The notes beneath the pieces are model-generated. The model saw only the letters and a program-made list of their open reading frames with translations. It was not told where the DNA came from and ran no database searches. Of a DNA stretch of 64,000 nt, positions 1 to 64,000 are shown one piece after another. Made by a program: the position numbers and the translations under genes. The number at the start of each line of letters is the position of its first letter. Position 1 is the first letter of the stretch. Source of the stretch: a virus; IMG/VR virus record IMGVR_UViG_3300030104_002421, positions 62,001-126,000 of that record; one strand, written 5' to 3'.

Positions 1-2
1 TA

Positions 3-536
3 CAGAAAATGAATACAATCTTTTTAACTGATGGTTGTGGTCATACATTAACTGGTGTAGTTATGGATGACAATACAGTATCTAGTGATCCATCTTATAA
101 ATCAAATCTAGTAATTAAAGATAATGAAACAAAAACAAATATTAAATATGATGGTTATGGATTTAATCAATCACATAAACCTATGTTAGATTTATTTAAG
201 AAAAAAACTGGTAGTAAAGTAATTGGTTTTTATATTTCTGCTAGAAACAATGTATCTTATTATGATATTAATACTTTTCTACCTGTAACAGCAGGGCACG
301 AAGGTGTTGAAAAGGTAAGAAAACAAATAAGAAAAGACAAAGTTGGTATCATTACTGACAATGGTTATGATGAATTGTTTATCTTACCTAAAAAGAATTT
401 GAAAATCGTTGATGAAGAAGCGAATATAGAACCTTCTATGACACCAGCGAAAATGAAGCAACAGTTTCTTAAAACTCTAAAAACAAAGAAAACTAGTAGG
501 GTTTTATTGAATAAATTTGTAGAAAGAGTAGCATAA
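3..536 (+). CDS. VWA-domain (CobT-like) protein, C-terminal part, cut by window edge
   Basis: The reading frame is open to the left edge, so this is the 3' end of a longer gene; an internal ATG lies at position 9. The first residues (IFLTDG) look like a core strand of a von Willebrand A domain, and a later stretch (KVIGFYISARN) fits a late strand of the same fold. A MoxR/CobS-type AAA+ ATPase follows directly, and VWA proteins commonly pair with such ATPases (cobS/cobT style). Function in the phage is unknown. The VWA call rests on short motifs plus context. Confidence 0.55.
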   Translation, partial: QKMNTIFLTDGCGHTLTGVVMDDNTVSSDPSYKSNLVIKDNETKTNIKYDGYGFNQSHKPMLDLFKKKTGSKVIGFYISARNNVSYYDINTFLPVTAGHEGVEKVRKQIRKDKVGIITDNGYDELFILPKKNLKIVDEEANIEPSMTPAKMKQQFLKTLKTKKTSRVLLNKFVERVA

Positions 537-547
537 TGAACAGCTGC

Positions 548-643
548 GACAAATTGTCAAGTAAAATAATTGCTAAACCATTGAAATATAAAGGTTTTAA
601 TTGTACGAATATGCTTGACTTTTCTGCAAAACTATGATAGGAT
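548..643 (+). promoter_or_regulatory. Sigma70-like promoter with upstream repeat module (copy 1)
   Basis: The -35 box TTGACT is at 615-620 and an extended -10 TAGGAT at 638-643, with a 17 bp spacer. Upstream lie a perfect dyad (GACAA-A-TTGTC, 548-558) and the block CTAAACCATTGAAATATAA starting at 573. Related blocks recur before the promoters at 44761 and 50302. The predicted start near 650 gives a short leader with AAAGGA before the CobS-like gene. Confidence 0.7.
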
Positions 644-672
644 ATAGAGATAATTAAAAAAAGGACTACATT

Positions 673-1866
673 ATGAAACTAAATGATAAACAAAAAACAT
701 TTGTTGAGACTGCTTTCAAGGAGTTTGGTACAGATACCATTACTAGAAAACAAGTCCAAGAAATTGAGACTAAATTTAACTTAACTGGTAACAGTTGGTT
801 AGTAAATTCAGGAGACTACAAAGTGGGTCGTGGCGTATATAAATTACCTGTTAACGGTATGGTTAACCCCTCTAAAAATGTTAAACAGAATTTAAAACCT
901 AAACCAGTTATTGAACAACCACAAGAAAAGGTTACTCTACAATCTACTGAAAGTACCGCTGATAACTTGGTACCTTCTAAAGAGGCGACCTTTGTATCTT
1001 TTGGTAACTACAAAGATATTAAGAATATTGTTAAATCAAAAATCTTTTATCCTACTTTTATTACTGGTTTATCTGGTAACGGTAAAACTTTAAATATAAT
1101 ACAAAGTTGTGCTGAGTTAAAAAGAGAATTAATTAGAGTTAATATAACAGTTGAAACAGACGAAGACGATTTACTTGGTGGTTTCAGACTTGTAAATGGT
1201 GCAACAGTATGGCATGATGGTCCTGTTGTTGACGCTATGAAAAGAGGCGCTGTTCTATTATTAGACGAAATTGATTTAGCGTCTAATAAGATTATGTGTT
1301 TACAACCAATACTTGAAGGCAACGGTGTCTTCCTTAAAAAGATTGGTAAATTTATAGAACCACAACCTGGTTTTAATATCATTGCTACTGCCAATACTAA
1401 AGGTAAAGGTAGTGATGACGGAAGATTTATTGGTACTAATATACTCAATGAAGCATTCCTTGAAAGATTTCCTGTTACTTTTGAGCAACAGTATCCTCCA
1501 ATTAAAGTAGAGCAAAAAATACTTGAAAATGTTATGGATGCTTATAACTTAAAAGATAGTAAATTTACAGAAAACCTAGTTAAATGGGCAGATGTAATTA
1601 GAAAAACTTTTTATGATGGCGGTGTTGATGAAATAATCGCTACTAGAAGACTAGTACATATCATTAATGCTTATGCAATCTTTAAGAACAAATTAAAATC
1701 TGTTCAAGTATGTGTAAACAGATTTGATGATGATACTAAAAACAGTTTCCTAGATTTGTATTCTAAAGTGGACTCAGGAGTTGACCTAGAAGACTTATCA
1801 GGAAATATCAATGATGATGAGATAATAATGGAGAAGGAAGTTGATCCAATCAACCAACCAATCTAG
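673..1866 (+). CDS. cobS: CobS-like AAA+ ATPase (MoxR family)
   Basis: A 397-residue AAA+ ATPase. The N-terminal ~125 residues form a separate charged region. The ATPase core has Walker A GLSGNGKT (132-139), Walker B AVLLLDEID (193-201) and a sensor-like IIATANT stretch. Marine T4-like phages commonly carry this gene, called cobS by similarity to the cobaltochelatase subunit, but a role in cobalamin synthesis is doubtful; an ATPase acting with the adjacent VWA protein is more likely. It starts at an ATG behind AAAGGA and its own promoter, and is followed by a GC-rich hairpin. Confidence 0.85.
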   Translation: MKLNDKQKTFVETAFKEFGTDTITRKQVQEIETKFNLTGNSWLVNSGDYKVGRGVYKLPVNGMVNPSKNVKQNLKPKPVIEQPQEKVTLQSTESTADNLVPSKEATFVSFGNYKDIKNIVKSKIFYPTFITGLSGNGKTLNIIQSCAELKRELIRVNITVETDEDDLLGGFRLVNGATVWHDGPVVDAMKRGAVLLLDEIDLASNKIMCLQPILEGNGVFLKKIGKFIEPQPGFNIIATANTKGKGSDDGRFIGTNILNEAFLERFPVTFEQQYPPIKVEQKILENVMDAYNLKDSKFTENLVKWADVIRKTFYDGGVDEIIATRRLVHIINAYAIFKNKLKSVQVCVNRFDDDTKNSFLDLYSKVDSGVDLEDLSGNINDDEIIMEKEVDPINQPI

Positions 1867-1897
1867 TATGAAATTCATTCATAATGTAGACCTCGTA

Positions 1898-1938
1898 GGT
1901 GGCGGATTTCATAAACCCGCCACCGTTTGTTCTACTTT
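1898..1938 (+). terminator. Terminator-like hairpin after cobS
   Basis: A perfect 8 bp GC-rich stem (GGTGGCGG at 1898-1905 with CCGCCACC at 1917-1924, 11-nt loop) is followed by a T-rich tail at 1926-1938. It lies between the CobS-like gene and the tRNA-like gene, where it could end the cobS transcript or mark a processing site. Confidence 0.55.
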
Positions 1939-1940
1939 GA

Positions 1941-2014
1941 GCGGGTTAAGTATAAAAGTAATACGCTTTGCTACCAGTAAAGAGAACTTTGGGCAGTACA
2001 AAGGATCCGCTCCA
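1941..2014 (+). tRNA. tRNA-Gly-like gene (anticodon ACC) with non-canonical D- and T-loops
   Basis: The 74 nt fold into a complete cloverleaf. The acceptor is 1941-1947 with 2004-2010 (7 bp, two G-U). The D-stem is GTAT/ATAC (4 bp). The anticodon stem is CTTTG/TAAAG with loop CTACCAG, giving anticodon ACC. The T-stem is CTTTG/CAAAG. The gene ends with discriminator T and encoded CCA. GCGGG...CCGCTCCA is the usual tRNA-Gly frame. Unusually, the D-loop (AAAAGTA) lacks the GG pair, the T-loop is GGCAGTA instead of TTCRANY, and position 8 is A. The same T-loop occurs in the tmRNA acceptor piece at 55812-55818. It may be a special-purpose or decaying tRNA; intact helices argue against simple decay. 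Confidence 0.6.
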
Positions 2015-2027
2015 ATAAAATAAAGAT

Positions 2028-2231
2028 ATGACTATAACAGTAATAGTAAAAAATAACAATGTAGAGAAAGCGATTAGAACGCTTAAGAAAAAAGTTTTAA
2101 AAGAAGGTCTCTTAAAAGAAATTAAACAAAGGCAGTATTACGAAAAACCTAGTTTAAAGAGACAAAGAAAACATAAAGAGAACCTAAAGCGTGTTGCTAA
2201 ATTAAAGAAGCAGCGTGAAAGGGAATCTTAA
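2028..2231 (+). CDS. rpsU: Ribosomal protein bS21
   Basis: A 67-residue, very basic protein with the bS21 pattern: an N-terminal strand (ITVIVKNNNVEKAIRTLKKK), then EIKQRQYYEKPS and a C-terminal run of K/R (KRQRKHKENLKR). bS21 sits in the 30S subunit near the anti-Shine-Dalgarno region. Pelagic phages are known to encode it, presumably to bias host ribosomes toward phage mRNA. The gene follows the tRNA-Gly-like gene by 13 bases, so both may be expressed as a small translation-related unit. Confidence 0.85.
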   Translation: MTITVIVKNNNVEKAIRTLKKKVLKEGLLKEIKQRQYYEKPSLKRQRKHKENLKRVAKLKKQRERES

Positions 2232-2294
2232 TACGAATTTCTGTTGTAACGGCGGAAAAACAACCATAACACTAAACTAAAGGAGTATAATATT

Positions 2295-2549
2295 ATGGGA
2301 AGAGCGAAAATAGCAAATAGCACTAGATTTCTTAACGCTATGTTAAGAGGTGCAAGTGTATCATGGACGGATGCACAAAACAAATATAACTTAAAATCAC
2401 CAAGAAGTGTGGTGAATAAGTTAAGAGAAGATGGACATTGTGTTTATATCAATAAATCTTCTACTGGTACCAGTTACAGAATTGGTACACCTTCAAAAGC
2501 GATAGTGGCCGCAGGTCTTATGGCATTAGAAGGACAGGCAGTTGCCTAG
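2295..2549 (+). CDS. Small helix-turn-helix-like protein
   Basis: An 84-residue protein with a predicted DNA-binding helix-turn-helix near residues 22-48 (GASVSWTDAQ...SPRSVVNKLREDG), followed by a short wing-like segment with YRIG. A good ribosome site (AAAGGAG) lies before the ATG. Similar small HTH proteins are frequent in marine T4-like phages without a known target. A regulatory role is inferred from the fold only. Confidence 0.6.
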   Translation: MGRAKIANSTRFLNAMLRGASVSWTDAQNKYNLKSPRSVVNKLREDGHCVYINKSSTGTSYRIGTPSKAIVAAGLMALEGQAVA

Positions 2550-2557
2550 TATAAATA
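2550..2557 (+). promoter_or_regulatory. T4-type late promoter TATAAATA
   Basis: An exact TATAAATA box overlaps the end of the HTH gene. Its predicted start (~2563) coincides with the beginning of a run of hairpins and not with a gene. Confidence 0.6.
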
Positions 2558-2661
2558 GTCATGCAGGCAATTCATAAGTCCTGCTTGAGTGTTGCCTCTC
2601 GTAAAGTCAACACATTTTGCCTTTTTACGGTTTGGGCTTGTAAAAAATTAAACCGTACTTA

Positions 2662-2669
2662 TATAAATA
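2662..2669 (+). promoter_or_regulatory. T4-type late promoter TATAAATA before hsp20
   Basis: An exact late box lies 60 bases before the hsp20 start. The terminator hairpin at 2675-2702 falls right after it, so a late transcript would carry that hairpin in its 5' leader. Confidence 0.5.
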
Positions 2670-2674
2670 CTTAT

Positions 2675-2702
2675 GATACGCTCATTGTGAGGTATCGTTT
2701 TT
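2675..2702 (+). terminator. Rho-independent terminator
   Basis: The stem is GATAC-g-CTCA with TGAG-GTATC, with a TTG loop, followed by GTTTTTATT. Confidence 0.65.
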
Positions 2703-2729
2703 ATTAACTCGCTTAAAAGGAGAAAACAA

Positions 2730-3155
2730 ATGAATAAAACTCTATCTATATGGAACGACCTACGACCATTTTCTGTAGGTTTTGATAGTATTTTTGACCA
2801 CTTTGATAATCATTTAGAATATACAAGAAGTCAAAATCAAACTTATCCACCTTACAACATTAATAGAATTGATGAACTCAATTATCAAATTGAGATTGCA
2901 CTTGCTGGTTTCAGCAGGAAAGATATTGATGTTCAATATGCTGACAATCAATTAACTATTAAATCAGTTGAGAGTGATAAGGAAGAAAAAGATACTATCC
3001 ATAGAGGCATTTCTAAAAGACATTTTACAAGAAAATTTACAATTGCAGATGATGTACAAGTAAATGGTGCTAAAATGGAAGATGGTATGCTACTCATTGA
3101 TTTGGAAAAGATAGTACCAGAGGAAAAGAAACCTCGAACTATTAAAATTAAATAA
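2730..3155 (+). CDS. Small heat-shock protein Hsp20 (IbpA-like)
   Basis: A 141-residue small heat-shock protein. The N-terminal arm (residues ~1-40) is followed by an alpha-crystallin domain: IDELNYQIEIALAGFSRKDI, then a strand with LTIKS and a GMLLIDLEK strand near the end. The C-terminal RTIKIK resembles the I-x-I tail that caps neighbouring subunits. Such proteins hold unfolding proteins, and marine T4-like phages often carry one, probably to assist virion protein folding. A late-type box and AAAGGAG precede it. Confidence 0.9.
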   Translation: MNKTLSIWNDLRPFSVGFDSIFDHFDNHLEYTRSQNQTYPPYNINRIDELNYQIEIALAGFSRKDIDVQYADNQLTIKSVESDKEEKDTIHRGISKRHFTRKFTIADDVQVNGAKMEDGMLLIDLEKIVPEEKKPRTIKIK

Positions 3156-3168
3156 TGAATAAATGATA

Positions 3169-3189
3169 GGGTGGGCGCTATGCCCACCC
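3169..3189 (+). terminator. GC-rich hairpin after hsp20
   Basis: A perfect 8 bp stem GGGTGGGC/GCCCACCC with a 5-nt loop lies just after the hsp20 stop. There is no T-run, so it may be a factor-dependent terminator or an mRNA-end stabiliser. Confidence 0.5.
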
Positions 3190-3209
3190 ATTGAACTAAC
3201 AATTATATT

Positions 3210-3509
3210 ATGAATTACAAAAAACTAGACCAAAAAATAAAAGAACTCAATTCAACAAGAGTATTTAAAAAGATTACCCCCAAATACGATTTATCTTGGT
3301 ATGTAAAATGGGTATCAAGTGTATTGATACTTACAGCAGTTTGCTTTAGAGCAGCAGGTGGTTTTCATATGTTTGATTTGTATTTTAGTTTTGTAGGAAC
3401 ATTAGGTTGGTTATGGGTAGGAATACTATGGCATGACAGAGCACTAATAATGTTAAATGGTGCATTAGCAACCTTGTTATTTACAGGCATACTGAAAGCA
3501 TACTTATGA
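3210..3509 (+). CDS. Small integral membrane protein
   Basis: A 99-residue protein with a charged N-terminus (~28 residues) and about three hydrophobic segments (roughly 33-48, 54-73 and 80-98). WVGILWHDRALIMLN is a conserved-looking loop of a small family of T4-like phage membrane proteins (perhaps DUF6552). No function is known. Its stop overlaps the start of the next gene. Confidence 0.6.
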   Translation: MNYKKLDQKIKELNSTRVFKKITPKYDLSWYVKWVSSVLILTAVCFRAAGGFHMFDLYFSFVGTLGWLWVGILWHDRALIMLNGALATLLFTGILKAYL

Positions 3510-4069
3510 GCAACATAAGTCCTTTATTTACAACACCAATCTTACATAAACCATTAAACTTAAATCTAGCAGCGATTAAACACCATTGCCAAGGTTTACG
3601 AATACATGGTAAAGGTAGAGAAGTTTCTAACATAGGTGGTTGGCAAAGTGAAGATTTAGTTGGCGAACATCCAGAATTAAATGACCTGTTTTTAGAAATA
3701 GAATTAGCAGGTAATGAATTTACAAATTATATTAATAATGATTGGTGTAAATTAGATAATGTCTGGGTTAACTTTAATAGTTATAGAGATTACAATAGAC
3801 CACATGTTCATTCAAAAGCATATGTGAGTGGTGTCTATTATGTACAAACACCAGAAAATTGTGGTAATCTATGTTTCGAACATCCATCACCATTGCACAA
3901 TACAGAATGGGACCATGTGCCAAATGTAATGGGTTATATACCACAAGCAAATAATCTATACTTATTTCCAAACTGGTTAAGTCATTATGTTTTACCAAAT
4001 CTAAACGAACAAGAGGAAAGAATTTCAATCTCATTTAATTTGAAGCTTGACAAATCACCAGAATTATGA
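3506..4069 (+). CDS. 2OG-Fe(II) oxygenase-like protein
   Basis: A 187-residue double-stranded beta-helix protein of the phage 2OG-Fe(II) oxygenase type. RPHVHSKAYVSGVYY carries the first metal-binding histidine(s), LFPNWLSHYV the distal histidine, and EERISISFN the arginine expected to bind 2-oxoglutarate. The substrate is unknown; relatives hydroxylate proteins or nucleic-acid bases. It is one of at least seven such genes in the window. The promoter for the next gene lies inside its 3' end. Confidence 0.8.
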   Translation: MSNISPLFTTPILHKPLNLNLAAIKHHCQGLRIHGKGREVSNIGGWQSEDLVGEHPELNDLFLEIELAGNEFTNYINNDWCKLDNVWVNFNSYRDYNRPHVHSKAYVSGVYYVQTPENCGNLCFEHPSPLHNTEWDHVPNVMGYIPQANNLYLFPNWLSHYVLPNLNEQEERISISFNLKLDKSPEL

Positions 4070-4075
4070 TAGGAT
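4047..4075 (+). promoter_or_regulatory. Sigma70-like promoter, near-leaderless
   Basis: TTGACA at 4047-4052 and extended -10 TAGGAT at 4070-4075, spacer 17. The predicted start (~4082) coincides with the ATG of the next gene. Confidence 0.7.
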
Positions 4076-4081
4076 ACCATT

Positions 4082-4420
4082 ATGTATAAATTTAAAGAAA
4101 ATATAATATTAGATGATGTGAAAAGATATATTGATGAAACTTATTCATCACATTATGCACAATCACAAAAACAAGCTACTGAAATTATTATCGACCAAGG
4201 ACACGGTAATGGTTTTTGTATGGGTAATATTTTAAAGTATGCCCAAAGATATGGCAAGAAAGATGGCAAGAATAAGAAAGACCTTATGAAAGTTATACAC
4301 TATGCTATAATACAATTGTCCCAAGACCATTACAATAGTCAATTGTCTTTATTTGACACTTTGAATGAAGCACCATTACAATCTGTAATGAGTGAAAAAC
4401 TAAACAATCCAAATGATTAA
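4082..4420 (+). CDS. DUF3310-like protein
   Basis: A 112-residue protein. The central GNILKYAQRYGKKDGKNKKDLMKVIHYA stretch (in part) is typical of DUF3310, often annotated as a phage nucleotide kinase without firm proof. It stands just before the sliding clamp gene and has its own promoter that would give an mRNA starting at the ATG. A role in nucleotide metabolism is a guess. Confidence 0.65.
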   Translation: MYKFKENIILDDVKRYIDETYSSHYAQSQKQATEIIIDQGHGNGFCMGNILKYAQRYGKKDGKNKKDLMKVIHYAIIQLSQDHYNSQLSLFDTLNEAPLQSVMSEKLNNPND

Positions 4421-4432
4421 GGAGAATATATA

Positions 4433-5101
4433 ATGAAATTAAGTGAAGCAACAAAAGAGATACTTAAAAATTTTTCAGACATTAATCCAAACTTGATGAT
4501 TAATCCTGGTAAACAATTAAAGACTATCTCTACAATGAAGAATATTCTTGCTACTGCTAATGTAGAAGAAGAATTTCCACAAGATATTGCCATCTATGAC
4601 CTATCTGAATTTTTAGGCGTGATGTCTCTATTTAATAAACCTACTTTTACTTTTGATGATAAGTCATTATCAATTAGTGAAGAAGGTACTAAAACAAAGT
4701 CAAAGTATTACTTTGCTGATGCCTCTATTTTAACAACACCTCAAAAAGATGTTAAAATGCCAGAAGCGGAAGTTAATTTTACTTTAACTGAAACTGACTT
4801 AACAAAAGTTAAGAAAGCGGCTGCAATGTTACAATTACCAGATATCGCTGTAACAAGTGATGGTGGTGATATTACATTATCAGCAATAGATAAAAAGAAT
4901 GATACTGCCAATAACTTTAATTTAAAAGTAGGTACAAGTGATAAGACATTTGTATTTCATTTTAAAACAGAGCATTTGAAAATGTTACCTGGTGATTATG
5001 ATGTGGCAATCTCATCTAAATTAATTAGTAATTTCAAACACAAATCTAAATCAATTCAATATTGGGTTGCATTAGAGAATACAAGTAAATATACTGGCTA
5101 A
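4433..5101 (+). CDS. 45: Sliding clamp gp45
   Basis: A 222-residue processivity clamp of the T4 gp45 type. The start (MKLSEATKEILKNFSDINPN) and the following LMINPGKQLKTIS region match the first clamp domain. Position directly before gp44 and gp62 confirms it. The trimer encircles DNA, tethers gp43, and in T4 also activates late transcription together with gp33 and gp55; gp33 is present at 56497. AAGGAG precedes the ATG. Confidence 0.9.
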   Translation: MKLSEATKEILKNFSDINPNLMINPGKQLKTISTMKNILATANVEEEFPQDIAIYDLSEFLGVMSLFNKPTFTFDDKSLSISEEGTKTKSKYYFADASILTTPQKDVKMPEAEVNFTLTETDLTKVKKAAAMLQLPDIAVTSDGGDITLSAIDKKNDTANNFNLKVGTSDKTFVFHFKTEHLKMLPGDYDVAISSKLISNFKHKSKSIQYWVALENTSKYTG

Positions 5102-5119
5102 TTTAATGAGGATTTTATT

Positions 5120-6064
5120 ATGGAAAACTTTTTATGGACGGAACAATATCGTCCAAGTACAATAGATGAATGTATCTTACCTGTTGAGATTAAGAGTACA
5201 TTTAAACAATTACTATCTAAAGGCGAAATACCTAATTTACTACTTAGCGGTACTGCTGGCACAGGCAAGACTACTGTAGCAAAAGCATTATGTAATGAAC
5301 TTGATTTAGATGTAATGATGATTAATGGTTCTGACGAAGGTCGTTCCATTGATGTTGTTAGAAATCAAATCAAAGCATTTGCTTCTACGGTTAGTTTGTC
5401 TGAAACAGATAAACCTAAAGTTGTAATTGTAGATGAAGCAGATTATATGAATGCTGAGAGTGTTCAGCCTGCTTTAAGAAACTTTATAGAAACATTTAGT
5501 AATAACTGTAGATTTATTTTTACATGTAATTACAAAAACAAAATCATTCCTGCCATCCATTCCAGATGTACTGTAATTAATTTTACAATACAGAAAAAGG
5601 ATAAATCAAATCTTGCAGGACAATTTCATCAACGATTATCTAAAATACTAGAGCAAGAAGCAATTGAGTTTGACGCTAAAGTATTGGCAGAATTAATTAT
5701 AAAATTCTATCCAGACTTTAGACGAACTATCAATGAACTACAACGCTATAGTGTAAGTGGTAAGATTGATACTGGTATACTTGTATCTATTTCAGATATG
5801 AATATACAAGGTCTTAATCAGGCACTAAAGAAAAGAAACTTTCCAGAAATGAGAAAGTGGATAGTTGATAACATAGATAAAGACCCAGCAGGTCTCTACA
5901 AAGAACTGTATGAGAACTTTTACAAAGTATTAGAACCTAATACTATTCCTGCCATGGTTATTCTACTTGCAGATTACCAATACAAGAATGCCTTTGTAGC
6001 GGATCCTGAATTGAATATGGTTGCTTGCCTTACAGAAATTATGGGTGAGTGTAAATTCAAGTGA
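5120..6064 (+). CDS. 44: Clamp loader large subunit gp44
   Basis: A 314-residue AAA+ ATPase of the clamp loader family. It has Walker A GTAGTGKT (44-51), Walker B VVIVDEAD (101-108), a FIFTCNY sensor 1 and the HSRCT (SRC) motif with the arginine finger. With gp62 it loads gp45 on primer ends. The stop overlaps the gp62 start. Confidence 0.95.
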   Translation: MENFLWTEQYRPSTIDECILPVEIKSTFKQLLSKGEIPNLLLSGTAGTGKTTVAKALCNELDLDVMMINGSDEGRSIDVVRNQIKAFASTVSLSETDKPKVVIVDEADYMNAESVQPALRNFIETFSNNCRFIFTCNYKNKIIPAIHSRCTVINFTIQKKDKSNLAGQFHQRLSKILEQEAIEFDAKVLAELIIKFYPDFRRTINELQRYSVSGKIDTGILVSISDMNIQGLNQALKKRNFPEMRKWIVDNIDKDPAGLYKELYENFYKVLEPNTIPAMVILLADYQYKNAFVADPELNMVACLTEIMGECKFK

Positions 6065-6453
6065 GTGATTATGGTTTAACAAAGTATCTAACGGCGATAA
6101 ACTGGTCAAAGGAGAAGTTACTAGATACAGATGACAAAGATTGGGAAAAGAAATATCCACCTTATATAATCAATAAAGGTCTCTCATATTTTCCAGACAC
6201 CGTAATGTATGCCAACGAAATGAATAGGTTACATCATGCAACAAAGCATATGCAGTTTTCATTTTTACTAAATACTATTAGACCTAAAAAAAGGTTTAGT
6301 AAGTGGTTAAAGGCGTCAAAGTTAAGCAACCTAGATGTGGTTAAACAATATTACGGATATAGCAACGAAAAGGCTAAACAGGCACTTGAATTGCTTACGA
6401 AAAAACAGATTGAATATATAAAAGAAACATTATATAGGGGTGGGAAAAAATGA
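6061..6453 (+). CDS. 62: Clamp loader small subunit gp62
   Basis: A 130-residue protein in the conserved gp44-gp62-regA position, starting at a GTG that overlaps the gp44 stop. Residues such as FSFLLNTIRPKKRFSKW resemble marine phage gp62. It is shorter than T4 gp62 (187 residues), as usual in this group. It completes the clamp loader complex. Confidence 0.85.
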   Translation: MSDYGLTKYLTAINWSKEKLLDTDDKDWEKKYPPYIINKGLSYFPDTVMYANEMNRLHHATKHMQFSFLLNTIRPKKRFSKWLKASKLSNLDVVKQYYGYSNEKAKQALELLTKKQIEYIKETLYRGGKK

Positions 6454-6884
6454 GTGATACTATAGAATGGAAGCCAGAGCAAATGCTCGAAGTCAAGTTA
6501 AAAGAACCTGACGATTTCCTAAAGATTAGAGAAACATTAACAAGAATTGGTGTAGCAAGTCGTAAAGAACGAAAAATATATCAATCTTGCCACATACTAC
6601 ATAAACAAGGTAGGTATTTTATTGTCCATTTCAAAGAACTATTTGCCCTCGATGGCAAACAAAGTAACATATCTGTTAATGATGTTGAGAGAAGAAACAC
6701 TATCTCACAATTACTAGCAGATTGGGGACTTATTGAGTTGATAAGTCCTGTTGACAACAAGGCACCATTATCACAAATCAAAGTTTTACCATTTAAGGAA
6801 AAGAACGATTGGATATTGGAACCTAAATATAATATTGGTAAGAAACCAAGTGAGGATAACAATGACACCAGACCCACAGAATAA
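6450..6884 (+). CDS. regA: Translational repressor RegA
   Basis: A 144-residue protein that aligns well with T4 RegA by eye: LKEPDDFLKIRETLTRIG, YQSCHILHKQGRYFIVHFKE, LADWGLIE and EPKYNIG. RegA binds early mRNAs near their start codons and represses their translation. The N-terminus carries ~12 extra residues before the T4-like start. It overlaps gp62 by the ATGA of its start. Confidence 0.95.
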   Translation: MSDTIEWKPEQMLEVKLKEPDDFLKIRETLTRIGVASRKERKIYQSCHILHKQGRYFIVHFKELFALDGKQSNISVNDVERRNTISQLLADWGLIELISPVDNKAPLSQIKVLPFKEKNDWILEPKYNIGKKPSEDNNDTRPTE

Positions 6885-7083
6885 ATTAATATTACTACAA
6901 GCGCTTAAGTCTAGCGCTCAAGGCAACATAGATAAACATAAAGCAAATGTAGATATCTATTTACGAAATGCCATTGGCATTGGCGAGCATTCTGATATTG
7001 TGGAAACAATAGAAAAAGAACTTGACCATATTGCTAAATACGAAGACCAATTAGATATAATAGCAAAATATTTCGAAAAATAA
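6862..7083 (+). CDS. Small conserved protein between regA and gp43
   Basis: A 73-residue acidic/helical protein. I chose the ATG at 6862 because GAGGA lies just before it; an open frame extends further upstream within regA but has no support. It contains a likely helical hairpin (VDIYLRNAIGIGEHSDIVETI and HIAKYEDQLDIIAKY in part). No function is recognised. Confidence 0.6.
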   Translation: MTPDPQNKLILLQALKSSAQGNIDKHKANVDIYLRNAIGIGEHSDIVETIEKELDHIAKYEDQLDIIAKYFEK

Positions 7084-7085
7084 GC

Positions 7086-7114
7086 TTGACTTTTCAAGTC
7101 AATTGTGATATAAT
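7086..7114 (+). promoter_or_regulatory. Sigma70-like promoter for gp43
   Basis: TTGACT at 7086-7091, extended -10 TGATATAAT with TATAAT at 7109-7114, spacer 17. The predicted start is ~6 nt before the polymerase ATG. Confidence 0.75.
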
Positions 7115-7126
7115 ATACTTTTATTA

Positions 7127-9598
7127 ATGCAAGAATTTTATACAAATGTATCGCCGTATGGTGATGAATTATTAGTCCGTGGTTTTTCAGGCGGCAAGCG
7201 TTTTGAGGATAGAGTAACATATGTCCCAAAACTATATCACCCATACAAAGGTAAAACTACCCACAAAGCATTAGATGGCACACCTCTGGTTGCTAGAACT
7301 TGTAAATCTGTTAAAGAAGCAAGAATGCTAATTAAGAGATACGAAGACCACCCTAACTTTTTATATGGCACAGATAGATGGCAATATCAATACATGGCAG
7401 ACTATTGGCCGGGTCAAGTTGAATATGATAAAGACAAGTTAAGAATTTATACAATTGATATTGAAGTTGAAAGTGAACAAGGATTTCCTAATCCTGATGA
7501 CGCTGAAGAAAAGATGATTTGTATAACTATTAAAGATAGTGTTACAAAAAAATTCTTGGTTTGGGGTATTGCTGATTATACAGTTAAACAAGATAATGTT
7601 TCTTATATCAAATGTGATAATGAAAGAGACTTACTTAAAAAGTTTTTAGATTTCTGGCGTCAATATACACCAGATGTTGTTACAGGTTGGAACAGTAAAT
7701 ACTTTGATGTACCTTATTTAATTAATCGTATTGAGAAAGTATTAGGTTCTGCTGCCATAAAAAGAATGTCGCCATGGGGTCTAGTAGATAGAGATACTGC
7801 TTATCACAATGGTAGACAAGTAACATTTTTCAGATTACTAGGTATTGCACAATTAGACTATTTGCAATTGTATGCCAAATTTACAATTAAGAACCAAGAA
7901 CGATATACACTTGACCATATTGCTTTTGTTGAGTTAGGTGAACAAAAAGATAAAAACCCATATGATACTTTCAAAGAATGGTATCAACAAGACATACAAT
8001 CTTTTATTGATTACAATATTATTGATGTTGAGTTAGTTGATAAACTAGAAGATAGATTACAATTGATTGAACTTGCATTAACTATGGCATACAATGCCAA
8101 AGCAAATTATGAAGATGTATTTTCGCAAGTTAGAATGTGGGATACAATTATCTTTAATGAATTGTTAAAAGACAATATTGTTGTACCAATGAGAAAGATT
8201 GGTAGTATTCAAGCAAAAGAACTTGTTGGTGCATATGTTAAAGAACCTAAAACAGGTTTCCATGAATGGGTTGTATCTTTTGATTTAAACAGTTTGTATC
8301 CACACCTTATTATGCAATACAATATTTCGCCAGAAACTATTTTAGAAGGTCAAAAAGATATTAAGATTTCTGACTTGATAAACAAGACGGTTGATACCTC
8401 TGATGGTAATTGTGTTGCTGCTAATGGCACAATGTATAGAAATGATAAACAAGGTATGTTGCCACGAATTATACAAAAAGAATATAATGCTCGTACAATA
8501 TTTAAAAAGAAAATGTTAGAAGCAGAGCAAATGTATGCTAACACAAAAGATAAGAAGTATGAAAAACTTGCAAGAAAATATTATATTGTTCAGCATTCTA
8601 AAAAGATTTCATTGAATAGTGCTTATGGTGCAATTGGTAACAAATACTTTAGATATTATGACCATAGACAGGCAGAAGCAATTACAATGTCAGGTCAATT
8701 AAATATTAAATGGATTGAGAAGAAACTAAACGAATACTTTAACAAGTTGTATAAAACTGATGATGATTATATTATTGCTAGTGATACAGATTCCGTGTAT
8801 ATTAATATGGCGCCATTAGTTAAGATGACAGGCGCTACAGATAAGAATAAGATTGTTAAAGCATTAGATAGTTTTTGTAGAGATAAAGTTGAACCATACA
8901 TTGCTAAAGTATATAAAGAACTTGCAGATTATATGAATGTCTATGAACAAAAAATGGAAATGGCAAGAGAAGTTATTGCTGATAGAGGTATCTGGACTGC
9001 CAAGAAAAGATATATTTTAAATGTACACAATTCTGAAGGTGTACAATATCCAGAACCTAAACTAAAGATTATGGGTATTGAAGCAGTTAAGACCTCAACG
9101 CCACTACCTTGTAGAGATAAACTCAAAGAGAGTTTTAAAATATTAATGAATGGTGATGAAAAAGAAATGAAAGAGTTTTGTGTAAACTTTAGACGAGAGT
9201 TTGAATTGTTACCACCTGAAGATATTGGTTTCCCTCGTAGTGTAAACAATGTAGAAAAATATAGTGATACAACATCTATCTACAAAAAAGGCACACCAAT
9301 GCATGTCAAAGGTGCATTACTATATAATCATCTATTGAAAACAAAAAAAGTATCACATAAACATCAAGCAATTTACGAAGGCGATAAAGGTAAGTTTGTG
9401 CATTTGAGAAAGAATCCTTGGAATGCCAATGTAATAACTTTCATTGGTAGTTTACCAAAAGAATTTGATATGCATAAACTTATTGATTATGAACAACAAT
9501 TTACTAAATCATTTATGGATCCACTACGATTTATACTCGAAGCAATAAACTGGAAAGTGGATGCAAGTGATAGTAATACAATTGAGGATTTCTTTTGA
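7127..9598 (+). CDS. 43: Family B DNA polymerase gp43
   Basis: An 823-residue replicative polymerase. Exonuclease motifs are TIDIEVES (D111/E113), GWNSKYFDVPY and YNIIDVELV. Polymerase motifs are SFDLNSLYPHLI (A), KISLNSAYGAIGN (B), ASDTDSVYIN (C) and AKKRYI. Length is typical for marine T4-like phages and shorter than T4 (898). There is no intein, split or intron. The promoter at 7086-7114 leaves almost no 5' leader, and no Shine-Dalgarno is visible. Confidence 0.97.
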   Translation: MQEFYTNVSPYGDELLVRGFSGGKRFEDRVTYVPKLYHPYKGKTTHKALDGTPLVARTCKSVKEARMLIKRYEDHPNFLYGTDRWQYQYMADYWPGQVEYDKDKLRIYTIDIEVESEQGFPNPDDAEEKMICITIKDSVTKKFLVWGIADYTVKQDNVSYIKCDNERDLLKKFLDFWRQYTPDVVTGWNSKYFDVPYLINRIEKVLGSAAIKRMSPWGLVDRDTAYHNGRQVTFFRLLGIAQLDYLQLYAKFTIKNQERYTLDHIAFVELGEQKDKNPYDTFKEWYQQDIQSFIDYNIIDVELVDKLEDRLQLIELALTMAYNAKANYEDVFSQVRMWDTIIFNELLKDNIVVPMRKIGSIQAKELVGAYVKEPKTGFHEWVVSFDLNSLYPHLIMQYNISPETILEGQKDIKISDLINKTVDTSDGNCVAANGTMYRNDKQGMLPRIIQKEYNARTIFKKKMLEAEQMYANTKDKKYEKLARKYYIVQHSKKISLNSAYGAIGNKYFRYYDHRQAEAITMSGQLNIKWIEKKLNEYFNKLYKTDDDYIIASDTDSVYINMAPLVKMTGATDKNKIVKALDSFCRDKVEPYIAKVYKELADYMNVYEQKMEMAREVIADRGIWTAKKRYILNVHNSEGVQYPEPKLKIMGIEAVKTSTPLPCRDKLKESFKILMNGDEKEMKEFCVNFRREFELLPPEDIGFPRSVNNVEKYSDTTSIYKKGTPMHVKGALLYNHLLKTKKVSHKHQAIYEGDKGKFVHLRKNPWNANVITFIGSLPKEFDMHKLIDYEQQFTKSFMDPLRFILEAINWKVDASDSNTIEDFF

Positions 9599-10725
9599 TA
9601 TTAAATGACCAAGATAGTACCTGGGCAATGAATTACTTTATTGAATACTTTGGGCAGTTTGAGAGAATTGACCAGTATCTTAAAGAACAAAAACTAGAAC
9701 AAGTCAAATCTTTTCCATTTCAGTTACCTGGTATGGCAGATGAAGATGATTTCTTTAGTAATTTTGATTTACACCCACATGATATGAAATTTAGTGTAAC
9801 AATACCAAACGGACAAATATTTGATAGAATGTTAAACAAAACATCTAGTCATACAAACATGTCAAGTATACCTGGTAAAAGTATTAGATTATTAGTTACA
9901 GAAACAACAACAAATACAATAGTTGGTTTTATAAGATTAGGTAGTCCAGTTATCAACAGCAAACCACGAAATGATTTTCTTGGTAGACCTTTACAAACAA
10001 CAGACTTAAAAGAAATGGGTCGTTTCAATGCAAGTGCCATCATGGGATTTGTTATAGTACCAACACAACCTTTTGGTTATAACTATCTAGGTGGTAAATT
10101 ATTAGCGGCGATATGTTGTTCTCATCATGTCCGTGATTTACTAAATAGCAAGTATAATACTAATATATGTTTATTTGAAACTACATCATTATATGGTAGT
10201 AGTAAGGCGTCAAGTCAATATGATGGTATGAAACCTTATTTAAGATTTAAAGGTTTGACAGATAGTAATTTTTTACCATTGTTACATGGTGACGCTTTTA
10301 AACAAATGAATAAATGGTTTACGGAACGAAATGGTAATGAACCATTAGTTGACCCAGAGGCAAGTAGTAGAAAACTTAAAACACAAACGAAGATGGTATC
10401 TGTTATAAAGGAATCATTAAAAAAACACAATACTAACTTATATGAAAAGTTTGGTAAGTTTGTTAATAAGACTAGAGACTTGACGGAAAGAAAAAGGTTT
10501 TATATATCTGATTACGGTTATGACAATGTACCACAGTATTTAAAAGGTGAAACTGATAAGTTAAATCCTAGTGTACACCACTATGATAAATTCACTTTAG
10601 AAAATACAATCAAGTGGTGGCAAAAGATTGCAGGTAAAAGATATGATAAACTAAAGCAAAGTGCCACATTGAGGAATGAATTAGAGATATGGCACCAGGA
10701 TGCTGAAATACAAATTATAAGATAA
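9595..10725 (+). CDS. DruA-like (DUF4338-like) protein
   Basis: A 376-residue protein overlapping the gp43 stop. The middle resembles DUF4338, the family of DruA from the Druantia defence system: VGFIRLGSPV, then RNDFLGRP, GRFNASAIMGFVIVP, LGGKLLA, a CLFETTSLYG block (compare LLETFV in DUF4338) and a following lysine/tyrosine-rich tail. The match is by eye, not by search. In a replication module it more likely has a DNA-linked housekeeping role than a defence one. It could be an unrelated conserved phage protein. Confidence 0.5.
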   Translation: MILNDQDSTWAMNYFIEYFGQFERIDQYLKEQKLEQVKSFPFQLPGMADEDDFFSNFDLHPHDMKFSVTIPNGQIFDRMLNKTSSHTNMSSIPGKSIRLLVTETTTNTIVGFIRLGSPVINSKPRNDFLGRPLQTTDLKEMGRFNASAIMGFVIVPTQPFGYNYLGGKLLAAICCSHHVRDLLNSKYNTNICLFETTSLYGSSKASSQYDGMKPYLRFKGLTDSNFLPLLHGDAFKQMNKWFTERNGNEPLVDPEASSRKLKTQTKMVSVIKESLKKHNTNLYEKFGKFVNKTRDLTERKRFYISDYGYDNVPQYLKGETDKLNPSVHHYDKFTLENTIKWWQKIAGKRYDKLKQSATLRNELEIWHQDAEIQIIR

Positions 10726-10728
10726 AGC

Positions 10729-10756
10729 TTGACTTTTGAAAGGAGTATGATATAAT
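10729..10756 (+). promoter_or_regulatory. Sigma70-like promoter overlapping a start codon
   Basis: TTGACT at 10729-10734 and extended -10 TGATATAAT with TATAAT at 10751-10756, spacer 16. The -10 covers the A and T of the ATG at 10755, so transcripts from it start inside that gene (~10763) and would serve uvsX, while the ribosome site AGGAG (10741-10745) serves read-through transcripts. Confidence 0.7.
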
Positions 10757-10967
10757 GGAAGAGTTGATTAAAAAATTAGATGAACAAAACTTAACAGTTG
10801 CTGATTATAGTACAATGGTAAAGATAATACAAGCGTCTTTACAAAGAGGAGCGATAAGAGCGGAAGAATGTACTACTGTTGGTCAATTGTATGACAAATT
10901 AATAATTATGATAGAAAAACAAAATAAGGAGAATGAGAATGCCAGACTTTCTGAAACAGATAATTAA
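10755..10967 (+). CDS. Small conserved protein before uvsX
   Basis: A 70-residue helical protein with a C-terminal acidic/lysine-rich tail ([18 protein letters not shown]). AGGAG sits 9 bases before the ATG, but a promoter -10 box overlaps the start codon. It overlaps the beginning of uvsX. I do not recognise its function. Confidence 0.6.
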
Positions 10968-11961
10968 AGATACAGGAAACGAATATGCCAGTTTAGTAAG
11001 TGAAGGTGTCGAAGCAGGTGATGTAGATACTTTTATTGATACTGGTTCTTATATGTTCAATGCTCTGTTATCTGGTAGTATTCATGGTGGTATTCCATCA
11101 AATAAAATTACTGCTGTTGCAGGTGAAAGTGCTACAGGTAAAACTTTCTTTGTATTAGGAATGTGTAAACATTTTTTAGATAACAACCCGGATGCAGGTG
11201 TTATTTTCTTTGAAAGTGAAAGTGCATTGACAAAAAAATTAATTGAAGATAGAGGTATTGATAGTAGTAGAATGGTAATTATGCCAGTAACTACAGTCCA
11301 AGAATTTAGACATCAAGCATTATCAGTTGCAGAAAAATATTTAGAACAAGATGAAGGTGATAGAAAACCTTTATTGTTTGTATTAGATAGTTTAGGTATG
11401 TTATCTACAACAAAAGAAGTAGAAGATACAGCAGAGGGTAAAGAAACTAGAGATATGACTAGAGCACAGGTACTCAAAGCGGCATTTAGAGTTTTAACTT
11501 TAAAATTAGGTAGAGCAAAAGTGCCAATGGTTATTACAAATCATACTTATGATGTAGTTGGTGCATATATGCCTATGAAAGAAATGGGTGGCGGGTCAGG
11601 ATTGAAATACGCTGCTAGTACAATTGTCTATCTATCAAAGAAAAAAGACAAAGAGGGTACGGAAGTTGTAGGTAATATTATACATTGTAAAACACAAAAG
11701 TCCAGATTATCAAAAGAGAATATGATGGTTGATGTAAGATTACGATATGATACAGGTTTAGACAAATACTATGGACTATTAGATTTATGTACAAAGTATG
11801 GTATATTTAAACAAGTATCAACAAGAATAGAGTTACCAGATGGCACAAAACAATATGCTAAATCAATATATAATGAACCAGAAAAATATTTCACAGACGA
11901 TATACTAAAACAAATAGACGAAGCGGCACAGAAAGAGTATAGTTATGGCAACGAAATATAG
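10939..11961 (+). CDS. uvsX: Recombinase UvsX (RecA-like)
   Basis: A RecA-fold recombinase of 340 residues with Walker A GESATGKT (62-69), GVIFFESES, and [10 protein letters not shown] as Walker B, then a strand-pairing loop region ([12 protein letters not shown]). I prefer the ATG at 10939 to the one at 10933 because AAGGAG (10926-10931) is 7 bases before it and only 1 before the other. It drives recombination-dependent replication and repair with gp32 and gp41. Confidence 0.93.
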
Positions 11962-12250
11962 TTACCAAGAAAATCCATCAAACGAAGTAATGGGTTTTAA
12001 AATAGAAGAAGGTACATATAAAGATGTTATCTATACTTATGGTAAAGTAAATTTTATTGAAGATGAGGAATCAGATAAGTTAAGATTGAAGTTTGAATAT
12101 GATGTACATGAGAATCCTACAAAACAAAATACGGATTCAAGTGATTTTATAAATGTCATTGGTGACATTTTAGCAATAGAAGTGGAAAGGAATCCTAGTG
12201 GTAACAGCGGAACGAATAGAGAGAACGACCCTAAAAAATCTAATACATAA
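11945..12250 (+). CDS. Small conserved protein between uvsX and gp41
   Basis: A 101-residue acidic protein that overlaps uvsX by 17 bases and runs 53 bases into gp41. Beta-rich middle part ([20 protein letters not shown]). Seen in this position in marine T4-like phages as far as I recall; no function known. Confidence 0.65.
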
Positions 12251-13598
12251 CGAAGAATATACTCGTAAGGTATTACCTTTTTTAAAGGCAGAATATTTTG
12301 ATGACAGAAGCGAAAAGATAATCTTTTCTGAAATTGAAAAATTTATATCTCAATATAATAAACCACCTACAAAAGAAACACTACAGATTGATATAGGTAA
12401 AAGAAAAGACCTAAACGAAAAAGAATATCAAAATATAGTTGACTTAATTTCTACACTTAACAAAGAAGAAATAGATTTAGCGTGGTTAGTTAACACTACA
12501 GAAAAGTTTTGTAAAGACCGTGCCATTCATAATGCAGTTATGGAAGGTATTCATATCATTGATGGTAGAGATAAAAAACATACACCAGAGGCAATACCAG
12601 AAATATTAAAAGACGCTTTGGCAGTAAGTTTTGATAATAATGTCGGGCACGATTACTTATCAGATATTGAAAAACGATTTGACTTTTATCATAAGAAAGA
12701 AAATAGAATTGCTTTTGATTTAGATTACTTTAATAAAGTTACAAAAGGCGGACTCCCTAATAAAACATTGAATGTTGCTCTTGCAGGTACGGGTGTTGGT
12801 AAAACTTTATTCATGTGTCATCAGGCTGCCGCTGCCTTAGCAGATAATAAGAATGTATTGTATATCACAATGGAAATGGCAGAGGAAAGAATTGCAGAAA
12901 GAATAGACGCTAACTTATTAAATGTATCTATGGAAGATTTACATATGTTAAACAAGAAAATGTTTGCTGATAAGGTAGTAAAATTACAAAGTAAAACAAC
13001 AGGTACAGTTATCATTAAAGAATATCCAACCGCAGGTGCAGGTGCAAATCATTATAGAGCATTAGTCAATGAGTTGGCATTAAAGAAAAGTTTTAAACCA
13101 GATATTATATTCATAGACTATATTAATATTTGTGCAAGTAGTAGATTTAAGGCAGGTGCTAATGTAAACAGTTATACTTACATTAAAGCAATCGCTGAAG
13201 AATTAAGAGGATTGGCAGTAGAGTTAGATGTGCCAATTGTAACGGCAACACAAACAACAAGAACAGGTTTTGTTTCCACAGATGTAGGTTTAGAAGACAC
13301 ATCTGAAAGTTTTGGTTTACCAGCAACAGCAGACTTTATGTTTGCTTTGATTAGTAGTGAGGAATTAGAGAAGGCAGGTCAAATGCTTGTCAAACAATTA
13401 AAGAACAGATACAACGACCCAACAATGAATAGAAAGTTTATTATAGGTGTTGATAGAAGTAGAATGAAATTGTTTGATATAGAACAATCAGCACAAAATC
13501 TAATACAACCAGAACAGGAGAAATATGTCGAACACAGTATTAAAAAAGAAGAAACGCCAGAAGACAAGTACAAGAAGTTCCAAAACATCCAATTCTAA
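12198..13598 (+). CDS. 41: Replicative DNA helicase gp41 (DnaB family)
   Basis: A 466-residue DnaB-family helicase. The N-terminal helical domain (1-150) is followed by the RecA-like motor with Walker A GTGVGKT (~196-203), LYITMEMAEERIAERI, IIFIDYINI as Walker B and VTATQTTR. It starts at GTG 12198 behind AAAGGA, inside the 3' end of the preceding gene. It unwinds DNA at the fork with primase gp61 (31362) and is loaded by gp59 (56783). Confidence 0.93.
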   Translation: MVTAERIERTTLKNLIHNEEYTRKVLPFLKAEYFDDRSEKIIFSEIEKFISQYNKPPTKETLQIDIGKRKDLNEKEYQNIVDLISTLNKEEIDLAWLVNTTEKFCKDRAIHNAVMEGIHIIDGRDKKHTPEAIPEILKDALAVSFDNNVGHDYLSDIEKRFDFYHKKENRIAFDLDYFNKVTKGGLPNKTLNVALAGTGVGKTLFMCHQAAAALADNKNVLYITMEMAEERIAERIDANLLNVSMEDLHMLNKKMFADKVVKLQSKTTGTVIIKEYPTAGAGANHYRALVNELALKKSFKPDIIFIDYINICASSRFKAGANVNSYTYIKAIAEELRGLAVELDVPIVTATQTTRTGFVSTDVGLEDTSESFGLPATADFMFALISSEELEKAGQMLVKQLKNRYNDPTMNRKFIIGVDRSRMKLFDIEQSAQNLIQPEQEKYVEHSIKKEETPEDKYKKFQNIQF

Positions 13599-13794
13599 AC
13601 TATCTTATAGTGTAAAAACTGTAAAAAAGAACAAGGATATAGTATTTGAAGTATGGCAGAAAAATTCCTTAGGCAAAGATGGTAGAGTAAGTACCTTTGA
13701 TTTTAAGAAGGACGCTAAACATTTTGCAGAATTTCACAATAAAAACCAAATATGGCGTGCAAATGGAGGTATTCCTAACTTTCTGCTTGACTAA
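13525..13794 (+). CDS. Small basic protein overlapping the gp41 end
   Basis: An 89-residue protein that overlaps gp41 by 74 bases, with CAGGAG 6 bases before its ATG. A Lys/Arg/Ser-rich N-terminus precedes a small beta-alpha region (IVFEVWQKNSLGKDGRVSTF). The strong ribosome site and continued frame past gp41 support it. Function unknown. Confidence 0.6.
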   Translation: MSNTVLKKKKRQKTSTRSSKTSNSKLSYSVKTVKKNKDIVFEVWQKNSLGKDGRVSTFDFKKDAKHFAEFHNKNQIWRANGGIPNFLLD

Positions 13795-13815
13795 ATAGTT
13801 CTAATAGTATATAAG
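13787..13815 (+). promoter_or_regulatory. Promoter with both early- and late-like features
   Basis: GCTTGACT (TTGACT 13787-13792) with TATAAG 17 bases on (13810-13815). The sequence ACTAAATAG inside it is a poor match to a late box. It opens the late-type structural block. Confidence 0.45.
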
Positions 13816-13850
13816 TGTATAATTAATAAACAATAATGTTTATTATACAC
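13815..13850 (+). repeat. AT-rich inverted repeat before a late gene
   Basis: GTGTATA and ATAAACA (13815-13821, 13826-13832) pair with TGTTTAT and TATACAC (13837-13843, 13844-13850), leaving a 4-nt bulge and a 4-nt loop. In mRNA this makes a 14 bp hairpin directly upstream of the ribosome site at 13854-13858. Confidence 0.6.
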
Positions 13851-13864
13851 AATGGGAGTTATTG

Positions 13865-14923
13865 ATGTTAAGTTTTAAAGGTCACAGCGTATTATCTGAA
13901 GCACGAAGTCGTGGTGAAGAAATGGAAGAATTAATCATTGCCGCTGTCAATGGTCAAAAAGAACCTAAATCTAAATATGGCATACCTACCGGTGCAGGTA
14001 AGAATGTTGCCAAATTTCTCAAATCAAAAGGTATATCAGGCAAGGGTAAAGTCCTTGGTGCAGATACTATTACTGTAACACCAGAATGGTCAAAGTATTG
14101 GCCGGGTGGTAGTGTACCTGGTTCTACTAAAACACCTAAAACAGATTTTATCATAGGTAAGAATAAAATATCTCTAAAGTCAGGTAGTGCAGCTCAGTTA
14201 ATGAGTGGTGGTCGTAATGAAAGTATTGCGACATTTTACACGGCATTAGGTAGTGTTGAGGGTATGCAAAAGAAAATGATTGATAAACTTACTAATATGT
14301 TTGAAGGACTTGCACCAGCAAGTGTTGCCGGTTCTGAATTAGGTAAAGAAATCAAAAAAGGTAAAGATAAGGCAGTTATGCAAGCCAATCAAGCACATAA
14401 AGAATTGATGGGTGAGTTAAAAGCAATCTTTGCTAAAAACAAATCTTTTGCTAATGCATTTGCTTATGAAGCAATGTCAGGTGATGTTAAGTTTGGCCGT
14501 AAATCACCAGGTAGTTGTAGTCATTTTTTAACGACAAGTTTTGATGGCAAAAAAGCTGCATTGAAAAAAGTATCAGACAAATCTTATGTAAGTAAAATTG
14601 CTGACCAAATGAAAGTATCAGTAAGGTTTAAATCATCTAGTCAAAAAGTAGGTGGTAAGAAAACTGGTAAATACAAATACTGGTCTGCTGTAGGACTTAT
14701 TGTAGATAAACTGGAAGAAGAAATGAAACCTATTGAAGGACAAATCTTACATGAAGGTATCATGGACAAACTAAAAGGTATATACAATAGAATGAAAGAT
14801 TTTGTTGTCAAAATATTTAAAGACATAATGGCATATGTTTCAAAAGGGTTTAGAAATCTAATATCCTTTTTAGATGTAGAACCAGTTGTTGATGTTAAAA
14901 CTAGTGTAAAGATAGATGTATAG
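13865..14923 (+). CDS. Conserved late protein, nuclease-like motif
   Basis: A 352-residue protein. The ATG at 13865 lies 6 bases from GGGAG and is preferred over the TTG just before it. Residues near 95-120 (PKTDFIIG, then KISLKSGSAAQLMSGGRNES) resemble a PD-(D/E)xK-type D...xK core, but the evidence is thin. The last ~70 residues are amphipathic and hydrophobic. Homologues occur in marine T4-like phages next to the ligase-like gene that follows. Confidence 0.6.
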   Translation: MLSFKGHSVLSEARSRGEEMEELIIAAVNGQKEPKSKYGIPTGAGKNVAKFLKSKGISGKGKVLGADTITVTPEWSKYWPGGSVPGSTKTPKTDFIIGKNKISLKSGSAAQLMSGGRNESIATFYTALGSVEGMQKKMIDKLTNMFEGLAPASVAGSELGKEIKKGKDKAVMQANQAHKELMGELKAIFAKNKSFANAFAYEAMSGDVKFGRKSPGSCSHFLTTSFDGKKAALKKVSDKSYVSKIADQMKVSVRFKSSSQKVGGKKTGKYKYWSAVGLIVDKLEEEMKPIEGQILHEGIMDKLKGIYNRMKDFVVKIFKDIMAYVSKGFRNLISFLDVEPVVDVKTSVKIDV

Positions 14924-16151
14924 TTTAAATAATTATTTGGTTGAGGATAAAAATACTCATTTAGAACACCTAGAAGATGATATAATCAATAATGGTTATG
15001 CAGGTGGTCTTAATGCAGTTAATTTTTTGAAAGCAACGGCAGATTTACTATCAGGTAATAGTTCTAAAGGAACAAGTATTACTGTTAAATGGGACGGCGC
15101 ACCAGCAATTGTGTGTGGTCCTAATCCAGAAAATGGTAAATTTTTTGTTGGTACTAAATCTGTGTTTAATGCAACACCAAAAATTAACTATACAATACAA
15201 GATATAAAAAACAATCATACTGGCGAAGTTGCTAATATATTACAAGATTGTTTACGATATCTTTCTGGTTTAAACATGAAAGAAATATTACAAGGAGACC
15301 TGATGTACAGGTCTTCTACTTTAAAGAAAACTACTTATAAGACCTCTACTGGTAAATCTGAGCAAATGTTTTCGTTTCAACCTAATACAATTGTTTACAT
15401 GGTACCAGAAAATTCAGGTCTTGGTCGTAAGATGAACAGTAGTAAACTAGGTATTATATTTCATACAACATATAAAGGTAAGACAATGAATAAGTTGTCT
15501 GCTAAGTTTGGTGCTAATGTAAAAAAATTAAGAAGAACACCATCAGTATGGTTTGATGACGCTTCATATAAAGATGTTTCTGGTAATGCAACAATGACAA
15601 TAGGTGAAATGCAACAGTTACAAAAAACATTAAACATGGCACAAGGTAGTTTAAAACAATCTAAAGAAATGTTAAACAAAATAAAAACAGAAACAAATAC
15701 ATTATCAGTAGGTGTACAGTTGAAAACATATCTTAATAGTTTTATTAGAGCGGCAACAGATTTGCCAAGTACAAAAGAAGTATCTACAAAGTTTAGAGAA
15801 TACTATGAACAAAGAACACAAAAAGAGATTGATAGTAAGAAAACAGATAAAGGAAAAGAAAAGTATATTGATATACAAAAGACAGGTTTAAAATTTATTG
15901 ATAGTCAAGGTAAACAAGTTTACTTTGCATGTGCCACTTATAAAACTTTGCAAACAGCAAAGAAAATATTAATAGACAAGTTAAATAAAGTGAAGTCTAT
16001 AGGTACATTTAAAACAACGCCAAATGGTCTACAATCAACAAATCCAGAAGGGTATGTTGCAGTAGATAAAAAAGGCAAAGCAGTAAAGTTAGTAGATAGA
16101 ATGGAGTTTAGTTTACAAAACTTTACGGCTGCAAAAAACTGGAAGGGGTAA
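14916..16151 (+). CDS. Ligase/nucleotidyltransferase-like protein (DUF6267-like)
   Basis: A 411-residue protein. ITVKWDGAPAIV contains a KxDG signature (K58-W-D-G61), the nucleotide-accepting lysine motif of ATP-dependent DNA/RNA ligases and capping enzymes. LQGDLMY resembles motif III, PEGYVAVD (E378, G379) motif IV, and KLVDR (391-395) motif V. The spacing is long, with a helical insert (~240-320). I believe the family is known as DUF6267. It overlaps the previous stop and may act on RNA or DNA ends, or be a structural relic. Confidence 0.6.
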   Translation: MYSLNNYLVEDKNTHLEHLEDDIINNGYAGGLNAVNFLKATADLLSGNSSKGTSITVKWDGAPAIVCGPNPENGKFFVGTKSVFNATPKINYTIQDIKNNHTGEVANILQDCLRYLSGLNMKEILQGDLMYRSSTLKKTTYKTSTGKSEQMFSFQPNTIVYMVPENSGLGRKMNSSKLGIIFHTTYKGKTMNKLSAKFGANVKKLRRTPSVWFDDASYKDVSGNATMTIGEMQQLQKTLNMAQGSLKQSKEMLNKIKTETNTLSVGVQLKTYLNSFIRAATDLPSTKEVSTKFREYYEQRTQKEIDSKKTDKGKEKYIDIQKTGLKFIDSQGKQVYFACATYKTLQTAKKILIDKLNKVKSIGTFKTTPNGLQSTNPEGYVAVDKKGKAVKLVDRMEFSLQNFTAAKNWKG

Positions 16152-16153
16152 AA

Positions 16154-16999
16154 ATGTCAGGCAAAGGATTATGGCATAATATTCGCATGAAAAGAAAAGC
16201 AGGGAAACCTAAGGCGAAACCTGGTGATAAGGGATATCCTGGACCAGGTGCTTTTGATAGAGCAAAAGAAGATATCAATGTACCAATTAATGTAGGTGAT
16301 ACAGTAAAAGGTGGTAAGTTTAAGAACAAATCAATCAAAGTAAAATCTATAGGTAAGAATGATAAAGGTGATATCACAATAAACGATAAACCATTAATGA
16401 AATTTAGATTGACTACAAAAGTTGAAGCTAGAGATTATAAAGATGAATATAAAAAGTTTCAATCTTCTAAAGAAAAAATTGCTTACAGAGCAGATTTAGT
16501 AAAATACAATAGAGATAAAGGTACTTATGGAAACGGTGATGGTAAAGACGCTTCACACAAAGGTGATAAAATTGTAGGTTTTGAAGACGCTAGTAAGAAT
16601 AGAGGTAGAAAAGAAAAGAGTAGAAAAAAAGGATATAAAGAATTAAGAAAAGAACAAGTTGATGACCATGAAGTTTCTATGGCAAGAGGTGAATTACAAG
16701 TTACTGCTGACAGGTCGTTAAAACTTGTTTCTTATCTACAAGGTAAATCAGATGAAGGTAATCCTATAGAAGCATGGGTACAATCTAAAATTACCAAAGC
16801 AAAAGATTATATAACATCCGTACATGATTATTTGTTGAATAGACCAGAAGACGCCATGGAACAGGCACCAAATACTGCTGACGCTATGAAAAGACATAAG
16901 GCAGGTAAGTCAGGTTTTACAGATAAAGCACACTTGAAGGCAAAAGGTTTAATACCTAGGTCTGATGGTGAAAAAAGAAAGAGCGACAAATATAAATGA
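16154..16999 (+). CDS. Conserved late/virion-associated protein
   Basis: A 281-residue Lys/Gly-rich basic protein. The N-terminus has KOW-like NVGDTVKGGKFKNKSIKVKS. The C-terminal part EVSMARGELQV...IEAWVQSKITKAKDYI is a helical module that recurs in structural-region proteins of marine T4-like phages. Basic composition suggests DNA or capsid-interior contact. Starts behind AAGGGG; overlaps the next gene by ATGA. Confidence 0.6.
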   Translation: MSGKGLWHNIRMKRKAGKPKAKPGDKGYPGPGAFDRAKEDINVPINVGDTVKGGKFKNKSIKVKSIGKNDKGDITINDKPLMKFRLTTKVEARDYKDEYKKFQSSKEKIAYRADLVKYNRDKGTYGNGDGKDASHKGDKIVGFEDASKNRGRKEKSRKKGYKELRKEQVDDHEVSMARGELQVTADRSLKLVSYLQGKSDEGNPIEAWVQSKITKAKDYITSVHDYLLNRPEDAMEQAPNTADAMKRHKAGKSGFTDKAHLKAKGLIPRSDGEKRKSDKYK

Positions 17000-17322
17000 G
17001 AGTAATGTCATTTTTAAAATTTCAGGAAGAACCTAGAATACCTAGGAAAAAAGGACAACCTGCTGGGTCAGATAAACATTCTGATTTATATACAGATGAG
17101 AATCCAAAAGGTACTATTAAAGGTTTAGGTTTTAAAGATGTTGCAACGGCAAAAGCAAGTGTTGCTAAAATTAAAGGTTCTGGTAAATCACATGCTCATA
17201 AAATACAGGCAGCGATTGCCATGGAACAAAGAGCAAGAGTTATGGGAAAAACTGCTGAAGCGGCAGTATATAGAACTTTTATTAATGCAATGAAGAAAAA
17301 AACAAAAGAAAAAAACAAATGA
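16996..17322 (+). CDS. Conserved small basic protein (DUF5872-like)
   Basis: A 108-residue protein. HSDLYTDENPKGTIKGLGF and KSHAHKIQAAIAMEQRAR form a motif I recall from a widespread family in large phages (DUF5872 or close). The function is not known. An alternative ATG lies 9 bases on. It overlaps both neighbours by start/stop. Confidence 0.65.
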   Translation: MRVMSFLKFQEEPRIPRKKGQPAGSDKHSDLYTDENPKGTIKGLGFKDVATAKASVAKIKGSGKSHAHKIQAAIAMEQRARVMGKTAEAAVYRTFINAMKKKTKEKNK

Positions 17323-17984
17323 TACCATTTATATTAAAAGAAGGTTTATATGACCCAGGCATTTTCAAGGCATTTTTTCTTGCAGGTGGTCCTGGTTCAG
17401 GTAAAACTTATGTAACTAGAAAGGTAACTGGTGGTTTAGGATTAAAAAATGTTAATTCAGACGCTGCCTTTGAAACAGGTTTAAAGAAAGCAGGTCTATC
17501 TTTAAAAATGCCAGATAGTGAAAAAGAACCAAGAGATAAAGTTAGAGCAAAAGCAAAGGCATTAACACAAAAGAGTTTAGAAGGTTATATTGGTGGTCGT
17601 TTAGGTTTAGTTATTGACAGTACAGGTAGAGACTATTCTAATATTGCAAAACCAGTTATGTTATTAAAACAAATGGGATATGATTGTTATATGATATTTG
17701 TAAATACAAGTTTAGATGTTGCATTGAAAAGAAATGCCGCTAGAGATAGAACAGTTGCTCCAGATTTAGTAAAAAAAAGTTGGAATACTGTTCAACAAAA
17801 CATGGGAAAGTTCCAAAGAATATTTGGACAAAAGAATATGATTATACTTGATAATAATAATGCAAAAGAAGATGTATTATTAGGTGTGTATAAACAAGTT
17901 TTGAAGTTGGTTAAGAAACCTATTCAAAATCATATTGCGAAAAAATGGATGAAAAGAGAAGCAGAGAAAAGAAAAGCAAAATGA
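17319..17984 (+). CDS. P-loop kinase (zeta/PNK-like)
   Basis: A 221-residue P-loop protein with Walker A GGPGSGKT (23-30), a conserved NSDAAFE segment, and LVIDSTGRDYS near residue 100, the pattern of zeta-toxin/polynucleotide-kinase-like phosphotransferases. R-rich NAARDRTV may be the lid. Its placement near a ligase-like gene and a nucleotidyltransferase suggests work on nucleotides or RNA ends. Substrate unknown. Confidence 0.75.
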   Translation: MIPFILKEGLYDPGIFKAFFLAGGPGSGKTYVTRKVTGGLGLKNVNSDAAFETGLKKAGLSLKMPDSEKEPRDKVRAKAKALTQKSLEGYIGGRLGLVIDSTGRDYSNIAKPVMLLKQMGYDCYMIFVNTSLDVALKRNAARDRTVAPDLVKKSWNTVQQNMGKFQRIFGQKNMIILDNNNAKEDVLLGVYKQVLKLVKKPIQNHIAKKWMKREAEKRKAK

Positions 17985-19816
17985 AAAAGACTTTAAAAGA
18001 ATTACTATCAAAAAATGTAGGTCGTAAACAACCTGTGGTGTTCGCATTTGGCAGATTAAATCCGCCAACACAAGGACATCAAAAACTTATTGATAGAGTA
18101 ATAACAATGGCAAAACGAGTGAAAGGTTTGCCTGTTTTATATGTTAGTGCTTCACAAGATAAAAAGAAGAATCCACTAAAAGTAAAACAAAAATTAGATT
18201 ATTTAAAAAAAGTATATCCAAGAGGAATAAAATTATTACCTGCTACGAATAAGGAAAGAACCTTTATGGAAATATTAAAGAATAACTTTGATAAAAAATA
18301 TACTGATGTTTATATGATTGCAGGAAGTGATAGAGTAGCAGAATTTAAAAGATTAATTTCAAAGTATAATGGTAAAGATTATAACTTTGATACAGTAAAT
18401 GTGGTAAGTGCAGGTGAAAGAGATCCAGACGCTGAAGGTGTTTCAGGTATCTCTGCTAGTAAAATGAGGGAATTTGCCACAAAAAATGACTATAAAAATT
18501 TTAGGAGTAACCTTATGACAGGCACAAAGGAGAAGGATGCCATGAAACTATTTAAAGACCTTAAAAACCAAATGGGTGTTAGAGAAGACATGTTAGCACC
18601 TAGCGACAATGAAGAACAAAAAATAATTAGAGAAAATTACCACAACAATGAAATCTTTAATCTAAACGAATATGTGGAAAATTTAAAAGATGGAACTGTG
18701 GGTAAAATTATTAAACGAGGACCTAACTATGTACAATATGAAATGGAAGATGGTGGCGTGAAGAAAGCATGGTTAGATGACATTATACCAAGTGAAAGTT
18801 TAAATACAGAATTAACAAATGAAGATGTTGATAAGAAAAAATTAGTATTACAAAAGAATAGTAATCAATTAAAATCTTTCAAATCTTTTGATGAAGAAAT
18901 AAAAGAGTATGATGATGAAAAGAAAGGTTTACCTTTCCCTGGTTATGATAGCGCTGCTGATGCTCAAAAAACATTAGGCGTAATGAGAACTAAAAAGAAA
19001 AAAGAAAATGAAAAAAAAGATAAGAAAGATAAAGTATTTGCAATTAAAACACCGGGTCAACCAGCAATTAAAGATGTAGATGATTGGACACAAGGACCTG
19101 ATAATGCAGACCAAATTCATACAATGAGAACATTTAATCTTAAAACTCCAGGACAGGATAGAGATTATAGTAAACTTGTTACAACAAGAAAGTTCCAAAA
19201 GTTTGAAAGTAATGATAAGACAAGACAGGATCCAGATGTAAAAGATAAAAAAGGTACACAACCTGCCAAGTATTATTCTGGTTTAGCAAAATCAACAAAA
19301 TCTGCTAGAGACGCTCATTTCAAAAAGAAGACAAAGGTTGATGATGACAACCCAGCAGCATATACACCGGCACCTGGCGATAGTAAAGGTAAAACTAAAC
19401 CATCAGTACATACAAAGAAGTTTAAACAAATGTATGGCGAAGAACCTGAATACATTAATGCTAATGATGTTAAAGAGTGGGCATTAGAGACAACCACTAT
19501 CAACAAGTTCAAAGACCGTTATCAAACGGAGTGGAGAATTGAGTTAGATAAAGCAGTAGCAGAAATGTTAGAACAAGTAAAGATGGAAGAAAGTAAAGAA
19601 GCAGGTCTTAAAAAGAAAGCAGAAAAATCTGGTATGCCAATTGGTGTATTAAGAAAAGTATATAATAGAGGCATGGCTGCATGGCGTACAGGACATAGAC
19701 CTGGTACTACACCACAACAATGGGCAATGGCAAGAGTTAATTCTTTTGTAACAAAGTCAAGTGGAACATGGGGTAAAGCAGACGCTGACTTAGCAAAACA
19801 AGTGAGAGGTAAGTAA
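17981..19816 (+). CDS. Nucleotidyltransferase (NMNAT-like) fused to DUF5824-like C-terminus
   Basis: A 611-residue protein starting at ATG 17981, which overlaps the previous stop. Residues ~15-170 are a cytidylyltransferase/NMNAT-type domain: FGRLNPPTQGHQKL (HxGH-like motif) and ISASKMR (ISSTxxR-like). A KOW-like stretch (GTVGKIIKRGPNYVQYE) and a long charged linker follow. The last ~70 residues (MPIGVLRKVYNRGMAAWRTG, then TPQQWAMARVNSF) match DUF5824. The domain mix and late-block position suggest a virion-associated enzyme, perhaps acting on NAD precursors. Confidence 0.75.
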   Translation: MKKTLKELLSKNVGRKQPVVFAFGRLNPPTQGHQKLIDRVITMAKRVKGLPVLYVSASQDKKKNPLKVKQKLDYLKKVYPRGIKLLPATNKERTFMEILKNNFDKKYTDVYMIAGSDRVAEFKRLISKYNGKDYNFDTVNVVSAGERDPDAEGVSGISASKMREFATKNDYKNFRSNLMTGTKEKDAMKLFKDLKNQMGVREDMLAPSDNEEQKIIRENYHNNEIFNLNEYVENLKDGTVGKIIKRGPNYVQYEMEDGGVKKAWLDDIIPSESLNTELTNEDVDKKKLVLQKNSNQLKSFKSFDEEIKEYDDEKKGLPFPGYDSAADAQKTLGVMRTKKKKENEKKDKKDKVFAIKTPGQPAIKDVDDWTQGPDNADQIHTMRTFNLKTPGQDRDYSKLVTTRKFQKFESNDKTRQDPDVKDKKGTQPAKYYSGLAKSTKSARDAHFKKKTKVDDDNPAAYTPAPGDSKGKTKPSVHTKKFKQMYGEEPEYINANDVKEWALETTTINKFKDRYQTEWRIELDKAVAEMLEQVKMEESKEAGLKKKAEKSGMPIGVLRKVYNRGMAAWRTGHRPGTTPQQWAMARVNSFVTKSSGTWGKADADLAKQVRGK

Positions 19817-19817
19817 T

Positions 19818-20168
19818 ATGAAAACTCTAAAACAAGTAGAAGAAATTGATTTAGTATGTGAGGGTATGGTTTATGAACATGAACAAGAAGGTATACAAGA
19901 GGCAGAATATCAAGGTAAAAAAGTAAATCTTAATGACCCTGTTCGTTCATCTGGTGGTCCTAAAAAGTTTCATGTGTATGTTAAGAATGCTAAAGGTAAT
20001 GTTGTTAAGGTTAATTTTGGTGATCCTAATATGAGTATTAACCGTGATGACCCTGGTGCGAGAAAAAGTTTCCGTGCTAGACATAATTGTGACCAGAAAA
20101 AAGATAAGACAACCGCAGGTTATTGGTCATGTTATCAATGGCGTGCAGGCGCTAAGGTTGATAATTAG
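19818..20168 (+). CDS. Conserved protein (DUF6321-like)
   Basis: A 116-residue protein. KFHVYVKNAKGNVVKVNFGD, MSINRDDPGARKSFRARHNC and YWSCYQW are a signature shared by small proteins in marine viruses (I recall DUF6321). Two cysteines and a histidine could bind metal. Directly behind the fusion protein with AGGTAAGTA before the ATG. Role unknown. Confidence 0.65.
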   Translation: MKTLKQVEEIDLVCEGMVYEHEQEGIQEAEYQGKKVNLNDPVRSSGGPKKFHVYVKNAKGNVVKVNFGDPNMSINRDDPGARKSFRARHNCDQKKDKTTAGYWSCYQWRAGAKVDN

Positions 20169-20176
20169 TATAAATA
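20169..20176 (+). promoter_or_regulatory. T4-type late promoter TATAAATA
   Basis: An exact late box overlaps the stop of the preceding gene, with a predicted start at ~20182 and the next ATG at 20195. Confidence 0.65.
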
Positions 20177-20194
20177 GTAACACGGAGAGAATAA

Positions 20195-21562
20195 ATGACC
20201 AGATATAGTACAACCATGGCACAAATCCAAGAGCAGATGATGTTTGAGGAGTATATTGATGGCGTCCTTCAATTAGATGACGAGGCGTTTAATGAATATT
20301 ACGATAGTTTGGATAGTGACCAACAACAAGAATTAGAAGAAGTAATTGGTAAAATTGCAAAAGGAATAGGCAAGGTTGCTGTATCTCCTATTACATTGCC
20401 ATTTAAGGCAGTAAAAGGTATTGCAAAAGGTGTTAAGAAGGTGGCAACATCTTCTCCTGTAAAGAAAGCTGCAGGTGCAATCGCTAGAGGTGCAGGTAAA
20501 GCAGCTGCCGCTGGTGCTAAAGGTGCAGTCGCAGGTGTAAAAAAAGGTATCAATAGATTATCTGTATCAGGTAGAGCAGACGCTGCTAAAAAGAAGGCAG
20601 ATAAAATCGCAAAGAGAAACCAAGAAAGAGAAAGACTGGCAAGAGAAAAAGATAGAGTAGACCAGGAACGCCAAAAAGCAAGAGACGCTATGAAGAAAGA
20701 CATAGAAAGAGAAAAAACTACCTCTGCTGAATATGATCCTAAAAAAGATAAAGAAAAAAAGGACATGAAAGAAGAAGACATAGAAGAAAAATTTAAACCA
20801 ACTGCTGGTGAGTTATATGTAGTAACTGCTGGCCCAGGTGATAATGCACAAAAAGTTATTGGCACAAATAAAGATTTGAAGAAAGCTCAAAAGATGAGAG
20901 ACGATTATAATAAAAAGAATAAACCAAGTAAACCGTCTCACAAAGCAAGAGTTTATGCACAGACTAGGGCATCACAACCTGCAAATAAATTTAAAACTGG
21001 TGATAAAATTATGTATTCTACATATGGCAACAAAGCACAGTTTACAAAAGTTAAAGAAAACTTTTTTAAAGAAGAAGTAGAAGACATAGAAGAATTTTCT
21101 GATAGTCAAATCAAAAGGTTACAAAAAGAATATGAACCTTTGAGAGGTAAAGAAACTGGTGTGAATCCACAAAAGTTTGCTAAGCTTCGTAAGATGATGA
21201 AACGAATGAAGAAACCTCAATTAATGGCGCTAGTAAAAGCAAACATACCAATTCTAACATCAGCTGCGAAAGCAAGTTTGGTTATTAATCATGGTATGAA
21301 ATGGTCGTCATTACCAGAAGATTTTTTACCTTATATAGAGGTGTTCGCTGATGATACATTAGATGAACAAAAATCAAAATTTAAAAGTGTTGATACAAAA
21401 GTTTTACAAAGAGTAAGTAAAATGATGAGAGGCACAAAACAAGAGAAACAATCAATAGCAAATATGCTAAATTATTTCATGCCACCTGAAGTGGTTGATA
21501 TGATTAGAGACAAGTTTGGCATTAAAATGCCAAGAGGTAAAATAAAATTTACTGATTTATAA
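20195..21562 (+). CDS. Late, probably virion/head-associated protein
   Basis: A 455-residue protein with three parts: an acidic start (1-45), an Ala/Gly/Lys-rich region (~50-130) with KAAGAIARGAGKAAAAG, then a charged coiled-coil and a globular C-terminus (PQLMALVKANIPILTSAAKASLV in part). The Ala/Lys-rich stretch resembles DNA-binding or scaffold-type tails. A late box lies 19 bases upstream. No homologue is recognised by name. Confidence 0.6.
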   Translation: MTRYSTTMAQIQEQMMFEEYIDGVLQLDDEAFNEYYDSLDSDQQQELEEVIGKIAKGIGKVAVSPITLPFKAVKGIAKGVKKVATSSPVKKAAGAIARGAGKAAAAGAKGAVAGVKKGINRLSVSGRADAAKKKADKIAKRNQERERLAREKDRVDQERQKARDAMKKDIEREKTTSAEYDPKKDKEKKDMKEEDIEEKFKPTAGELYVVTAGPGDNAQKVIGTNKDLKKAQKMRDDYNKKNKPSKPSHKARVYAQTRASQPANKFKTGDKIMYSTYGNKAQFTKVKENFFKEEVEDIEEFSDSQIKRLQKEYEPLRGKETGVNPQKFAKLRKMMKRMKKPQLMALVKANIPILTSAAKASLVINHGMKWSSLPEDFLPYIEVFADDTLDEQKSKFKSVDTKVLQRVSKMMRGTKQEKQSIANMLNYFMPPEVVDMIRDKFGIKMPRGKIKFTDL

Positions 21563-21574
21563 AGGGAGACTAAA

Positions 21575-22282
21575 ATGACTGACAAAAAAATAAAAGGCTG
21601 GAATAGTTCGTATTTTGGCGAAGCAAAACCAGGAAGTTTGAAAGATGTAATACAAAATATTACTAACAAACAAAATGCATTAGTAGGTGATAAACCTGTT
21701 GTTGCAGACCCAATTACACCTGAACAAGTAGCAAACAAAGAAAAGTTTAATACTGAAGCAAAATATACTGTTTCTATTGAAACAAATAAAAACGATAAAT
21801 CTGATGACGGTGAAGGCTTAGACGCTGTACAACCTAAAGCAGTAAAGAAGAAGTTTAAAGATAGAAAAGACAAAGACATTGACAATGATGGTGATGTAGA
21901 TAGTTCAGATAAATTTCTTCACAAAAGACGAAAAGCAATCTCAAAGGCAGTAAAAAAAGATGAAGGCGCTATGAAGCGTGGTGACCATTTAGATACTTTT
22001 AAACCTAAACCTAAAAAAGAAAAACATAAACCAGGACATGATGAAGATGAAAAAGGTAAAGATAAGAATGGTGTAAAGGTTCATGGTGAACAAGCTGACA
22101 AATGGGAAGCAGTAAGAGCATTTAAAGTATCATCTATGAAAGACGCTTTAGCAAAAGTATATGCTGAAAAATTAGAAGATGATGATACACCAGAGGTAAA
22201 AGATACTATCAAAGGTCTTAAAAAAGCAAGTCAATCACATGCTAAACAGGCTAAATCTTTAGAAAAACAAATTAAAGATTAA
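21575..22282 (+). CDS. Late protein with EF-hand/dockerin-like loop
   Basis: A 235-residue, very hydrophilic protein. KDKDIDNDGDVDSSDKFLHK (about residues 98-117) has the D-x-D-x-D pattern of a dockerin/EF-hand calcium loop, which recurs in marine T4-like phage proteins of this region. The rest is Lys/Asp-rich and likely disordered. It may be a virion or scaffold component. GGGAG precedes the ATG. Confidence 0.6.
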   Translation: MTDKKIKGWNSSYFGEAKPGSLKDVIQNITNKQNALVGDKPVVADPITPEQVANKEKFNTEAKYTVSIETNKNDKSDDGEGLDAVQPKAVKKKFKDRKDKDIDNDGDVDSSDKFLHKRRKAISKAVKKDEGAMKRGDHLDTFKPKPKKEKHKPGHDEDEKGKDKNGVKVHGEQADKWEAVRAFKVSSMKDALAKVYAEKLEDDDTPEVKDTIKGLKKASQSHAKQAKSLEKQIKD

Positions 22283-22283
22283 C

Positions 22284-22874
22284 ATGAAGTATTCCGCTCT
22301 GGCGGAGACGATTAAAGGCATCCATATTATACAGGAAGCAGATAGTCTCCCAACTATATACTGTGATATGGATGGCGTCTTGGTAGATTTTGCCAAAGGC
22401 ATTGATAAAATGTTTACGCTTAAATCTAAAGACCCAAGTATGCCGGGACCTATGCAAACGGCAGGTTATTCTGACGCCAAAGATTGGTTAAAAGCACCAA
22501 TGACGGCGGCAAAATGGCAACCTATACATGATTACCCTATGTTTTGGCCTACACTACCGTGGATGAAAGACGGTTTAAAATTGTGGTCCTACATAAGGAA
22601 ATTCAATCCACACATTCTATCTGCCTATACACCATTTGATAAGAATAGTATTAAAGGTAAACAATTGTGGATACAACGAAACTTAAAACTAACGGACTCT
22701 AGTAGAATCCATTTAGTTAGAAGAAGTGAGAAGCGAGTATATGCTAATGGTAATGTATTAATTGATGATTATGGTAAGAATACTAAAGAATGGAAAAATT
22801 ACAAAGGTATTCCTATCAAACATAAATCCGCTTCAAGTACAATTTCCTCGTTAAGAAAACTTGGATTTGTATAA
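22284..22874 (+). CDS. HAD-superfamily 5'-nucleotidase-like protein
   Basis: A 196-residue HAD-fold hydrolase. IYCDMDGVLVDF holds motif I (D28, D30), LSAYTPF fits motif II, and NVLIDDYGKN the C-terminal acidic motif. These features fit the 5'(3')-deoxyribonucleotidase type, and a large aromatic cap (AAKWQPIHDYPMFWPTLPW) follows motif I. It would dephosphorylate nucleotides or a related small molecule. Overlaps the late block; its stop touches a late box. Confidence 0.8.
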   Translation: MKYSALAETIKGIHIIQEADSLPTIYCDMDGVLVDFAKGIDKMFTLKSKDPSMPGPMQTAGYSDAKDWLKAPMTAAKWQPIHDYPMFWPTLPWMKDGLKLWSYIRKFNPHILSAYTPFDKNSIKGKQLWIQRNLKLTDSSRIHLVRRSEKRVYANGNVLIDDYGKNTKEWKNYKGIPIKHKSASSTISSLRKLGFV

Positions 22875-22877
22875 ATA
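22870..22877 (+). promoter_or_regulatory. T4-type late promoter TATAAATA
   Basis: An exact late box at the end of the nucleotidase gene, before the strongly translated-looking protein at 22926. Confidence 0.65.
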
Positions 22878-22925
22878 GTAGTTAATAACTAGTTATAAAC
22901 AAAACTTAATTAAGGAGAATTAAAA

Positions 22926-23678
22926 ATGGGACTATGGGGAAAATCTACTTCCGCAGATAGTAGACCAAAGTTTCTGAAAGGTGACGGCGCTGAAGGTGCA
23001 GGGGGCAAATTAGAAGACGCTCTAGCAACAACTAGAGGCTGGGAACTTAAAGCAGGAACAGCGGCAAGCGGAAACGACAACGCTAGTGCTCAGAGTGAAA
23101 TTTTAGTCGCAATAGGCGGACTATCTTCTACACTTGGCGCTGCTAACTTAATGTCTGTTGACTGGACTGATGGAACTTACGGACACGCAGGTTCAACTGA
23201 CTTTGATATCGTATTTACATATGACGAAGCAGTTACAGTAACATCAGCAACGGCAACGGCAAACAACACAATTTCAAACAAAGTATTTACATCAATGCAA
23301 ATATTAGGTCCAACTGATATGGCTTCAGACGCTGATATGAAAATGCAATACTACTCTGGTAGTGGTACAAACAGAATTGTATTTAGAGGTAGAATACCTG
23401 CAGCTGGTGTTGCAGGCGGTTATATCGCAATTGCAGACGCTACAGCGGCAATGGCAACAGACGGATCTTCAGCAATGGTTGATGGTAACGGAACAACCGT
23501 ACCTTCAGCAGACGCCGACCACGCAGGTGGTTCAGCGGCAGCAGGTGCTGATGGTGGAAGTTCAATTTGGGGAACCGCTATTAAGCGTACTGGTTCTTCA
23601 TCAATGACTTTAGAAACTAAAACTGGTTCATCAAGTGGAACATCTTCACTTGTTTTAACTGGTGTTGTTTTAGGTTAA
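22926..23678 (+). CDS. Probable abundant structural protein
   Basis: A 250-residue Ala/Gly/Ser/Thr-rich protein with few Lys, unlike its neighbours, and with more C/G at third positions. MGLWGKSTSADSRPKFL resembles the start of structural proteins in marine T4-like phages. The rest is beta-rich (ASATATANNTIS..., GSSSMTLETKTGSS). AAGGAG and a late box precede it, and stable hairpins follow it. A capsid decoration or head-fibre protein is a reasonable guess. Confidence 0.65.
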   Translation: MGLWGKSTSADSRPKFLKGDGAEGAGGKLEDALATTRGWELKAGTAASGNDNASAQSEILVAIGGLSSTLGAANLMSVDWTDGTYGHAGSTDFDIVFTYDEAVTVTSATATANNTISNKVFTSMQILGPTDMASDADMKMQYYSGSGTNRIVFRGRIPAAGVAGGYIAIADATAAMATDGSSAMVDGNGTTVPSADADHAGGSAAAGADGGSSIWGTAIKRTGSSSMTLETKTGSSSGTSSLVLTGVVLG

Positions 23679-23691
23679 TAAATAGAATTAA

Positions 23692-23773
23692 ATGGGGAGA
23701 AATAACTCCCCATATAATGATGAGAGTAAAGCGTATGCATACTCTCAGTAGCATTCCCCTAATACATACGGGG
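23692..23773 (+). terminator. Three successive hairpins between two structural genes
   Basis: ATGGGGAG/CTCCCCAT (23692-23699 with 23706-23713), TGAGAGTA/TACTCTCA (23721-23728 with 23740-23747) and CCCC/GGGG (23756-23759 with 23770-23773, then TTTATAT). Only the last has a T-rich tail, so the first two probably protect or process the mRNA. A near-late box (AATAAATA) precedes them at 23677-23684. Confidence 0.55.
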
Positions 23774-23795
23774 TTTATATAAGGAGAAAAAAAAC

Positions 23796-24467
23796 ATGGC
23801 TGATAAAAAAATCACAGCTTTAACTGACCTAGGTTCTGGTAACATAGCGTCAGCTGACTTACTACATGTTATTGATGATCCATCTGGAACACCAATTAAC
23901 AAAAAAATATCTATAGCGAGTTTGTTCGCTTCAATTCCAACTGCTGTTGCAATCAATCCAGGTGCTTCTGCTAATGTAACAATTAACAGTTCAGCAACGG
24001 ACTCTGACTTTATCGTTTCAAATGATGACGAAGAAGCATTTAGAGTAGATGGTGCAAATAGAGAGGTTGTTATTAACGAAGCTTCAGGACAAACAGACCT
24101 TAGAGCGGAAACTAACAGTTACTCAACTGCTTTACTTGTTGACGCTTCTGCTGATAATGTACAAATCAACGCTACACCAGTTTTTGGGTTAACTCAATTA
24201 CTAACAGGTGCAGGTGCGGTTGATGTTGTTTCTGCTATCACAGAGGTAGTATCAACAGGTGCTCAAGCAGGAACTTTTGCTGACGGAGTAGAAGGTCAAA
24301 TTAAGTTTATTGTTATGAAAACTGACGGTGGAGATTATACAATTACACCAACAAACTTTAATAGTGGTTCAACAATCACTCTTAATGACGCTGGTGACGC
24401 TGTATTATTACTATTCACAAATAGTGCATGGTACTTAATTTCTAACCAAGGTGCGACAATAGCATAA
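23796..24467 (+). CDS. Probable structural (fibre/decoration) protein
   Basis: A 223-residue protein with the start [13 protein letters not shown] and [21 protein letters not shown], a pattern typical of marine phage structural or fibre-like proteins. The middle has short beta repeats ([15 protein letters not shown]), and the C-terminus ([11 protein letters not shown]..., [12 protein letters not shown]) resembles a fibre head domain. AAGGAG precedes the ATG and a strong terminator follows. Confidence 0.65.
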
Positions 24468-24480
24468 TAATTAATTAGTG

Positions 24481-24501
24481 AGGGCGCTACGGCGCCCTTT
24501 C
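24481..24501 (+). terminator. Rho-independent terminator
   Basis: The stem AGGGCGC/GCGCCCT (24481-24487 with 24492-24498) has a 4-nt loop and ends in TTTCTT. It closes the structural pair. Confidence 0.8.
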
Positions 24502-24517
24502 TTACCATGGAGTAAAT

Positions 24518-24733
24518 ATGAATAAAGAAACACTTGAAGCGAAAAAGACACAGTTACTAGAAAATAAATCAATAGTAATGAACCAGATAAATGACGGTAC
24601 AAGACTATTAGAAAAGGCGAAAGCAGATTTGAATGCCCTTTTAGGTGCCATTCAGGTCGTTGACCAACTTTTGGAAGAAACTGGAGACATAGATAGGTCA
24701 AAGGAGGCGAATAAAGATGGTACAAAGAATTAG
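24518..24733 (+). CDS. Small coiled-coil protein
   Basis: A 71-residue helical protein; heptad-like LEAKKTQLLENKSIVMNQI and later LNALLGAIQVVDQLLEE. GGAG precedes the ATG. It overlaps the next gene. No known function; tail or baseplate accessory is possible. Confidence 0.55.
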   Translation: MNKETLEAKKTQLLENKSIVMNQINDGTRLLEKAKADLNALLGAIQVVDQLLEETGDIDRSKEANKDGTKN

Positions 24734-24938
24734 ATACGGTGCAGGGGGCGTTCCTTACTATGAACAAACAACTGACATTGAAAAAGAAAAGGCTGAATTA
24801 GAGGCAAGTTTAAAACAATCTAAAGCGGCAAAAAAAGAACGCCAAGATAAGGCGAAAAAGAAAAAGAAAAAAGTAATACAGGAAATCATGGGAGATGACC
24901 TGAACGAAGAAAAGGAGTTATTAGATGAAATCATTTAA
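24717..24938 (+). CDS. Small charged protein
   Basis: A 73-residue protein with N-terminal VQRIRYGAGGVPYYEQ followed by a lysine-rich helix. AAAGGAGGCG upstream gives a strong ribosome site. It overlaps both neighbours. MVQRIRYG... starts are seen in marine phage structural clusters; the function is unknown. Confidence 0.55.
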   Translation: MVQRIRYGAGGVPYYEQTTDIEKEKAELEASLKQSKAAKKERQDKAKKKKKKVIQEIMGDDLNEEKELLDEII

Positions 24939-25356
24939 AGAGTTTGACAACAAACAGATAGATGAAGTATTAGCTAAAACTACTCCGGTCAATGCACCTG
25001 CTGATAGTGATATGGCATTAAACGATATTACAAATGATGAAATCGTTAGTCGTATAAATCACTTTGTTGGTTCAATTGCAAGTATGGAACATATTAATCC
25101 AATGGCTGCAGTTAATCATTTAAGAAGTAAGTTACATGGACTAGGTGTAGAGTTTGCTGGGGAAGTTTCTATGCCAGAAACAGTAAAAAACGGAACAGTT
25201 AGTATACCATTAAGTAAATTTGGTGGTGTGTATGGAAAAACAGGTGAAGAACCTGCAGGTGAGGTAAAAAATGATGATGGTGTGGTAAGAAATTTATCTC
25301 TTACATACGAAACATTAAAAAACGGAGCATGCAAGGTTTACGCTAAATTAGTTTAG
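24925..25356 (+). CDS. Conserved late protein
   Basis: A 143-residue protein with a helical first half (EIVSRINHFVGSIASMEHIN) and a beta-rich second half (TVSIPLSKFGGVYG, NLSLTYETL). AAAGGAG lies before the ATG. I recall homologues in marine T4-like phages only as hypothetical proteins. Confidence 0.6.
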   Translation: MKSFKEFDNKQIDEVLAKTTPVNAPADSDMALNDITNDEIVSRINHFVGSIASMEHINPMAAVNHLRSKLHGLGVEFAGEVSMPETVKNGTVSIPLSKFGGVYGKTGEEPAGEVKNDDGVVRNLSLTYETLKNGACKVYAKLV

Positions 25357-25364
25357 GACCTAGA

Positions 25365-25730
25365 ATGAGATTTGATAAGCTAACGAAGGACAATGTCCTT
25401 ATGTTCGCAATACAAAATTACGACAATCCTCAGGCAGAGGGTGAAAAAGAGTTTTATGATGACATGAAACGCTTTAAGTATCTTAAACGATTGTTTAAGA
25501 AGTTCAGTAAGACTGGCATACTTAAAGAACGATTGATTATGAACCACATAATTGTATTAGCAAATGTGTTTGGTCCAGAAGCAGTCAAAGTTTTATTATT
25601 CTTTAAGATTGACCAAATGTTTTGGCCACAATTGAAAACTTTTTTAATATTTTTGAATTATATGACTATGGACGAATTGACACAAATCTCTTTAGATGAT
25701 AAACTATTAGAAACCTTAAAGGGGATATAA
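25365..25730 (+). CDS. Conserved late protein, helical
   Basis: A 121-residue protein. MRFDKLTKDNVLMFAIQNYD, FKYLKRLFKKF, LIMNHIIVLANVFGPEA and FWPQLKTFLIFLNYM form a pattern I recall as strongly conserved in T4-like cyanophages and pelagiphages, without a function. It abuts the next gene. Confidence 0.65.
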   Translation: MRFDKLTKDNVLMFAIQNYDNPQAEGEKEFYDDMKRFKYLKRLFKKFSKTGILKERLIMNHIIVLANVFGPEAVKVLLFFKIDQMFWPQLKTFLIFLNYMTMDELTQISLDDKLLETLKGI

Positions 25731-26336
25731 ATGGCAAGCAGAGCAATAGACGCTTTTATTACTTTTCGTTTTTTAAAATTGTTAGTAACGCCATTTAATA
25801 AGACTGAGGCATTTAAGTTAGGTATTATTAATGATAGAGGTAAAGTTTTAAGAAGATATAAGACACTTGAGCGAATAGAAGAAAGGCAAGCATATACTAT
25901 TTTACACAGGCTCGTTTTCAATATAAAGAAATTAATTGAAAAGATTCCTGGTGGTAAGTCCAGATTGGCGAGTTATGCTGCCGCTCTATTTCTTATTAAA
26001 GAACATGTTGACCAAATGCATGATAGTGATGGAGAATTACTTGAAAAAGAGTTTTATAAATATTTAAAAGATAATGATTTAATTGAAGAAGATGATGGTA
26101 TCATAAGAGAAGATATCTCATTTGCAGATAAATTATTAAAAGGTTCTTACAGATTAGTAAATGATGTAGGGACAGATGAGGATGATAAAGTGATTGGAAA
26201 AAGAGGCGACATAGTATCAGTATATGCTGATAGTCATGCCAAAGATAATGTTATGGGACAGGATGTATTTGAAGTTATACACGATAAAACAAAAGATGTT
26301 TTATTAGTAACAGTAGAGGATATAGAAGAAGCATGA
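25731..26336 (+). CDS. Conserved late protein
   Basis: A 201-residue protein. The N-terminal ~100 residues are helical (ITFRFLKLLVTPFNKTEAF, ASYAAALFLIKEHV). The C-terminal ~55 residues look like a small beta barrel (VIGKRGDIVSVYAD ... VFEVIHDKTKDVLLVTVEDI). It begins one base after the previous stop and overlaps the next start. Probably structural or assembly related. Confidence 0.6.
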   Translation: MASRAIDAFITFRFLKLLVTPFNKTEAFKLGIINDRGKVLRRYKTLERIEERQAYTILHRLVFNIKKLIEKIPGGKSRLASYAAALFLIKEHVDQMHDSDGELLEKEFYKYLKDNDLIEEDDGIIREDISFADKLLKGSYRLVNDVGTDEDDKVIGKRGDIVSVYADSHAKDNVMGQDVFEVIHDKTKDVLLVTVEDIEEA

Positions 26337-27409
26337 CCAGGAGTTTTTCAGATTTTTCAGCAGGTTTACTTGCATTGAAAGAGAGTTTAGAAAAGAAAGA
26401 AGACATAGCAAATGTCGCTGGTGATGGTGCGGTTTCTATGCCACCCACAGCAAGAAAACCTATCAAAAGAAAGAAGATGACATTTAATGTCTCTCCAGAA
26501 GTTTTTGCCGCTTTTAAAAAAGGTAAATCAAAGTTTGAAAAATGGTCAAAATATTTAGACCTAACTGACGAAAGTCAAGCAGCGATATATTCCTGGGCAA
26601 TCAAAAATCATACAGGTGTTATTATACTACAAAATTCTGTAACAGGAGAAATAAGAGCGATTAGACATAATAGAATGGGTGGTGGACAATGGCACAAATT
26701 ATCCAGAGGTTTAAAAACAGAAGCAAGTGAATTACCAAAAGAAGTTTTAGATGACGCTGAAGATATAGTAAAAGATTTAAAATCTAAAAAAGCAGACTTT
26801 GTAAAAAGATATGGCAAAGACGCTAAGAAAGTTATGTATGCTACAGCAATGAAACAAGCAAAAGCAAAACATGGCATAGAGGGTAAAGAATTTGGTTCTA
26901 TTATCAAACAAATTAAAGATAGTATAGATAACATTGGTGTTAAAAAAGAAAGTATTAATACACAAGCAGAAAAACAATTGTATGAAACACCAGCAAAACC
27001 ACACGAAAACAATATAACAGTTTTACGAAATATAGTAAAAGAAAATGTTACAAAGAAAGTAATTTTTGAAAAAGCAGGAACTATGAGGGTTGATCCTGAA
27101 ACTGCTAAAACATTATTATCCGTATATGATGAATTAGATGAAGCATTAAAGAGTAAGTTTCAAAAGATGTTAAACTTTAATCAAATGGGTCTTAAATCAT
27201 TAAGAAACATGGCATACGAAATCGCAACATACGGTGAACCTCAAGGTCTAGCAAGACCTATTGCGAGTATAGGTAATATGAAATCACCAAGAAGTCGTCC
27301 AGCATACGCTTTAAATGCAAAAAAGAAGAAAGAAATTAAATCTACGGCAAAAGGTCCTGGTCTAGGTACATCTATGCCTATGATGAATATAACAGCGAGG
27401 AAGAAATAA
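26333..27409 (+). CDS. Conserved late protein, likely virion component
   Basis: A 358-residue basic protein. WAIKNHTGVIILQNSVTGEI is a beta hairpin-rich part (~85-115), followed by a helical middle and a tail with VDPETAKTLLSVYDELDEAL and NFNQMGLKSLRNMAYE. Position inside the late block and basic charge suggest a structural protein. Not recognised by name. Confidence 0.6.
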   Translation: MTRSFSDFSAGLLALKESLEKKEDIANVAGDGAVSMPPTARKPIKRKKMTFNVSPEVFAAFKKGKSKFEKWSKYLDLTDESQAAIYSWAIKNHTGVIILQNSVTGEIRAIRHNRMGGGQWHKLSRGLKTEASELPKEVLDDAEDIVKDLKSKKADFVKRYGKDAKKVMYATAMKQAKAKHGIEGKEFGSIIKQIKDSIDNIGVKKESINTQAEKQLYETPAKPHENNITVLRNIVKENVTKKVIFEKAGTMRVDPETAKTLLSVYDELDEALKSKFQKMLNFNQMGLKSLRNMAYEIATYGEPQGLARPIASIGNMKSPRSRPAYALNAKKKKEIKSTAKGPGLGTSMPMMNITARKK

Positions 27410-28158
27410 TGTTAGGACTACAACCAGAATTTTCGTGGAAGAACTCCACAATACTTGCCAAAGCGTCAGCAACGGCATACAATAATTTAAGTGCTTTTCA
27501 AAAGCAATTTGATCCAGAAGCAGTAATGTTTGATAAAGACGGTACACAGGTGTTTTGTTGGAAAGATGATAAACATGCTTGTGTTGCATTTAGAGGTACA
27601 GAACCAAATCAATGGTCTGATATTAAAGCAGACTTAAAAATAAGACGAGTAAAATGTCCTACAGGATTTGTACATAGAGGATTTAGAGACGCTTTAGACG
27701 AAGTATGGACAGATGTAGTGGCATGGATATCTAAACAAAAATGTCAACATGTATTCTTTACTGGTCATAGTTTAGGTGGTGCATTAGCAACACTAGCTGC
27801 AAGTAGATGGAACACAGTAACAACACATCTATACACATATGGATCACCAAGAGTAGGTGGTAAGAAGTTTATACAATCATTTCTTACAAGAAACAGATAT
27901 AGATTTAGAAACAATAACGATATAGTAACAAGAGTACCATTTGAGATATTTGGATATAAACATGTATCAGGTGAAGGTGGTAACTTTATCTATTTTGATA
28001 TTGATGGTAATGTTGCAACAAAATTTAGTAGATGGTATATGTTTAAACAATGGTGGAAAGGTACATTTAGAGGTGTATCACATTTAAAAGTAGATGGTTT
28101 TAGCGACCATTCTATGACTAACTACTACGAATATTGTAAAAGAGAAATGGATAAGTAA
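27409..28158 (+). CDS. Class 3 lipase
   Basis: A 249-residue alpha/beta-hydrolase of the fungal-lipase (Lipase_3) type. CVAFRGTEPNQWSDI is the conserved first strand with an FRGT motif. FFTGHSLGGALATL carries the nucleophile S121. RNNNDIVTRVP gives the acid D171, and FSDHSMTNYY the histidine H234. It likely cleaves acyl esters of membrane lipids. It stands directly upstream of small membrane proteins and the spanin pair, so a role in envelope disruption at lysis, or in release or entry, is plausible. No signal peptide is visible. Confidence 0.88.
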   Translation: MLGLQPEFSWKNSTILAKASATAYNNLSAFQKQFDPEAVMFDKDGTQVFCWKDDKHACVAFRGTEPNQWSDIKADLKIRRVKCPTGFVHRGFRDALDEVWTDVVAWISKQKCQHVFFTGHSLGGALATLAASRWNTVTTHLYTYGSPRVGGKKFIQSFLTRNRYRFRNNNDIVTRVPFEIFGYKHVSGEGGNFIYFDIDGNVATKFSRWYMFKQWWKGTFRGVSHLKVDGFSDHSMTNYYEYCKREMDK

Positions 28159-28445
28159 TGTGGGATATGATTGAAAGAATGGCAAGTGATAGATTGTGGA
28201 TTTATACTGCTATTTTTGGGTCATTGTTTGGCGCTGCTTTTTTATTTTGGTTTAAAGATACAAGAATGGCAACATGGGGTGTGGCAAAGTTTGACCGCAC
28301 ATTAGAATTTTTAGTAAAGCGTTGGGGTTGGACTTGGTTACAAAATGACCCAGAGGCATGGCGTAAGAAATATCCTAAAATTACATCAAAGATAGACGAT
28401 TTAGAGGAGAGGATCAAAGATTTAGAAAAATTTGATAATCAATAA
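28158..28445 (+). CDS. Small membrane protein before the spanins
   Basis: A 95-residue protein with one clear membrane segment (residues ~17-33, WIYTAIFGSLFGAAFLFWF) and a C-terminal charged helix. It overlaps the lipase stop. A holin-like role is possible by position, but there is only one segment and no family match. Confidence 0.6.
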   Translation: MWDMIERMASDRLWIYTAIFGSLFGAAFLFWFKDTRMATWGVAKFDRTLEFLVKRWGWTWLQNDPEAWRKKYPKITSKIDDLEERIKDLEKFDNQ

Positions 28446-28461
28446 AGAAAGTGATTAAGAT

Positions 28462-28926
28462 ATGAAAATAAGCGATAATACATCCGTGGCAATGCCAATG
28501 AGGAATTTAATTTCCATTGTTGTAGCTGTAGGATTAGGTGTATGGGCCTACTTTGGGATAGTTGAAAGATTAAACCAAGCAGAAACAAATATCATTTTAA
28601 TTAAAGAAGATATTACTAACGAAACTAATAGACTTGATGGTACAATTTTAAGTTTAAAAGAAGGTGATATTGATGAAAACACAGAATTTAGGATTAAATG
28701 GCCGAGAGGAGAAATGGGTACTCTTCCAGCTGATAGTGAACAATATATGCTGATAGAATTTCTATCAGGACAAGTGGAAACTATGCAGGCACAAATGGAA
28801 GGTATGATGAATAATTCCGTGAACATTAAGAGGTTGCAAACTGATATTGAAAAGATGTTATCAGATATAGAAGAACTAAAGGATAGAGTTAGACAAAATG
28901 GTTCTAATATGACAATTGGGGAGTAA
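28462..28926 (+). CDS. Membrane-anchored coiled-coil protein
   Basis: A 154-residue protein with a hydrophobic segment (~15-34, NLISIVVAVGLGVWAYFGI) after a short N-terminus, a central LKEGDIDENTEFRIKWPRGEMG region and a C-terminal coiled coil. I recall similar proteins in cyanophages and pelagiphages, always uncharacterised. It lies in the lysis-like cluster. Confidence 0.6.
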   Translation: MKISDNTSVAMPMRNLISIVVAVGLGVWAYFGIVERLNQAETNIILIKEDITNETNRLDGTILSLKEGDIDENTEFRIKWPRGEMGTLPADSEQYMLIEFLSGQVETMQAQMEGMMNNSVNIKRLQTDIEKMLSDIEELKDRVRQNGSNMTIGE

Positions 28927-28928
28927 AT

Positions 28929-29171
28929 ATGGAAAATGTATTAGTATGGGCTTTGCTAATGTTTTATAGTGAAGGCAGCAATATAAATGATTTTAACACA
29001 GCTGATGAATTTACATTAACAGACGGATTAACTAAATGTTTATCAATGAAAAGAGAAGCAACAAGAAATTCAGATAATGTACAATGGAGATGTATGCAAG
29101 CGAAAGTAGATTTAGAAGTTGACGCTACTGGAACTTTACATATATTGAGGTTAAAAGAAGAAGTAAAATAA
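28929..29171 (+). CDS. Small protein in the lysis-like cluster
   Basis: An 80-residue protein with a weakly hydrophobic N-terminus (ENVLVWALLMFYS) and two cysteines, possibly exported. GGGGAG lies before the ATG. Function unknown. Confidence 0.5.
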   Translation: MENVLVWALLMFYSEGSNINDFNTADEFTLTDGLTKCLSMKREATRNSDNVQWRCMQAKVDLEVDATGTLHILRLKEEVK

Positions 29172-29174
29172 ATA

Positions 29175-29627
29175 ATGTTTAGTAGTTTAAAAATAGGTTT
29201 GGTTTTGTTAATGATGGCAGGTGCCGGTGGAGGTTTTCTATATGTCAAAAAATTACAAAAAGATAACGAAATACTTAAAGTTAATCAAGCAAAACTTGAA
29301 ACGGCAGTTGAGGAAAGTTCAGCTGTCATTGAACAACAAACGAAAGACTTGGGGCAAATACGAGAAACATTAAAAGAAGTTGAAGCTCAAAAGGCAAAAC
29401 TACAAAAAGATAAAGACGCTTTAAGTAACAGACTAGGTAAGCATGATATTGGTAATCTTGCAGAAAACAAACCTGGTCTAGTAGAAAAAATAATTAACAA
29501 AGCAAGTGATAGTGCTACCAGATGTTTAGAAATTGCAAGTGGTAGTCCTTTGACGGAAGAGGAGATAAATGGAACGCCTAATAGGGAATGTCCTGGTTTT
29601 TGGCCTGACGATACTGTTTCTGAATAG
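29175..29627 (+). CDS. i-spanin-like (Rz-like) inner-membrane protein
   Basis: A 150-residue protein with an N-terminal membrane segment (5-24) and a long periplasmic coiled coil (~27-90), then TRCLEIASGSPLTEEE and a final ECPGFW. This is the layout of Rz-type i-spanins. An out-of-frame lipoprotein gene starts within its last 59 bases, as in Rz/Rz1. No ribosome site is strong; the ATG follows the previous stop by 3 bases. Confidence 0.7.
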   Translation: MFSSLKIGLVLLMMAGAGGGFLYVKKLQKDNEILKVNQAKLETAVEESSAVIEQQTKDLGQIRETLKEVEAQKAKLQKDKDALSNRLGKHDIGNLAENKPGLVEKIINKASDSATRCLEIASGSPLTEEEINGTPNRECPGFWPDDTVSE

Positions 29628-29934
29628 TTGCGCTGGGTTAGCGGTAAAGGAGATATCTAATTATAAGATTGAAAAAAAGCGGGAACCGTTAGCGTTAGAT
29701 GCTCCTACCCCTTTAGACTTACAGGATGTAGATTGGATTATAATAACTAAAGATAATGCTAACGAAGTTTTTGAAAAGATTAAAAATGATAAGAATGGTG
29801 ATTATGCTTTGTTTGCAGTTACAGATAAAGGTTATGAAAAACTTGCTCTGAACATGGCAGATATCAGAAACAAGTTGGCGGAACAAAGACAAATAATTCT
29901 GTCATATAAGGAATACTACGAGGGTGGCGAATAA
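29569..29934 (+). CDS. o-spanin-like (Rz1-like) outer-membrane lipoprotein
   Basis: A 121-residue lipoprotein whose start is nested in another frame of the i-spanin gene. The signal peptide ends in a lipobox (ILFLNSC, Cys21). The mature part has PLALDAPTPLDLQDVDWII and a helical tail (LAEQRQIILSYKEYYE), a pattern found in phage outer-membrane spanin subunits. GAGGAG precedes the ATG. Together with the i-spanin it should join the two membranes at lysis. Confidence 0.7.
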   Translation: MERLIGNVLVFGLTILFLNSCAGLAVKEISNYKIEKKREPLALDAPTPLDLQDVDWIIITKDNANEVFEKIKNDKNGDYALFAVTDKGYEKLALNMADIRNKLAEQRQIILSYKEYYEGGE

Positions 29935-30388
29935 CATAGATGATTTGGTTAAAGATATTGCAACGCTAAAGGCTGATGTCAAACAATCAAGTCAAATACA
30001 TTCAAGGTTAGATGACGCTATAGTTAGATTAACTGATATTTCTTCAAGTATCAAATCTATGTTAGCAGTACATGATGAGAAGATAAGACGAGTTGATTCC
30101 TCACAGGAAGATATTCTATCTCTACTAGAAGATAGAAGACGAGAATGGGAAGTTGACTTAAAAGAATTACATAGTAGAATATCGACACAAGGACGAGAAT
30201 TACGAGAGGCAATCCAAGATACTACTTTACGAGGTGAAAGACAACACCGTGAACACGCTGAAGCTATTGAGAAAGTTGAAGACGCTTTATCTAATAGAGT
30301 TGGCGTGTTAGAAAAATGGCGATGGTTAATTATTGGTGGTGCAATACTACTAGGTTTTATTATACAAAACATGGATATGTTTGGATGA
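29924..30388 (+). CDS. Coiled-coil protein with C-terminal membrane anchor
   Basis: A 154-residue protein, GTG start behind ACGAGG, overlapping the o-spanin stop. Residues 1-130 are coiled coil. The tail WRWLIIGGAILLGFIIQNM is a single membrane segment. Similar tail-anchored coiled-coil proteins occur in marine T4-like phages. A pinholin-like or membrane-organising role is speculation. Confidence 0.65.
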   Translation: MANNIDDLVKDIATLKADVKQSSQIHSRLDDAIVRLTDISSSIKSMLAVHDEKIRRVDSSQEDILSLLEDRRREWEVDLKELHSRISTQGRELREAIQDTTLRGERQHREHAEAIEKVEDALSNRVGVLEKWRWLIIGGAILLGFIIQNMDMFG

Positions 30389-30483
30389 GATTATTTGATT
30401 GGTTTATAATTATGATATTAGGTGGTTATCTAGGTTACATTTTTTTACTTGCATTAATCAACACATTTTGCGACTGTATTTAG
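30385..30483 (+). CDS. 32-residue single-span membrane peptide
   Basis: The ATG overlaps the previous stop (ATGA), giving translational coupling. The peptide is almost all one hydrophobic helix (FIIMILGGYLGYIFLLALI) with two cysteines at the end. At the end of the lysis-like cluster it could be a small holin or regulator. Confidence 0.5.
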   Translation: MRLFDWFIIMILGGYLGYIFLLALINTFCDCI

Positions 30484-30488
30484 AGTAG

Positions 30489-30515
30489 CACATTACTGGC
30501 ACATTATTGGCACAG
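30489..30515 (+). repeat. Short tandem repeat
   Basis: Two copies of an 11-mer (CACATTACTGG, CACATTATTGG) followed by a partial third (CACAG) in the gap after the membrane peptide. Confidence 0.6.
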
Positions 30516-30621
30516 TCCTGCCATGTTCAAAATGCATAGAGACTATTCAAATATAATGCATTACAAACATGTTAAAATATGTTATAATATGATAAATATT
30601 TTTGAACATGAAAGGAAAAAA

Positions 30622-30795
30622 GTGGCAACATTTATACAAAACATCTTGGAAGCATTTAGGGTTCCATCTATCGCTTATGGCAATAATTATGATAATGTGG
30701 ATCCAAATTTGGTCCGTTATTTTAGGACTGAATATGGAAGGGACTGGCAGAGCGAACTTAATCATCACCTCTATAAAATCAACAAAAATAAGTAA
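30622..30795 (+). CDS. Small conserved protein
   Basis: A 57-residue protein. I place the start at GTG 30622 because AAAGGA lies 5 bases before it; the open frame continues upstream to an ATG at 30523 without support. The C-terminal half (LVRYFRTEYGRDWQSELNHH) resembles small proteins common in marine phages. Function unknown. Confidence 0.5.
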   Translation: MATFIQNILEAFRVPSIAYGNNYDNVDPNLVRYFRTEYGRDWQSELNHHLYKINKNK

Positions 30796-30804
30796 AGACT
30801 AGGC

Positions 30805-30833
30805 TTGACTTTTTAGCGGTTTTGTGATATAAT
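30805..30833 (+). promoter_or_regulatory. Sigma70-like promoter before the primase/nrd block
   Basis: TTGACT 30805-30810 and TGATATAAT with TATAAT 30828-30833, spacer 17. The predicted start is ~4 bases before the ATG at 30844. Confidence 0.75.
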
Positions 30834-30843
30834 ACATAGTATT

Positions 30844-31365
30844 ATGAAACTGACAAAGTTATTTCCACGAATTATAGGCGAGACTACCAACAAAGACTTT
30901 GATTTACTAGAGGATATCTACAAAATACGAGATAATCCCTCTGGTACTCCAAAGAGTTGGGTATCAAATAAAACTTACAGTACATTTGGAAGAGACTTAT
31001 GGGACTACCCAGCATTTCATCCTTATATGAAGTGGCAAGATAGTCAAGTCTTACAATATACATATGATTTAGATTACGAGTTTGAAAAGTTTAAATGTCA
31101 AACTTGGTTTAACATATATAAAAAGAATGACTTTCAGGAATTGCACAATCACGGCAACGAAGATATAAGTACAATCTTTATGGTCAAAGGACCTACAGAA
31201 AGTGCATATACATATTTTAAAGACTTTGCTTTACAAGACCAATATCGCTTTGACTTTGAAGAAGGTAAACTGTTGATATTTCCATCACATATGTTGCATG
31301 GAGTATCTCAACACCAATTAGATGATGAAAGGATTACTATTGCTAGTAATTATAAATTAACTTGA
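30844..31365 (+). CDS. 2OG-Fe(II) oxygenase-like protein
   Basis: A 173-residue beta-helix protein. FQELHNHGNEDISTIFMV carries the first histidines, LIFPSHMLHGV the distal histidine, and DDERITIASNYKL the 2-oxoglutarate arginine region. Substrate unknown. Its mRNA would be near-leaderless. The stop overlaps the TTG start of primase. Confidence 0.75.
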   Translation: MKLTKLFPRIIGETTNKDFDLLEDIYKIRDNPSGTPKSWVSNKTYSTFGRDLWDYPAFHPYMKWQDSQVLQYTYDLDYEFEKFKCQTWFNIYKKNDFQELHNHGNEDISTIFMVKGPTESAYTYFKDFALQDQYRFDFEEGKLLIFPSHMLHGVSQHQLDDERITIASNYKLT

Positions 31366-32345
31366 TAGACTTACAATATTTACACCAGATTTCCCACAAA
31401 CTAGATAGATTTAAAAAGAAAAATCAAAACTTATATAACTTTAGATGTCCCTATTGTGGCGATAGTCAAAAGAAACAATCTAAAGCAAGAGGTTTTGTTT
31501 ATCGTAGTAAACAAGATTATTTCTACAAATGCCATAATTGTGGTAAAGGTACTACATTAGGTAAACTTATAGAACATATTGACCCAGATTTATATAAGAA
31601 GTGGGTAGTAGAGAAGTTTAAAAAAGGTTCTAAACAACACAAAGAACCTGATTTTGATTTTAAACCAGTAAAGTTTCCTGATAGTAACTTAAATAAACTT
31701 ACTAACTTTTCAAAGTTATCATCTGACCATCCGGCACTAGACTTTATCACTAAAAGAAAACTACAAGATTATATTGATAAATTTTATTTTGCACCTAAAT
31801 TTATGACATGGGTAAACAGTATGATACCTAACAAGTTTCCAGAAGTAAAGAATGACCATCCTAGAGTAGTAATACCATTCTTTGATACAAGTGGTAAGAT
31901 GTTTGCTTTTCAAGGTCGAGCATTTGGTAAAGAAGAACCAAAATATATAACAATTAAACTAGATGAGAACAAAAGAAGAATATACGGACTTGATACTATA
32001 AACATAAACAAAGATATTAAAGTTGTAGAAGGTCCTATTGATAGTCTATTTTTGTATAATGCCGTAGCATGTGCTGGTGCAGATATGGTTTTACCTAGAA
32101 CAAAAAATAATGCTGTGTATATCTTTGACAATGAACCAAGAAATACCGTAATTATTCAAAAATTAGAAAATTTAATTACTCAAGGTTACCGTGTATGTAT
32201 TTGGCCTAAAAGCATAAAAGAAAAGGATATCAATGATTTAATACTTGCAGGTTACTCAAAAGTAGAGATAGAGGATATTATAAGTAGTAACACATTTTCA
32301 AAATTATCAGCAATACAACAATTAAACAATTATAAGGAGGTATAA
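31362..32345 (+). CDS. 61: DNA primase gp61
   Basis: A 327-residue DnaG-type primase starting at TTG 31362. The zinc ribbon uses C29, C32, C57 and C60 (FRCPYCG ... YKCHNCG). The Toprim core includes VVEGPIDSLFLYNA and VYIFDNEPRN. It makes RNA primers with gp41. Start overlaps the preceding stop. Confidence 0.9.
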   Translation: MIDLQYLHQISHKLDRFKKKNQNLYNFRCPYCGDSQKKQSKARGFVYRSKQDYFYKCHNCGKGTTLGKLIEHIDPDLYKKWVVEKFKKGSKQHKEPDFDFKPVKFPDSNLNKLTNFSKLSSDHPALDFITKRKLQDYIDKFYFAPKFMTWVNSMIPNKFPEVKNDHPRVVIPFFDTSGKMFAFQGRAFGKEEPKYITIKLDENKRRIYGLDTININKDIKVVEGPIDSLFLYNAVACAGADMVLPRTKNNAVYIFDNEPRNTVIIQKLENLITQGYRVCIWPKSIKEKDINDLILAGYSKVEIEDIISSNTFSKLSAIQQLNNYKEV

Positions 32346-32346
32346 A

Positions 32347-34668
32347 TTGTCCCCAGACGCTATACAAGTTAAGAAACGAAACGGTAGGGGGTTAGAACCT
32401 CTGGATATACAAAAGATACATTCCATGGTAGGATTTGCATGTGAAGGTTTGTCTAATGTATCTGAAAGTCAAGTAGAAATGTCAAGTGGATTACAATTCT
32501 ATGATGGCATGACTACAGATGAGATACAACAGATATTAATAAAATCAGCGAATGACTTAATCACTTTAGAAAATCCTAACTATCAATATGTAGCGGCAAG
32601 ATTGTTACTCTTTAGTCTTCGAAAATCTCTCCATCACAAATTATGGGACCACCCAACAGTAAAAGAACATGTACAGAAATGTATTGAGTTAGGTGTCTAT
32701 GACAAAGAAATTGTAAACTGGTATGATGAGGATGAATTAGACCAAATGAACGGTTTTATAAAGCATGATAGAGATTATTTATTTTCTTATGCAGGTATTC
32801 GTCAAGTTATAGATAAGTACCTAGTACAAGACCGTTCAAATGGGTCTATATTTGAAACACCGCAATTCATGTATATGATGATAGCGGCAACATTATTCAG
32901 AAATTATGATAAAGAAAGGAGAATGAGTTATGTTAAAAAATATTATAATGCGATTTCAAATCATCTTATCAATATTCCCACACCTGTTATGGCTGGTGTT
33001 CGTACTCCTCTTCGCCAGTTTGCTAGTTGTGTTTTGGTCGATAGTGATGACACTTTGCCTAGCATTTTCTCTAGCGACATGGCTATTGGGCGTTATGTTT
33101 CCCAAAGGGCAGGAATTGGTATCAACGCTGGGAGAATCCGTGGAATCAACAGTAAGATTAGGGGTGGAGAAGTCCAGCATACTGGCGTTGTCCCTTTTCT
33201 CAAAAAATTTGAAGCAACCGTTAAATGCTGTACACAAAACGGTGTACGAGGCGGGTCAGCGACTGTACACTTTCCTATCTGGCACCAAGAGATAGAAGAT
33301 ATTATTGTTTTAAAGAACAATAAAGGTACGGAAGATAATAGAGTTAGAAAACTAGACTACTCTATACAAATATCAAAAATATTTTACGAAAGATTTATAC
33401 AAGGTGAAGATATAACTTTATTCTCACCACATGAAGCACCAGGTCTATATGACGCTTTTGGTACGGAAGAGTTTGATGAAATGTATATGATGTATGAAAG
33501 AAAAACTAGTGTAAAGAAAAAGAAGGTATCTGCTCAAAAATTATTTGGTGATATCTTAAAAGAAAGAGCAGAAACAGGTCGTATTTACATAATGAATATT
33601 GACCATTGTAATACTCATTCTAGTTTTAAAGACATGGTAAGAATGTCAAATTTATGTCAGGAAATAACACTACCTACAGACCCATTACAACACATTGATG
33701 GCGAAGGAGAGATTGCATTATGTATTCTATCTGCTATAAATATGGGTTCAATTTCAGATAAGGAAGAGTTAGAAGGACTATGTGATTTATCTGTACGAGG
33801 ACTAGAGGAGTTGATTGACCTCCAACAATATCCAGTTAAGGCAGCAGAGATATCAACAAAAGCAAGGCGTAGTTTAGGCGTTGGTTATATTGGTCTGGCA
33901 CACTTCTTAGCAAAGAACAAAGTTAAGTATGAAAGTAAAGAGGCATGGAGATTAATTGATGAATATACTGAAGCATTCCAATATTATTTACTTAAATCAA
34001 GTAACGAAATAGCAAAAGAGAAAGGTGCTTGTGAATACTTTGATAAGACTAAATATTCAGATGGTATACTACCTATTGACACTTATAAGAAAGATGTTGA
34101 TACACTAGTTAAAAGAAAGTTGAGTTATGATTGGACTGCTCTTGGAAAGAGTATCAAAGAAACCGGACTACGACATTCCACATTGTCAGCACAAATGCCT
34201 AGTGAAAGTTCGTCTGTGGTGTCAAATGAAACGAATGGTATTGAACCGCCCAGAGACTACTTGTCTATTAAGAAAAGTAAAAAAGGACCACTTAAACAAA
34301 TAGTACCTGGTTACCCTAATCTAAAAAATTATTACACTTTACTATGGGATATGCCTGGTAACGAAGGTTATATTAATATAGTTGCAGTTATGCAAAAGTA
34401 TTTTGACCAAGCGATATCTGGTAACTGGTCATATAATCCTGAACAGTATGAGGGTAATGAAGTCCCTATTTCAGTTATGGCAAAAGATTTGTTGACTACA
34501 TATAAACTAGGTTGGAAAACATCTTATTATCAAAATACATATGATAGTAAAAGTGATAATGATGAACCTGCTCATAGTATAGGAGGTCCTGAACAAGAAT
34601 TAAAAACTAGACAAGAATTTAATTCAAAGGAAGAATATGAGGAATATTGTGAGAGCTGTGCTATATGA
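32347..34668 (+). CDS. nrdA: Ribonucleotide reductase class Ia large subunit NrdA
   Basis: A 773-residue NrdA starting at TTG behind the strong site AAGGAGG. It has an ATP-cone-like N-terminus (IQVKKRNGRGLEPLD), ASCVLVD with an active-site cysteine, NLCQEITLP with the NxCxE catalytic motif, PSESSSVVSNETNG, and a C-terminal CESC redox tail. With NrdB it supplies dNTPs. Bases ~32950-33290 show clearly different codon use (CGT/CGC, C/G-ending) from the A-ending flanks, suggesting a recombinant patch. Confidence 0.95.
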   Translation: MSPDAIQVKKRNGRGLEPLDIQKIHSMVGFACEGLSNVSESQVEMSSGLQFYDGMTTDEIQQILIKSANDLITLENPNYQYVAARLLLFSLRKSLHHKLWDHPTVKEHVQKCIELGVYDKEIVNWYDEDELDQMNGFIKHDRDYLFSYAGIRQVIDKYLVQDRSNGSIFETPQFMYMMIAATLFRNYDKERRMSYVKKYYNAISNHLINIPTPVMAGVRTPLRQFASCVLVDSDDTLPSIFSSDMAIGRYVSQRAGIGINAGRIRGINSKIRGGEVQHTGVVPFLKKFEATVKCCTQNGVRGGSATVHFPIWHQEIEDIIVLKNNKGTEDNRVRKLDYSIQISKIFYERFIQGEDITLFSPHEAPGLYDAFGTEEFDEMYMMYERKTSVKKKKVSAQKLFGDILKERAETGRIYIMNIDHCNTHSSFKDMVRMSNLCQEITLPTDPLQHIDGEGEIALCILSAINMGSISDKEELEGLCDLSVRGLEELIDLQQYPVKAAEISTKARRSLGVGYIGLAHFLAKNKVKYESKEAWRLIDEYTEAFQYYLLKSSNEIAKEKGACEYFDKTKYSDGILPIDTYKKDVDTLVKRKLSYDWTALGKSIKETGLRHSTLSAQMPSESSSVVSNETNGIEPPRDYLSIKKSKKGPLKQIVPGYPNLKNYYTLLWDMPGNEGYINIVAVMQKYFDQAISGNWSYNPEQYEGNEVPISVMAKDLLTTYKLGWKTSYYQNTYDSKSDNDEPAHSIGGPEQELKTRQEFNSKEEYEEYCESCAI

Positions 34669-35159
34669 TAAAAGTTTTTGATAACAAAGTACCTTATCAT
34701 GTACAATCTGATGTATATAATTTTATTATCAATTCAACATTTGAGTTAAAAGGTTGGCAAGATAGAAACGATATTGAAAAGTTTGATTTACATAGTAAGT
34801 GGAGTATTGACGATATAAGAAACTCTAAACTTTATCCTTACATAGATAACATACAATCATTTGATAACTTTGATTATTGTATGGTCAATCTAACAAAACC
34901 TGGTGACCATTACTATACACATACACATGGCGAAGGTTCAAATATTGTATTATACTATGCTAATTTAGAATGGCAAGATGGTTGGGCAGGCGAAACATTA
35001 TTTTATGATGACCAAAGAAACTGTAAAATGGCATATGATTATGTACCAGGAAGATTATTAATGTTTGATGGTACAGAACCACATAGTATTCGTCCACAAT
35101 CATTTAGTGGACCTCAATATAGATTTACAGTATCAGTATTTTTTAAGGACAAAGCATGA
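34665..35159 (+). CDS. 2OG-Fe(II) oxygenase-like protein
   Basis: A 164-residue prolyl-hydroxylase-like protein. YTHTHGEGSNIVLYY has the metal histidines, GETLFYD the core strand, GRLLMFDGTEPHSI the distal histidine and YRFTVSVFF the arginine strand. It is placed between nrdA and nrdB. Overlaps nrdA by ATGA. Target unknown. Confidence 0.78.
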   Translation: MIKVFDNKVPYHVQSDVYNFIINSTFELKGWQDRNDIEKFDLHSKWSIDDIRNSKLYPYIDNIQSFDNFDYCMVNLTKPGDHYYTHTHGEGSNIVLYYANLEWQDGWAGETLFYDDQRNCKMAYDYVPGRLLMFDGTEPHSIRPQSFSGPQYRFTVSVFFKDKA

Positions 35160-35683
35160 TTACAGTTATTGAAAATAAATTTGAAAAAAGAGAAATGGAA
35201 CATCTTATTAATATCTATGAAAAGAATATTAATTTAAGACAAATAGACAAATACGGTACGGAAGTTATAAGTTGGTTTGATTTACCAGAAGAAATAGACG
35301 ATAATACTTTATTTGTATCCAGAATATTAACACAATATGCTCAGATAATTAATAACTATACTTACTTTACAGGTAAAAATGATTTGAAAGTAAGGTATAT
35401 ACATTTAGAAAAACACTACAATGGTAATGTTAAAGAATGGGATAATGAAAAAGCATGGAACAGATTAAACATACACATTCCATTAAACAAAGTATCTGGT
35501 GGTGCCTATAAATTTGTAGGTAGTACGGTTTATCCTAAACCAGGTTATGTTATAATGTTTGATGGACTAGAAAATTGGTGGTCAATTGATAGCGTGAACG
35601 AAGGAGAAAAACTATATAAACTAGTAATACAATATGAAAATGTTGACCCTAGTTTAGACTATGACGGTAAGGAGAATGAATGA
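35156..35683 (+). CDS. Degenerate oxygenase-like protein
   Basis: A 175-residue protein with the strand order of the preceding oxygenase (NRLNIHIPLNKVSGGAYKFVG, then YPKPGYVIMFDGLENWW). The distal histidine is replaced in ENWW and no HxD/HxH is seen near NIHIPL. It may be an inactive homologue or bind another ligand. It sits between nrdA and nrdB. Confidence 0.5.
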   Translation: MITVIENKFEKREMEHLINIYEKNINLRQIDKYGTEVISWFDLPEEIDDNTLFVSRILTQYAQIINNYTYFTGKNDLKVRYIHLEKHYNGNVKEWDNEKAWNRLNIHIPLNKVSGGAYKFVGSTVYPKPGYVIMFDGLENWWSIDSVNEGEKLYKLVIQYENVDPSLDYDGKENE

Positions 35684-36786
35684 GTAAGAGTGTCTATAAT
35701 AAAAATGCAAAAGTAGATTTCACTAAACAACCTATGTTTTTTGGTGAAGACAATGGAGTACAACGGTATGATACATTTAAGTATCCTGTTTTTGATAAAC
35801 TAACAGACCATCAATTAGGTTTGTTTTGGCGACCACAAGAAGTATCTTTACAAAAAGATAGAAATGATTGGGCAGAATTACGACCAGAACAAAAACATAT
35901 ATTTACAAGTAATTTAAGATATCAAACATTATTAGATAGTGTACAAGGGCGTGGTCCATGTTTAGCATTTTTACCTTTCTGTTCTTTACCAGAAATAGAA
36001 GGATGTATATTGGTATGGGACTTTATGGAATCTATACATTCCAGGTCTTATACATACATAATAAAAAATGTTTACAGTAATCCTGGTGAAGTTTTTGATG
36101 AGATATTAAAAGATAAGTATATCACAGAAAGAGCAGAAGCAGTTACAAAAACTTATGATGAATTAATTAATGACGGTCAAAGATGGGTACTTAATAGAGA
36201 AGGTGACCTAAAAGAAGTAAAAAGAAAACTTTGGCGTGCTTTAATTAATGTGAATATATTAGAAGGCATAAGATTTTATGTTTCATTTGCATGTACATTT
36301 TCTTTTGGTGAATTAAAACTCATGGAAGGAAGTGCAAAGATTATATCACTAATTGCAAGAGACGAAAGTCAACATCTTGCAGTAAGTCAACATATAATTA
36401 AAAACTATATGAAGAATGAAGGTGATAAGCAAATGTTACAAGTCATTAAAGAAGAAGAACAACATGTCATTCAAATGTATAAAGACGCTGTAGACCAAGA
36501 GAAAAGGTGGGCAGAATATCTATTTAAAGATGGTAGTATGATAGGTTTAAATACAAAATTATTATCTAACTATGTTGAATGGATTGCCAATAAACGAATG
36601 AGAGCAATAGGACTAAAACCATTATACGACCAACCTGCTAATCAAAATCCATTACCATGGACAGAGCATTGGTTAAATAGTAGAGGTCTTCAAAATGCTC
36701 CACAAGAAACGGAGATAGAAAGTTATGTTGTTGGTGGTATTAAACAAGATGTCGAAAAGGACAGTTTCAAAGGATTTGCATTATGA
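35680..36786 (+). CDS. nrdB: Ribonucleotide reductase class Ia small subunit NrdB
   Basis: A 368-residue NrdB. WRPQEVSLQKDRNDW, EGCILVWDFMESIHSRSYTYI (iron ligands with the radical tyrosine in SRSYT) and ARDESQHLAVSQHI (second iron motif) are present. It makes the tyrosyl radical used by NrdA. Overlaps the upstream gene and the following zinc ribbon by start/stop. Confidence 0.95.
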   Translation: MSKSVYNKNAKVDFTKQPMFFGEDNGVQRYDTFKYPVFDKLTDHQLGLFWRPQEVSLQKDRNDWAELRPEQKHIFTSNLRYQTLLDSVQGRGPCLAFLPFCSLPEIEGCILVWDFMESIHSRSYTYIIKNVYSNPGEVFDEILKDKYITERAEAVTKTYDELINDGQRWVLNREGDLKEVKRKLWRALINVNILEGIRFYVSFACTFSFGELKLMEGSAKIISLIARDESQHLAVSQHIIKNYMKNEGDKQMLQVIKEEEQHVIQMYKDAVDQEKRWAEYLFKDGSMIGLNTKLLSNYVEWIANKRMRAIGLKPLYDQPANQNPLPWTEHWLNSRGLQNAPQETEIESYVVGGIKQDVEKDSFKGFAL

Positions 36787-36929
36787 TAATTTGTGAGGAG
36801 TGTGAGGCAGAATTTAAGATAAAGGTACTAAATGAATTACCAGTAAAATTTTGTCCATGCTGTGGCGAAGCATTGCATAATGATGGTGAATGGGAAATAG
36901 ATGATGAAGACACAATCAGCGAAAGCTAA
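36783..36929 (+). CDS. 48-residue zinc-ribbon protein
   Basis: The ATG overlaps the nrdB stop (ATGA). MIICEECEAEF and FCPCCGEAL form two CxxC knuckles, the classic small zinc ribbon, followed by an acidic tail. It runs 29 bases into the next gene. Small Zn ribbons often accompany nucleic-acid enzymes; the role here is unknown. Confidence 0.65.
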   Translation: MIICEECEAEFKIKVLNELPVKFCPCCGEALHNDGEWEIDDEDTISES

Positions 36930-37233
36930 AGGTAGACGATTACAACAATGGTTTAGAGACTTACTTATAGAAACTTTAGGTATTCATCCTGAAGATATTG
37001 AAAGTAGGTCTATGGGTGCAGGCGGCGAAGACTTAATAATGGCAAGAGCGGCAAGAGAAAAGATACCTGTAAGTATTGAATGTAAGAACCAAGAGAAGAT
37101 TAATATTTGGGAATCATATAAACAAGCAGAGCAAAATTCTGGTAAGTATGAACCTATAGTTGTATTCTCAAAAAATAATCACCCTAAATTAGTTTGTGTA
37201 AGTGCAGAATATTTTGTGAAGTTACATAAATGA
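36901..37233 (+). CDS. PD-(D/E)xK nuclease-like protein
   Basis: A 110-residue protein. SRSMGAGGEDLIMA gives the acidic residue and VSIECKNQEKINIWE the ExK pair of a PD-(D/E)xK nuclease, with a Q-containing helix (SYKQAEQNS). Size and layout resemble small archaeal/phage Holliday-junction or restriction-type nucleases. It could process recombination intermediates. Confidence 0.7.
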   Translation: MMKTQSAKAKGRRLQQWFRDLLIETLGIHPEDIESRSMGAGGEDLIMARAAREKIPVSIECKNQEKINIWESYKQAEQNSGKYEPIVVFSKNNHPKLVCVSAEYFVKLHK

Positions 37234-37880
37234 TACTAACAGGTGTAGATAGCAACCACGAGGATATACTTGACTGGTGGATAAAAAATGCAAAGAAATT
37301 CGTAAAGAACGAAACAATAGGTGTTTGGGATTTTGGTATTACACCTATGACAAGAAGTATTATCGAAAATAATCATCCTGATATTTGGTTATCAAAACCA
37401 TTAGAAAAACATAAAACATCAGGTTGGTTCTACAAATTACACGCTGTTATAGAAGCACCTGAAAAAAGAGTTGCATGGTTAGATGTAGATTGCGAAATAT
37501 TAACTGATATATCAGATGTATTTGATTTAGTAAAACCTGATACAATAGGTCTTACTAGAGATTGGGTAAGAGACGATTGGTGGGCAACAGGTGTGATTGT
37601 AGTAAATGATAGACCATCTTTGTTAGAAACATGGAATAATAGATTAAACAAAGGTGATGGTATAAGAGGTGACCAAGAGGCATTGAAAGATTTAGTAGGA
37701 AGACACACCCACCCACAGATAACAGAATTACCACAAGAATATCAATGGTTGAGAATATCGCTAAATAAAGGCAGAAATAGTCCAGATAAAAAAGTTATAC
37801 ATTGGACAGGACCTAAAGGCAAAAAATTTATAAGAGAACATTTACAACATGGAAGAAAGTACACAGGACAACAAGTATGA
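37230..37880 (+). CDS. Glycosyltransferase-like protein (GT8-like)
   Basis: A 216-residue GT-A-type protein. VAWLDVDCEIL (81-91) holds the DxD motif, and TRDWVRDDWWATGVIVVND and VIHWTGPKGKK match the later part of GT8-type transferases. It likely moves a sugar from a nucleotide donor. It opens the 37-45 kb island. Acceptor unknown. Confidence 0.65.
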   Translation: MILTGVDSNHEDILDWWIKNAKKFVKNETIGVWDFGITPMTRSIIENNHPDIWLSKPLEKHKTSGWFYKLHAVIEAPEKRVAWLDVDCEILTDISDVFDLVKPDTIGLTRDWVRDDWWATGVIVVNDRPSLLETWNNRLNKGDGIRGDQEALKDLVGRHTHPQITELPQEYQWLRISLNKGRNSPDKKVIHWTGPKGKKFIREHLQHGRKYTGQQV

Positions 37881-38965
37881 TAAAAGATAATACGATATCT
37901 ATTTTGACACCAACAAGAAACAGACCAAACAATTGTGAAAGATTTATAAAATCAATTTACAACACAGCAAAAAATCCAGGCAATATTGAATTACATTTTT
38001 ATGTTGATAATGATGACCCAAGTTTAGAGGCATATAAGTCTTTAGCAAAACATTGTTATGAAGAATATAATAAATTTTATAAATGTGAGTTTGAGTTTGG
38101 TGAGCCAATGTCAGTTTCACAATCATGGAATATTATTGCAACCAAGTCAACAAGTTATCTTTTGATTATGGGTAATGATGATTTAATTTATAGAACACCT
38201 GAATGGGATACAAGACTTATACAAAACTTAGCAATAAAATATAAACAAGACCCATTATGGGTATCATGGTTTAATGATGGCATAAATGCTGATAGACATT
38301 GTGCCTTTCCTATTATTAGTAGAGAATGGTATGATACAGTAGGATATTTTGCACCAGGTTGTTTTAACTTTGGTTACAATGATACATGGGTTTTTGATAT
38401 TGCAAAAAGATTAGATAGAACACATTATATACCTGATATATTAGTTGAACATATGCATTTCTCAAAAGGTAAAAGTGATATGGACGATACATATGCTCGT
38501 AATAGAACACAATCAAAAGGCAATCTATATGCAATTGATAAAGGTATATTCTTCCGTGCTGACATGGTAAAAAGACGAGAAGAAGAAGCCGCAAATGTAC
38601 AAAAATTAATTGATAAACTTGAAGGTCCTAATTTAATTGCAAAAGAGATAGAAGAAATAAATGAATATGAATTAGAATGGGTATATAAATTAAATAAAGA
38701 ATGGTCAGGTGCAAGTCATAAGTTAAAAGAAGACCCATTACCAGAACAAACAAAACAATTTAAGGAGTTATGTGAAAGTATTAAAATGCATGGCATGAAA
38801 TATCCTATATTGATTGATAGTCAAAATAGAGTATTACGAGGCAATCAACGAGTATGGTATGCTATTGATAATGGTTTAAAATGTATAAGTTGTTATAGAA
38901 TTAGAGATAGTGAGATTGATAAGTGGATACAAAAGACATACATAAATAGAGAAGAATATCCATGA
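37877..38965 (+). CDS. GT2 glycosyltransferase fused to a ParB-like domain
   Basis: A 362-residue two-domain protein. Residues ~1-240 are a family 2 glycosyltransferase (SILTPTRNRP at the start, FYVDNDDPS, LLIMGNDDLIY as the DxD-like site, and a conserved GYFAPGCFNFGYNDTW). Residues ~290-350 resemble a ParB/Srx-type domain (FKELCESIKMHGMKYPILID, RVLRGNQRVWYA). The combination is unusual. The ParB part could be an NTP-dependent module or a DNA-contact domain. Confidence 0.7.
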   Translation: MIKDNTISILTPTRNRPNNCERFIKSIYNTAKNPGNIELHFYVDNDDPSLEAYKSLAKHCYEEYNKFYKCEFEFGEPMSVSQSWNIIATKSTSYLLIMGNDDLIYRTPEWDTRLIQNLAIKYKQDPLWVSWFNDGINADRHCAFPIISREWYDTVGYFAPGCFNFGYNDTWVFDIAKRLDRTHYIPDILVEHMHFSKGKSDMDDTYARNRTQSKGNLYAIDKGIFFRADMVKRREEEAANVQKLIDKLEGPNLIAKEIEEINEYELEWVYKLNKEWSGASHKLKEDPLPEQTKQFKELCESIKMHGMKYPILIDSQNRVLRGNQRVWYAIDNGLKCISCYRIRDSEIDKWIQKTYINREEYP

Positions 38966-39672
38966 AATATGCTATCTATAGAATACACTACGGACTAGAC
39001 CACCTAGGTAAATCATTAGATAGTATTGTTAATCATGTTGACAAAATATTCGTCTTTTGGTCTAAACAACCTTGGTATAAAGAATGTAAAAATCTACCAC
39101 CTATGAATGAGAATGTTGGAGAATTTTGTAAGAAGTATAGTAAAGTTACAGTATTTGAAAGAGAGTATGACCAACCAGACAATCAATTTAAAAAAATGTA
39201 TGATGAGATATGTGCATATTATCCTAGACCTCATCAAGTCTTAATGATGGAACCTGATATGGTTTGGGGTGATGAGATAAAAGAAATTTGGAATATAAAA
39301 GAAAAAGAAATGTCTTTTTATCAAATAGAGTTTTGGAAAACAGACGAATGGTATATCAAAAGAAATAGACAAGGTCCTACCTTGTGGAATGGAGCGCCTG
39401 ATAGAACACAAAAAGGGTGTTGGAATACAAGAGATTTAGCACACTCAACAATCAGGTGTTATAACTATGGTTTCTGTTTATCAAAAGAAGTCATGTTATA
39501 CAAACATGAAGTGGCAATACAATCATCTAAATATTATAGAGATAGTCAACCAAGTGTTGAATGGTATGAAAAGAAATGGCTAAATTGGACACCAGAGACG
39601 GAAGATTTAGAAATATCAGAAAACTATAAACATTATATAAAGAGAGCAGAACCATGGCATTACCCAAAATAA
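38962..39672 (+). CDS. Glycosyltransferase-like protein
   Basis: A 236-residue GT-A-like protein: an N-terminal HYGLDHLGKSLDSIVNHVDK, then VLMMEPDMVWGDEI as a DxD-like segment and a Tyr/Trp-rich C-terminus. It overlaps both neighbours. Donor and acceptor are unknown. Confidence 0.55.
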   Translation: MKYAIYRIHYGLDHLGKSLDSIVNHVDKIFVFWSKQPWYKECKNLPPMNENVGEFCKKYSKVTVFEREYDQPDNQFKKMYDEICAYYPRPHQVLMMEPDMVWGDEIKEIWNIKEKEMSFYQIEFWKTDEWYIKRNRQGPTLWNGAPDRTQKGCWNTRDLAHSTIRCYNYGFCLSKEVMLYKHEVAIQSSKYYRDSQPSVEWYEKKWLNWTPETEDLEISENYKHYIKRAEPWHYPK

Positions 39673-41015
39673 GAGATTACGAACCAGTTAGAGTTTTTTA
39701 TGGTAAAGGTTATGAAATAGGTCTTTACAAAAATGATAAAGAATATATCATGTACAGACATGCTGCTCGTGGTAAAGTAAAAAACTTTGTAAAGAATTAT
39801 GAATACATTGATAATAATGATGTATCACACCTACGACCAATAACACCAGAAATTGGCGAACAGATATTACAAAGAGTAGAAAAAGGTATGAAGTATAGTA
39901 ATATCTATATCTTCTATGATGAGACACCTAGAGAAACAGAATTAGAACACGAACCAAGCGAAGAAGAACACAAATTTACCTCTACAGGTATTAAGTGGTG
40001 GCGTCACCAAGAAGCAATGATGAATTACAAAAATGGTGACCCTAACACAGTTATTTCTACACACATAAGTCCAGAAGGTGCATGTAATCTTAAATGCCCT
40101 TATTGTAGTGTAACCTATAGAGATACACATAGTCGTATAGACATGGACACAATTAAAGACTATGTAACAAAATTGAAAACGAGAGGATTGAAAGCAGTAA
40201 TATTAACCGGTGGTGGTGAACCTACTGCTTACAAACATTTTAATGATTTAGTAAGATGGTTATATGGAGAAGGATTACAAGTTGCATTGATTAGTAATGG
40301 TAGTAAAGCATATTGGAGAAAAATTGATGAAGATGTTTGTAAAATGTTCACATGGGTTAGAATATCTATTAATGTGTTTTTTGATTGGGAAAACAGAATA
40401 GGACTACCACTAGAAAAATTTGATATGTCTAAAACTATGATAGGTAATTCTATGGTCTATACAGTTGAACATGAAGCGTCAGACGAAGTAATGGCAGATA
40501 GAGTTGGTCTATTAAATAAAGTATCAAAAGTAGCAGACGCTTGTGGCAGTAAATATATTAGACTATTACCTAATTGTTTATTACAACAAGAAAATTTAAT
40601 TAGACAACATAGAAGTTTAGATAATGTATTGAAACAAGTAAAAGATAAAAGATTTTTTCATCAATACAAAATACATGGCGCTCCTTCACAAAGCACATGC
40701 CATCAAAGTTATTTTAGACCGTATCTTTCTGAGGAGATACATAAAGAAACAGGTAAACCTGGTACAGTTTATCCTTGTGATAGTGTAGTTTTAAATGATA
40801 ACTATGAACATTTCCATGAAAGATATCAATTATGTCATGCCTCAGATGTACTAGACTATATGGATAAAAAAGTAAAACATAAATTTGACGCTCACAAAGA
40901 TTGTGCAGGTTGTGTCTTTACAAACAATGTTAATCAATTAGATGATTTTATTAATGGCAAATTGGATAGATTTGCAGAATTTGGAGAACCACTTGAACAT
41001 GAAAACTTTATTTAA
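39654..41015 (+). CDS. Radical SAM enzyme
   Basis: A 453-residue radical SAM protein with CNLKCPYC (C144, C148, C151), the [4Fe-4S] CxxxCxxC motif, then AVILTGGGEPTAY (the GGE motif) and LISNGS. The C-terminal part has cysteines (YPCDSV, CAGCVF) that could hold an auxiliary cluster (SPASM-like). The N-terminal 130 residues are an extra domain. It sits between glycosyltransferases and a methyltransferase. Substrate unknown. Confidence 0.85.
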   Translation: MALPKIRDYEPVRVFYGKGYEIGLYKNDKEYIMYRHAARGKVKNFVKNYEYIDNNDVSHLRPITPEIGEQILQRVEKGMKYSNIYIFYDETPRETELEHEPSEEEHKFTSTGIKWWRHQEAMMNYKNGDPNTVISTHISPEGACNLKCPYCSVTYRDTHSRIDMDTIKDYVTKLKTRGLKAVILTGGGEPTAYKHFNDLVRWLYGEGLQVALISNGSKAYWRKIDEDVCKMFTWVRISINVFFDWENRIGLPLEKFDMSKTMIGNSMVYTVEHEASDEVMADRVGLLNKVSKVADACGSKYIRLLPNCLLQQENLIRQHRSLDNVLKQVKDKRFFHQYKIHGAPSQSTCHQSYFRPYLSEEIHKETGKPGTVYPCDSVVLNDNYEHFHERYQLCHASDVLDYMDKKVKHKFDAHKDCAGCVFTNNVNQLDDFINGKLDRFAEFGEPLEHENFI

Positions 41016-41658
41016 CGAGAACGAATACTTTAACGAAGACTACTACGAAAGAGGCGCAGAAACAGGTAAGTCTTTATACTCACATTATAGATGGATGCCA
41101 GAATTGACCATACCTATGGCACATCATATTGTATTATATACAAAACTATTACCCAAAGAAAAAATATTAGACTTTGGTTGTGCTAAAGGTTTTACTGTAA
41201 AAGCATTAAGACTATTAGGTTACAAGGCATTTGGTGTTGATGTATCTGAATATGCAGTAAATCAAATAGAAGAAAAGACAAGAAAATGGTGTGGTGTTAT
41301 AGAACCACAAGACGCTTTAGTTTGTGCTGAAGGTGGGTATGACTGGATACTATGTAAAGATATATTAGAACATATACCTTATGATAAGATTGATAAACAA
41401 TTAAAGGTTTTATATAATGGTGGTAAAAAATTAATGGCAATGATACCACTAGGTGATGGTGAGAAGTATGTTATTGATAGTTATGAATTAGATAAATCAC
41501 ATTTTATAAGAGAGAATATAGAATGGTGGGGTAAAAAGTTTGAAGACGCCGGTTGGCGAATAGATATGGCAACACATGATATGGGACCATTTAAGAAAAA
41601 CTGGCAATTTGCACCAGAAGGCAATGCCTTAATTATAGCAAGCAGACTTGGAGATTAA
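40999..41658 (+). CDS. SAM-dependent methyltransferase
   Basis: A 219-residue class I methyltransferase with motif I ILDFGCAKGF, FGVDVSEYAV as the acidic loop and DWILCKDILEHI as motif IV region. The start at 40999 is preferred: GGAG precedes it, and the upstream frame lies inside the radical SAM gene. It probably acts on a sugar or cofactor of the same island. Confidence 0.75.
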   Translation: MKTLFNENEYFNEDYYERGAETGKSLYSHYRWMPELTIPMAHHIVLYTKLLPKEKILDFGCAKGFTVKALRLLGYKAFGVDVSEYAVNQIEEKTRKWCGVIEPQDALVCAEGGYDWILCKDILEHIPYDKIDKQLKVLYNGGKKLMAMIPLGDGEKYVIDSYELDKSHFIRENIEWWGKKFEDAGWRIDMATHDMGPFKKNWQFAPEGNALIIASRLGD

Positions 41659-41659
41659 T

Positions 41660-42406
41660 ATGAACGAAATACAAACTATATCTAACTGGATAAAAGACTA
41701 CGCCACTAAAGCCAAAAAAACAACATTAGTTGTAGGTGTATCAGGTGGTATAGATAGTGCCGTGGTATCAACCTTATGTGCAAAAACAGGACTTAAAACT
41801 ATACCTATGGTCATGTCAATTGGCAACAAAGACATATTAGGTTTAGAACATGCCTGGTGGTTAGATGAAAACTTTCCTAACATTAGTAGAAGAATTATCA
41901 ACATGGAAAAAATATTCCATGAATTTGAAAAAGCAAGTATGTATATTAATGCTGCCAATAAATTGGCATTTGCCAATACAAAAGCAAGATTACGAATGAC
42001 TATGTTATATCAAATGGCACAATCTGAAAATGGTCTTGTGGTGGGTACAGGAAATAAAGTAGAAGATTTTGGTGTAGGTTTCTATACAAAATATGGTGAT
42101 GGTGGTGTAGATATATCACCTATTGCAGATTTCTATAAGAGTGAAGTCAGACAAATGGGTGTAGAGTTAGGTGTATTAGAAAAGATTATAGAAGCAAAAC
42201 CTACAGATGGTTTATGGGAAGATGGTAGAACAGACGAAGACCAATTAGGTATGAGTTATGAAGAAATAGAAAAGGCAATGAAACAAGATGAAACCCATAC
42301 AATCGTTACAATAAAAAAAGATATTAATAAGTTGAATACATATAGAGAAATAAGAAAAGCGAATTTACATAAAATGGTACCAATACCGGTATACAGGAGG
42401 AAATAA
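41660..42406 (+). CDS. NAD synthetase (NadE-like)
   Basis: A 248-residue PP-loop ATPase. VGVSGGIDSAVV (SGGIDS 28-33) and GTGNKVEDFGVGFYTKYGDGG, ISPIADFYKSEVRQM and PTDGLWEDGRTDEDQLG follow the NH3-dependent NAD+ synthetase pattern. GGAG is 6 bases from the ATG at 41660. It would convert nicotinate adenine dinucleotide to NAD+, possibly for the dehydrogenase next door or to replace NAD+ lost during infection. Confidence 0.82.
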   Translation: MNEIQTISNWIKDYATKAKKTTLVVGVSGGIDSAVVSTLCAKTGLKTIPMVMSIGNKDILGLEHAWWLDENFPNISRRIINMEKIFHEFEKASMYINAANKLAFANTKARLRMTMLYQMAQSENGLVVGTGNKVEDFGVGFYTKYGDGGVDISPIADFYKSEVRQMGVELGVLEKIIEAKPTDGLWEDGRTDEDQLGMSYEEIEKAMKQDETHTIVTIKKDINKLNTYREIRKANLHKMVPIPVYRRK

Positions 42407-43569
42407 TGAAAGTAGGATTTATAGGTTTAGGTAAACTTGGCAGAGACGCTGCTGAAGTGTTAGCTGAAAAACATGATGTTGTAGGATATGATTTAGATAT
42501 TTTAAATATAGATACAACAGTTACCAAAGCAACACAATTAAAATATGCTTGTGAAAATAGAGACATAGTTTTAGTTGCAGTACAAACGCCACATCATCCT
42601 GATTATGATGGTAAAGAACCTACAAGTCATTTGCCACCTAAAGATTTTGATTATTCACATATTACTAAAGCAGTAAAAGATGTAGATGATTGTATAGATG
42701 AAGGTACATTGATTGCAGTTATATCAACAATGTTACCTGGTACAGTAAGACGAGAAATAGAACCATTAGTTAAAAGAGGAAAGTTTATATACAATCCTTA
42801 TTTGATTGCTCAAGGTACTGTAAAGTGGGACATGAAAAATCCTGAAATGATTATGATAGGTACAGAAAATGGTTATAAGAGTAGAGAAGTAAAAGCATTA
42901 AGAGACTTATACGACCCTATACTAGAAAAAGAAAATACAAGATATGAAATAGGTACATGGGAAGAAATAGAAGCATTGAAAGTTTTTTATAATACTTTTA
43001 TTTCTACTAAACTTGCATTGGTTAATATGATACAAGATGTGGCAGAAAATATAGGTCATATGAATGTAGATGTGGTAACAAATGCATTAAAAGATAGTAC
43101 ACAAAGAATTATGGGACCTAGTTATATGAAAGCAGGTTTTGGTGATGGTGGTGGTTGCCATCCTAGAGATAATATTGCTTTACGAGTATTGAACGAAAGA
43201 TATAAATTAGGTTATGATTTGTTTGATAGTATTATGAAAGCAAGAGAAGAACAAGCGGCAAACATGGCAAGATATTGTTTGAAGTATCAAATGCCTGTAG
43301 TAATTTTAGGTAAAGCATTTAAACCTGGTATTGACCAAACAGCAGGAAGTCCTTCTATGTTAGTTGGTTGGTATATTGAAAAACTAGGTAGTCAAAAAGT
43401 TTACTATGATAAAATACCAGACGGCAAAGCATATACTATTCTTATACACGATAAAGGTTTAATACCTGAAACATGGGATAATCCTGGTAGTTGTATTATA
43501 GACCCTTATAGAGAATTAGGACCTGTAAAAAATCATACGGTGAAACACTATGGTAACACAAACAGATAG
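42406..43569 (+). CDS. Nucleotide-sugar dehydrogenase (UDP-glucose/GDP-mannose type)
   Basis: A 387-residue dehydrogenase. GFIGLGKLG (4-12) is the NAD-binding loop, STMLPGTV the substrate-loop strand, GDGGGCHPRDN carries the catalytic Cys251, and LGKAFKPGIDQTAGSPS the C-terminal binding domain. It oxidises a nucleotide sugar to the uronic acid with two NAD+. The gene starts with the previous stop (ATGA). Confidence 0.85.
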   Translation: MKVGFIGLGKLGRDAAEVLAEKHDVVGYDLDILNIDTTVTKATQLKYACENRDIVLVAVQTPHHPDYDGKEPTSHLPPKDFDYSHITKAVKDVDDCIDEGTLIAVISTMLPGTVRREIEPLVKRGKFIYNPYLIAQGTVKWDMKNPEMIMIGTENGYKSREVKALRDLYDPILEKENTRYEIGTWEEIEALKVFYNTFISTKLALVNMIQDVAENIGHMNVDVVTNALKDSTQRIMGPSYMKAGFGDGGGCHPRDNIALRVLNERYKLGYDLFDSIMKAREEQAANMARYCLKYQMPVVILGKAFKPGIDQTAGSPSMLVGWYIEKLGSQKVYYDKIPDGKAYTILIHDKGLIPETWDNPGSCIIDPYRELGPVKNHTVKHYGNTNR

Positions 43570-44038
43570 AAGACTTGGTACAAATGTACTAGTGCAAGTA
43601 GTTAATCTGTGGCAAACAATACCACAAGACATTGTAAATTCACAAAGAGGTATACAAGAAGCATATAATGCCTATATTGAATATCTAAATGTACGATTGA
43701 ATATGGTACGAGATAGAGAGTGGAAGGTAAATCTTTCTATAGAACAACATGGCGAGACGGAAGATAGATGGTTAAATCAACCATTCTTTCAAATTAAACC
43801 AGGTGATACACAAAGAAAATTTATACCAGCAGATGAATTAAAGTCATATGATAGAATTGTTATCTGTGGGTTGTGGTTAAAAGAACAAGTATTAGACGAG
43901 TTCTTAAAGATAAAAAAAGTCAATGTTAATACTTTCATTGCACCAACACTATGTTTTCCACAAAAGTGGGGATATGATAAACATGTTGAGAAACATTTTC
44001 ATCAACGAGTGTTGGCAAACGATTACATGTACCTATGA
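43550..44038 (+). CDS. Unknown protein in the sugar island
   Basis: A 162-residue protein overlapping the dehydrogenase by 20 bases. Middle segment FQIKPGDTQRKFIPADEL and ICGLWLKEQVLDEFL suggest an alpha/beta fold. I do not recognise a family. Confidence 0.5.
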   Translation: MVTQTDRRLGTNVLVQVVNLWQTIPQDIVNSQRGIQEAYNAYIEYLNVRLNMVRDREWKVNLSIEQHGETEDRWLNQPFFQIKPGDTQRKFIPADELKSYDRIVICGLWLKEQVLDEFLKIKKVNVNTFIAPTLCFPQKWGYDKHVEKHFHQRVLANDYMYL

Positions 44039-44667
44039 TATTTGGCGTACCATACTGGAAATATAAGATTGACCCAAAACAATTTTCAGCTGACATATTG
44101 AAGGATATAGAGTATAATTATTCTGTTGATAAAGATAGAAATAAATGGGATAAAAAATCTTATGTCAATAGTAACTTACATCATAGTAATAGAGATAGAG
44201 GCAATAGTAAGTTTAGAGAAATACAATACAAATCAGTTGTTCCTCTTTACAATAATATATTCAATAGATTTGTTAAAGAGTTGGAACTTACAGGTAGTTT
44301 TGATTACACATTTCAGATAACTAACTATACTGCTATGACAAGTGGTCAATATATGAGAGCACATAATCATATTGGCGATAGTGATTTTACTTGTATTCAT
44401 TATTTAAAGTTTAATAAAGACAAACACCAATCAACAGTATTTCACAATTCACATCATTGGGCAAGAGACTATCAATATTTACGACCAGAGTTTTATAAAA
44501 GACTAGACATAAGAAACGAAAAACATAGTTATCTATTACAATACTTTCAAGTTCCTACTGAACAAGGAGATTTTATTATAACGCCATCAAGTGTGGTACA
44601 CGAAGTTCCTACCTTCAATTCTGATGAATTAAGGGTTACCCTTGTCGTAAATCTTCAAATTAAGTAG
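44035..44667 (+). CDS. 2OG-Fe(II) oxygenase-like protein
   Basis: A 210-residue oxygenase-type protein. MRAHNHIGDSDFTCIHYL holds the metal histidine(s), IITPSSVVHEV the distal histidine, and LRVTLVVN the arginine strand. A large insert sits between. It closes the sugar island. Target unknown. Confidence 0.72.
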   Translation: MIFGVPYWKYKIDPKQFSADILKDIEYNYSVDKDRNKWDKKSYVNSNLHHSNRDRGNSKFREIQYKSVVPLYNNIFNRFVKELELTGSFDYTFQITNYTAMTSGQYMRAHNHIGDSDFTCIHYLKFNKDKHQSTVFHNSHHWARDYQYLRPEFYKRLDIRNEKHSYLLQYFQVPTEQGDFIITPSSVVHEVPTFNSDELRVTLVVNLQIK

Positions 44668-44693
44668 AACAAAAAGAGAACAAAAGTGTGCAG

Positions 44694-44789
44694 AATGTCG
44701 CACCTACGCTAAACCATTGAAAAATAACACTTTTAATTTCACTTTTTTAACCTTTTTTTGTTGACTTTTGCTTCATTTTAGTCTATAAC
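44694..44789 (+). promoter_or_regulatory. Early-type promoter with upstream repeat module (copy 2)
   Basis: TTGACT 44761-44766 and TATAAC 44784-44789, spacer 17. Upstream ATGTCGCACCTAC and CTAAACCATTGAAAAATAAC line up, without gaps, with the promoter region at 50235-50330, including TTTTAGTCTATA around the -10. The predicted start is one base before the ATG at 44797. Confidence 0.72.
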
Positions 44790-44796
44790 TATAGAT

Positions 44797-44895
44797 ATGA
44801 TAAAAAAAATTATATTAACTTACATTGCTTTAGCAGTTCTAACTCTGCTATTTTTCTACCAGTTAGACCAACAATTAATGATGAGTGCTGTCTAA
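44797..44895 (+). CDS. 32-residue membrane peptide
   Basis: A short protein with one membrane segment (IILTYIALAVLTLLFFY). It lies directly behind the promoter with no ribosome site, so translation would be leaderless. Its stop overlaps the next ATG. Function unknown. Confidence 0.5.
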   Translation: MIKKIILTYIALAVLTLLFFYQLDQQLMMSAV

Positions 44896-45284
44896 TGTTT
44901 CATATTGTATATACTAGACACCTACATGACCGTGAAGACTATGGGTCTTTTGACAATACCTGGACAGTTTTACGAAATGTACCTTACAGTAGAATTAGTG
45001 AGTTTACTAAAGATAAACTTATTGAAATGGCGTCAGATTGTGATATCAAATATAAAGCATATATTGATAATACTTATTCTCAATTAGAACAATCTAATTG
45101 GGACAAAGACCAATGTTACGCTACAGAATGTTGTATTATAGATGACGCTGAATATTTCTTTACTTATAAAGACGCTTATCCTGATACTTATATTCCAACA
45201 GCGATTGACGAAAAAGAAGACTATTTATATAACTATGGACAAATGAGTAAGTTCATGGTACAACATGATTATGGGAGAGAATAA
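44895..45284 (+). CDS. Small acidic early protein
   Basis: A 129-residue acidic, Tyr-rich protein (HIVYTRHLHDREDYG at its start) with three cysteines. The start overlaps the membrane peptide's stop. Accessory early genes of this kind are often host-takeover factors; none can be named here. Confidence 0.55.
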   Translation: MFHIVYTRHLHDREDYGSFDNTWTVLRNVPYSRISEFTKDKLIEMASDCDIKYKAYIDNTYSQLEQSNWDKDQCYATECCIIDDAEYFFTYKDAYPDTYIPTAIDEKEDYLYNYGQMSKFMVQHDYGRE

Positions 45285-45511
45285 TGATTGACGATATTAA
45301 ATTGATTGAAAGAATGGACAAACTTATAGAGTTAGGTGAAGATCCAAACTATACTGCTGAACAAAACTTAATGTATGTTATGGGTGCTTGTCGTGGCATA
45401 CAAAGAAATGCTGAGAGAAGAATTGAAGAACATGAAAAAGCATATGCACCAAAACCATTAAAAAGAGGCACAGGTTTAAGTGGTGTAAGAGGGCGAGGTT
45501 TAAATGCCTAA
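45284..45511 (+). CDS. Small early protein
   Basis: A 75-residue protein: helical acidic start (DDIKLIERMDKLIELGE) and a basic Gly-rich end (RGTGLSGVRGRG). It overlaps both neighbours and is preceded by GGGAGAG. Function unknown. Confidence 0.5.
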   Translation: MIDDIKLIERMDKLIELGEDPNYTAEQNLMYVMGACRGIQRNAERRIEEHEKAYAPKPLKRGTGLSGVRGRGLNA

Positions 45512-45725
45512 TTTTGATTACGACCAATTTATGAAAACAGATATAGTAAACTATGACGACCTAGATAGCGCTGTTAGACAAGTAATCACAGACGCTTTTA
45601 CGAAAATGGAGAATGCTATTGACCATTTTAATGAGAAAAACCAAGATGATATAGAAGTAGATACTGTTGATTTATCTAGTAAATTTGACAGTATATATGA
45701 CTATGTTGACGATTATATAGATTAG
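45504..45725 (+). CDS. Small acidic early protein
   Basis: A 73-residue protein rich in Asp (DNYDDLDSAV-like, SIYDYVDDYID). Such acidity could mimic DNA or be a binding partner, which is speculation. A promoter starts right after its stop. Confidence 0.5.
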   Translation: MPNFDYDQFMKTDIVNYDDLDSAVRQVITDAFTKMENAIDHFNEKNQDDIEVDTVDLSSKFDSIYDYVDDYID

Positions 45726-45727
45726 GC

Positions 45728-45756
45728 TTGACATTTATATCAAAATATGATAGGAT
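45728..45756 (+). promoter_or_regulatory. Sigma70-like promoter, leaderless
   Basis: TTGACA 45728-45733 and extended TAGGAT 45751-45756, spacer 17. The predicted start (~45763) is at the ATG 45764. Confidence 0.7.
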
Positions 45757-45763
45757 ACAGACA

Positions 45764-46126
45764 ATGGCATTAATTTATACACATAACAGTTCACCAAGAC
45801 GCTTCAAGCGTGTTGTAAAGAACAAGAAATATTATGAAGCGCTTGCTGAGAGAGACAAGTTATTGAGACGATTAGGTATTGACCCCAACAGAAAGATACC
45901 AAAATACAGACCAGAGAAAATGAAAATACATACTGCCCCTGTGGCTCAATTGGTAGAGCAGACGATTTGTAATCGTCAGGTTGCAAGTTCAAGTCCTGCC
46001 GGGGGCACCAAACCTGTTTCTAATTGGCGATTAGAAGAAAGCAAAAAGTTTACTGTAGCACCTGCTTATAATAAAGGTGCATATCAAGTAATAACAAAAG
46101 AAAACATAAAGGATATAGGCAAATGA
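45764..46126 (+). CDS. Small basic protein ORF that reads in frame through a tRNA gene
   Basis: A 120-codon frame. Residues 1-55 (NSSPRRFKRVVKNKKYYEAL and so on) form a basic helix. Residues ~58-82 are encoded by the tRNA-Thr. The tail (VAPAYNKGAYQVITKENIKDIGK in part) is unlike tRNA-derived sequence, and its stop overlaps the next ATG. Either the tRNA was inserted into a conserved gene without breaking the frame, or the protein ends near it in relatives. Start at ATG 45764, at the predicted transcript start. Confidence 0.5.
   Translation: MALIYTHNSSPRRFKRVVKNKKYYEALAERDKLLRRLGIDPNRKIPKYRPEKMKIHTAPVAQLVEQTICNRQVASSSPAGGTKPVSNWRLEESKKFTVAPAYNKGAYQVITKENIKDIGK
45935..46010 (+). tRNA. tRNA-Thr (anticodon TGT)
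   Basis: A 76-nt cloverleaf with acceptor GCCCCTG/CGGGGGC, D-stem GCTC/GAGC, anticodon stem GACGA/TCGTC with loop TTTGTAA (anticodon TGT), T-loop TTCAAGT, and encoded ACCA. One A-C mismatch is in the T-stem. It reads ACA (Thr), a codon favoured by AT-rich genes. It lies inside the frame of a protein gene. Confidence 0.9.
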
Positions 46127-46437
46127 TTAGAATATTAACAATAGTATCTCTTATTGCATGGGGTGTATTTTTTTATACGAGTGCAAAAGCAAATGAATAT
46201 ACAGAAGCAGTTGTTGGTCATGTTATACAAAACCATGATAAGATTGACCATAGTGCTTTGTTACAAGCAGAGTTAACAAGACTAGCACATAGAAATAGTA
46301 TTGACTTAATAAACATTTTACAAGATTATCTCCCTGCTATACTTGATGGTATAGCGGCGGATTTAAGACAAAAATCAGACTTGGAGTATAAGTGCTCACT
46401 TCAACCTGATAATTATAAAAACAACGAGTGCAAATAG
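46123..46437 (+). CDS. Secreted small protein
   Basis: A 104-residue protein with a signal peptide (ILTIVSLIAWGVFF...SAKA, cleavage near residue 23) and a helical mature part. Two cysteines near the C-terminus. It would act in the periplasm. No family recognised. Confidence 0.6.
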   Translation: MIRILTIVSLIAWGVFFYTSAKANEYTEAVVGHVIQNHDKIDHSALLQAELTRLAHRNSIDLINILQDYLPAILDGIAADLRQKSDLEYKCSLQPDNYKNNECK

Positions 46438-46447
46438 AGGATAGATT

Positions 46448-46753
46448 ATGGCGAAAATGAATAAACAAGCAATGATGGAAAATATGTTAACCATGCCGGA
46501 TATTATGAAAGAGTTTCATACTTATAAAACTGGCAAACAAAAGGCAAAATATTTAAGAGAAATGGGTACATTAAATTTACCACATGCTGTTAATTGGGAA
46601 AATTTAGCACAATGTTGGGAAGGCACGAAAAAGTGGCCAGCAAAGAAAACTATGGATGAAGATGATACTATACTAAAAGATTATCTGGATCCTGTAGGTG
46701 AAACAAATGCAGAAAAATCATTAACCATGCAGGAATTGGATGCGCTACTTTAG
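46448..46753 (+). CDS. Unknown small protein
   Basis: A 101-residue protein, helical and Met/Lys-rich at the start (MNKQAMMENMLTMPDIMKEF), with an acidic C-terminus (LTMQELDALL). AGAGGA precedes it. Overlaps the next start. Confidence 0.5.
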   Translation: MAKMNKQAMMENMLTMPDIMKEFHTYKTGKQKAKYLREMGTLNLPHAVNWENLAQCWEGTKKWPAKKTMDEDDTILKDYLDPVGETNAEKSLTMQELDALL

Positions 46754-47084
46754 TATACCATTATTATTTCTGACAATTGGGTGTGGTTCTATGAGTGATA
46801 GAACAATACATGCTACTGCTTTTGTTGACCATTTGAACAATATGCCATCAGGTAAATCTAGTTATTTACTATGGCATAATCCAAATACAGGTAACAAAGG
46901 CGATATCAAAGTTACGAGAAGTTATCTAGTAAAAGGTATCAAATGTGCCGACTATACAAGTACAGTTGATATACAAGATAGCTGGCCTTTGAATGGTATA
47001 GGTTCTTTAGATAGAAGTACGGAACATGGTACAGCATGTCAATTACCAGACGGTAGATGGAAGATTATAGAGAGGGTATTATGA
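46740..47084 (+). CDS. Lipoprotein, surface-antigen-like
   Basis: A 114-residue lipoprotein. The signal ends in LFLTIGC (Cys15). The mature part has paired cysteines and ends QLPDGRWKIIERVL, like the C-terminus of small bacterial surface-antigen lipoproteins. Outer-membrane location is inferred; it might alter superinfection or adsorption. Confidence 0.6.
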   Translation: MRYFSIPLLFLTIGCGSMSDRTIHATAFVDHLNNMPSGKSSYLLWHNPNTGNKGDIKVTRSYLVKGIKCADYTSTVDIQDSWPLNGIGSLDRSTEHGTACQLPDGRWKIIERVL

Positions 47085-47413
47085 AACAACCAGGTCCAGG
47101 TGTAGCATTGTTATTAACTATAACATTGATACTTGCAATTCTTATGTTTAGTTATAAAGCAGAAGGTAAAGAAAATCTACATTGTGTTATAGAAGTTATC
47201 TATGATGAAAGTTTAGAAAACGAAGTAAGTAGAAGAATGATATGTAGAGACGGAGAAATTCCAGGTCAACCTGGGTATTGGCAGTTATTTGCTGCCTTTT
47301 ATTATAATGGTGTTAGTGTGCCTGAATACTGCCGTTATGTTAAAGGAGATAATCTTTTTAGAATACCTAACAAGATATGTCTAAACGAAGATGGCACATG
47401 GAGGGACGGATGA
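47081..47413 (+). CDS. Membrane/secreted small protein
   Basis: A 110-residue protein. ATG 47081 overlaps the previous stop and has GAGAGGG upstream. The hydrophobic N-terminus (VALLLTITLILAILMF) precedes a Cys-rich mature part (HCVIEV, ICRDGE, YCRYV, ICLNEDGTW). Function unknown. Confidence 0.6.
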   Translation: MKQPGPGVALLLTITLILAILMFSYKAEGKENLHCVIEVIYDESLENEVSRRMICRDGEIPGQPGYWQLFAAFYYNGVSVPEYCRYVKGDNLFRIPNKICLNEDGTWRDG

Positions 47414-47526
47414 TTAAAATAATTTTTGGTATGATAATAGGTGGGTTTATCGTTTATCATAATCCAGACATAGGGATTGATATAGTCAATTTCTTTATTA
47501 ACTTTTTAAAGGAGGTATTACAATGA
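47410..47526 (+). CDS. 38-residue membrane peptide
   Basis: Start overlaps the previous stop, and its end overlaps the next start (ATGA on both sides). Hydrophobic N-terminal segment (IIFGMIIGGFIVY) and an amphipathic tail (IVNFFINFLKEVL). Chain overlaps support translation. Confidence 0.5.
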   Translation: MIKIIFGMIIGGFIVYHNPDIGIDIVNFFINFLKEVLQ

Positions 47527-48119
47527 AAAATATAATGCTTATAATACTAATCTCCTTCTTAACGATTAGCTGTGCTAAGACAGTTAAAATTGAACACGAA
47601 GGAGAAACCAAATCAGGTATGCTTGAAGAAGTACCAAAATGGTTTGTTGAGAAAGAAGGCAATAAAGGTCTTCTAAACAAAAAGGATAAGTTCTACCTAT
47701 ACGGTGTAGGTGTTGCAACAAGTCCTGATTTACAGTTAGCAATGGACAAAGCAACCATGATTGCAAAAGCAGATTTAGCTGATGTATTGCATGGCGAAAT
47801 GAACAAGAATGCTAATGTGTTTATACAAGAAATAGGACAGGACGGTAATACTGTTGTTTCATCAGAAGCACAATCTACGATTGTTAACATGATTAAACAG
47901 ACCAAAGTTCAAGGTTGGGAACAATGGAAGATAGCAATATCTATTACATCTAACAATCACTATAGAGTGTATATGGGACTTCAATTACCACTTGGCGAAT
48001 ACAACAAGTTAGAAGAATTAATCCGTGCTGAAGCAAAGAAACAAATTATAAATAGTGATATAGCAAAGAACAATGCTAAAACCGCTATAGATGAATTGAC
48101 GGCGGTAGCAACGGAGTAA
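47523..48119 (+). CDS. LPP20-like lipoprotein
   Basis: A 198-residue lipoprotein with a signal ending LTISC (Cys17). VPKWFVEK, FYLYGVGVATSPDLQLAMDKATMIAKADL is the LPP20/LPP20-like core, with a helical C-terminus. AAGGAGG precedes it. Related lipoproteins often sit near CsgG-type genes; the csgF/csgG genes here are 15 kb away. Confidence 0.65.
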   Translation: MKNIMLIILISFLTISCAKTVKIEHEGETKSGMLEEVPKWFVEKEGNKGLLNKKDKFYLYGVGVATSPDLQLAMDKATMIAKADLADVLHGEMNKNANVFIQEIGQDGNTVVSSEAQSTIVNMIKQTKVQGWEQWKIAISITSNNHYRVYMGLQLPLGEYNKLEELIRAEAKKQIINSDIAKNNAKTAIDELTAVATE

Positions 48120-48122
48120 ACA

Positions 48123-48422
48123 ATGTATAAAGTATTCACTAAACCTAATTGTGTATTTTGTGATAGAGCAAAAGCATTATTAGATAAACTAGATATCTCA
48201 TATGAGACCTACGGTTTAGGTGAACATTATGAAGGTGGTGACGGTAAATATTCTGTCACCATAGACCAAATGTTTGAAATGATAGGTAAACAAGTTAGGT
48301 CAATGCCACAAATAATGATAGATGATAAACTGATAGGTGGTTATACAGATTTAAGAGAATATCTAATAAATCAAGGAAAGATTAACTTTTCTGGAGAAAT
48401 CGTTGAAACCAAAGAAAAATAG
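48123..48422 (+). CDS. Glutaredoxin
   Basis: A 99-residue glutaredoxin. PNCVFCDRA contains the CxxC centre, MPQIMID gives the cis-Pro loop and GGYTDLREYL the C-terminal GG motif. It probably reduces NrdA. It comes three bases after the lipoprotein stop. Confidence 0.9.
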   Translation: MYKVFTKPNCVFCDRAKALLDKLDISYETYGLGEHYEGGDGKYSVTIDQMFEMIGKQVRSMPQIMIDDKLIGGYTDLREYLINQGKINFSGEIVETKEK

Positions 48423-48470
48423 ATTGGTGTACCAACCCAGGACGGACAAAACCAAAGCGAGTGTAGTGTT

Positions 48471-48929
48471 ATGACAGCGAAAATATACGCTTTTCCAAGC
48501 GGAAAACAGATACCAGCTCTGACTAAAGAGCAAAGAGAACCTGTTAAAAAAAGAATAGCAGACCAGCAGACTAAAAAATATGCTGACGCTGTAGCAGACG
48601 ATATTATGATACAAATGATTGGCACATTACAACATGAAGGTATGAATATAGGTAAAATTGATAAAGATGGACAAAAAACATTTTTAGATGTAGGTATATT
48701 CATGGAAGCATTTAGAGGTTTAATCTATAGAGAATTAGATTTAAAGCACCCTTTTCATTATGTTACTGATAAGATGATGTATGTAGAACAACAAAAAGAT
48801 AAAAAGTATTCTGTAATAGACTATTCAGGTAAAGAGATAGTTGAAAAACAAGAAGACATGGAAATTCAATTTGAAGGTGAGGAAATAGATAATGATATTG
48901 ATAGATTACAGCCAGATAGCGATAAGTAA
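48471..48929 (+). CDS. Conserved protein before RNase H
   Basis: A 152-residue protein (KIYAFPSGKQIPALT at its start, an acidic tail). I recall similar uncharacterised proteins in marine T4-like phages. Overlaps RNase H by 38 bases. Confidence 0.55.
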   Translation: MTAKIYAFPSGKQIPALTKEQREPVKKRIADQQTKKYADAVADDIMIQMIGTLQHEGMNIGKIDKDGQKTFLDVGIFMEAFRGLIYRELDLKHPFHYVTDKMMYVEQQKDKKYSVIDYSGKEIVEKQEDMEIQFEGEEIDNDIDRLQPDSDK

Positions 48930-49758
48930 TATCGCTGTACAATTGGCAATGAGTAAGGACAAAAATGTCCTATCTCCGTCAATGGTACGCCATATGGTAC
49001 TTAACTCTATAAGAGGATTTGTACATAGGTTTAAAAACGATTATCCAGGCGAAGTAGTATTATGTATTGATGGTCCTGCACCATGGCGTAGAGATATCTT
49101 TGAACACTACAAAGCAAAGCGTAGAGAAGGTAGAGACGAAAGCGCCACAGATTGGGAAACTGTATTTGGTCTTATTCATACAATCAAAGAAGAAATAAAA
49201 GATAATTTTCCATACAAAGTAGTTCAATTAGATAATGTTGAAGCAGACGATATTATTGCTGTGGTATGTAAGAAAGAACATAAACAAAAAATTCTTATCA
49301 TATCAGGTGATAAAGACTTTCAACAATTACAAAAATATCCTAACATTACCCAATATGCACCTATTCAGAAAAAATTTATTGAAACTGAAAATCCACAAGA
49401 GTATATTTGGGAACATATTTTACGAGGTGATACATCTGATGGTATTCCTAATTTCTTATCACCAGACGATACTTTTGTTAACAAGATAAAACAAAAACCC
49501 ATTATGAAAAAGAAGTTACAATACTGGATTGAAACATTGATGAAAGGTGGTGACGCTAAAGATTTTTGTAACGAATATCATTTAAGAAATTTCCAAAGAA
49601 ACCAAAGACTAATAGATTTTGATTTCATACCAGACGAAAAGGAAGATGATATATATAATACATTTAAGAATACTACTGTTGCAAGTCGTGGCAGTATTTT
49701 AACATATCTAATTAACAATGATTTAAAAGAGTTAATTGGAAAAATAGAGGAGTTTTAA
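48892..49758 (+). CDS. rnh: RNase H / 5'-3' exonuclease (T4 Rnh type)
   Basis: A 288-residue FEN-1-like nuclease. ILIDYSQIAI gives the first acidic site. VLCIDG, VEADDIIAVV and ISGDKDFQQL give the others. EGRDE is the arch region. It removes RNA primers from lagging-strand fragments. Confidence 0.88.
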   Translation: MILIDYSQIAISNIAVQLAMSKDKNVLSPSMVRHMVLNSIRGFVHRFKNDYPGEVVLCIDGPAPWRRDIFEHYKAKRREGRDESATDWETVFGLIHTIKEEIKDNFPYKVVQLDNVEADDIIAVVCKKEHKQKILIISGDKDFQQLQKYPNITQYAPIQKKFIETENPQEYIWEHILRGDTSDGIPNFLSPDDTFVNKIKQKPIMKKKLQYWIETLMKGGDAKDFCNEYHLRNFQRNQRLIDFDFIPDEKEDDIYNTFKNTTVASRGSILTYLINNDLKELIGKIEEF

Positions 49759-49759
49759 A

Positions 49760-50224
49760 ATGGCAGTAAATGACGCTACCTATAATTTATCTTACCATGA
49801 GATATTAATGAAAGTTAATAATAAGAAAGATAAAGCAGGTAAACTAGAAGTATTAAGAAAATACGATACTGAACAATTAAGAATGTTTTTAAAGGGTAGT
49901 TTTGACCCTAACTGTGAGTGGTTATTACCAGAAGGCGCACCACCATATAAAGTGAACGAAGCGCCACTTGGCACAGAGCATAACTGGTTAAAGATGGAAG
50001 TTAAAAGGATGTTTCACTTACTTAAAGGTGGCAATCCACAGTTAAATCAAATAAAAAGAGATAACATGTTTATTCAAATGTTAGAAGGTTTAAGCGCTGA
50101 AGAAGCACAATTACTAATTGACGCTAAAGACGGTCTCCTGAACAAGAAATACAAGGGATTAACAGCAAATTTAATCAAGGAAGCATTTGGTTGGGACGAT
50201 AATTTCATGCGGAAGAACAATTAA
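49760..50224 (+). CDS. Conserved protein after RNase H (DUF6433-like)
   Basis: A 154-residue protein with KVNNKKDKAGKLEVLRKYD, MFLKGSFDPNCEWLLPEG and a C-terminal NLIKEAFGW. I recall it next to rnh in cyanophages (DUF6433 or close). Possibly replication-related. Ends just before a promoter region. Confidence 0.65.
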   Translation: MAVNDATYNLSYHEILMKVNNKKDKAGKLEVLRKYDTEQLRMFLKGSFDPNCEWLLPEGAPPYKVNEAPLGTEHNWLKMEVKRMFHLLKGGNPQLNQIKRDNMFIQMLEGLSAEEAQLLIDAKDGLLNKKYKGLTANLIKEAFGWDDNFMRKNN

Positions 50225-50229
50225 TTGTT

Positions 50230-50330
50230 GACAAAATGTCGCACCTCCACTAAAGTGTTGAAATATAACGCTTTTTTCTTTGATATTTATGGTCTTTTTT
50301 GTTGACAAATCGCTGTTTTTAGTCTATAGT
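50230..50330 (+). promoter_or_regulatory. Early-type promoter with upstream repeat module (copy 3)
   Basis: TTGACA 50302-50307 and TATAGT 50325-50330, spacer 17. Upstream, GACAAAATGTC (50230-50240), GCACCTCC and CTAAAGTGTTGAAATATAAC repeat the module seen at 548 and 44694. The offset from ATGTC to TTGAC is the same 67 bases as at 44694. A Shine-Dalgarno (AAAGGA) lies before the ATG. Confidence 0.75.
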
Positions 50331-50359
50331 ATACCTATAATTAACAAAAAGGATACATT

Positions 50360-50617
50360 ATGAAACAAAAAACAGTTAGAAACGAATTACTTAAATTCAA
50401 AGACGAACCACTTGACGGTCAGGATTATGAAACTGCCGCTCATTTGATTGCTGGCAGACAGTTTATTGCTGCTGCTAATTTCATTGATAGATTAGATAGT
50501 TTTCCTAGAGACGAAATGAAAATCATTATCGCTAGAACTTGTAAAACTGTCTTCATTGAAATGTTTGACGCTAACCCAGACCTTTACGGTCAAAGATACC
50601 TTTATGGAGGACTATAA
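50360..50617 (+). CDS. Small early protein
   Basis: An 85-residue helical protein behind the strong promoter. LDGQDYETAAHLIAGRQF and FIDRLDSFPRDEMKIII suggest a two-helix protein. Function unknown. Confidence 0.6.
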   Translation: MKQKTVRNELLKFKDEPLDGQDYETAAHLIAGRQFIAAANFIDRLDSFPRDEMKIIIARTCKTVFIEMFDANPDLYGQRYLYGGL

Positions 50618-50618
50618 T

Positions 50619-50828
50619 ATGAGTAAAATTAAAAATTTTATGTTTGATGAAGCTGAAAAAGCTTTAGATGTTTGTTTAGAAAAACTTAAAACAGACACAG
50701 TTGATAATGTCTTAACATACGCTAAGACTTTAAATGTTGATTGGTCTTTTGCAGGATTTACTCCTGACTATGAGAACCACCAAGATTGTTGGGACGAATT
50801 TGAAGACTTTTTATGGGCAAATAAATAG
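50619..50828 (+). CDS. Small acidic early protein
   Basis: A 69-residue protein. The ATG 50619 follows a GGAGGA site; an upstream open frame overlaps the previous gene. C-terminus is acidic and aromatic (CWDEFEDFLWANK). Function unknown. Confidence 0.6.
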   Translation: MSKIKNFMFDEAEKALDVCLEKLKTDTVDNVLTYAKTLNVDWSFAGFTPDYENHQDCWDEFEDFLWANK

Positions 50829-50829
50829 T

Positions 50830-50964
50830 ATGGATAATAAAAATATAATTGAAACAATTAACTATGCCATTAACGATATTAATAATGGCATGGAAGAAAG
50901 TGCCATACAAGAACTAAAAGACCTTGTAAAAAAACTTGAAGAACAAAACGAGGAAAACATATGA
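50830..50964 (+). CDS. Small acidic early protein
   Basis: A 44-residue acidic helix (IETINYAINDINNGMEESA). ATG 50830 lies one base behind the previous stop and overlaps the lipoprotein start. Function unknown. Confidence 0.5.
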   Translation: MDNKNIIETINYAINDINNGMEESAIQELKDLVKKLEEQNEENI

Positions 50965-51620
50965 AATACTTAACCACGATATTAACAATATTTGGTCTAT
51001 ATCTAATTGTATTAGGTTGTAGTCCAAAAGAAATAGAATGTACAGATGATGGTTGTCCAGAATTTGATGTTGATGAAATTACTATACCACCAGTATTAGA
51101 TGACCAAGAGATAAGAGGTGAACTAGATATACAAAAACTAGTGGTACCTGTTATCAGTACAGAAACAAAAGATGATTTTGTTTATTCATTAAACAAATGT
51201 ATTGACCATATATACTCAACATTACCTAGTGAACAACATATACCAAGAGAACTAGTGATTGCTCAAGCAGCAATTGAAACTGGTTGGGGTAAAAGTAGAT
51301 TTGCTAATGAAGGTAATAATTTATTTGGCATTCGTACATTTAACAAAGATGATGAATGGTTATTACCAATCACTTGGGACCAAAACAAATGGATTGGTTG
51401 GGGTGTAAAAGTTTATGCGGACAGATGTGAAAGTGTAAAAGATTATGTACGAATACTTAACGAAGTATGGGCATATGAAGAATTTAGAGAAGTAAGAGAA
51501 AACGGCGGTACTGTTTTTGAATTGGCAGACACATTAACAAAGTATGCTTCTAAACCTACATATACTATTTTAGTTAAAAATATTATAAGACATAATATAT
51601 TAGGTGTATATGAACTCTAA
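50961..51620 (+). CDS. Bax-like glucosaminidase lipoprotein
   Basis: A 219-residue lipoprotein. The signal ends VLGC (Cys20). The domain (~80-219) resembles Bax/mannosyl-glycoprotein endo-beta-N-acetylglucosaminidase: IPRELVIAQAAIETGWGKSR (glutamate in the IETGWG motif), NEGNNLFGI. It would cleave peptidoglycan from the outer-membrane side. It is separate from the endolysin at 54157. Confidence 0.82.
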   Translation: MKYLTTILTIFGLYLIVLGCSPKEIECTDDGCPEFDVDEITIPPVLDDQEIRGELDIQKLVVPVISTETKDDFVYSLNKCIDHIYSTLPSEQHIPRELVIAQAAIETGWGKSRFANEGNNLFGIRTFNKDDEWLLPITWDQNKWIGWGVKVYADRCESVKDYVRILNEVWAYEEFREVRENGGTVFELADTLTKYASKPTYTILVKNIIRHNILGVYEL

Positions 51621-51753
51621 AGAAAAACTATTTTGGCGTAGAGTTGACGCTCTCAAGGCATATCTTAAAAAAACTGAATGTGTTTTACCAGATATGCATG
51701 CCATGTTTAAAATTAAATTGATTTTATTAATGCAAAATGTGAAGGAGTTATAA
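51610..51753 (+). CDS. Small basic protein
   Basis: A 47-residue protein overlapping the Bax-like gene end. LFWRRVDALKAYLKK and FKIKLILLMQNV suggest an amphipathic helix. Its stop overlaps the next ATG, with GAAGGAG just before. Function unknown. Confidence 0.45.
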   Translation: MNSKEKLFWRRVDALKAYLKKTECVLPDMHAMFKIKLILLMQNVKEL

Positions 51754-52307
51754 TGAATATTTTTTATCTACATAAGGATCCTCAAATTTGTGCAGAGCAA
51801 CACCTAGATAAACATTGTAGTAAGATGTTGGTAGAGTATGCTCAGTTGATGTCAACAGCACATAGAATAATTGATGGTACAGAATACGAAGGTAGAACAA
51901 AAACAAATCGTAGAATTAAAAGATGGAAACATCCTACTAAAGACAATATATTATATATTGCTTGTCATGTAAATCACCCAAGTGCCGTATGGTGCCGTGA
52001 TAATGCATATAATTATAACTGGTTATACAGAATGTGGTCTCACTTACACGACCAATTTCAATTACGATATGGTAAAAAACATTTATCATATACCTTATTA
52101 CATGAAGCATTGAGAAACCCACCTAAAAATATACCATTAAATAAACCATTTACACAACCTACACAGGCAATGCCTGATGATGTGAAACACGAAGACAGTA
52201 TTACTGCTTATAGAAACTACTATATACATTATAAACATAGTTTTGCTAAATGGAAAAACGGCATGATACCTGAATGGTTTAGTAAAGGAGTTGCAAATGC
52301 TAACTAA
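51753..52307 (+). CDS. Conserved protein of a phage/bacterial family
   Basis: A 184-residue protein with NIFYLHKDPQICAEQHLDKH, KMLVEYAQLMSTAHR, NHPSAVWCRDNAYNYNWLY and a YRNYYIHYK...PEWF end. I recall this family in many phages as uncharacterised, sometimes annotated as pyrimidine-dimer glycosylase-related; that name is unproven. Many conserved His/Cys suggest metal or nucleic acid binding. Confidence 0.55.
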   Translation: MNIFYLHKDPQICAEQHLDKHCSKMLVEYAQLMSTAHRIIDGTEYEGRTKTNRRIKRWKHPTKDNILYIACHVNHPSAVWCRDNAYNYNWLYRMWSHLHDQFQLRYGKKHLSYTLLHEALRNPPKNIPLNKPFTQPTQAMPDDVKHEDSITAYRNYYIHYKHSFAKWKNGMIPEWFSKGVANAN

Positions 52308-52398
52308 TATATTATTGGGATTAATTTTACTAACACTATTAGGGATAAGTGTTATGATATATGCAATAGGGGAGAAAATAAGTGAAAAAACAAAGTAA
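52297..52398 (+). CDS. 33-residue membrane peptide
   Basis: Hydrophobic segment ILLGLILLTLLGISVMIYAI and a short charged tail. AAAGGAG lies 6 bases before its ATG. It overlaps both neighbours. Function unknown. Confidence 0.55.
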   Translation: MLTNILLGLILLTLLGISVMIYAIGEKISEKTK

Positions 52399-52684
52399 AC
52401 AATTTAAAAAAGATGAACCACCAATACCATTTCATTTTAAATTTTATCTTATCTATTGGGAAGATATACAAAGTGATAGTGGGTGGCGAGAACTTAAAGA
52501 TATACAAGCGTCTAAACCGGCAATATGTGTATCTACAGGTTGGTTAGTTAAGAAAGACAAAAAGGTACATATCTTAATGTCAGATTATAATTATGATGAT
52601 AAAGGTGATTTAGCAGATGGTGGCAATACTACAGTTATACCTACCAAAAATGTAATTAAGAAATATGAGATAGAGGGATTATGA
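52382..52684 (+). CDS. Conserved small protein
   Basis: A 100-residue protein, GTG start behind GGGGAG. YWEDIQSDSGWRELKDI, VSTGWLVKK and ILMSDYN suggest a small beta domain. I recall similar unnamed genes before phoH in marine phages. Confidence 0.55.
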   Translation: MKKQSKQFKKDEPPIPFHFKFYLIYWEDIQSDSGWRELKDIQASKPAICVSTGWLVKKDKKVHILMSDYNYDDKGDLADGGNTTVIPTKNVIKKYEIEGL

Positions 52685-53049
52685 GGGAATTTGTAGTTAA
52701 TTGTTGGGACGGTGTGATGAATTTTAATCACAACCCATTAAAAAATATACCAGACTTACAAGTAAGACATTTAATATTACAGATACTAGCATGGATGTGG
52801 TGTATAACTTTTTCACTATTCTTTTCATCATGGTATATCTTTGGCATCTCCGTGGTTGCTCACTTTGTTTTAATATTGGCAATAGTGGTAACTGTGGCAA
52901 CATTTGTATCTACAGAAAGAATGTATAGATTTAAGTCAGGTTATCATTCTTCTAATAGAAGCAGAGGTACTGTATATTATAGAGATATACATGGTAATGC
53001 TTATAAAGTACCATTACCAAAGAATGACCCTGGAGGAGAGCACGATTAA
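52681..53049 (+). CDS. Membrane protein
   Basis: A 122-residue protein with two hydrophobic segments (~34-55 and ~60-82) and a basic C-terminus (RFKSGYHSSNRSRGTVYYRD). Overlaps both neighbours. Function unknown. Confidence 0.6.
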   Translation: MREFVVNCWDGVMNFNHNPLKNIPDLQVRHLILQILAWMWCITFSLFFSSWYIFGISVVAHFVLILAIVVTVATFVSTERMYRFKSGYHSSNRSRGTVYYRDIHGNAYKVPLPKNDPGGEHD

Positions 53050-53351
53050 TGCCAACATATAGATTTTATAATACAAAGACAAAAGAAGAATATGAGGAGT
53101 TGATGTCTATTGCAGAAATGGAAACATTAATAAAAAAGAAACATATTACTTTAATGCCACCTACACAGATGAATATTGTAGGAAGTGTAGGACAGTTAGA
53201 TAGTAAAACAGATAGTGGTTGGAAAGAAATGTTAAGTAGAGTTGCAGAAGCACATCCAGAAAGTAATTTAGCTGACAGATATGGTAAGAAAACCAACGCT
53301 CAAATCAAAACTAAACAATTATTGAATAAGTATAGGAAGAAAAAGAAATAA
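53049..53351 (+). CDS. Conserved small protein before phoH
   Basis: A 100-residue protein, PTYRFYNTKTKEEYEELM at the start, like FmdB-type zinc-ribbon proteins but without cysteines, and SGWKEMLSRVAEAHPES near the end. I recall relatives as uncharacterised in cyanophages. Confidence 0.6.
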   Translation: MPTYRFYNTKTKEEYEELMSIAEMETLIKKKHITLMPPTQMNIVGSVGQLDSKTDSGWKEMLSRVAEAHPESNLADRYGKKTNAQIKTKQLLNKYRKKKK

Positions 53352-53450
53352 ATAGAATTGAGATATTAAACAGCACTAACTTTGTAGGGATATCATATGT
53401 AGCCTGAAGATTGTAAGCTGAGTTTAATCTTAATCCGTGAAGGACATATA

Positions 53451-54164
53451 ATGGTAAGTAAAAAGAAAACATTGGCAATATCATCAAGTGAATTGAATGA
53501 AATTAAACCAATAACAGAAACACAAAAAGAAGTCTTTGCTCAATATAAAGCAGGACAAAATCTATTCTTATACGGTGTAGCAGGAACAGGTAAAACATTT
53601 ATTGCATTATATAATGCTTTAAAAGATGTGTTGGATCCTAAATCACCAAGAGAACGAGTATATATTGTCCGTTCATTGCTTCCAACAAGAGATATAGGTT
53701 TTTTACCTGGTGATGAGGAAGACAAATCATATTTGTATCAAGTGCCTTATCAAAACATGGTACGATTTATGTTTAAACAACCTGATGACAGGTCGTTTGA
53801 CCAGTTGTATATGAATTTAAGAAATCAAGGTACAATTGATTTTCTATCAACAAGTTTTTTAAGAGGTATCACAATAGACAATGGCGTAATCATTGTTGAC
53901 GAATGCCAGAACTTAAATTTCCACGAATTAGACACCATTATGACTAGAGTAGGACAAGATACTAGAGTTATATTTGCAGGTGATATTCAACAAACAGATT
54001 TAACAAAGACAAATGACCGTAATGGTATATTAGACTTTGTAAATATAATGAACCAGATGAATGAGGTAGAATGTATAGAGTTTGGTATACCAGACATTGT
54101 AAGAAGTGGTCTGATAAAATCATATCTCATTCAAAAAATAAAGTTAGGACTCCACTATGAGTAA
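53451..54164 (+). CDS. phoH: PhoH-like ATPase
   Basis: A 237-residue P-loop protein. FLYGVAGTGKTFIAL is Walker A, GVIIVDECQNL Walker B, and RVIFAGDIQQTD a sensor motif. phoH is widespread in marine phages; its role (RNA or phosphate-linked) is unsettled. The 100 bp before it lack a gene and contain a stem AAGATT/AATCTT and a near-late box. Confidence 0.9.
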   Translation: MVSKKKTLAISSSELNEIKPITETQKEVFAQYKAGQNLFLYGVAGTGKTFIALYNALKDVLDPKSPRERVYIVRSLLPTRDIGFLPGDEEDKSYLYQVPYQNMVRFMFKQPDDRSFDQLYMNLRNQGTIDFLSTSFLRGITIDNGVIIVDECQNLNFHELDTIMTRVGQDTRVIFAGDIQQTDLTKTNDRNGILDFVNIMNQMNEVECIEFGIPDIVRSGLIKSYLIQKIKLGLHYE

Positions 54165-54663
54165 TTTTTCAAAAGCATTAGAAATAATATTACACCACGA
54201 AGGTGGTTATGTAAACCACCCAAAAGATCCAGGTGGTGAAACAAATTTAGGTGTTACCAAAAGAGTATATGAAGACTTTGGTGGTACTAAAGATATGAAA
54301 GAGTTAACACAAGCAGATGTTGAACCAATATATAAAAAAAATTATTGGGACAAATGTAAATGTGATGATATGCCAGAGGCATTAGCATTATGTGTATTTG
54401 ATTTTGGCGTAAATGCAGGACCAGGTCGTGCAGCCAAGTATTTACAAACAATGATTGGTACTGTGGCAGATGGCGGCATAGGACCAAATACTTTAAAAGC
54501 ATTAGATAGTTACCTTGAAAGTGAAAGCGTAAAATCTGCTGTAGCTACTTACCAAGCAGAGAGACAAAAATACTATGAAAGTCTATCCACATTTGATACA
54601 TTTGGTAGAGGTTGGACTAGACGAGTAGATGAAACTACGGACAAAGCATTAACACTAATTTAG
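54157..54663 (+). CDS. Endolysin, GH108 muramidase
   Basis: A 168-residue GH108 protein. IILHHEGGYVNHPKDPGGETN carries the catalytic Glu15, LGVTKR follows, and CVFDFGVNAGPGRAAKYLQ is the C-terminal peptidoglycan-binding part. No signal peptide, so it needs a holin or host export. Overlaps phoH. Confidence 0.9.
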   Translation: MSNFSKALEIILHHEGGYVNHPKDPGGETNLGVTKRVYEDFGGTKDMKELTQADVEPIYKKNYWDKCKCDDMPEALALCVFDFGVNAGPGRAAKYLQTMIGTVADGGIGPNTLKALDSYLESESVKSAVATYQAERQKYYESLSTFDTFGRGWTRRVDETTDKALTLI

Positions 54664-54665
54664 GC

Positions 54666-54694
54666 TTGACTTTTTCACTATATTGTGATATAAT
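54666..54694 (+). promoter_or_regulatory. Sigma70-like promoter
   Basis: TTGACT 54666-54671 and TGATATAAT with TATAAT 54689-54694, spacer 17. The leader is ~24 bases with AAAGGA before the next ATG. Confidence 0.78.
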
Positions 54695-54724
54695 ACAGTA
54701 TAGATTAAAGAAAAGGATTATATA

Positions 54725-55414
54725 ATGTTTAATCACATTACCCCAACAGGTGATATGCCACCTTTAAAAGCAAAAAATGTATCAGGTAAAAGATTTTATG
54801 AACACCTGGAAACCAAAGAAGTATATCCTTCTATCACAAGCGTTTTATCTATTAGACAAAAACAAGGTCTTATAGAGTGGCGTAAAAAAGTTGGTGATGA
54901 AGTTGCCAACCATGTTATGATAACTGCTGCCAATAGAGGTACAGCAGTACACAATATGGTAGAGGATTATCTAAACAATCTTAACATAGATGAAAACGAG
55001 AAGTATAAAAAACAATTTCTACCTAGAATGATGTTTCAGGTTCTAAAACCTGAATTACAAAATATAAATAATATTAGGCTACAAGAAGCCCAAATGTACT
55101 CAACAGATTACACCGTGGCAGGTCGTTGCGATTGTATTGGTGAGTATGAAGGCGTACTATCAATTATAGATTTTAAAACATCTAAAGGAGATAAAAAGGA
55201 AGACTGGATAGAAAACTATTTTATTCAAGGTAGTGCTTATGCAGAAATGTACGAAGAACACTTTGGCGAACCTGTAGAACAGGTAGTAATATTAGTTGTA
55301 ACGGAAGAAGGAACAACACAGGTATTTAAGAAAAGTAAAAAAGACTATCTACCTCAATTAAAAGACGCTATAACAGACTTTTACAAATGGGTAGAAAAAA
55401 ATGAAAAAAATTAA
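54725..55414 (+). CDS. RecB/Cas4-like PD-(D/E)xK exonuclease
   Basis: A 229-residue nuclease. RGTAVHNMVEDYL is the H/E helix, VAGRCDCIGEYEG the D motif, and IIDFKTSKG the DxK pair, followed by a QGSAYAEMYEE helix. It is of the RecB/lambda-exo class. It may process DNA ends in recombination. Confidence 0.82.
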   Translation: MFNHITPTGDMPPLKAKNVSGKRFYEHLETKEVYPSITSVLSIRQKQGLIEWRKKVGDEVANHVMITAANRGTAVHNMVEDYLNNLNIDENEKYKKQFLPRMMFQVLKPELQNINNIRLQEAQMYSTDYTVAGRCDCIGEYEGVLSIIDFKTSKGDKKEDWIENYFIQGSAYAEMYEEHFGEPVEQVVILVVTEEGTTQVFKKSKKDYLPQLKDAITDFYKWVEKNEKN

Positions 55415-55799
55415 AGAACTATCATTGTTAGTATTTTTACTAACATTTATTATAATTGTTTCAGTATGGACAACATCAGCAGCTGCTGAAGGACCAAAGT
55501 ATGATTTATCAAAAATGAAGCAGAGACAAGTACCTGCTTATTGTGGAGATACTGGGTTTATGTTTGAAACATCATTAGAATTATTTAATGAATTACCAAT
55601 TGCAGGTGCTGAAGTTAGAACGGCAGGAATGCCAGATGCTCCAATCATAGGTATCATTACTCTAACTTATAACGAAGATAGAGGTTCAGGTACTGTAATG
55701 ATGACTATACCAGCAATAGGCGAGACATGTGTTCTAGCATATGGTATGAATTGGCAATTTTATAACGAAATTCATGTTGAAGGTAATGAGAGTAAATAG
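55401..55799 (+). CDS. Secreted small protein next to tmRNA
   Basis: A 132-residue protein with a signal peptide (LSLLVFLLTFIIIVSVWTTSA, cleavage near AAA|EGPK). Two cysteines (AYCGDT, ETCVLA) could pair. Its end runs up to the tmRNA acceptor piece. Function unknown. Confidence 0.6.
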   Translation: MKKIKELSLLVFLLTFIIIVSVWTTSAAAEGPKYDLSKMKQRQVPAYCGDTGFMFETSLELFNELPIAGAEVRTAGMPDAPIIGIITLTYNEDRGSGTVMMTIPAIGETCVLAYGMNWQFYNEIHVEGNESK

Positions 55800-55834
55800 T
55801 ATGGACGGCGGGGCAGTACCGCCCACCTCCACCA
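55800..55834 (+). ncRNA. ssrA: tmRNA acceptor piece (permuted, two-piece ssrA)
   Basis: The T-stem GGCGG/CCGCC (55807-55811 with 55819-55823) has loop GGCAGTA, then CACCTCC (55824-55830), A and encoded CCA (55832-55834). The 3' strand pairs with GGGGGTG at 55842-55848 of the coding piece to form the acceptor stem. The acceptor half precedes the coding half, the circular permutation of alphaproteobacterial two-piece tmRNA. The 5' end of this piece is not fixed by the sequence. Confidence 0.85.
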
Positions 55835-55841
55835 CAGACAC

Positions 55842-55994
55842 GGGGGTGAAATAGGTTCGACAGCTATTAGAAATCGTGCTGGAGTGGATAGTCCAAAGAC
55901 TTAAAACTAAAATAAAAGCAAACTTTAATGAGTATGCATTAGCAGCGTAGGCTGTTAGGGGTTTGCCTTGTACCTTGCAACAGAAACAAGGCAC
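55842..55994 (+). ncRNA. ssrA: tmRNA coding piece (two-piece ssrA)
   Basis: It begins GGGGGTGAAATAGGTTCGAC, the tmRNA 5' consensus, and carries a tag frame GCA...TAG at 55918-55950, read as ANFNEYALAA. The alanine resume codon and -ALAA end are what tag proteases recognise. A terminal hairpin TGCCTTGT/ACAAGGCA (55964-55971 with 55986-55993) closes it. A 7-base spacer (55835-55841) separates the two halves. Confidence 0.9.
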
Positions 55995-56012
55995 CAAACA
56001 AAGGAGATTGTT

Positions 56013-56147
56013 ATGATTGAAGTATTAGAAATTTTATTACCAGTTGGTATCATAGTTGCATGTGCTTATGGCATTGGGTATCTATCTGGAAGTGAGGCAA
56101 CAAGAGAAATTTATAACCCAACATTGAGAAAGAATGATTTAAAATGA
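56013..56147 (+). CDS. 44-residue membrane peptide
   Basis: AAAGGAG precedes the ATG. It has one membrane segment (ILLPVGIIVACAYGIGYL) and a charged tail. Its stop overlaps the next start. Function unknown. Confidence 0.55.
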   Translation: MIEVLEILLPVGIIVACAYGIGYLSGSEATREIYNPTLRKNDLK

Positions 56148-56500
56148 AACAAAGTGATGAGTTTTATCGTCTATTAGATGAAATGAAAAGAGTCCATAAT
56201 CTTAAAAGGCATGATTATGCAAGTAAAGAGGACATCTTTCAAAATTTTAGAACAAGTGAACTAGGTGGTATTCCTGCCTGGAAAAGTGTAGCAATTAGAA
56301 TTGGTGATAAGTTTAGTCGTTTAATGTCCTTTGTAAAACAAGGTGAATTGCATGTAGAAGATGAAACAATTGGTGATACTCTTATTGACATGGCTAACTA
56401 TGCTTTAATTTGTCATATATTATTTTATGAACAAAAACTTAAAAACCTAAGCGCTGACGCTGATGAACTGACGGAGCGTTTACTGGAGAAACATAGATGA
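56144..56500 (+). CDS. DUF1599-like protein
   Basis: A 118-residue protein. HDYASKEDIFQNFRTSELGG, AIRIGDKFSRLM and ETIGDTLIDMANYALI match the DUF1599 pattern, sometimes tied to nucleotide modification or MazG-like hydrolysis. The all-helical layout with conserved D/E residues suits nucleotide binding. Confidence 0.7.
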   Translation: MKQSDEFYRLLDEMKRVHNLKRHDYASKEDIFQNFRTSELGGIPAWKSVAIRIGDKFSRLMSFVKQGELHVEDETIGDTLIDMANYALICHILFYEQKLKNLSADADELTERLLEKHR

Positions 56501-56709
56501 CACCTAAACAATTCGCTCTTGTAATTGAAAAGAGGGCAAGTACAAAGAAGATAACACACATGGATGCTATACTAAACTATTGTGAAGAAAAACAAATAGA
56601 ACCAGACCAGATTACACATTTAATAAATAGAAACCTGAAAGAAAAGATTAAGGCTAATGCACAGGACTTAAATTTTCTTCCAAAAACGGCAGCATTGCCA
56701 GGAGTATAA
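56497..56709 (+). CDS. 33: Late transcription co-activator gp33
   Basis: A 70-residue protein. THMDAILNYCEEKQIEPDQI and LKEKIKANAQDLNFLPK resemble the gp33 of marine T4-like phages. gp33 links RNA polymerase to the gp45 clamp at late promoters. TATAAATA boxes elsewhere in the window agree with such a system. The late sigma gp55 was not found here. Confidence 0.75.
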   Translation: MTPKQFALVIEKRASTKKITHMDAILNYCEEKQIEPDQITHLINRNLKEKIKANAQDLNFLPKTAALPGV

Positions 56710-56711
56710 AA

Positions 56712-56780
56712 ATGGAACCAGCAACAATATCATTAGTTATATTTGGTACCCTATGGATTGTAGGCGTATTAAGTAACTAA
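56712..56780 (+). CDS. 22-residue membrane peptide
   Basis: AGGAG lies 8 bases before the ATG. The peptide is one hydrophobic helix (ISLVIFGTLWIVGVL). Its place between gp33 and gp59 and the ribosome site support it; the length makes it uncertain. Confidence 0.4.
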   Translation: MEPATISLVIFGTLWIVGVLSN

Positions 56781-56782
56781 TT

Positions 56783-57364
56783 ATGAAAGAAGGATATGAG
56801 GCATACAAGAAATACCTTGCTATTAAATTACATTTTACTAAAGATGAATTTGATTTTTTCAAATATGGTGGAACGACTAAGGCAAAATATGAAACCTTCA
56901 CACAAAGAAATGATAGATACTTTTTTGTCAAGGCAGCCAGAAAATACGGTGACGAAATTGTTGATTATTTTGTCAGTAACTATATAGCAAACAAAACGCC
57001 ATATATAAAAGATATGAATGAGGATTCATATTTAGATTGGCGTAAGAGAATAGATGGTTTAACATATTATTTTAAGATTGATATGGAAAAACTATTGAAG
57101 AAAACTGATGGAGATTTTGATAAGTTATTTAAGTGTTATAGAAGACAACACCCACCTATACTAAAGATGTATATGGCAAAAAAGATAACACTTGAAACTA
57201 TGTGTATATTAGAAACTATATTGAACTATAGTAAATCACTAGACAAAAATATAGATGAAACATACATATGGCCGACAGTTAAACAAAAGATTATGAAGTA
57301 CAGACCTTTTGTTAAATTTAATATGGAAAGAATGAAACTTGAATTGAGGAAAATGTTAACATGA
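56783..57364 (+). CDS. 59: Helicase loader gp59
   Basis: A 193-residue protein. AYKKYLAIKLHFTKDEFDFF, FTQRNDRYFFVKAARKY and a later LETMCILETILNY match T4 gp59 (compare YKLYLMIKQHM and RRDKYFF). It loads gp41 onto gp32-covered forks. Overlaps the next start. Confidence 0.85.
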   Translation: MKEGYEAYKKYLAIKLHFTKDEFDFFKYGGTTKAKYETFTQRNDRYFFVKAARKYGDEIVDYFVSNYIANKTPYIKDMNEDSYLDWRKRIDGLTYYFKIDMEKLLKKTDGDFDKLFKCYRRQHPPILKMYMAKKITLETMCILETILNYSKSLDKNIDETYIWPTVKQKIMKYRPFVKFNMERMKLELRKMLT

Positions 57365-57882
57365 GAATACCATTTACATTAAAAGAGAGAGATTATATAA
57401 TGAGTGAGGACTTTCCTTGGTATCTAGGAATACACACAAGCGACCCTAAGCATACAACAACAATACAATTACCAAACACTAAAGAAGTGCCTATGCTAAC
57501 ACACCAAATATATAATCGTGGTAAAGAGCATAGCAATTTGGCGCCAAGTATATTAGAACAAATCAAAGAAGTAACAAACTACAAAAAAATTTTAAGAGTA
57601 AAATTTAACTTACTCTTACAACAAGAACGAAAAACAATTCATCCGCCACATGTAGATTGGGATATACCACATAAAGTATTTCTACACTATATTTGTGGTG
57701 ATGGTTGCACAATATTATATAAACAAAAGTGGCAAGGTTTTCCAACAACAGATTTAACAAAAGACATGGAGATACACCCTATAGAAAATACTGGTGTCTT
57801 CTTTGATGGTGAGACTTTTCATACAAGTACAAGTCCAGTAAAAGAACCAAGACGAATAGTAATGAATGTAGATTATGAATAA
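57361..57882 (+). CDS. 2OG-Fe(II) oxygenase-like protein
   Basis: A 173-residue protein with HPPHVDWDIPHKVFLHYI (HxD metal motif), GVFFDGETFHTS with the distal histidine, and RRIVMNVDY with the arginine. Closest in layout to sugar/protein-targeting phage oxygenases. It starts the oxygenase/DUF115-like cluster. Confidence 0.78.
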   Translation: MRIPFTLKERDYIMSEDFPWYLGIHTSDPKHTTTIQLPNTKEVPMLTHQIYNRGKEHSNLAPSILEQIKEVTNYKKILRVKFNLLLQQERKTIHPPHVDWDIPHKVFLHYICGDGCTILYKQKWQGFPTTDLTKDMEIHPIENTGVFFDGETFHTSTSPVKEPRRIVMNVDYE

Positions 57883-58444
57883 CCATCATGTTTTTGGTAA
57901 TGGCACAAGCAGATTATCTATTGACATTGATAAACTTGAAGGTACGAAATATGGTTGCAATGCAATTTATAGAGATTATTATACAGACTATCTTATTGGT
58001 AAAGATAAAAATATATGTTCAGAAATATTGGCGTCAGAATGTTGGCAAGACAGAAAAGTTGTAATGCAAACACAATGGCGTAATGACAGTTTAGTACGAG
58101 AGGCATATGAACATATTACATGGTGGAAAGATATAGTGGGTACAAATGATTATACAGATTGTGGTAGTGTTGCATTGACAATCGCTTCACAAAATGCAAG
58201 TGATAATAATGACAAATATATATACATGTATGGTATGGACTTTGATGACCCCAATAGCAATAAGATTAATAACATATATCACGGTACAAGAAATTATATT
58301 GGTAGAATGGGTCAACGAAAAGGTGTAACAAAAGAGTTTATGAGAGTGTTTGATATATACAAAGATTTAAGATATGTACATGTAAACACTAGAATGCCAG
58401 AACAATTGGCAGATAAGGATAATGTATTATGGCAGATGATATAA
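57875..58444 (+). CDS. DUF115/Rossmann-like protein (paralogue 1)
   Basis: A 189-residue protein. HVFGNGTSRLSIDIDKLEG, YGCNAIYRDYYTDYL and YMYGMDFDD form the same pattern as the gene at 59085, at shorter length. GNGxSR with GCNAIYRD resembles the DUF115 glycan-related group. It likely binds a nucleotide or sugar. Overlaps the oxygenases on both sides. Confidence 0.6.
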   Translation: MNNHHVFGNGTSRLSIDIDKLEGTKYGCNAIYRDYYTDYLIGKDKNICSEILASECWQDRKVVMQTQWRNDSLVREAYEHITWWKDIVGTNDYTDCGSVALTIASQNASDNNDKYIYMYGMDFDDPNSNKINNIYHGTRNYIGRMGQRKGVTKEFMRVFDIYKDLRYVHVNTRMPEQLADKDNVLWQMI

Positions 58445-59088
58445 GAGTTGAATTTAGTAACACGGAAGTTATTAACTTTACAGCGTGTCCTATATTTCAC
58501 ACAAGCACAGACTTTAGATTAACTGATGATGAAATGCAAATACTCACGGAAGAGACTGGTGGCACACGGTTAGGCGATGGTATATATAGAGGAAAAGCAC
58601 AAATAAGTAATAATCACAATGTATTAGACACACCCGGACTTGAAAGAGTACAACGATTTATGTTGCAGACAGGACAACACTTTGTAAAGAATACACTAGA
58701 AATAGAGAATGAGTTTTATCTAACACAAACATGGTTTACAAGAAACGATAAAGAAAGTGCTCATCATACACATACACACCCAAACAGTATTTTAGCGATG
58801 GTCTATTATCCTCAATGTGAAAGTGGTGACATGGTAGTATCAGTAGAAAAAAATAATATGTTTCCACATTTTGATTTCAATTGGAAATTATCCAAATATA
58901 ATAATTTCAATGCTAAGTCATGGTCAATACAAGTACGAACTGGTGATGTAGTAATTTTTCCAGGTTATGTTGCACACAAAACAACACCAAATGAAAGTGA
59001 TACAGTACGATATGCTTTGGGTGCTAATTTCTTTACAAGAGGCACATTTGGTACATATGAGAACACAGATTTATTGGAGTTGAAATGA
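58429..59088 (+). CDS. 2OG-Fe(II) oxygenase-like protein
   Basis: A 219-residue protein. SAHHTHTHPNSILAMVYY (metal histidine), VVIFPGYVAHKTTPNE (distal histidine) and TVRYALGANFF (arginine). It lies between the two DUF115-like paralogues, overlapping both, which suggests joint action. Confidence 0.78.
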   Translation: MADDIRVEFSNTEVINFTACPIFHTSTDFRLTDDEMQILTEETGGTRLGDGIYRGKAQISNNHNVLDTPGLERVQRFMLQTGQHFVKNTLEIENEFYLTQTWFTRNDKESAHHTHTHPNSILAMVYYPQCESGDMVVSVEKNNMFPHFDFNWKLSKYNNFNAKSWSIQVRTGDVVIFPGYVAHKTTPNESDTVRYALGANFFTRGTFGTYENTDLLELK

Positions 59089-59939
59089 GTAATTTATTTG
59101 TATTAGGTAATGGCGAAAGCAGAAAAAACATACCAGTTGATATGTTAAAGTATTCTGGTAAAGTATGGGGTTGTAATGCCATTTATAGAGAACATAAACT
59201 AGATGGTTTGATTGCAGTTGACCCTATGTTAGAACATGAAATATATCGTAGTGGTTATGCACACGAAAATTCTGTTTACTTTAGAAGTTGGGATACTATG
59301 CCTGCTGAACATTATGATATGATGATAGAGGCACAAACAAGTAACATGAAAAATCCAGAGATAAGAGAGTGGCGATATAATCCAGAAGGACATTATTTAA
59401 GTTTTGTTATACATGGTCAATCTACTGTTGATACAAATAGAGACAGTACAAGATGGAAAGGTGATGGTTTTGAAAATGTTTATGTGAGTTGGTTATATGG
59501 TAAAGATAAAATTACAATGTTAAAAGATATAATGGCAGATTATTATGGCGCTGCTTGGGAAGGTGATGTTATAGGACCAGAAGACCCAGGCTGGTCATCA
59601 GGTGCTACTGCCATGTATGTTTCTTGTAAAGTAGAGAAACCTAAAAAGTGTTATCTACTAGGCATGGACATGTATAGTACAACAGATTTTATAAATAACT
59701 TATATAAAAATTCTTACGGTTACCTAGAAAGCAAGGAAAATGCAGTAACACCACAGAATTGGGTAATCCAGATGGGGCGTGTTATGGTAAGATTTAAGGA
59801 TATAGAGTTTATTAAGGTTAATCCTAGTGGAAATAGTGAGATTTCTCAAAGAATGCCACAATGGGATAGTCTTCCAAACATTACATATATGCATATGGAA
59901 GAATTTGAAAAAAACTTTAATTTAAGGCTTGACATTTAG
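59085..59939 (+). CDS. DUF115/Rossmann-like protein (paralogue 2)
   Basis: A 284-residue protein. FVLGNGESRKNIPVDML, WGCNAIYREHKLDGLIAVD and CYLLGMDMYSTTDFINNLY align with the shorter paralogue at 57875. An inserted WSSGATAMYV segment follows. A glycan-related or nucleotide-sugar role is inferred. The next promoter overlaps its 3' end. Confidence 0.62.
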   Translation: MSNLFVLGNGESRKNIPVDMLKYSGKVWGCNAIYREHKLDGLIAVDPMLEHEIYRSGYAHENSVYFRSWDTMPAEHYDMMIEAQTSNMKNPEIREWRYNPEGHYLSFVIHGQSTVDTNRDSTRWKGDGFENVYVSWLYGKDKITMLKDIMADYYGAAWEGDVIGPEDPGWSSGATAMYVSCKVEKPKKCYLLGMDMYSTTDFINNLYKNSYGYLESKENAVTPQNWVIQMGRVMVRFKDIEFIKVNPSGNSEISQRMPQWDSLPNITYMHMEEFEKNFNLRLDI

Positions 59940-59957
59940 CACAATTCGTGTTATAAT
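59929..59957 (+). promoter_or_regulatory. Sigma70-like promoter for the gp32 leader
   Basis: TTGACA 59929-59934 and TATAAT 59952-59957, spacer 17. It produces a leader of about 290 bases before gp32. Confidence 0.78.
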
Positions 59958-59963
59958 GTTAAT

Positions 59964-60183
59964 AATAATAGCAAAAAGAACTAATTACTCTTTTTGAATA
60001 GTGCAAGGAAGAGGGTTTCACCAGAGGCTCGAACTTGACTTCTCAGGGGTGGTACCCAGGTCAGTTGTGGAAAACACAAAGGGCAATATCTCAAATACCA
60101 AGAGGGAGAAGGTTAAACTGATTTTAGGACTGGAATCCGGTTCAGTTTTTGTGGGTAATTCCATAGTCCCACCTATTTTCTAT
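59964..60183 (+). promoter_or_regulatory. Structured RNA leader with H-type pseudoknot before gp32
   Basis: The gap of 317 bases before gp32 holds no credible gene. Stems: CAAAAAGA/TCTTTTTG (59972-59979 with 59989-59996), AAC-TGAC/GTCAGTT (60032-60039 with 60060-60066) around GGGT/ACCC, and TTGTG/CACAA. An H-type pseudoknot pairs AAACTGA (60115-60121) with TCAGTTT (60142-60148) and GGACTGGAAT (60127-60136) with ATTCC-at-AGTCC (60158-60169). GTGGG/CCCAC (60151-60155 with 60168-60172) competes. An A-rich unstructured stretch leads to the start codon. This is the plan of the T4 gene 32 operator, to which gp32 binds to stop its own translation. Confidence 0.6.
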
Positions 60184-60191
60184 TATAAATA
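60184..60191 (+). promoter_or_regulatory. T4-type late promoter TATAAATA inside the gp32 leader
   Basis: An exact late box lies downstream of the pseudoknot, so late transcripts would lack it. Confidence 0.65.
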
Positions 60192-60256
60192 GATGTGTAC
60201 GATTATATAGTACAAGAAAGAAGAATACAAATACAACGAATACAAGGAGATAAAAT

Positions 60257-61168
60257 ATGTCATTCGCAAATCTAAAACGAAGTCGAGGTAATTTCGACAA
60301 ACTAACTAAAGAGTTAGAAAAAGTACAAACCCCCACAAACAATCAAAATTCTTCCTCAGATGATAGGTTCTGGAAACCAGAACTAGATAAATCAGGTAAT
60401 GGTTATGCTGTTATCAGATTTCTACCTGCTGTAGAAGGAGAAGAACTGCCTTGGGCAAGAGTATGGTCACATGCTTTTCAAGGACCAGGTGGTTGGTACA
60501 TTGAAAATTCTTTAACTACACTAGGTCAAAAAGATCCAGTTAGTGAAGAAAATACTAAATTATGGAATACAGGCTCAGACGCCGACAAAGAAATTGCTCG
60601 TAAGAGAAAAAGAAAGTTATCTTACTTTACAAATATTCTTGTAGTGAATGACCCTAAGCATCCTGAAAATGAAGGTAAGGTGTTTCTATACAAATTTGGT
60701 AAGAAAATTTTTGATAAACTTACTGAAGCAATGAAACCTGAATTTGAAGATGAAAAGGCAATCAACCCATTTGACTTTTGGGAAGGTGCTAACTTCAAAT
60801 TAAAAATTAGAAAAGTTGATGGTTACTGGAACTATGACAAATCTGAATTTGAAACTACATCTAAATTGAAAGAGGCAGATGAAGAAATAGAAGCGATTTG
60901 GAAAATGCAGAAACCATTAGTAGAATTTTCAGCACCAAGTAATTTCAAATCTTATGATGATTTAAAAGCGAAATTTGAAAAAACTGTATATGGTACTGGA
61001 AAATCTGAAACAGCAGACCAAATTGATATCCCACCTGTAAGTGCTGCTGTTGAAGAGGTAAGTGAACAAGTAAAAGAAACTGTAGCGTCAGCGCCAATTG
61101 ATACTCCCCCTAGTAATGATGACGAAGACGATACTATGAATTACTTTAGCAAATTAGTTAACGATTAA
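60257..61168 (+). CDS. 32: Single-stranded DNA-binding protein gp32
   Basis: A 303-residue SSB of the T4 gp32 type. The basic N-terminus (SFANLKRSRGNFDKL) drives cooperativity. The core has KSGNGYAVIRFLPA, WARVWSHAFQG, KLSYFTNILVV and NPFDFWEGANFKLKI. The acidic tail ends DDEDDTMNYFSKLVND. No cysteines occur in the zinc-ribbon position of T4 gp32, so the zinc site is absent. AAGGAG precedes the ATG. Confidence 0.93.
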   Translation: MSFANLKRSRGNFDKLTKELEKVQTPTNNQNSSSDDRFWKPELDKSGNGYAVIRFLPAVEGEELPWARVWSHAFQGPGGWYIENSLTTLGQKDPVSEENTKLWNTGSDADKEIARKRKRKLSYFTNILVVNDPKHPENEGKVFLYKFGKKIFDKLTEAMKPEFEDEKAINPFDFWEGANFKLKIRKVDGYWNYDKSEFETTSKLKEADEEIEAIWKMQKPLVEFSAPSNFKSYDDLKAKFEKTVYGTGKSETADQIDIPPVSAAVEEVSEQVKETVASAPIDTPPSNDDEDDTMNYFSKLVND

Positions 61169-61200
61169 ACTAATCTCTCCTGCTATAAACACTTACATTA

Positions 61201-61224
61201 AGGGGGACTTTGTCCCCCTTTTTT
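61201..61224 (+). terminator. Strong rho-independent terminator after gp32
   Basis: The stem AGGGGGAC/GTCCCCCT (8 bp, 61201-61208 with 61212-61219) has a TTT loop and a run of T. It ends the gp32 transcript. Confidence 0.9.
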
Positions 61225-61237
61225 AATATATATTGAT

Positions 61238-61855
61238 ATGATAAAAGACTATATAGCACACGATTTATTTCCAACACCTGTATATCAGAATAATATTCCT
61301 GTAACTACACTTGACGAAATAAGACAGGAAGAATATAGAGAAATACTACCTGATAGAAATGGTTACTATACAAAGAATACTAGAATATTAGATAAGTACA
61401 CAGACTTAAAAAAAGTTATACAAGAACACATTGATTGCTTTGTCTTTGAACATTTACTCATAAAAAGAATATATGAGTTTCCTATATTGAACAGTTGGGT
61501 CAATAGACATATACGAAGTGATTTCTCACATAAACATTTTCATTGTCATTCATTAATAAGTGGCATATACTACCTCAAGGCACCACAAGATGGTGGCATG
61601 CCAATGTTTTGGAAACCTGATGGTTTCTCAAATCTACTAGGTACAATGTTTAACTTTGAGTTAAGTGGTGATAATGGTATCAATAAATTAGTATATAAAG
61701 TTAATGTAAAAGATGGTGATTTATTACTGTTTCCATCACATTTATATCATTCAGTAGAAGAAAGTAAAACAGACGAGGAACGATACTCTTTGGCATTTAA
61801 TGTATGGGTCAAGGGTGAGTTTGAGGCCAGCGATATAAGCGAATTATCATTATAA
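61238..61855 (+). CDS. 2OG-Fe(II) oxygenase-like protein
   Basis: A 205-residue protein. FSHKHFHCHSLISGIYYL (metal histidines), LLLFPSHLYHSVEES (distal histidine) and EERYSLAFNVW (arginine). A late-type box lies at its stop. It is the last of at least seven oxygenases. No Shine-Dalgarno is obvious. Confidence 0.78.
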   Translation: MIKDYIAHDLFPTPVYQNNIPVTTLDEIRQEEYREILPDRNGYYTKNTRILDKYTDLKKVIQEHIDCFVFEHLLIKRIYEFPILNSWVNRHIRSDFSHKHFHCHSLISGIYYLKAPQDGGMPMFWKPDGFSNLLGTMFNFELSGDNGINKLVYKVNVKDGDLLLFPSHLYHSVEESKTDEERYSLAFNVWVKGEFEASDISELSL

Positions 61856-61858
61856 ATA
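61851..61858 (+). promoter_or_regulatory. T4-type late promoter TATAAATA, near-leaderless
   Basis: An exact late box; the predicted start (~61864) leaves about 5 bases before the ATG at 61869. Confidence 0.65.
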
Positions 61859-61868
61859 GTCCATTACT

Positions 61869-62150
61869 ATGGATTTATTTTTTACAATTTTAGTTGATTT
61901 TGGATTGCCAGTTGCAGCTGCAATGGTAATGGGGGTATTCATATACATTATTTTAAAGTATATACTATCCGGTGTTGTAGGTCAAGTACAAACAATCACT
62001 ATGTTAATCTCCGCTTTAGACAACAGAATTAAAACTATGAACCACGATATGGTAAAACTTGATATATTAATAAGTAGCGCTTTGAACTTACGACCTGACC
62101 TTGATAGAATATCCAGAGCAGATGGTAAAGAAGACGCCAGAAAAGACTAA
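61869..62150 (+). CDS. Small membrane protein, tandem copy 1
   Basis: A 93-residue protein with an N-terminal membrane segment (LPVAAAMVMGVFIYIILKY) and a coiled coil (ITMLISALDNRIKTMNHDMVKLDIL). It is paralogous to the next gene. The size and layout resemble holin-like BhlA/UviB proteins, but I cannot confirm that. Confidence 0.6.
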   Translation: MDLFFTILVDFGLPVAAAMVMGVFIYIILKYILSGVVGQVQTITMLISALDNRIKTMNHDMVKLDILISSALNLRPDLDRISRADGKEDARKD

Positions 62151-62443
62151 TGGATATTGTAGAGATATTAAACCAGTATGGTTTTGCCACAGTAGCAGCA
62201 ATTGCTATGGGGTATTTCATCTATTTTATTTACAATTATATCACCGGTAATATCATAGAAAAATTAGACAAAGCACAAATCACTACCATAGCATTAATTG
62301 ATAGAATTAGAATGCTAGATAATGACTTAATAAGATTACGGTCAAAACTGAATACCGTACTAGAAATGAGGGAAAATGAACAAAGAGACGGCACAAAAAA
62401 GTCTGGAAATGCAGAAAAACTACTTGAAGGTGATGAAAAGTAA
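62150..62443 (+). CDS. Small membrane protein, tandem copy 2
   Basis: A 97-residue protein. YGFATVAAIAMGYFIYFIYNYI is the membrane segment, followed by ITTIALIDRIRMLDNDLIRL, in line with the preceding copy. It starts on the previous stop. A holin-like role near csgF/csgG is possible. Confidence 0.6.
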   Translation: MDIVEILNQYGFATVAAIAMGYFIYFIYNYITGNIIEKLDKAQITTIALIDRIRMLDNDLIRLRSKLNTVLEMRENEQRDGTKKSGNAEKLLEGDEK

Positions 62444-62516
62444 CGGTATAATAGTTGGCGCAGTAATACTATTAACTTTTACTACCGTTGCAATATTAGA
62501 CTACCTCCTATTATAA
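62433..62516 (+). CDS. 27-residue membrane peptide
   Basis: Overlaps the end of the previous gene by 11 bases, with GAAGG before the ATG. It is one hydrophobic helix (IIVGAVILLTFTTVAIL). Its end overlaps a late promoter box. Confidence 0.5.
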   Translation: MKSNGIIVGAVILLTFTTVAILDYLLL

Positions 62517-62519
62517 ATA
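62512..62519 (+). promoter_or_regulatory. T4-type late promoter TATAAATA for csgF, leaderless
   Basis: An exact late box; the predicted start falls on the ATG of csgF at 62525, with no Shine-Dalgarno between. Confidence 0.65.
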
Positions 62520-62524
62520 TAAGC

Positions 62525-63001
62525 ATGAACAAGGCACTTTTAAAAGTGCTAGGGGGCAGTCTTATATTATGTACTTTGAGTTTACCTAGTACATCAAGCG
62601 AATTAGTATATCAATTTGGCAATCCCGCATTTAGTGGTGTTGGTTACTCAAGCCATGTGTTGTCAATTGAACAATTAAATTATAATAGAGAAAAGCAGGT
62701 TACAGATGACGCTAAGTCAGCGGCAGCTGCTCAGGCACGATTAGAAAACAATACTACAATTAACAAGTTTATTAAGAATGTAGAAAGTCGTATCTATGCT
62801 AATTTGTCCAAACAGTTAGTTGATAACATGTTTGGTACTGAATGTTCTGGTACTTGTCCTACAAGTGGCACAGCAACAGTAGAAGGTTCACAAATTGCTT
62901 GGATAAAAGATACCTCTACAGAAATTATTACATTAACAATTACTGACCCTAATGGCAATGTTACTACAATGTCCGTGCCACTAGGTGACTTTAAATTTTA
63001 G
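62525..63001 (+). CDS. csgF: Curli assembly protein CsgF
   Basis: A 158-residue exported protein. A signal peptide (LLKVLGGSLILCTLSLPSTSS) is followed by ELVYQFGNPAFSG, the CsgF start that plugs the CsgG pore (compare TFQFRNPNFGG in E. coli), then a helix (INKFIKNVESRIYANLSKQLV) and beta strands (ITLTITDPNGNVTTMSV). It controls the curli channel. The gene is next to csgG, as in bacterial curli operons. Confidence 0.88.
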   Translation: MNKALLKVLGGSLILCTLSLPSTSSELVYQFGNPAFSGVGYSSHVLSIEQLNYNREKQVTDDAKSAAAAQARLENNTTINKFIKNVESRIYANLSKQLVDNMFGTECSGTCPTSGTATVEGSQIAWIKDTSTEIITLTITDPNGNVTTMSVPLGDFKF

Positions 63002-63007
63002 AAGATT

Positions 63008-63826
63008 ATGGGTATATACGAAGTTATAAAAGTGTTAGGTTTGATGTGTCTATTGACAGGTTGTGCCTCTAATAGTCAAAACATAAAAAAAGGTGCAGAA
63101 CCTTTTATTGAAGGTTCAACAACAATAGAACTATTAAGAGAGATACCTGATTTAGATAATCAACCTGTAATTACAATTGCTGTTTATGAATTTACTGACC
63201 AAACAGGACAAAGAAAACCTAACCCTAACTTTTCTCAATTGTCAACGGCAGTTACACAAGGTCCTGATGTTTGGGTGATATCTGCTTTAAAAGCAGTTAG
63301 TGAAGGTGATTGGTTTAAAGTAGTAGAAAGAAAAGGTTTAAACAACCTAATTAAAGAGAGACAATTAATTAGGTCAACAAGAGAATTATATGATGGAGAG
63401 AGTGAGGCAAAAAATCAATTGAAACCTATGTTATTTGCAGGTCTCATAATAGAGGGTGGCATAGTAGGTTATGATAGCAATGTTGTAAGTGGTGGTGTTG
63501 GTGCAAGATATTTTGGTATAGGCATGAGTGAAATGTACCGTACAGACCAAGTAACAGTTTCATTAAGAGTTGTTGCTGTTCAGACTGGAGAAATATTACT
63601 TACAGTCCATGCAACAAAGACAATCGCAAGTTATAATAAGGGCGGTGATGTATTTAGATTTTTAGATATGAGTACAAAGGCGTTAGAATTAGAAACTGGT
63701 GCAGCTACAAACGAACCAGTTAGTTATGCGATAAGAACAGCGATAGAGTATGCAGTATTACAGATGGTTTATGAAGGCGTTAACAAAGACCTTTGGAAAA
63801 TGAAAGGCGTAGAAGGAGTAAGATGA
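63008..63826 (+). CDS. csgG: Curli secretion channel CsgG
   Basis: A 272-residue lipoprotein. The signal ends LLTGC (Cys19). ITIAVYEFTDQTGQRKPN, KAVSEGDWFKVVERKGLNNLIKERQLIR, AGLIIEGGIVGYDSNVVSGG and VSLRVVAVQTGEIL are CsgG signatures, including the pore strand region. Nonamers form the outer-membrane curlin channel. Following CsgF by six bases, it makes a phage-borne curli export unit. Confidence 0.92.
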   Translation: MGIYEVIKVLGLMCLLTGCASNSQNIKKGAEPFIEGSTTIELLREIPDLDNQPVITIAVYEFTDQTGQRKPNPNFSQLSTAVTQGPDVWVISALKAVSEGDWFKVVERKGLNNLIKERQLIRSTRELYDGESEAKNQLKPMLFAGLIIEGGIVGYDSNVVSGGVGARYFGIGMSEMYRTDQVTVSLRVVAVQTGEILLTVHATKTIASYNKGGDVFRFLDMSTKALELETGAATNEPVSYAIRTAIEYAVLQMVYEGVNKDLWKMKGVEGVR

Positions 63827-64000
63827 GAAATGTAACAAAAATAGTTATGTTTTTGATGATGTTTACATTGCCAGTAATGGCGAATGATATTTATGTAACA
63901 CAATCCGGTGCTACATTAACTTTAGATGTATTACAAGACGGACAAAACAACACAATAGGTAACAGTACCACAGCTTCAACAGTAACAGGTGCTACATCTA
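63823..64000 (+). CDS. Curlin-like exported protein, start only (cut by window edge)
   Basis: The ATG overlaps the csgG stop. A signal peptide (IVMFLMMFTLPVMA) is followed by NDIYVTQSGATLTLDVLQDG and QNNTIGNST. The Q-x-G-x-x-N style resembles the curlin repeat, and the gene stands where a curlin subunit would. Only 59 codons are visible, so repeat number and full identity are open. Confidence 0.65.
   Translation, partial: MRNVTKIVMFLMMFTLPVMANDIYVTQSGATLTLDVLQDGQNNTIGNSTTASTVTGATS

Follow-up and report, generated by a model that had tools for sequence, protein, structure and literature searches.

The question raised by positions 1941–2014 (plus strand) of the window, i.e. the whole stretch of 64,000 nucleotides that was analysed (positions 62,001 to 126,000 of the 146-kb virus record IMGVR_UViG_3300030104_002421), is what a cloverleaf RNA with a glycine anticodon, but with unusual D- and T-loops, might be used for. 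The first-pass annotation of this DNA had considered a non-ribosomal glycine carrier, a decoy, or a new class of tRNA that is missed by tRNA finders. The comparisons described below make it quite probable (about 85%) that the locus is a working phage-encoded tRNA-Gly for ordinary decoding, and that it belongs to a widespread class with an alternative elbow, here called A18/G55 tRNAs.

The tRNA-Gly gene and its relatives

The tRNA-Gly(ACC) gene is 74 nt long, including an encoded CCA, and has the layout GCGGGTT AA GTAT AAAAGTA ATAC G CTTTG CTACCAG TAAAG AGAA CTTTG GGCAGTA CAAAG GATCCGC T CCA, in which 21 of 21 stem positions pair when G-U is counted. Neither strand of the window contains another 74-nt cloverleaf with at least 20 of 21 pairs and CCA, and none arose when the plus strand was shuffled 300 times, the best having 18 pairs, so the position and fold proposed earlier stand. 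Alignment of the relatives allows the parts to be numbered, all on the plus strand. The 5′ strand of the acceptor stem, GCGGGTT (1941–1947), begins with G1, C2 and G3, which are among the identity bases recognized by bacterial GlyRS. The D-loop AAAAGTA (1954–1960) corresponds to A14 A15 A16 A18 G19 U20 A21 and aligns with the canonical 7-nt D-loops AATGGTA and AGTGGTA that are found in these phages. The anticodon loop CTACCAG (1971–1977) carries the anticodon ACC at 1973–1975, reading GGU, and the variable loop AGAA (1983–1986) has 4 nt, as in 118 of the 127 A18/G55 tRNAs that were collected. The T-loop GGCAGTA (1992–1998), representing G54 G55 C56 A57 G58 U59 A60, is the most common one in the class (84/127), and the discriminator U73 is followed by CCA (2011–2014), which is encoded in 115 of the 127. 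Base 8 is A in the window copy, as was correctly remarked before, with U8 in at least 90% of the relatives. Compared to canonical bacterial tRNA-Gly, the gene shares the cloverleaf, Gly anticodon, G1-C72, C2-G71, G3-C70, U73, CCA, G19, C56, G53-C61 and A14, whereas it differs by A18 for G18, G55 for U/Ψ55, G54/G58 for U54/A58, the 4-nt variable loop and A8.

Upstream of the tRNA lies a gene for a CobS-like AAA ATPase (673–1866, plus strand), annotated as CobS in Pelagibacter phage HTVC008M, and downstream a gene for a phage ribosomal protein bS21 (2028–2231, plus strand), which starts 13 nt past the CCA. The conserved 17-mer ATAATGTAGACCTCGTA (1881–1897, plus strand) and a GC-rich hairpin, GGTGGCGG/CCGCCACC (1898–1924, plus strand), separate the CobS-like gene from the tRNA. 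In many relatives, the same 17-mer comes after the CobS-like gene and precedes a hairpin of which the sequence varies.

Within the window, ARAGORN calls just a tRNA-Thr(UGU) and the tmRNA, and not the tRNA-Gly. The covariance-model search that had been proposed, done with the Rfam tRNA model RF00005, gave no match to the tRNA-Gly, also when this region was searched by itself with the cut-off relaxed to E ≤ 10. Nothing in Rfam rose above noise, and the idea of a regulatory element or ribozyme at this locus was therefore rejected. The gene has a full anticodon arm and therefore is not a tmRNA, the latter being a separate gene at 55739–56041; it also has no CUA anticodon, no elongated anticodon stem and no loss of G19/C56, by which a tRNA-Pyl would be recognized. 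The phage-encoded tmRNA is of the permuted type, and its alphaproteobacterial-type T-loop is that of the tRNA-Gly: the identity reported in the first-pass annotation is found at 55812–55818, in the tmRNA acceptor piece. The alphaproteobacterial two-piece tmRNA (RF01849) has the T-loop consensus GGC(A/G)GUA, which the window tRNA-Gly shares, but tmRNA lacks such an anticodon loop, and a matching A18 in its D-loop hinges on one indel. Replacement of U by G at the equivalent of position 55 in Caulobacter tmRNA, and of two Us by two Gs in that of Reclinomonas mitochondria, has been described (PMC1168896).

A pattern scan of IMG/VR for the Gly form yielded at least 119 contigs, and together with loci found earlier this gave at least 70 distinct real Gly relatives, plus one chance match. 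An NCC anticodon, C2-G71, G3-C70 and U73 are present in 70 of the 70 relatives listed. Because the pattern itself demanded the anticodon letters CC and the 3′ acceptor end, the unbiased support for Gly identity comes from the relatives found by BLAST, all of which have a Gly anticodon. The IMG/VR relatives have a fixed length in common. In an alignment of 28 Gly relatives, 96.3% of the cells were paired as compared to 71.8% in shuffles, and the covariation score was 0.670 as compared to 0.175 for shuffled alignments, a signal that was abolished by shifting the stem partners. The cloverleaf with stems of 7, 4, 5 and 5 bp and CCA is kept through compensatory change, as in other tRNAs. Absence of stem covariation and the presence of a normal tRNA-Gly at this locus in relatives had been named beforehand as observations that would speak against a functional variant; the stems do covary, and the relatives hold the same A18/G55 elbow at the locus, with no normal tRNA-Gly there. 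A search with the Gly pattern over 84,980 GTDB genomes (r220) returned one match only, which was dismissed as chance since it has 6 of 21 pairs, and the class signature was found in 0 of 287 Patescibacteria.

The pair at positions 18 and 55

In the known tRNA elbow, residue 18 intercalates between residues 57 and 58 and pairs with Ψ55, and G19-C56 forms an exposed face for the ribosome and other partners (PMC4810234; PMC7912444). The residues G18, Ψ55, U54 and A58 are considered nearly universal among tRNAs (PMC7912444, PMC4810234), and elbow positions 18, 54, 55 and 58 are usually modified (PMC7912444). The earlier suggestion that the interacting D-loop and T-loop bases of the window tRNA were both lost needs correction, since G19 and C56 are present and just 18-55 (and 54-58) are changed. 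Throughout the class, A takes the place of G at residue 18 and G19 is unchanged, with D-loops such as AAAAGTA, AGAAGTA and AATAGCA; in an alignment of 42 tRNAs with many identities, D-loop columns 14, 17, 18 and 20 (A, A, G, A) are invariant. The T-loop pattern is N54 G55 C56 R57 N58 in the class versus U54 U55 C56 R57 A58 in canonical tRNAs.

The relation between both loops was examined in an unbiased set of phage tRNAs, chosen on the basis of stems, U8, A14, U33 and G53-C61, and thus blind to positions 18, 19 and 54–58. Clustering at 80% identity gave 284 clusters, which comprised 51 with A18/G55, 217 with G18/U55, 8 with G18/C55, 2 with A18/U55, none with G18/G55 and 6 others. Residues 18 and 55 are A and G in 51 of the 53 A18 clusters, the two A18/U55 clusters being exceptions to the rule, and U or C55 accompanies G18 in 225. 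The Fisher test for this association (p 6e-54) ignores shared ancestry and overstates independence, because phage tRNAs share ancestry. Since the mixed forms number only 2 and 0, the elbow seems to have been rewired, with A18/G55 for G18/Ψ55 and G19-C56 kept, and not lost. Residue 58 tracks residue 54, the combination being G/G in 35 of the 51 G55 clusters, A/U in 9 and U/A in 4. Of the two canonical contacts, G18-Ψ55 and G19-C56, the class has the G19/C56 residues and differs at 18-55, and because 18-55 is A/G it is filed here as a variant and not as canonical tRNA. In a few clusters with U56 (T-loops TTTGAAT and TTTGATT; L352:1255, L361:4868, L365:9708), an A replaces G19. This small sample suggests a second natural elbow exchange, with A19-U56 for G19-C56.

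Where G18 of a standard elbow enters the T-loop and pairs with Ψ55, next to the pair of G19 with C56, A18 and G55 would form a different buried pair. Because G19-C56, G53-C61, A14 and usually U8 are kept, the same L-shape could form, and since A18 is still a purine, an L-shape in which the outer G19-C56 face is unchanged is plausible for these tRNAs. This face, with which the ribosome and RNase P interact, would then be preserved. The replacement usually extends to residues 54 and 58 (G/G, A/U, others). The positions that are altered in the class (18, 54, 55 and 58) are the carriers of Gm18, m5U54, Ψ55 and m1A58. The common GGCAGTA form replaces all four, with G19, C56, G53 and C61 remaining, and an elbow of this form should lack the four modifications; over the class as a whole, the swap is predicted to remove the targets for Gm18 and Ψ55 and mostly those for m5U54 and m1A58.

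Amino acids, tRNA arrays and phages

A second scan of IMG/VR relied on no more than the D-loop and T-loop signature (TARAAGTA, 31 nt, GGCAGTAC), leaving anticodon and acceptor unconstrained. It gave 84 good cloverleaves, 19 of which have non-Gly anticodons, and because such anticodons share the elbow, a glycine-specific account was abandoned. Over all loci fetched, the A18/G55 class comprises 127 distinct tRNAs for 15 amino acids, with 21 anticodons. The His members have C73 and most Gln members G73, which are the discriminators required by the respective synthetases; charging by synthetases of the host is predicted for the class. A covariance model of 42 diverse members again indicated conserved stems: 97.1% of the cells are paired, and the covariation score is 1.077 as compared to 0.244.

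The contribution to phage tRNA sets was examined with 16 regions that hold tRNA arrays, taken from virus contigs and one Streptomyces phage, which together contain 36 A18/G55 tRNAs. ARAGORN misses 32 of these 36, in agreement with the initial idea of a new class that escapes tRNA finders, now shown to be conserved and covarying, although ARAGORN does detect some variants with the T-loops AGCGTTA or TGCGTTA (e.g. L156). For 31 of the 36, the anticodon is absent from the ARAGORN set of the same array, where about 16 would be expected (0 of 20,000 permutations), and 5 of the 36 duplicate an anticodon that is already present. For example, the 23 ordinary tRNAs of one array cover all amino acids except Lys, which is supplied by an A18/G55 tRNA, Lys-UUU; in another array, Ala, Met and Trp are missing from the ordinary set, and the two A18/G55 tRNAs provide Ala-UGC and Met. 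In such arrays, the A18/G55 tRNAs supply anticodons that are otherwise uncovered. In the larger open reading frames of the window, GGT, the codon that corresponds to the ACC anticodon, accounts for 671 of 990 Gly codons (68%), and ACA, read by the window tRNA-Thr, for 544 of 924 Thr codons. Gap-filling and codon match are what is expected of decoding tRNAs, unlike a glycine carrier or a decoy. Three points are less favorable for a decoding role of the window copy: the ACC anticodon, which is rare for bacterial Gly, A8 instead of U8, and the lack of a strong promoter directly upstream. Nor is A34 known to be modified in bacterial tRNA-Gly.

The class also occurs in phages that have been isolated. 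Pelagibacter phage HTVC008M has the same gene order as the window and an unannotated relative of the tRNA-Gly, and in Pelagibacter phage Mosig an unannotated relative is flanked by a small heat-shock gene and the gene for the sliding clamp. The 96-bp open reading frame Mosig_000011 (MT647606.1 7774–7869; L276:5984–6079), listed as a hypothetical protein, overlies an A18/G55 tRNA-Gly and is unlikely to encode a protein. Streptomyces phage Jay2Jay carries an A18/G55 tRNA-His at 95456–95529, which is annotated as tRNA-His and adjoins a normal one, and Streptomyces phage Anedea has the same A18/G55 tRNA-His, unannotated, as well as an A18/G55 tRNA-Met. The adjacent tRNA-His(GUG) genes of Jay2Jay (L325:4995 and L325:5092), one canonical and one of the A18/G55 type with encoded CCA, form a natural test pair.

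A Gly-GCC member with D-loop AGTAGTA and T-loop TGCGAAT is 89% identical to a canonical Gly-GCC outside the loops, which argues that the swap recurred; it thus appears to have arisen more than once. A nearest-neighbour comparison concerning the ancestry of the class was even (33 vs 33), with one clear recent conversion, and a single ancestry was rejected in favor of more than one origin.

Possible transcription signals were surveyed in 73 Gly relatives for which 90 nt of upstream sequence was available. A sigma-70-like site scoring at least 10 out of 12 is present in 51 of the 73 (4% of shuffles) and one scoring at least 11 in 28 (0.3% of shuffles). With 26 Gly relatives, the distance from the end of the −10 hexamer to the first tRNA base is 7 or 8 nt, and transcription may start at or beside the mature 5′ end; if this is true, processing by RNase P could be spared. 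Examples of such promoters are L186:3111, L188:3054 and L264:755, and the −35 box is often located within the loop of a terminator-like hairpin. The window copy has no strong promoter directly upstream (best 8/12) and is probably transcribed together with its neighbours. The genes 3′ of the Gly relatives (n = 70) encode a sliding clamp in 24 cases, a peroxiredoxin-like protein in 13 and bS21 in 9. Since these downstream genes differ among phages, the tRNA-Gly seems to move within phage genomes.

Alternative explanations and implications

The short distance to the downstream genes, which often begin 4–26 nt past the CCA, together with predicted starts on or directly beside the first base of the tRNA, could also fit a cis-acting, tRNA-like leader that tunes stability or translation of the mRNA for bS21, sliding clamp or peroxiredoxin-like protein. 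We regard this as improbable, as the downstream genes vary between phages, whereas identity bases, anticodons and CCA are conserved and the class also occurs inside tRNA arrays. Still less credit can be given to a non-ribosomal glycine carrier that is charged by GlyRS and binds poorly to EF-Tu, analogous to the staphylococcal peptidoglycan tRNA-Gly, in which the D-loop GG is altered. The window's own subfamily is indeed mostly Gly, with Gly-like acceptor ends and U73, but the staphylococcal tRNAs are for Gly only, whereas the A18/G55 elbow is shared by tRNAs for 14 other amino acids, which fill anticodon gaps of arrays, and the ACC anticodon matches the main Gly codon of the phage. The same arguments speak against the decoy that had been suggested earlier, and a decaying pseudogene or decoy, for which the departure of the loops from textbook sequences might plead, is hardly conceivable because the four stems covary strongly; moreover, the elbow bases are invariant and CCA is encoded across many lineages. 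A tRNA-Gly that is used by the ribosome in the ordinary way thus remains the preferred reading.

A separate issue is why the elbow differs, and selection by host enzymes is compatible with decoding because it concerns this issue only. The tRNAs would still decode, and the altered elbow would evade tRNA-attacking defences, or would evade or make unnecessary the enzymes that modify the elbow. The GGCAGTA form fits this idea, since it replaces all four usually modified positions (PMC7912444) and leaves the structural residues G19, C56, G53 and C61 in place. Furthermore, anticodon-loop changes or supplementation are known ways in which phage tRNAs evade tRNA-targeting defences (PMC10264068, PMC11555353). 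On the other hand, an elbow-reading defence was not identified in our analysis, and canonical U55 tRNAs adjoin A18/G55 tRNAs within the same arrays, which argues against a genome-wide pressure. We therefore consider such selection a tentative explanation, with the odds somewhat against it. The same reserve applies to the broader proposal of a second elbow solution across most amino acids that works without Ψ55 and the other modifications and escapes elbow-reading host enzymes, including defence nucleases. The change could reflect release from modification, evasion of host enzymes that read tRNAs, or drift that is tolerated in phage tRNAs.

Other natural tRNAs deviate from the canonical elbow in a different manner. 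The tRNA-Pyl lacks the G18 G19 and T-Ψ-C motifs, and type II mitochondrial tRNAs of mammals have lost the usual motifs of both loops together with their interaction (PMC7609411). However, in tRNA-Pyl G19/C56 are missing too, the D-loop is 5 nt long and the anticodon stem is elongated, whereas the A18/G55 class keeps G19-C56 and a standard cloverleaf. Likewise, the D/T interaction is abandoned in the mitochondrial type II tRNAs, and appears to be re-paired and strictly kept in the A18/G55 class. Related artificial elbows may have emerged from selections of suppressor tRNAs with randomised D- and T-loops. We found no description of the A18/G55 class in the open-access papers that were searched, including PMC7912444, PMC7609411, PMC4810234, PMC10264068 and PMC11555353, which does not prove that there is none.

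Judged from their sequences, the A18/G55 tRNAs form a large and mostly overlooked viral group that covers 15 or more amino acids and in which another matching pair appears to have been substituted for the 18-55 contact. Phage tRNA sets are consequently under-counted by at least one standard finder (ARAGORN), which affects analyses of codon compensation as well as host prediction by tRNA matching. Since cultured phages of Pelagibacter (HTVC008M, Mosig) and Streptomyces (Jay2Jay, Anedea) carry such tRNAs, the class is open to experimental study and offers a ready test of the purpose of elbow modifications. The existence of a widespread natural class in which G18 and U55, and usually also U54 and A58, are jointly replaced indicates that the tRNA elbow has a second solution.
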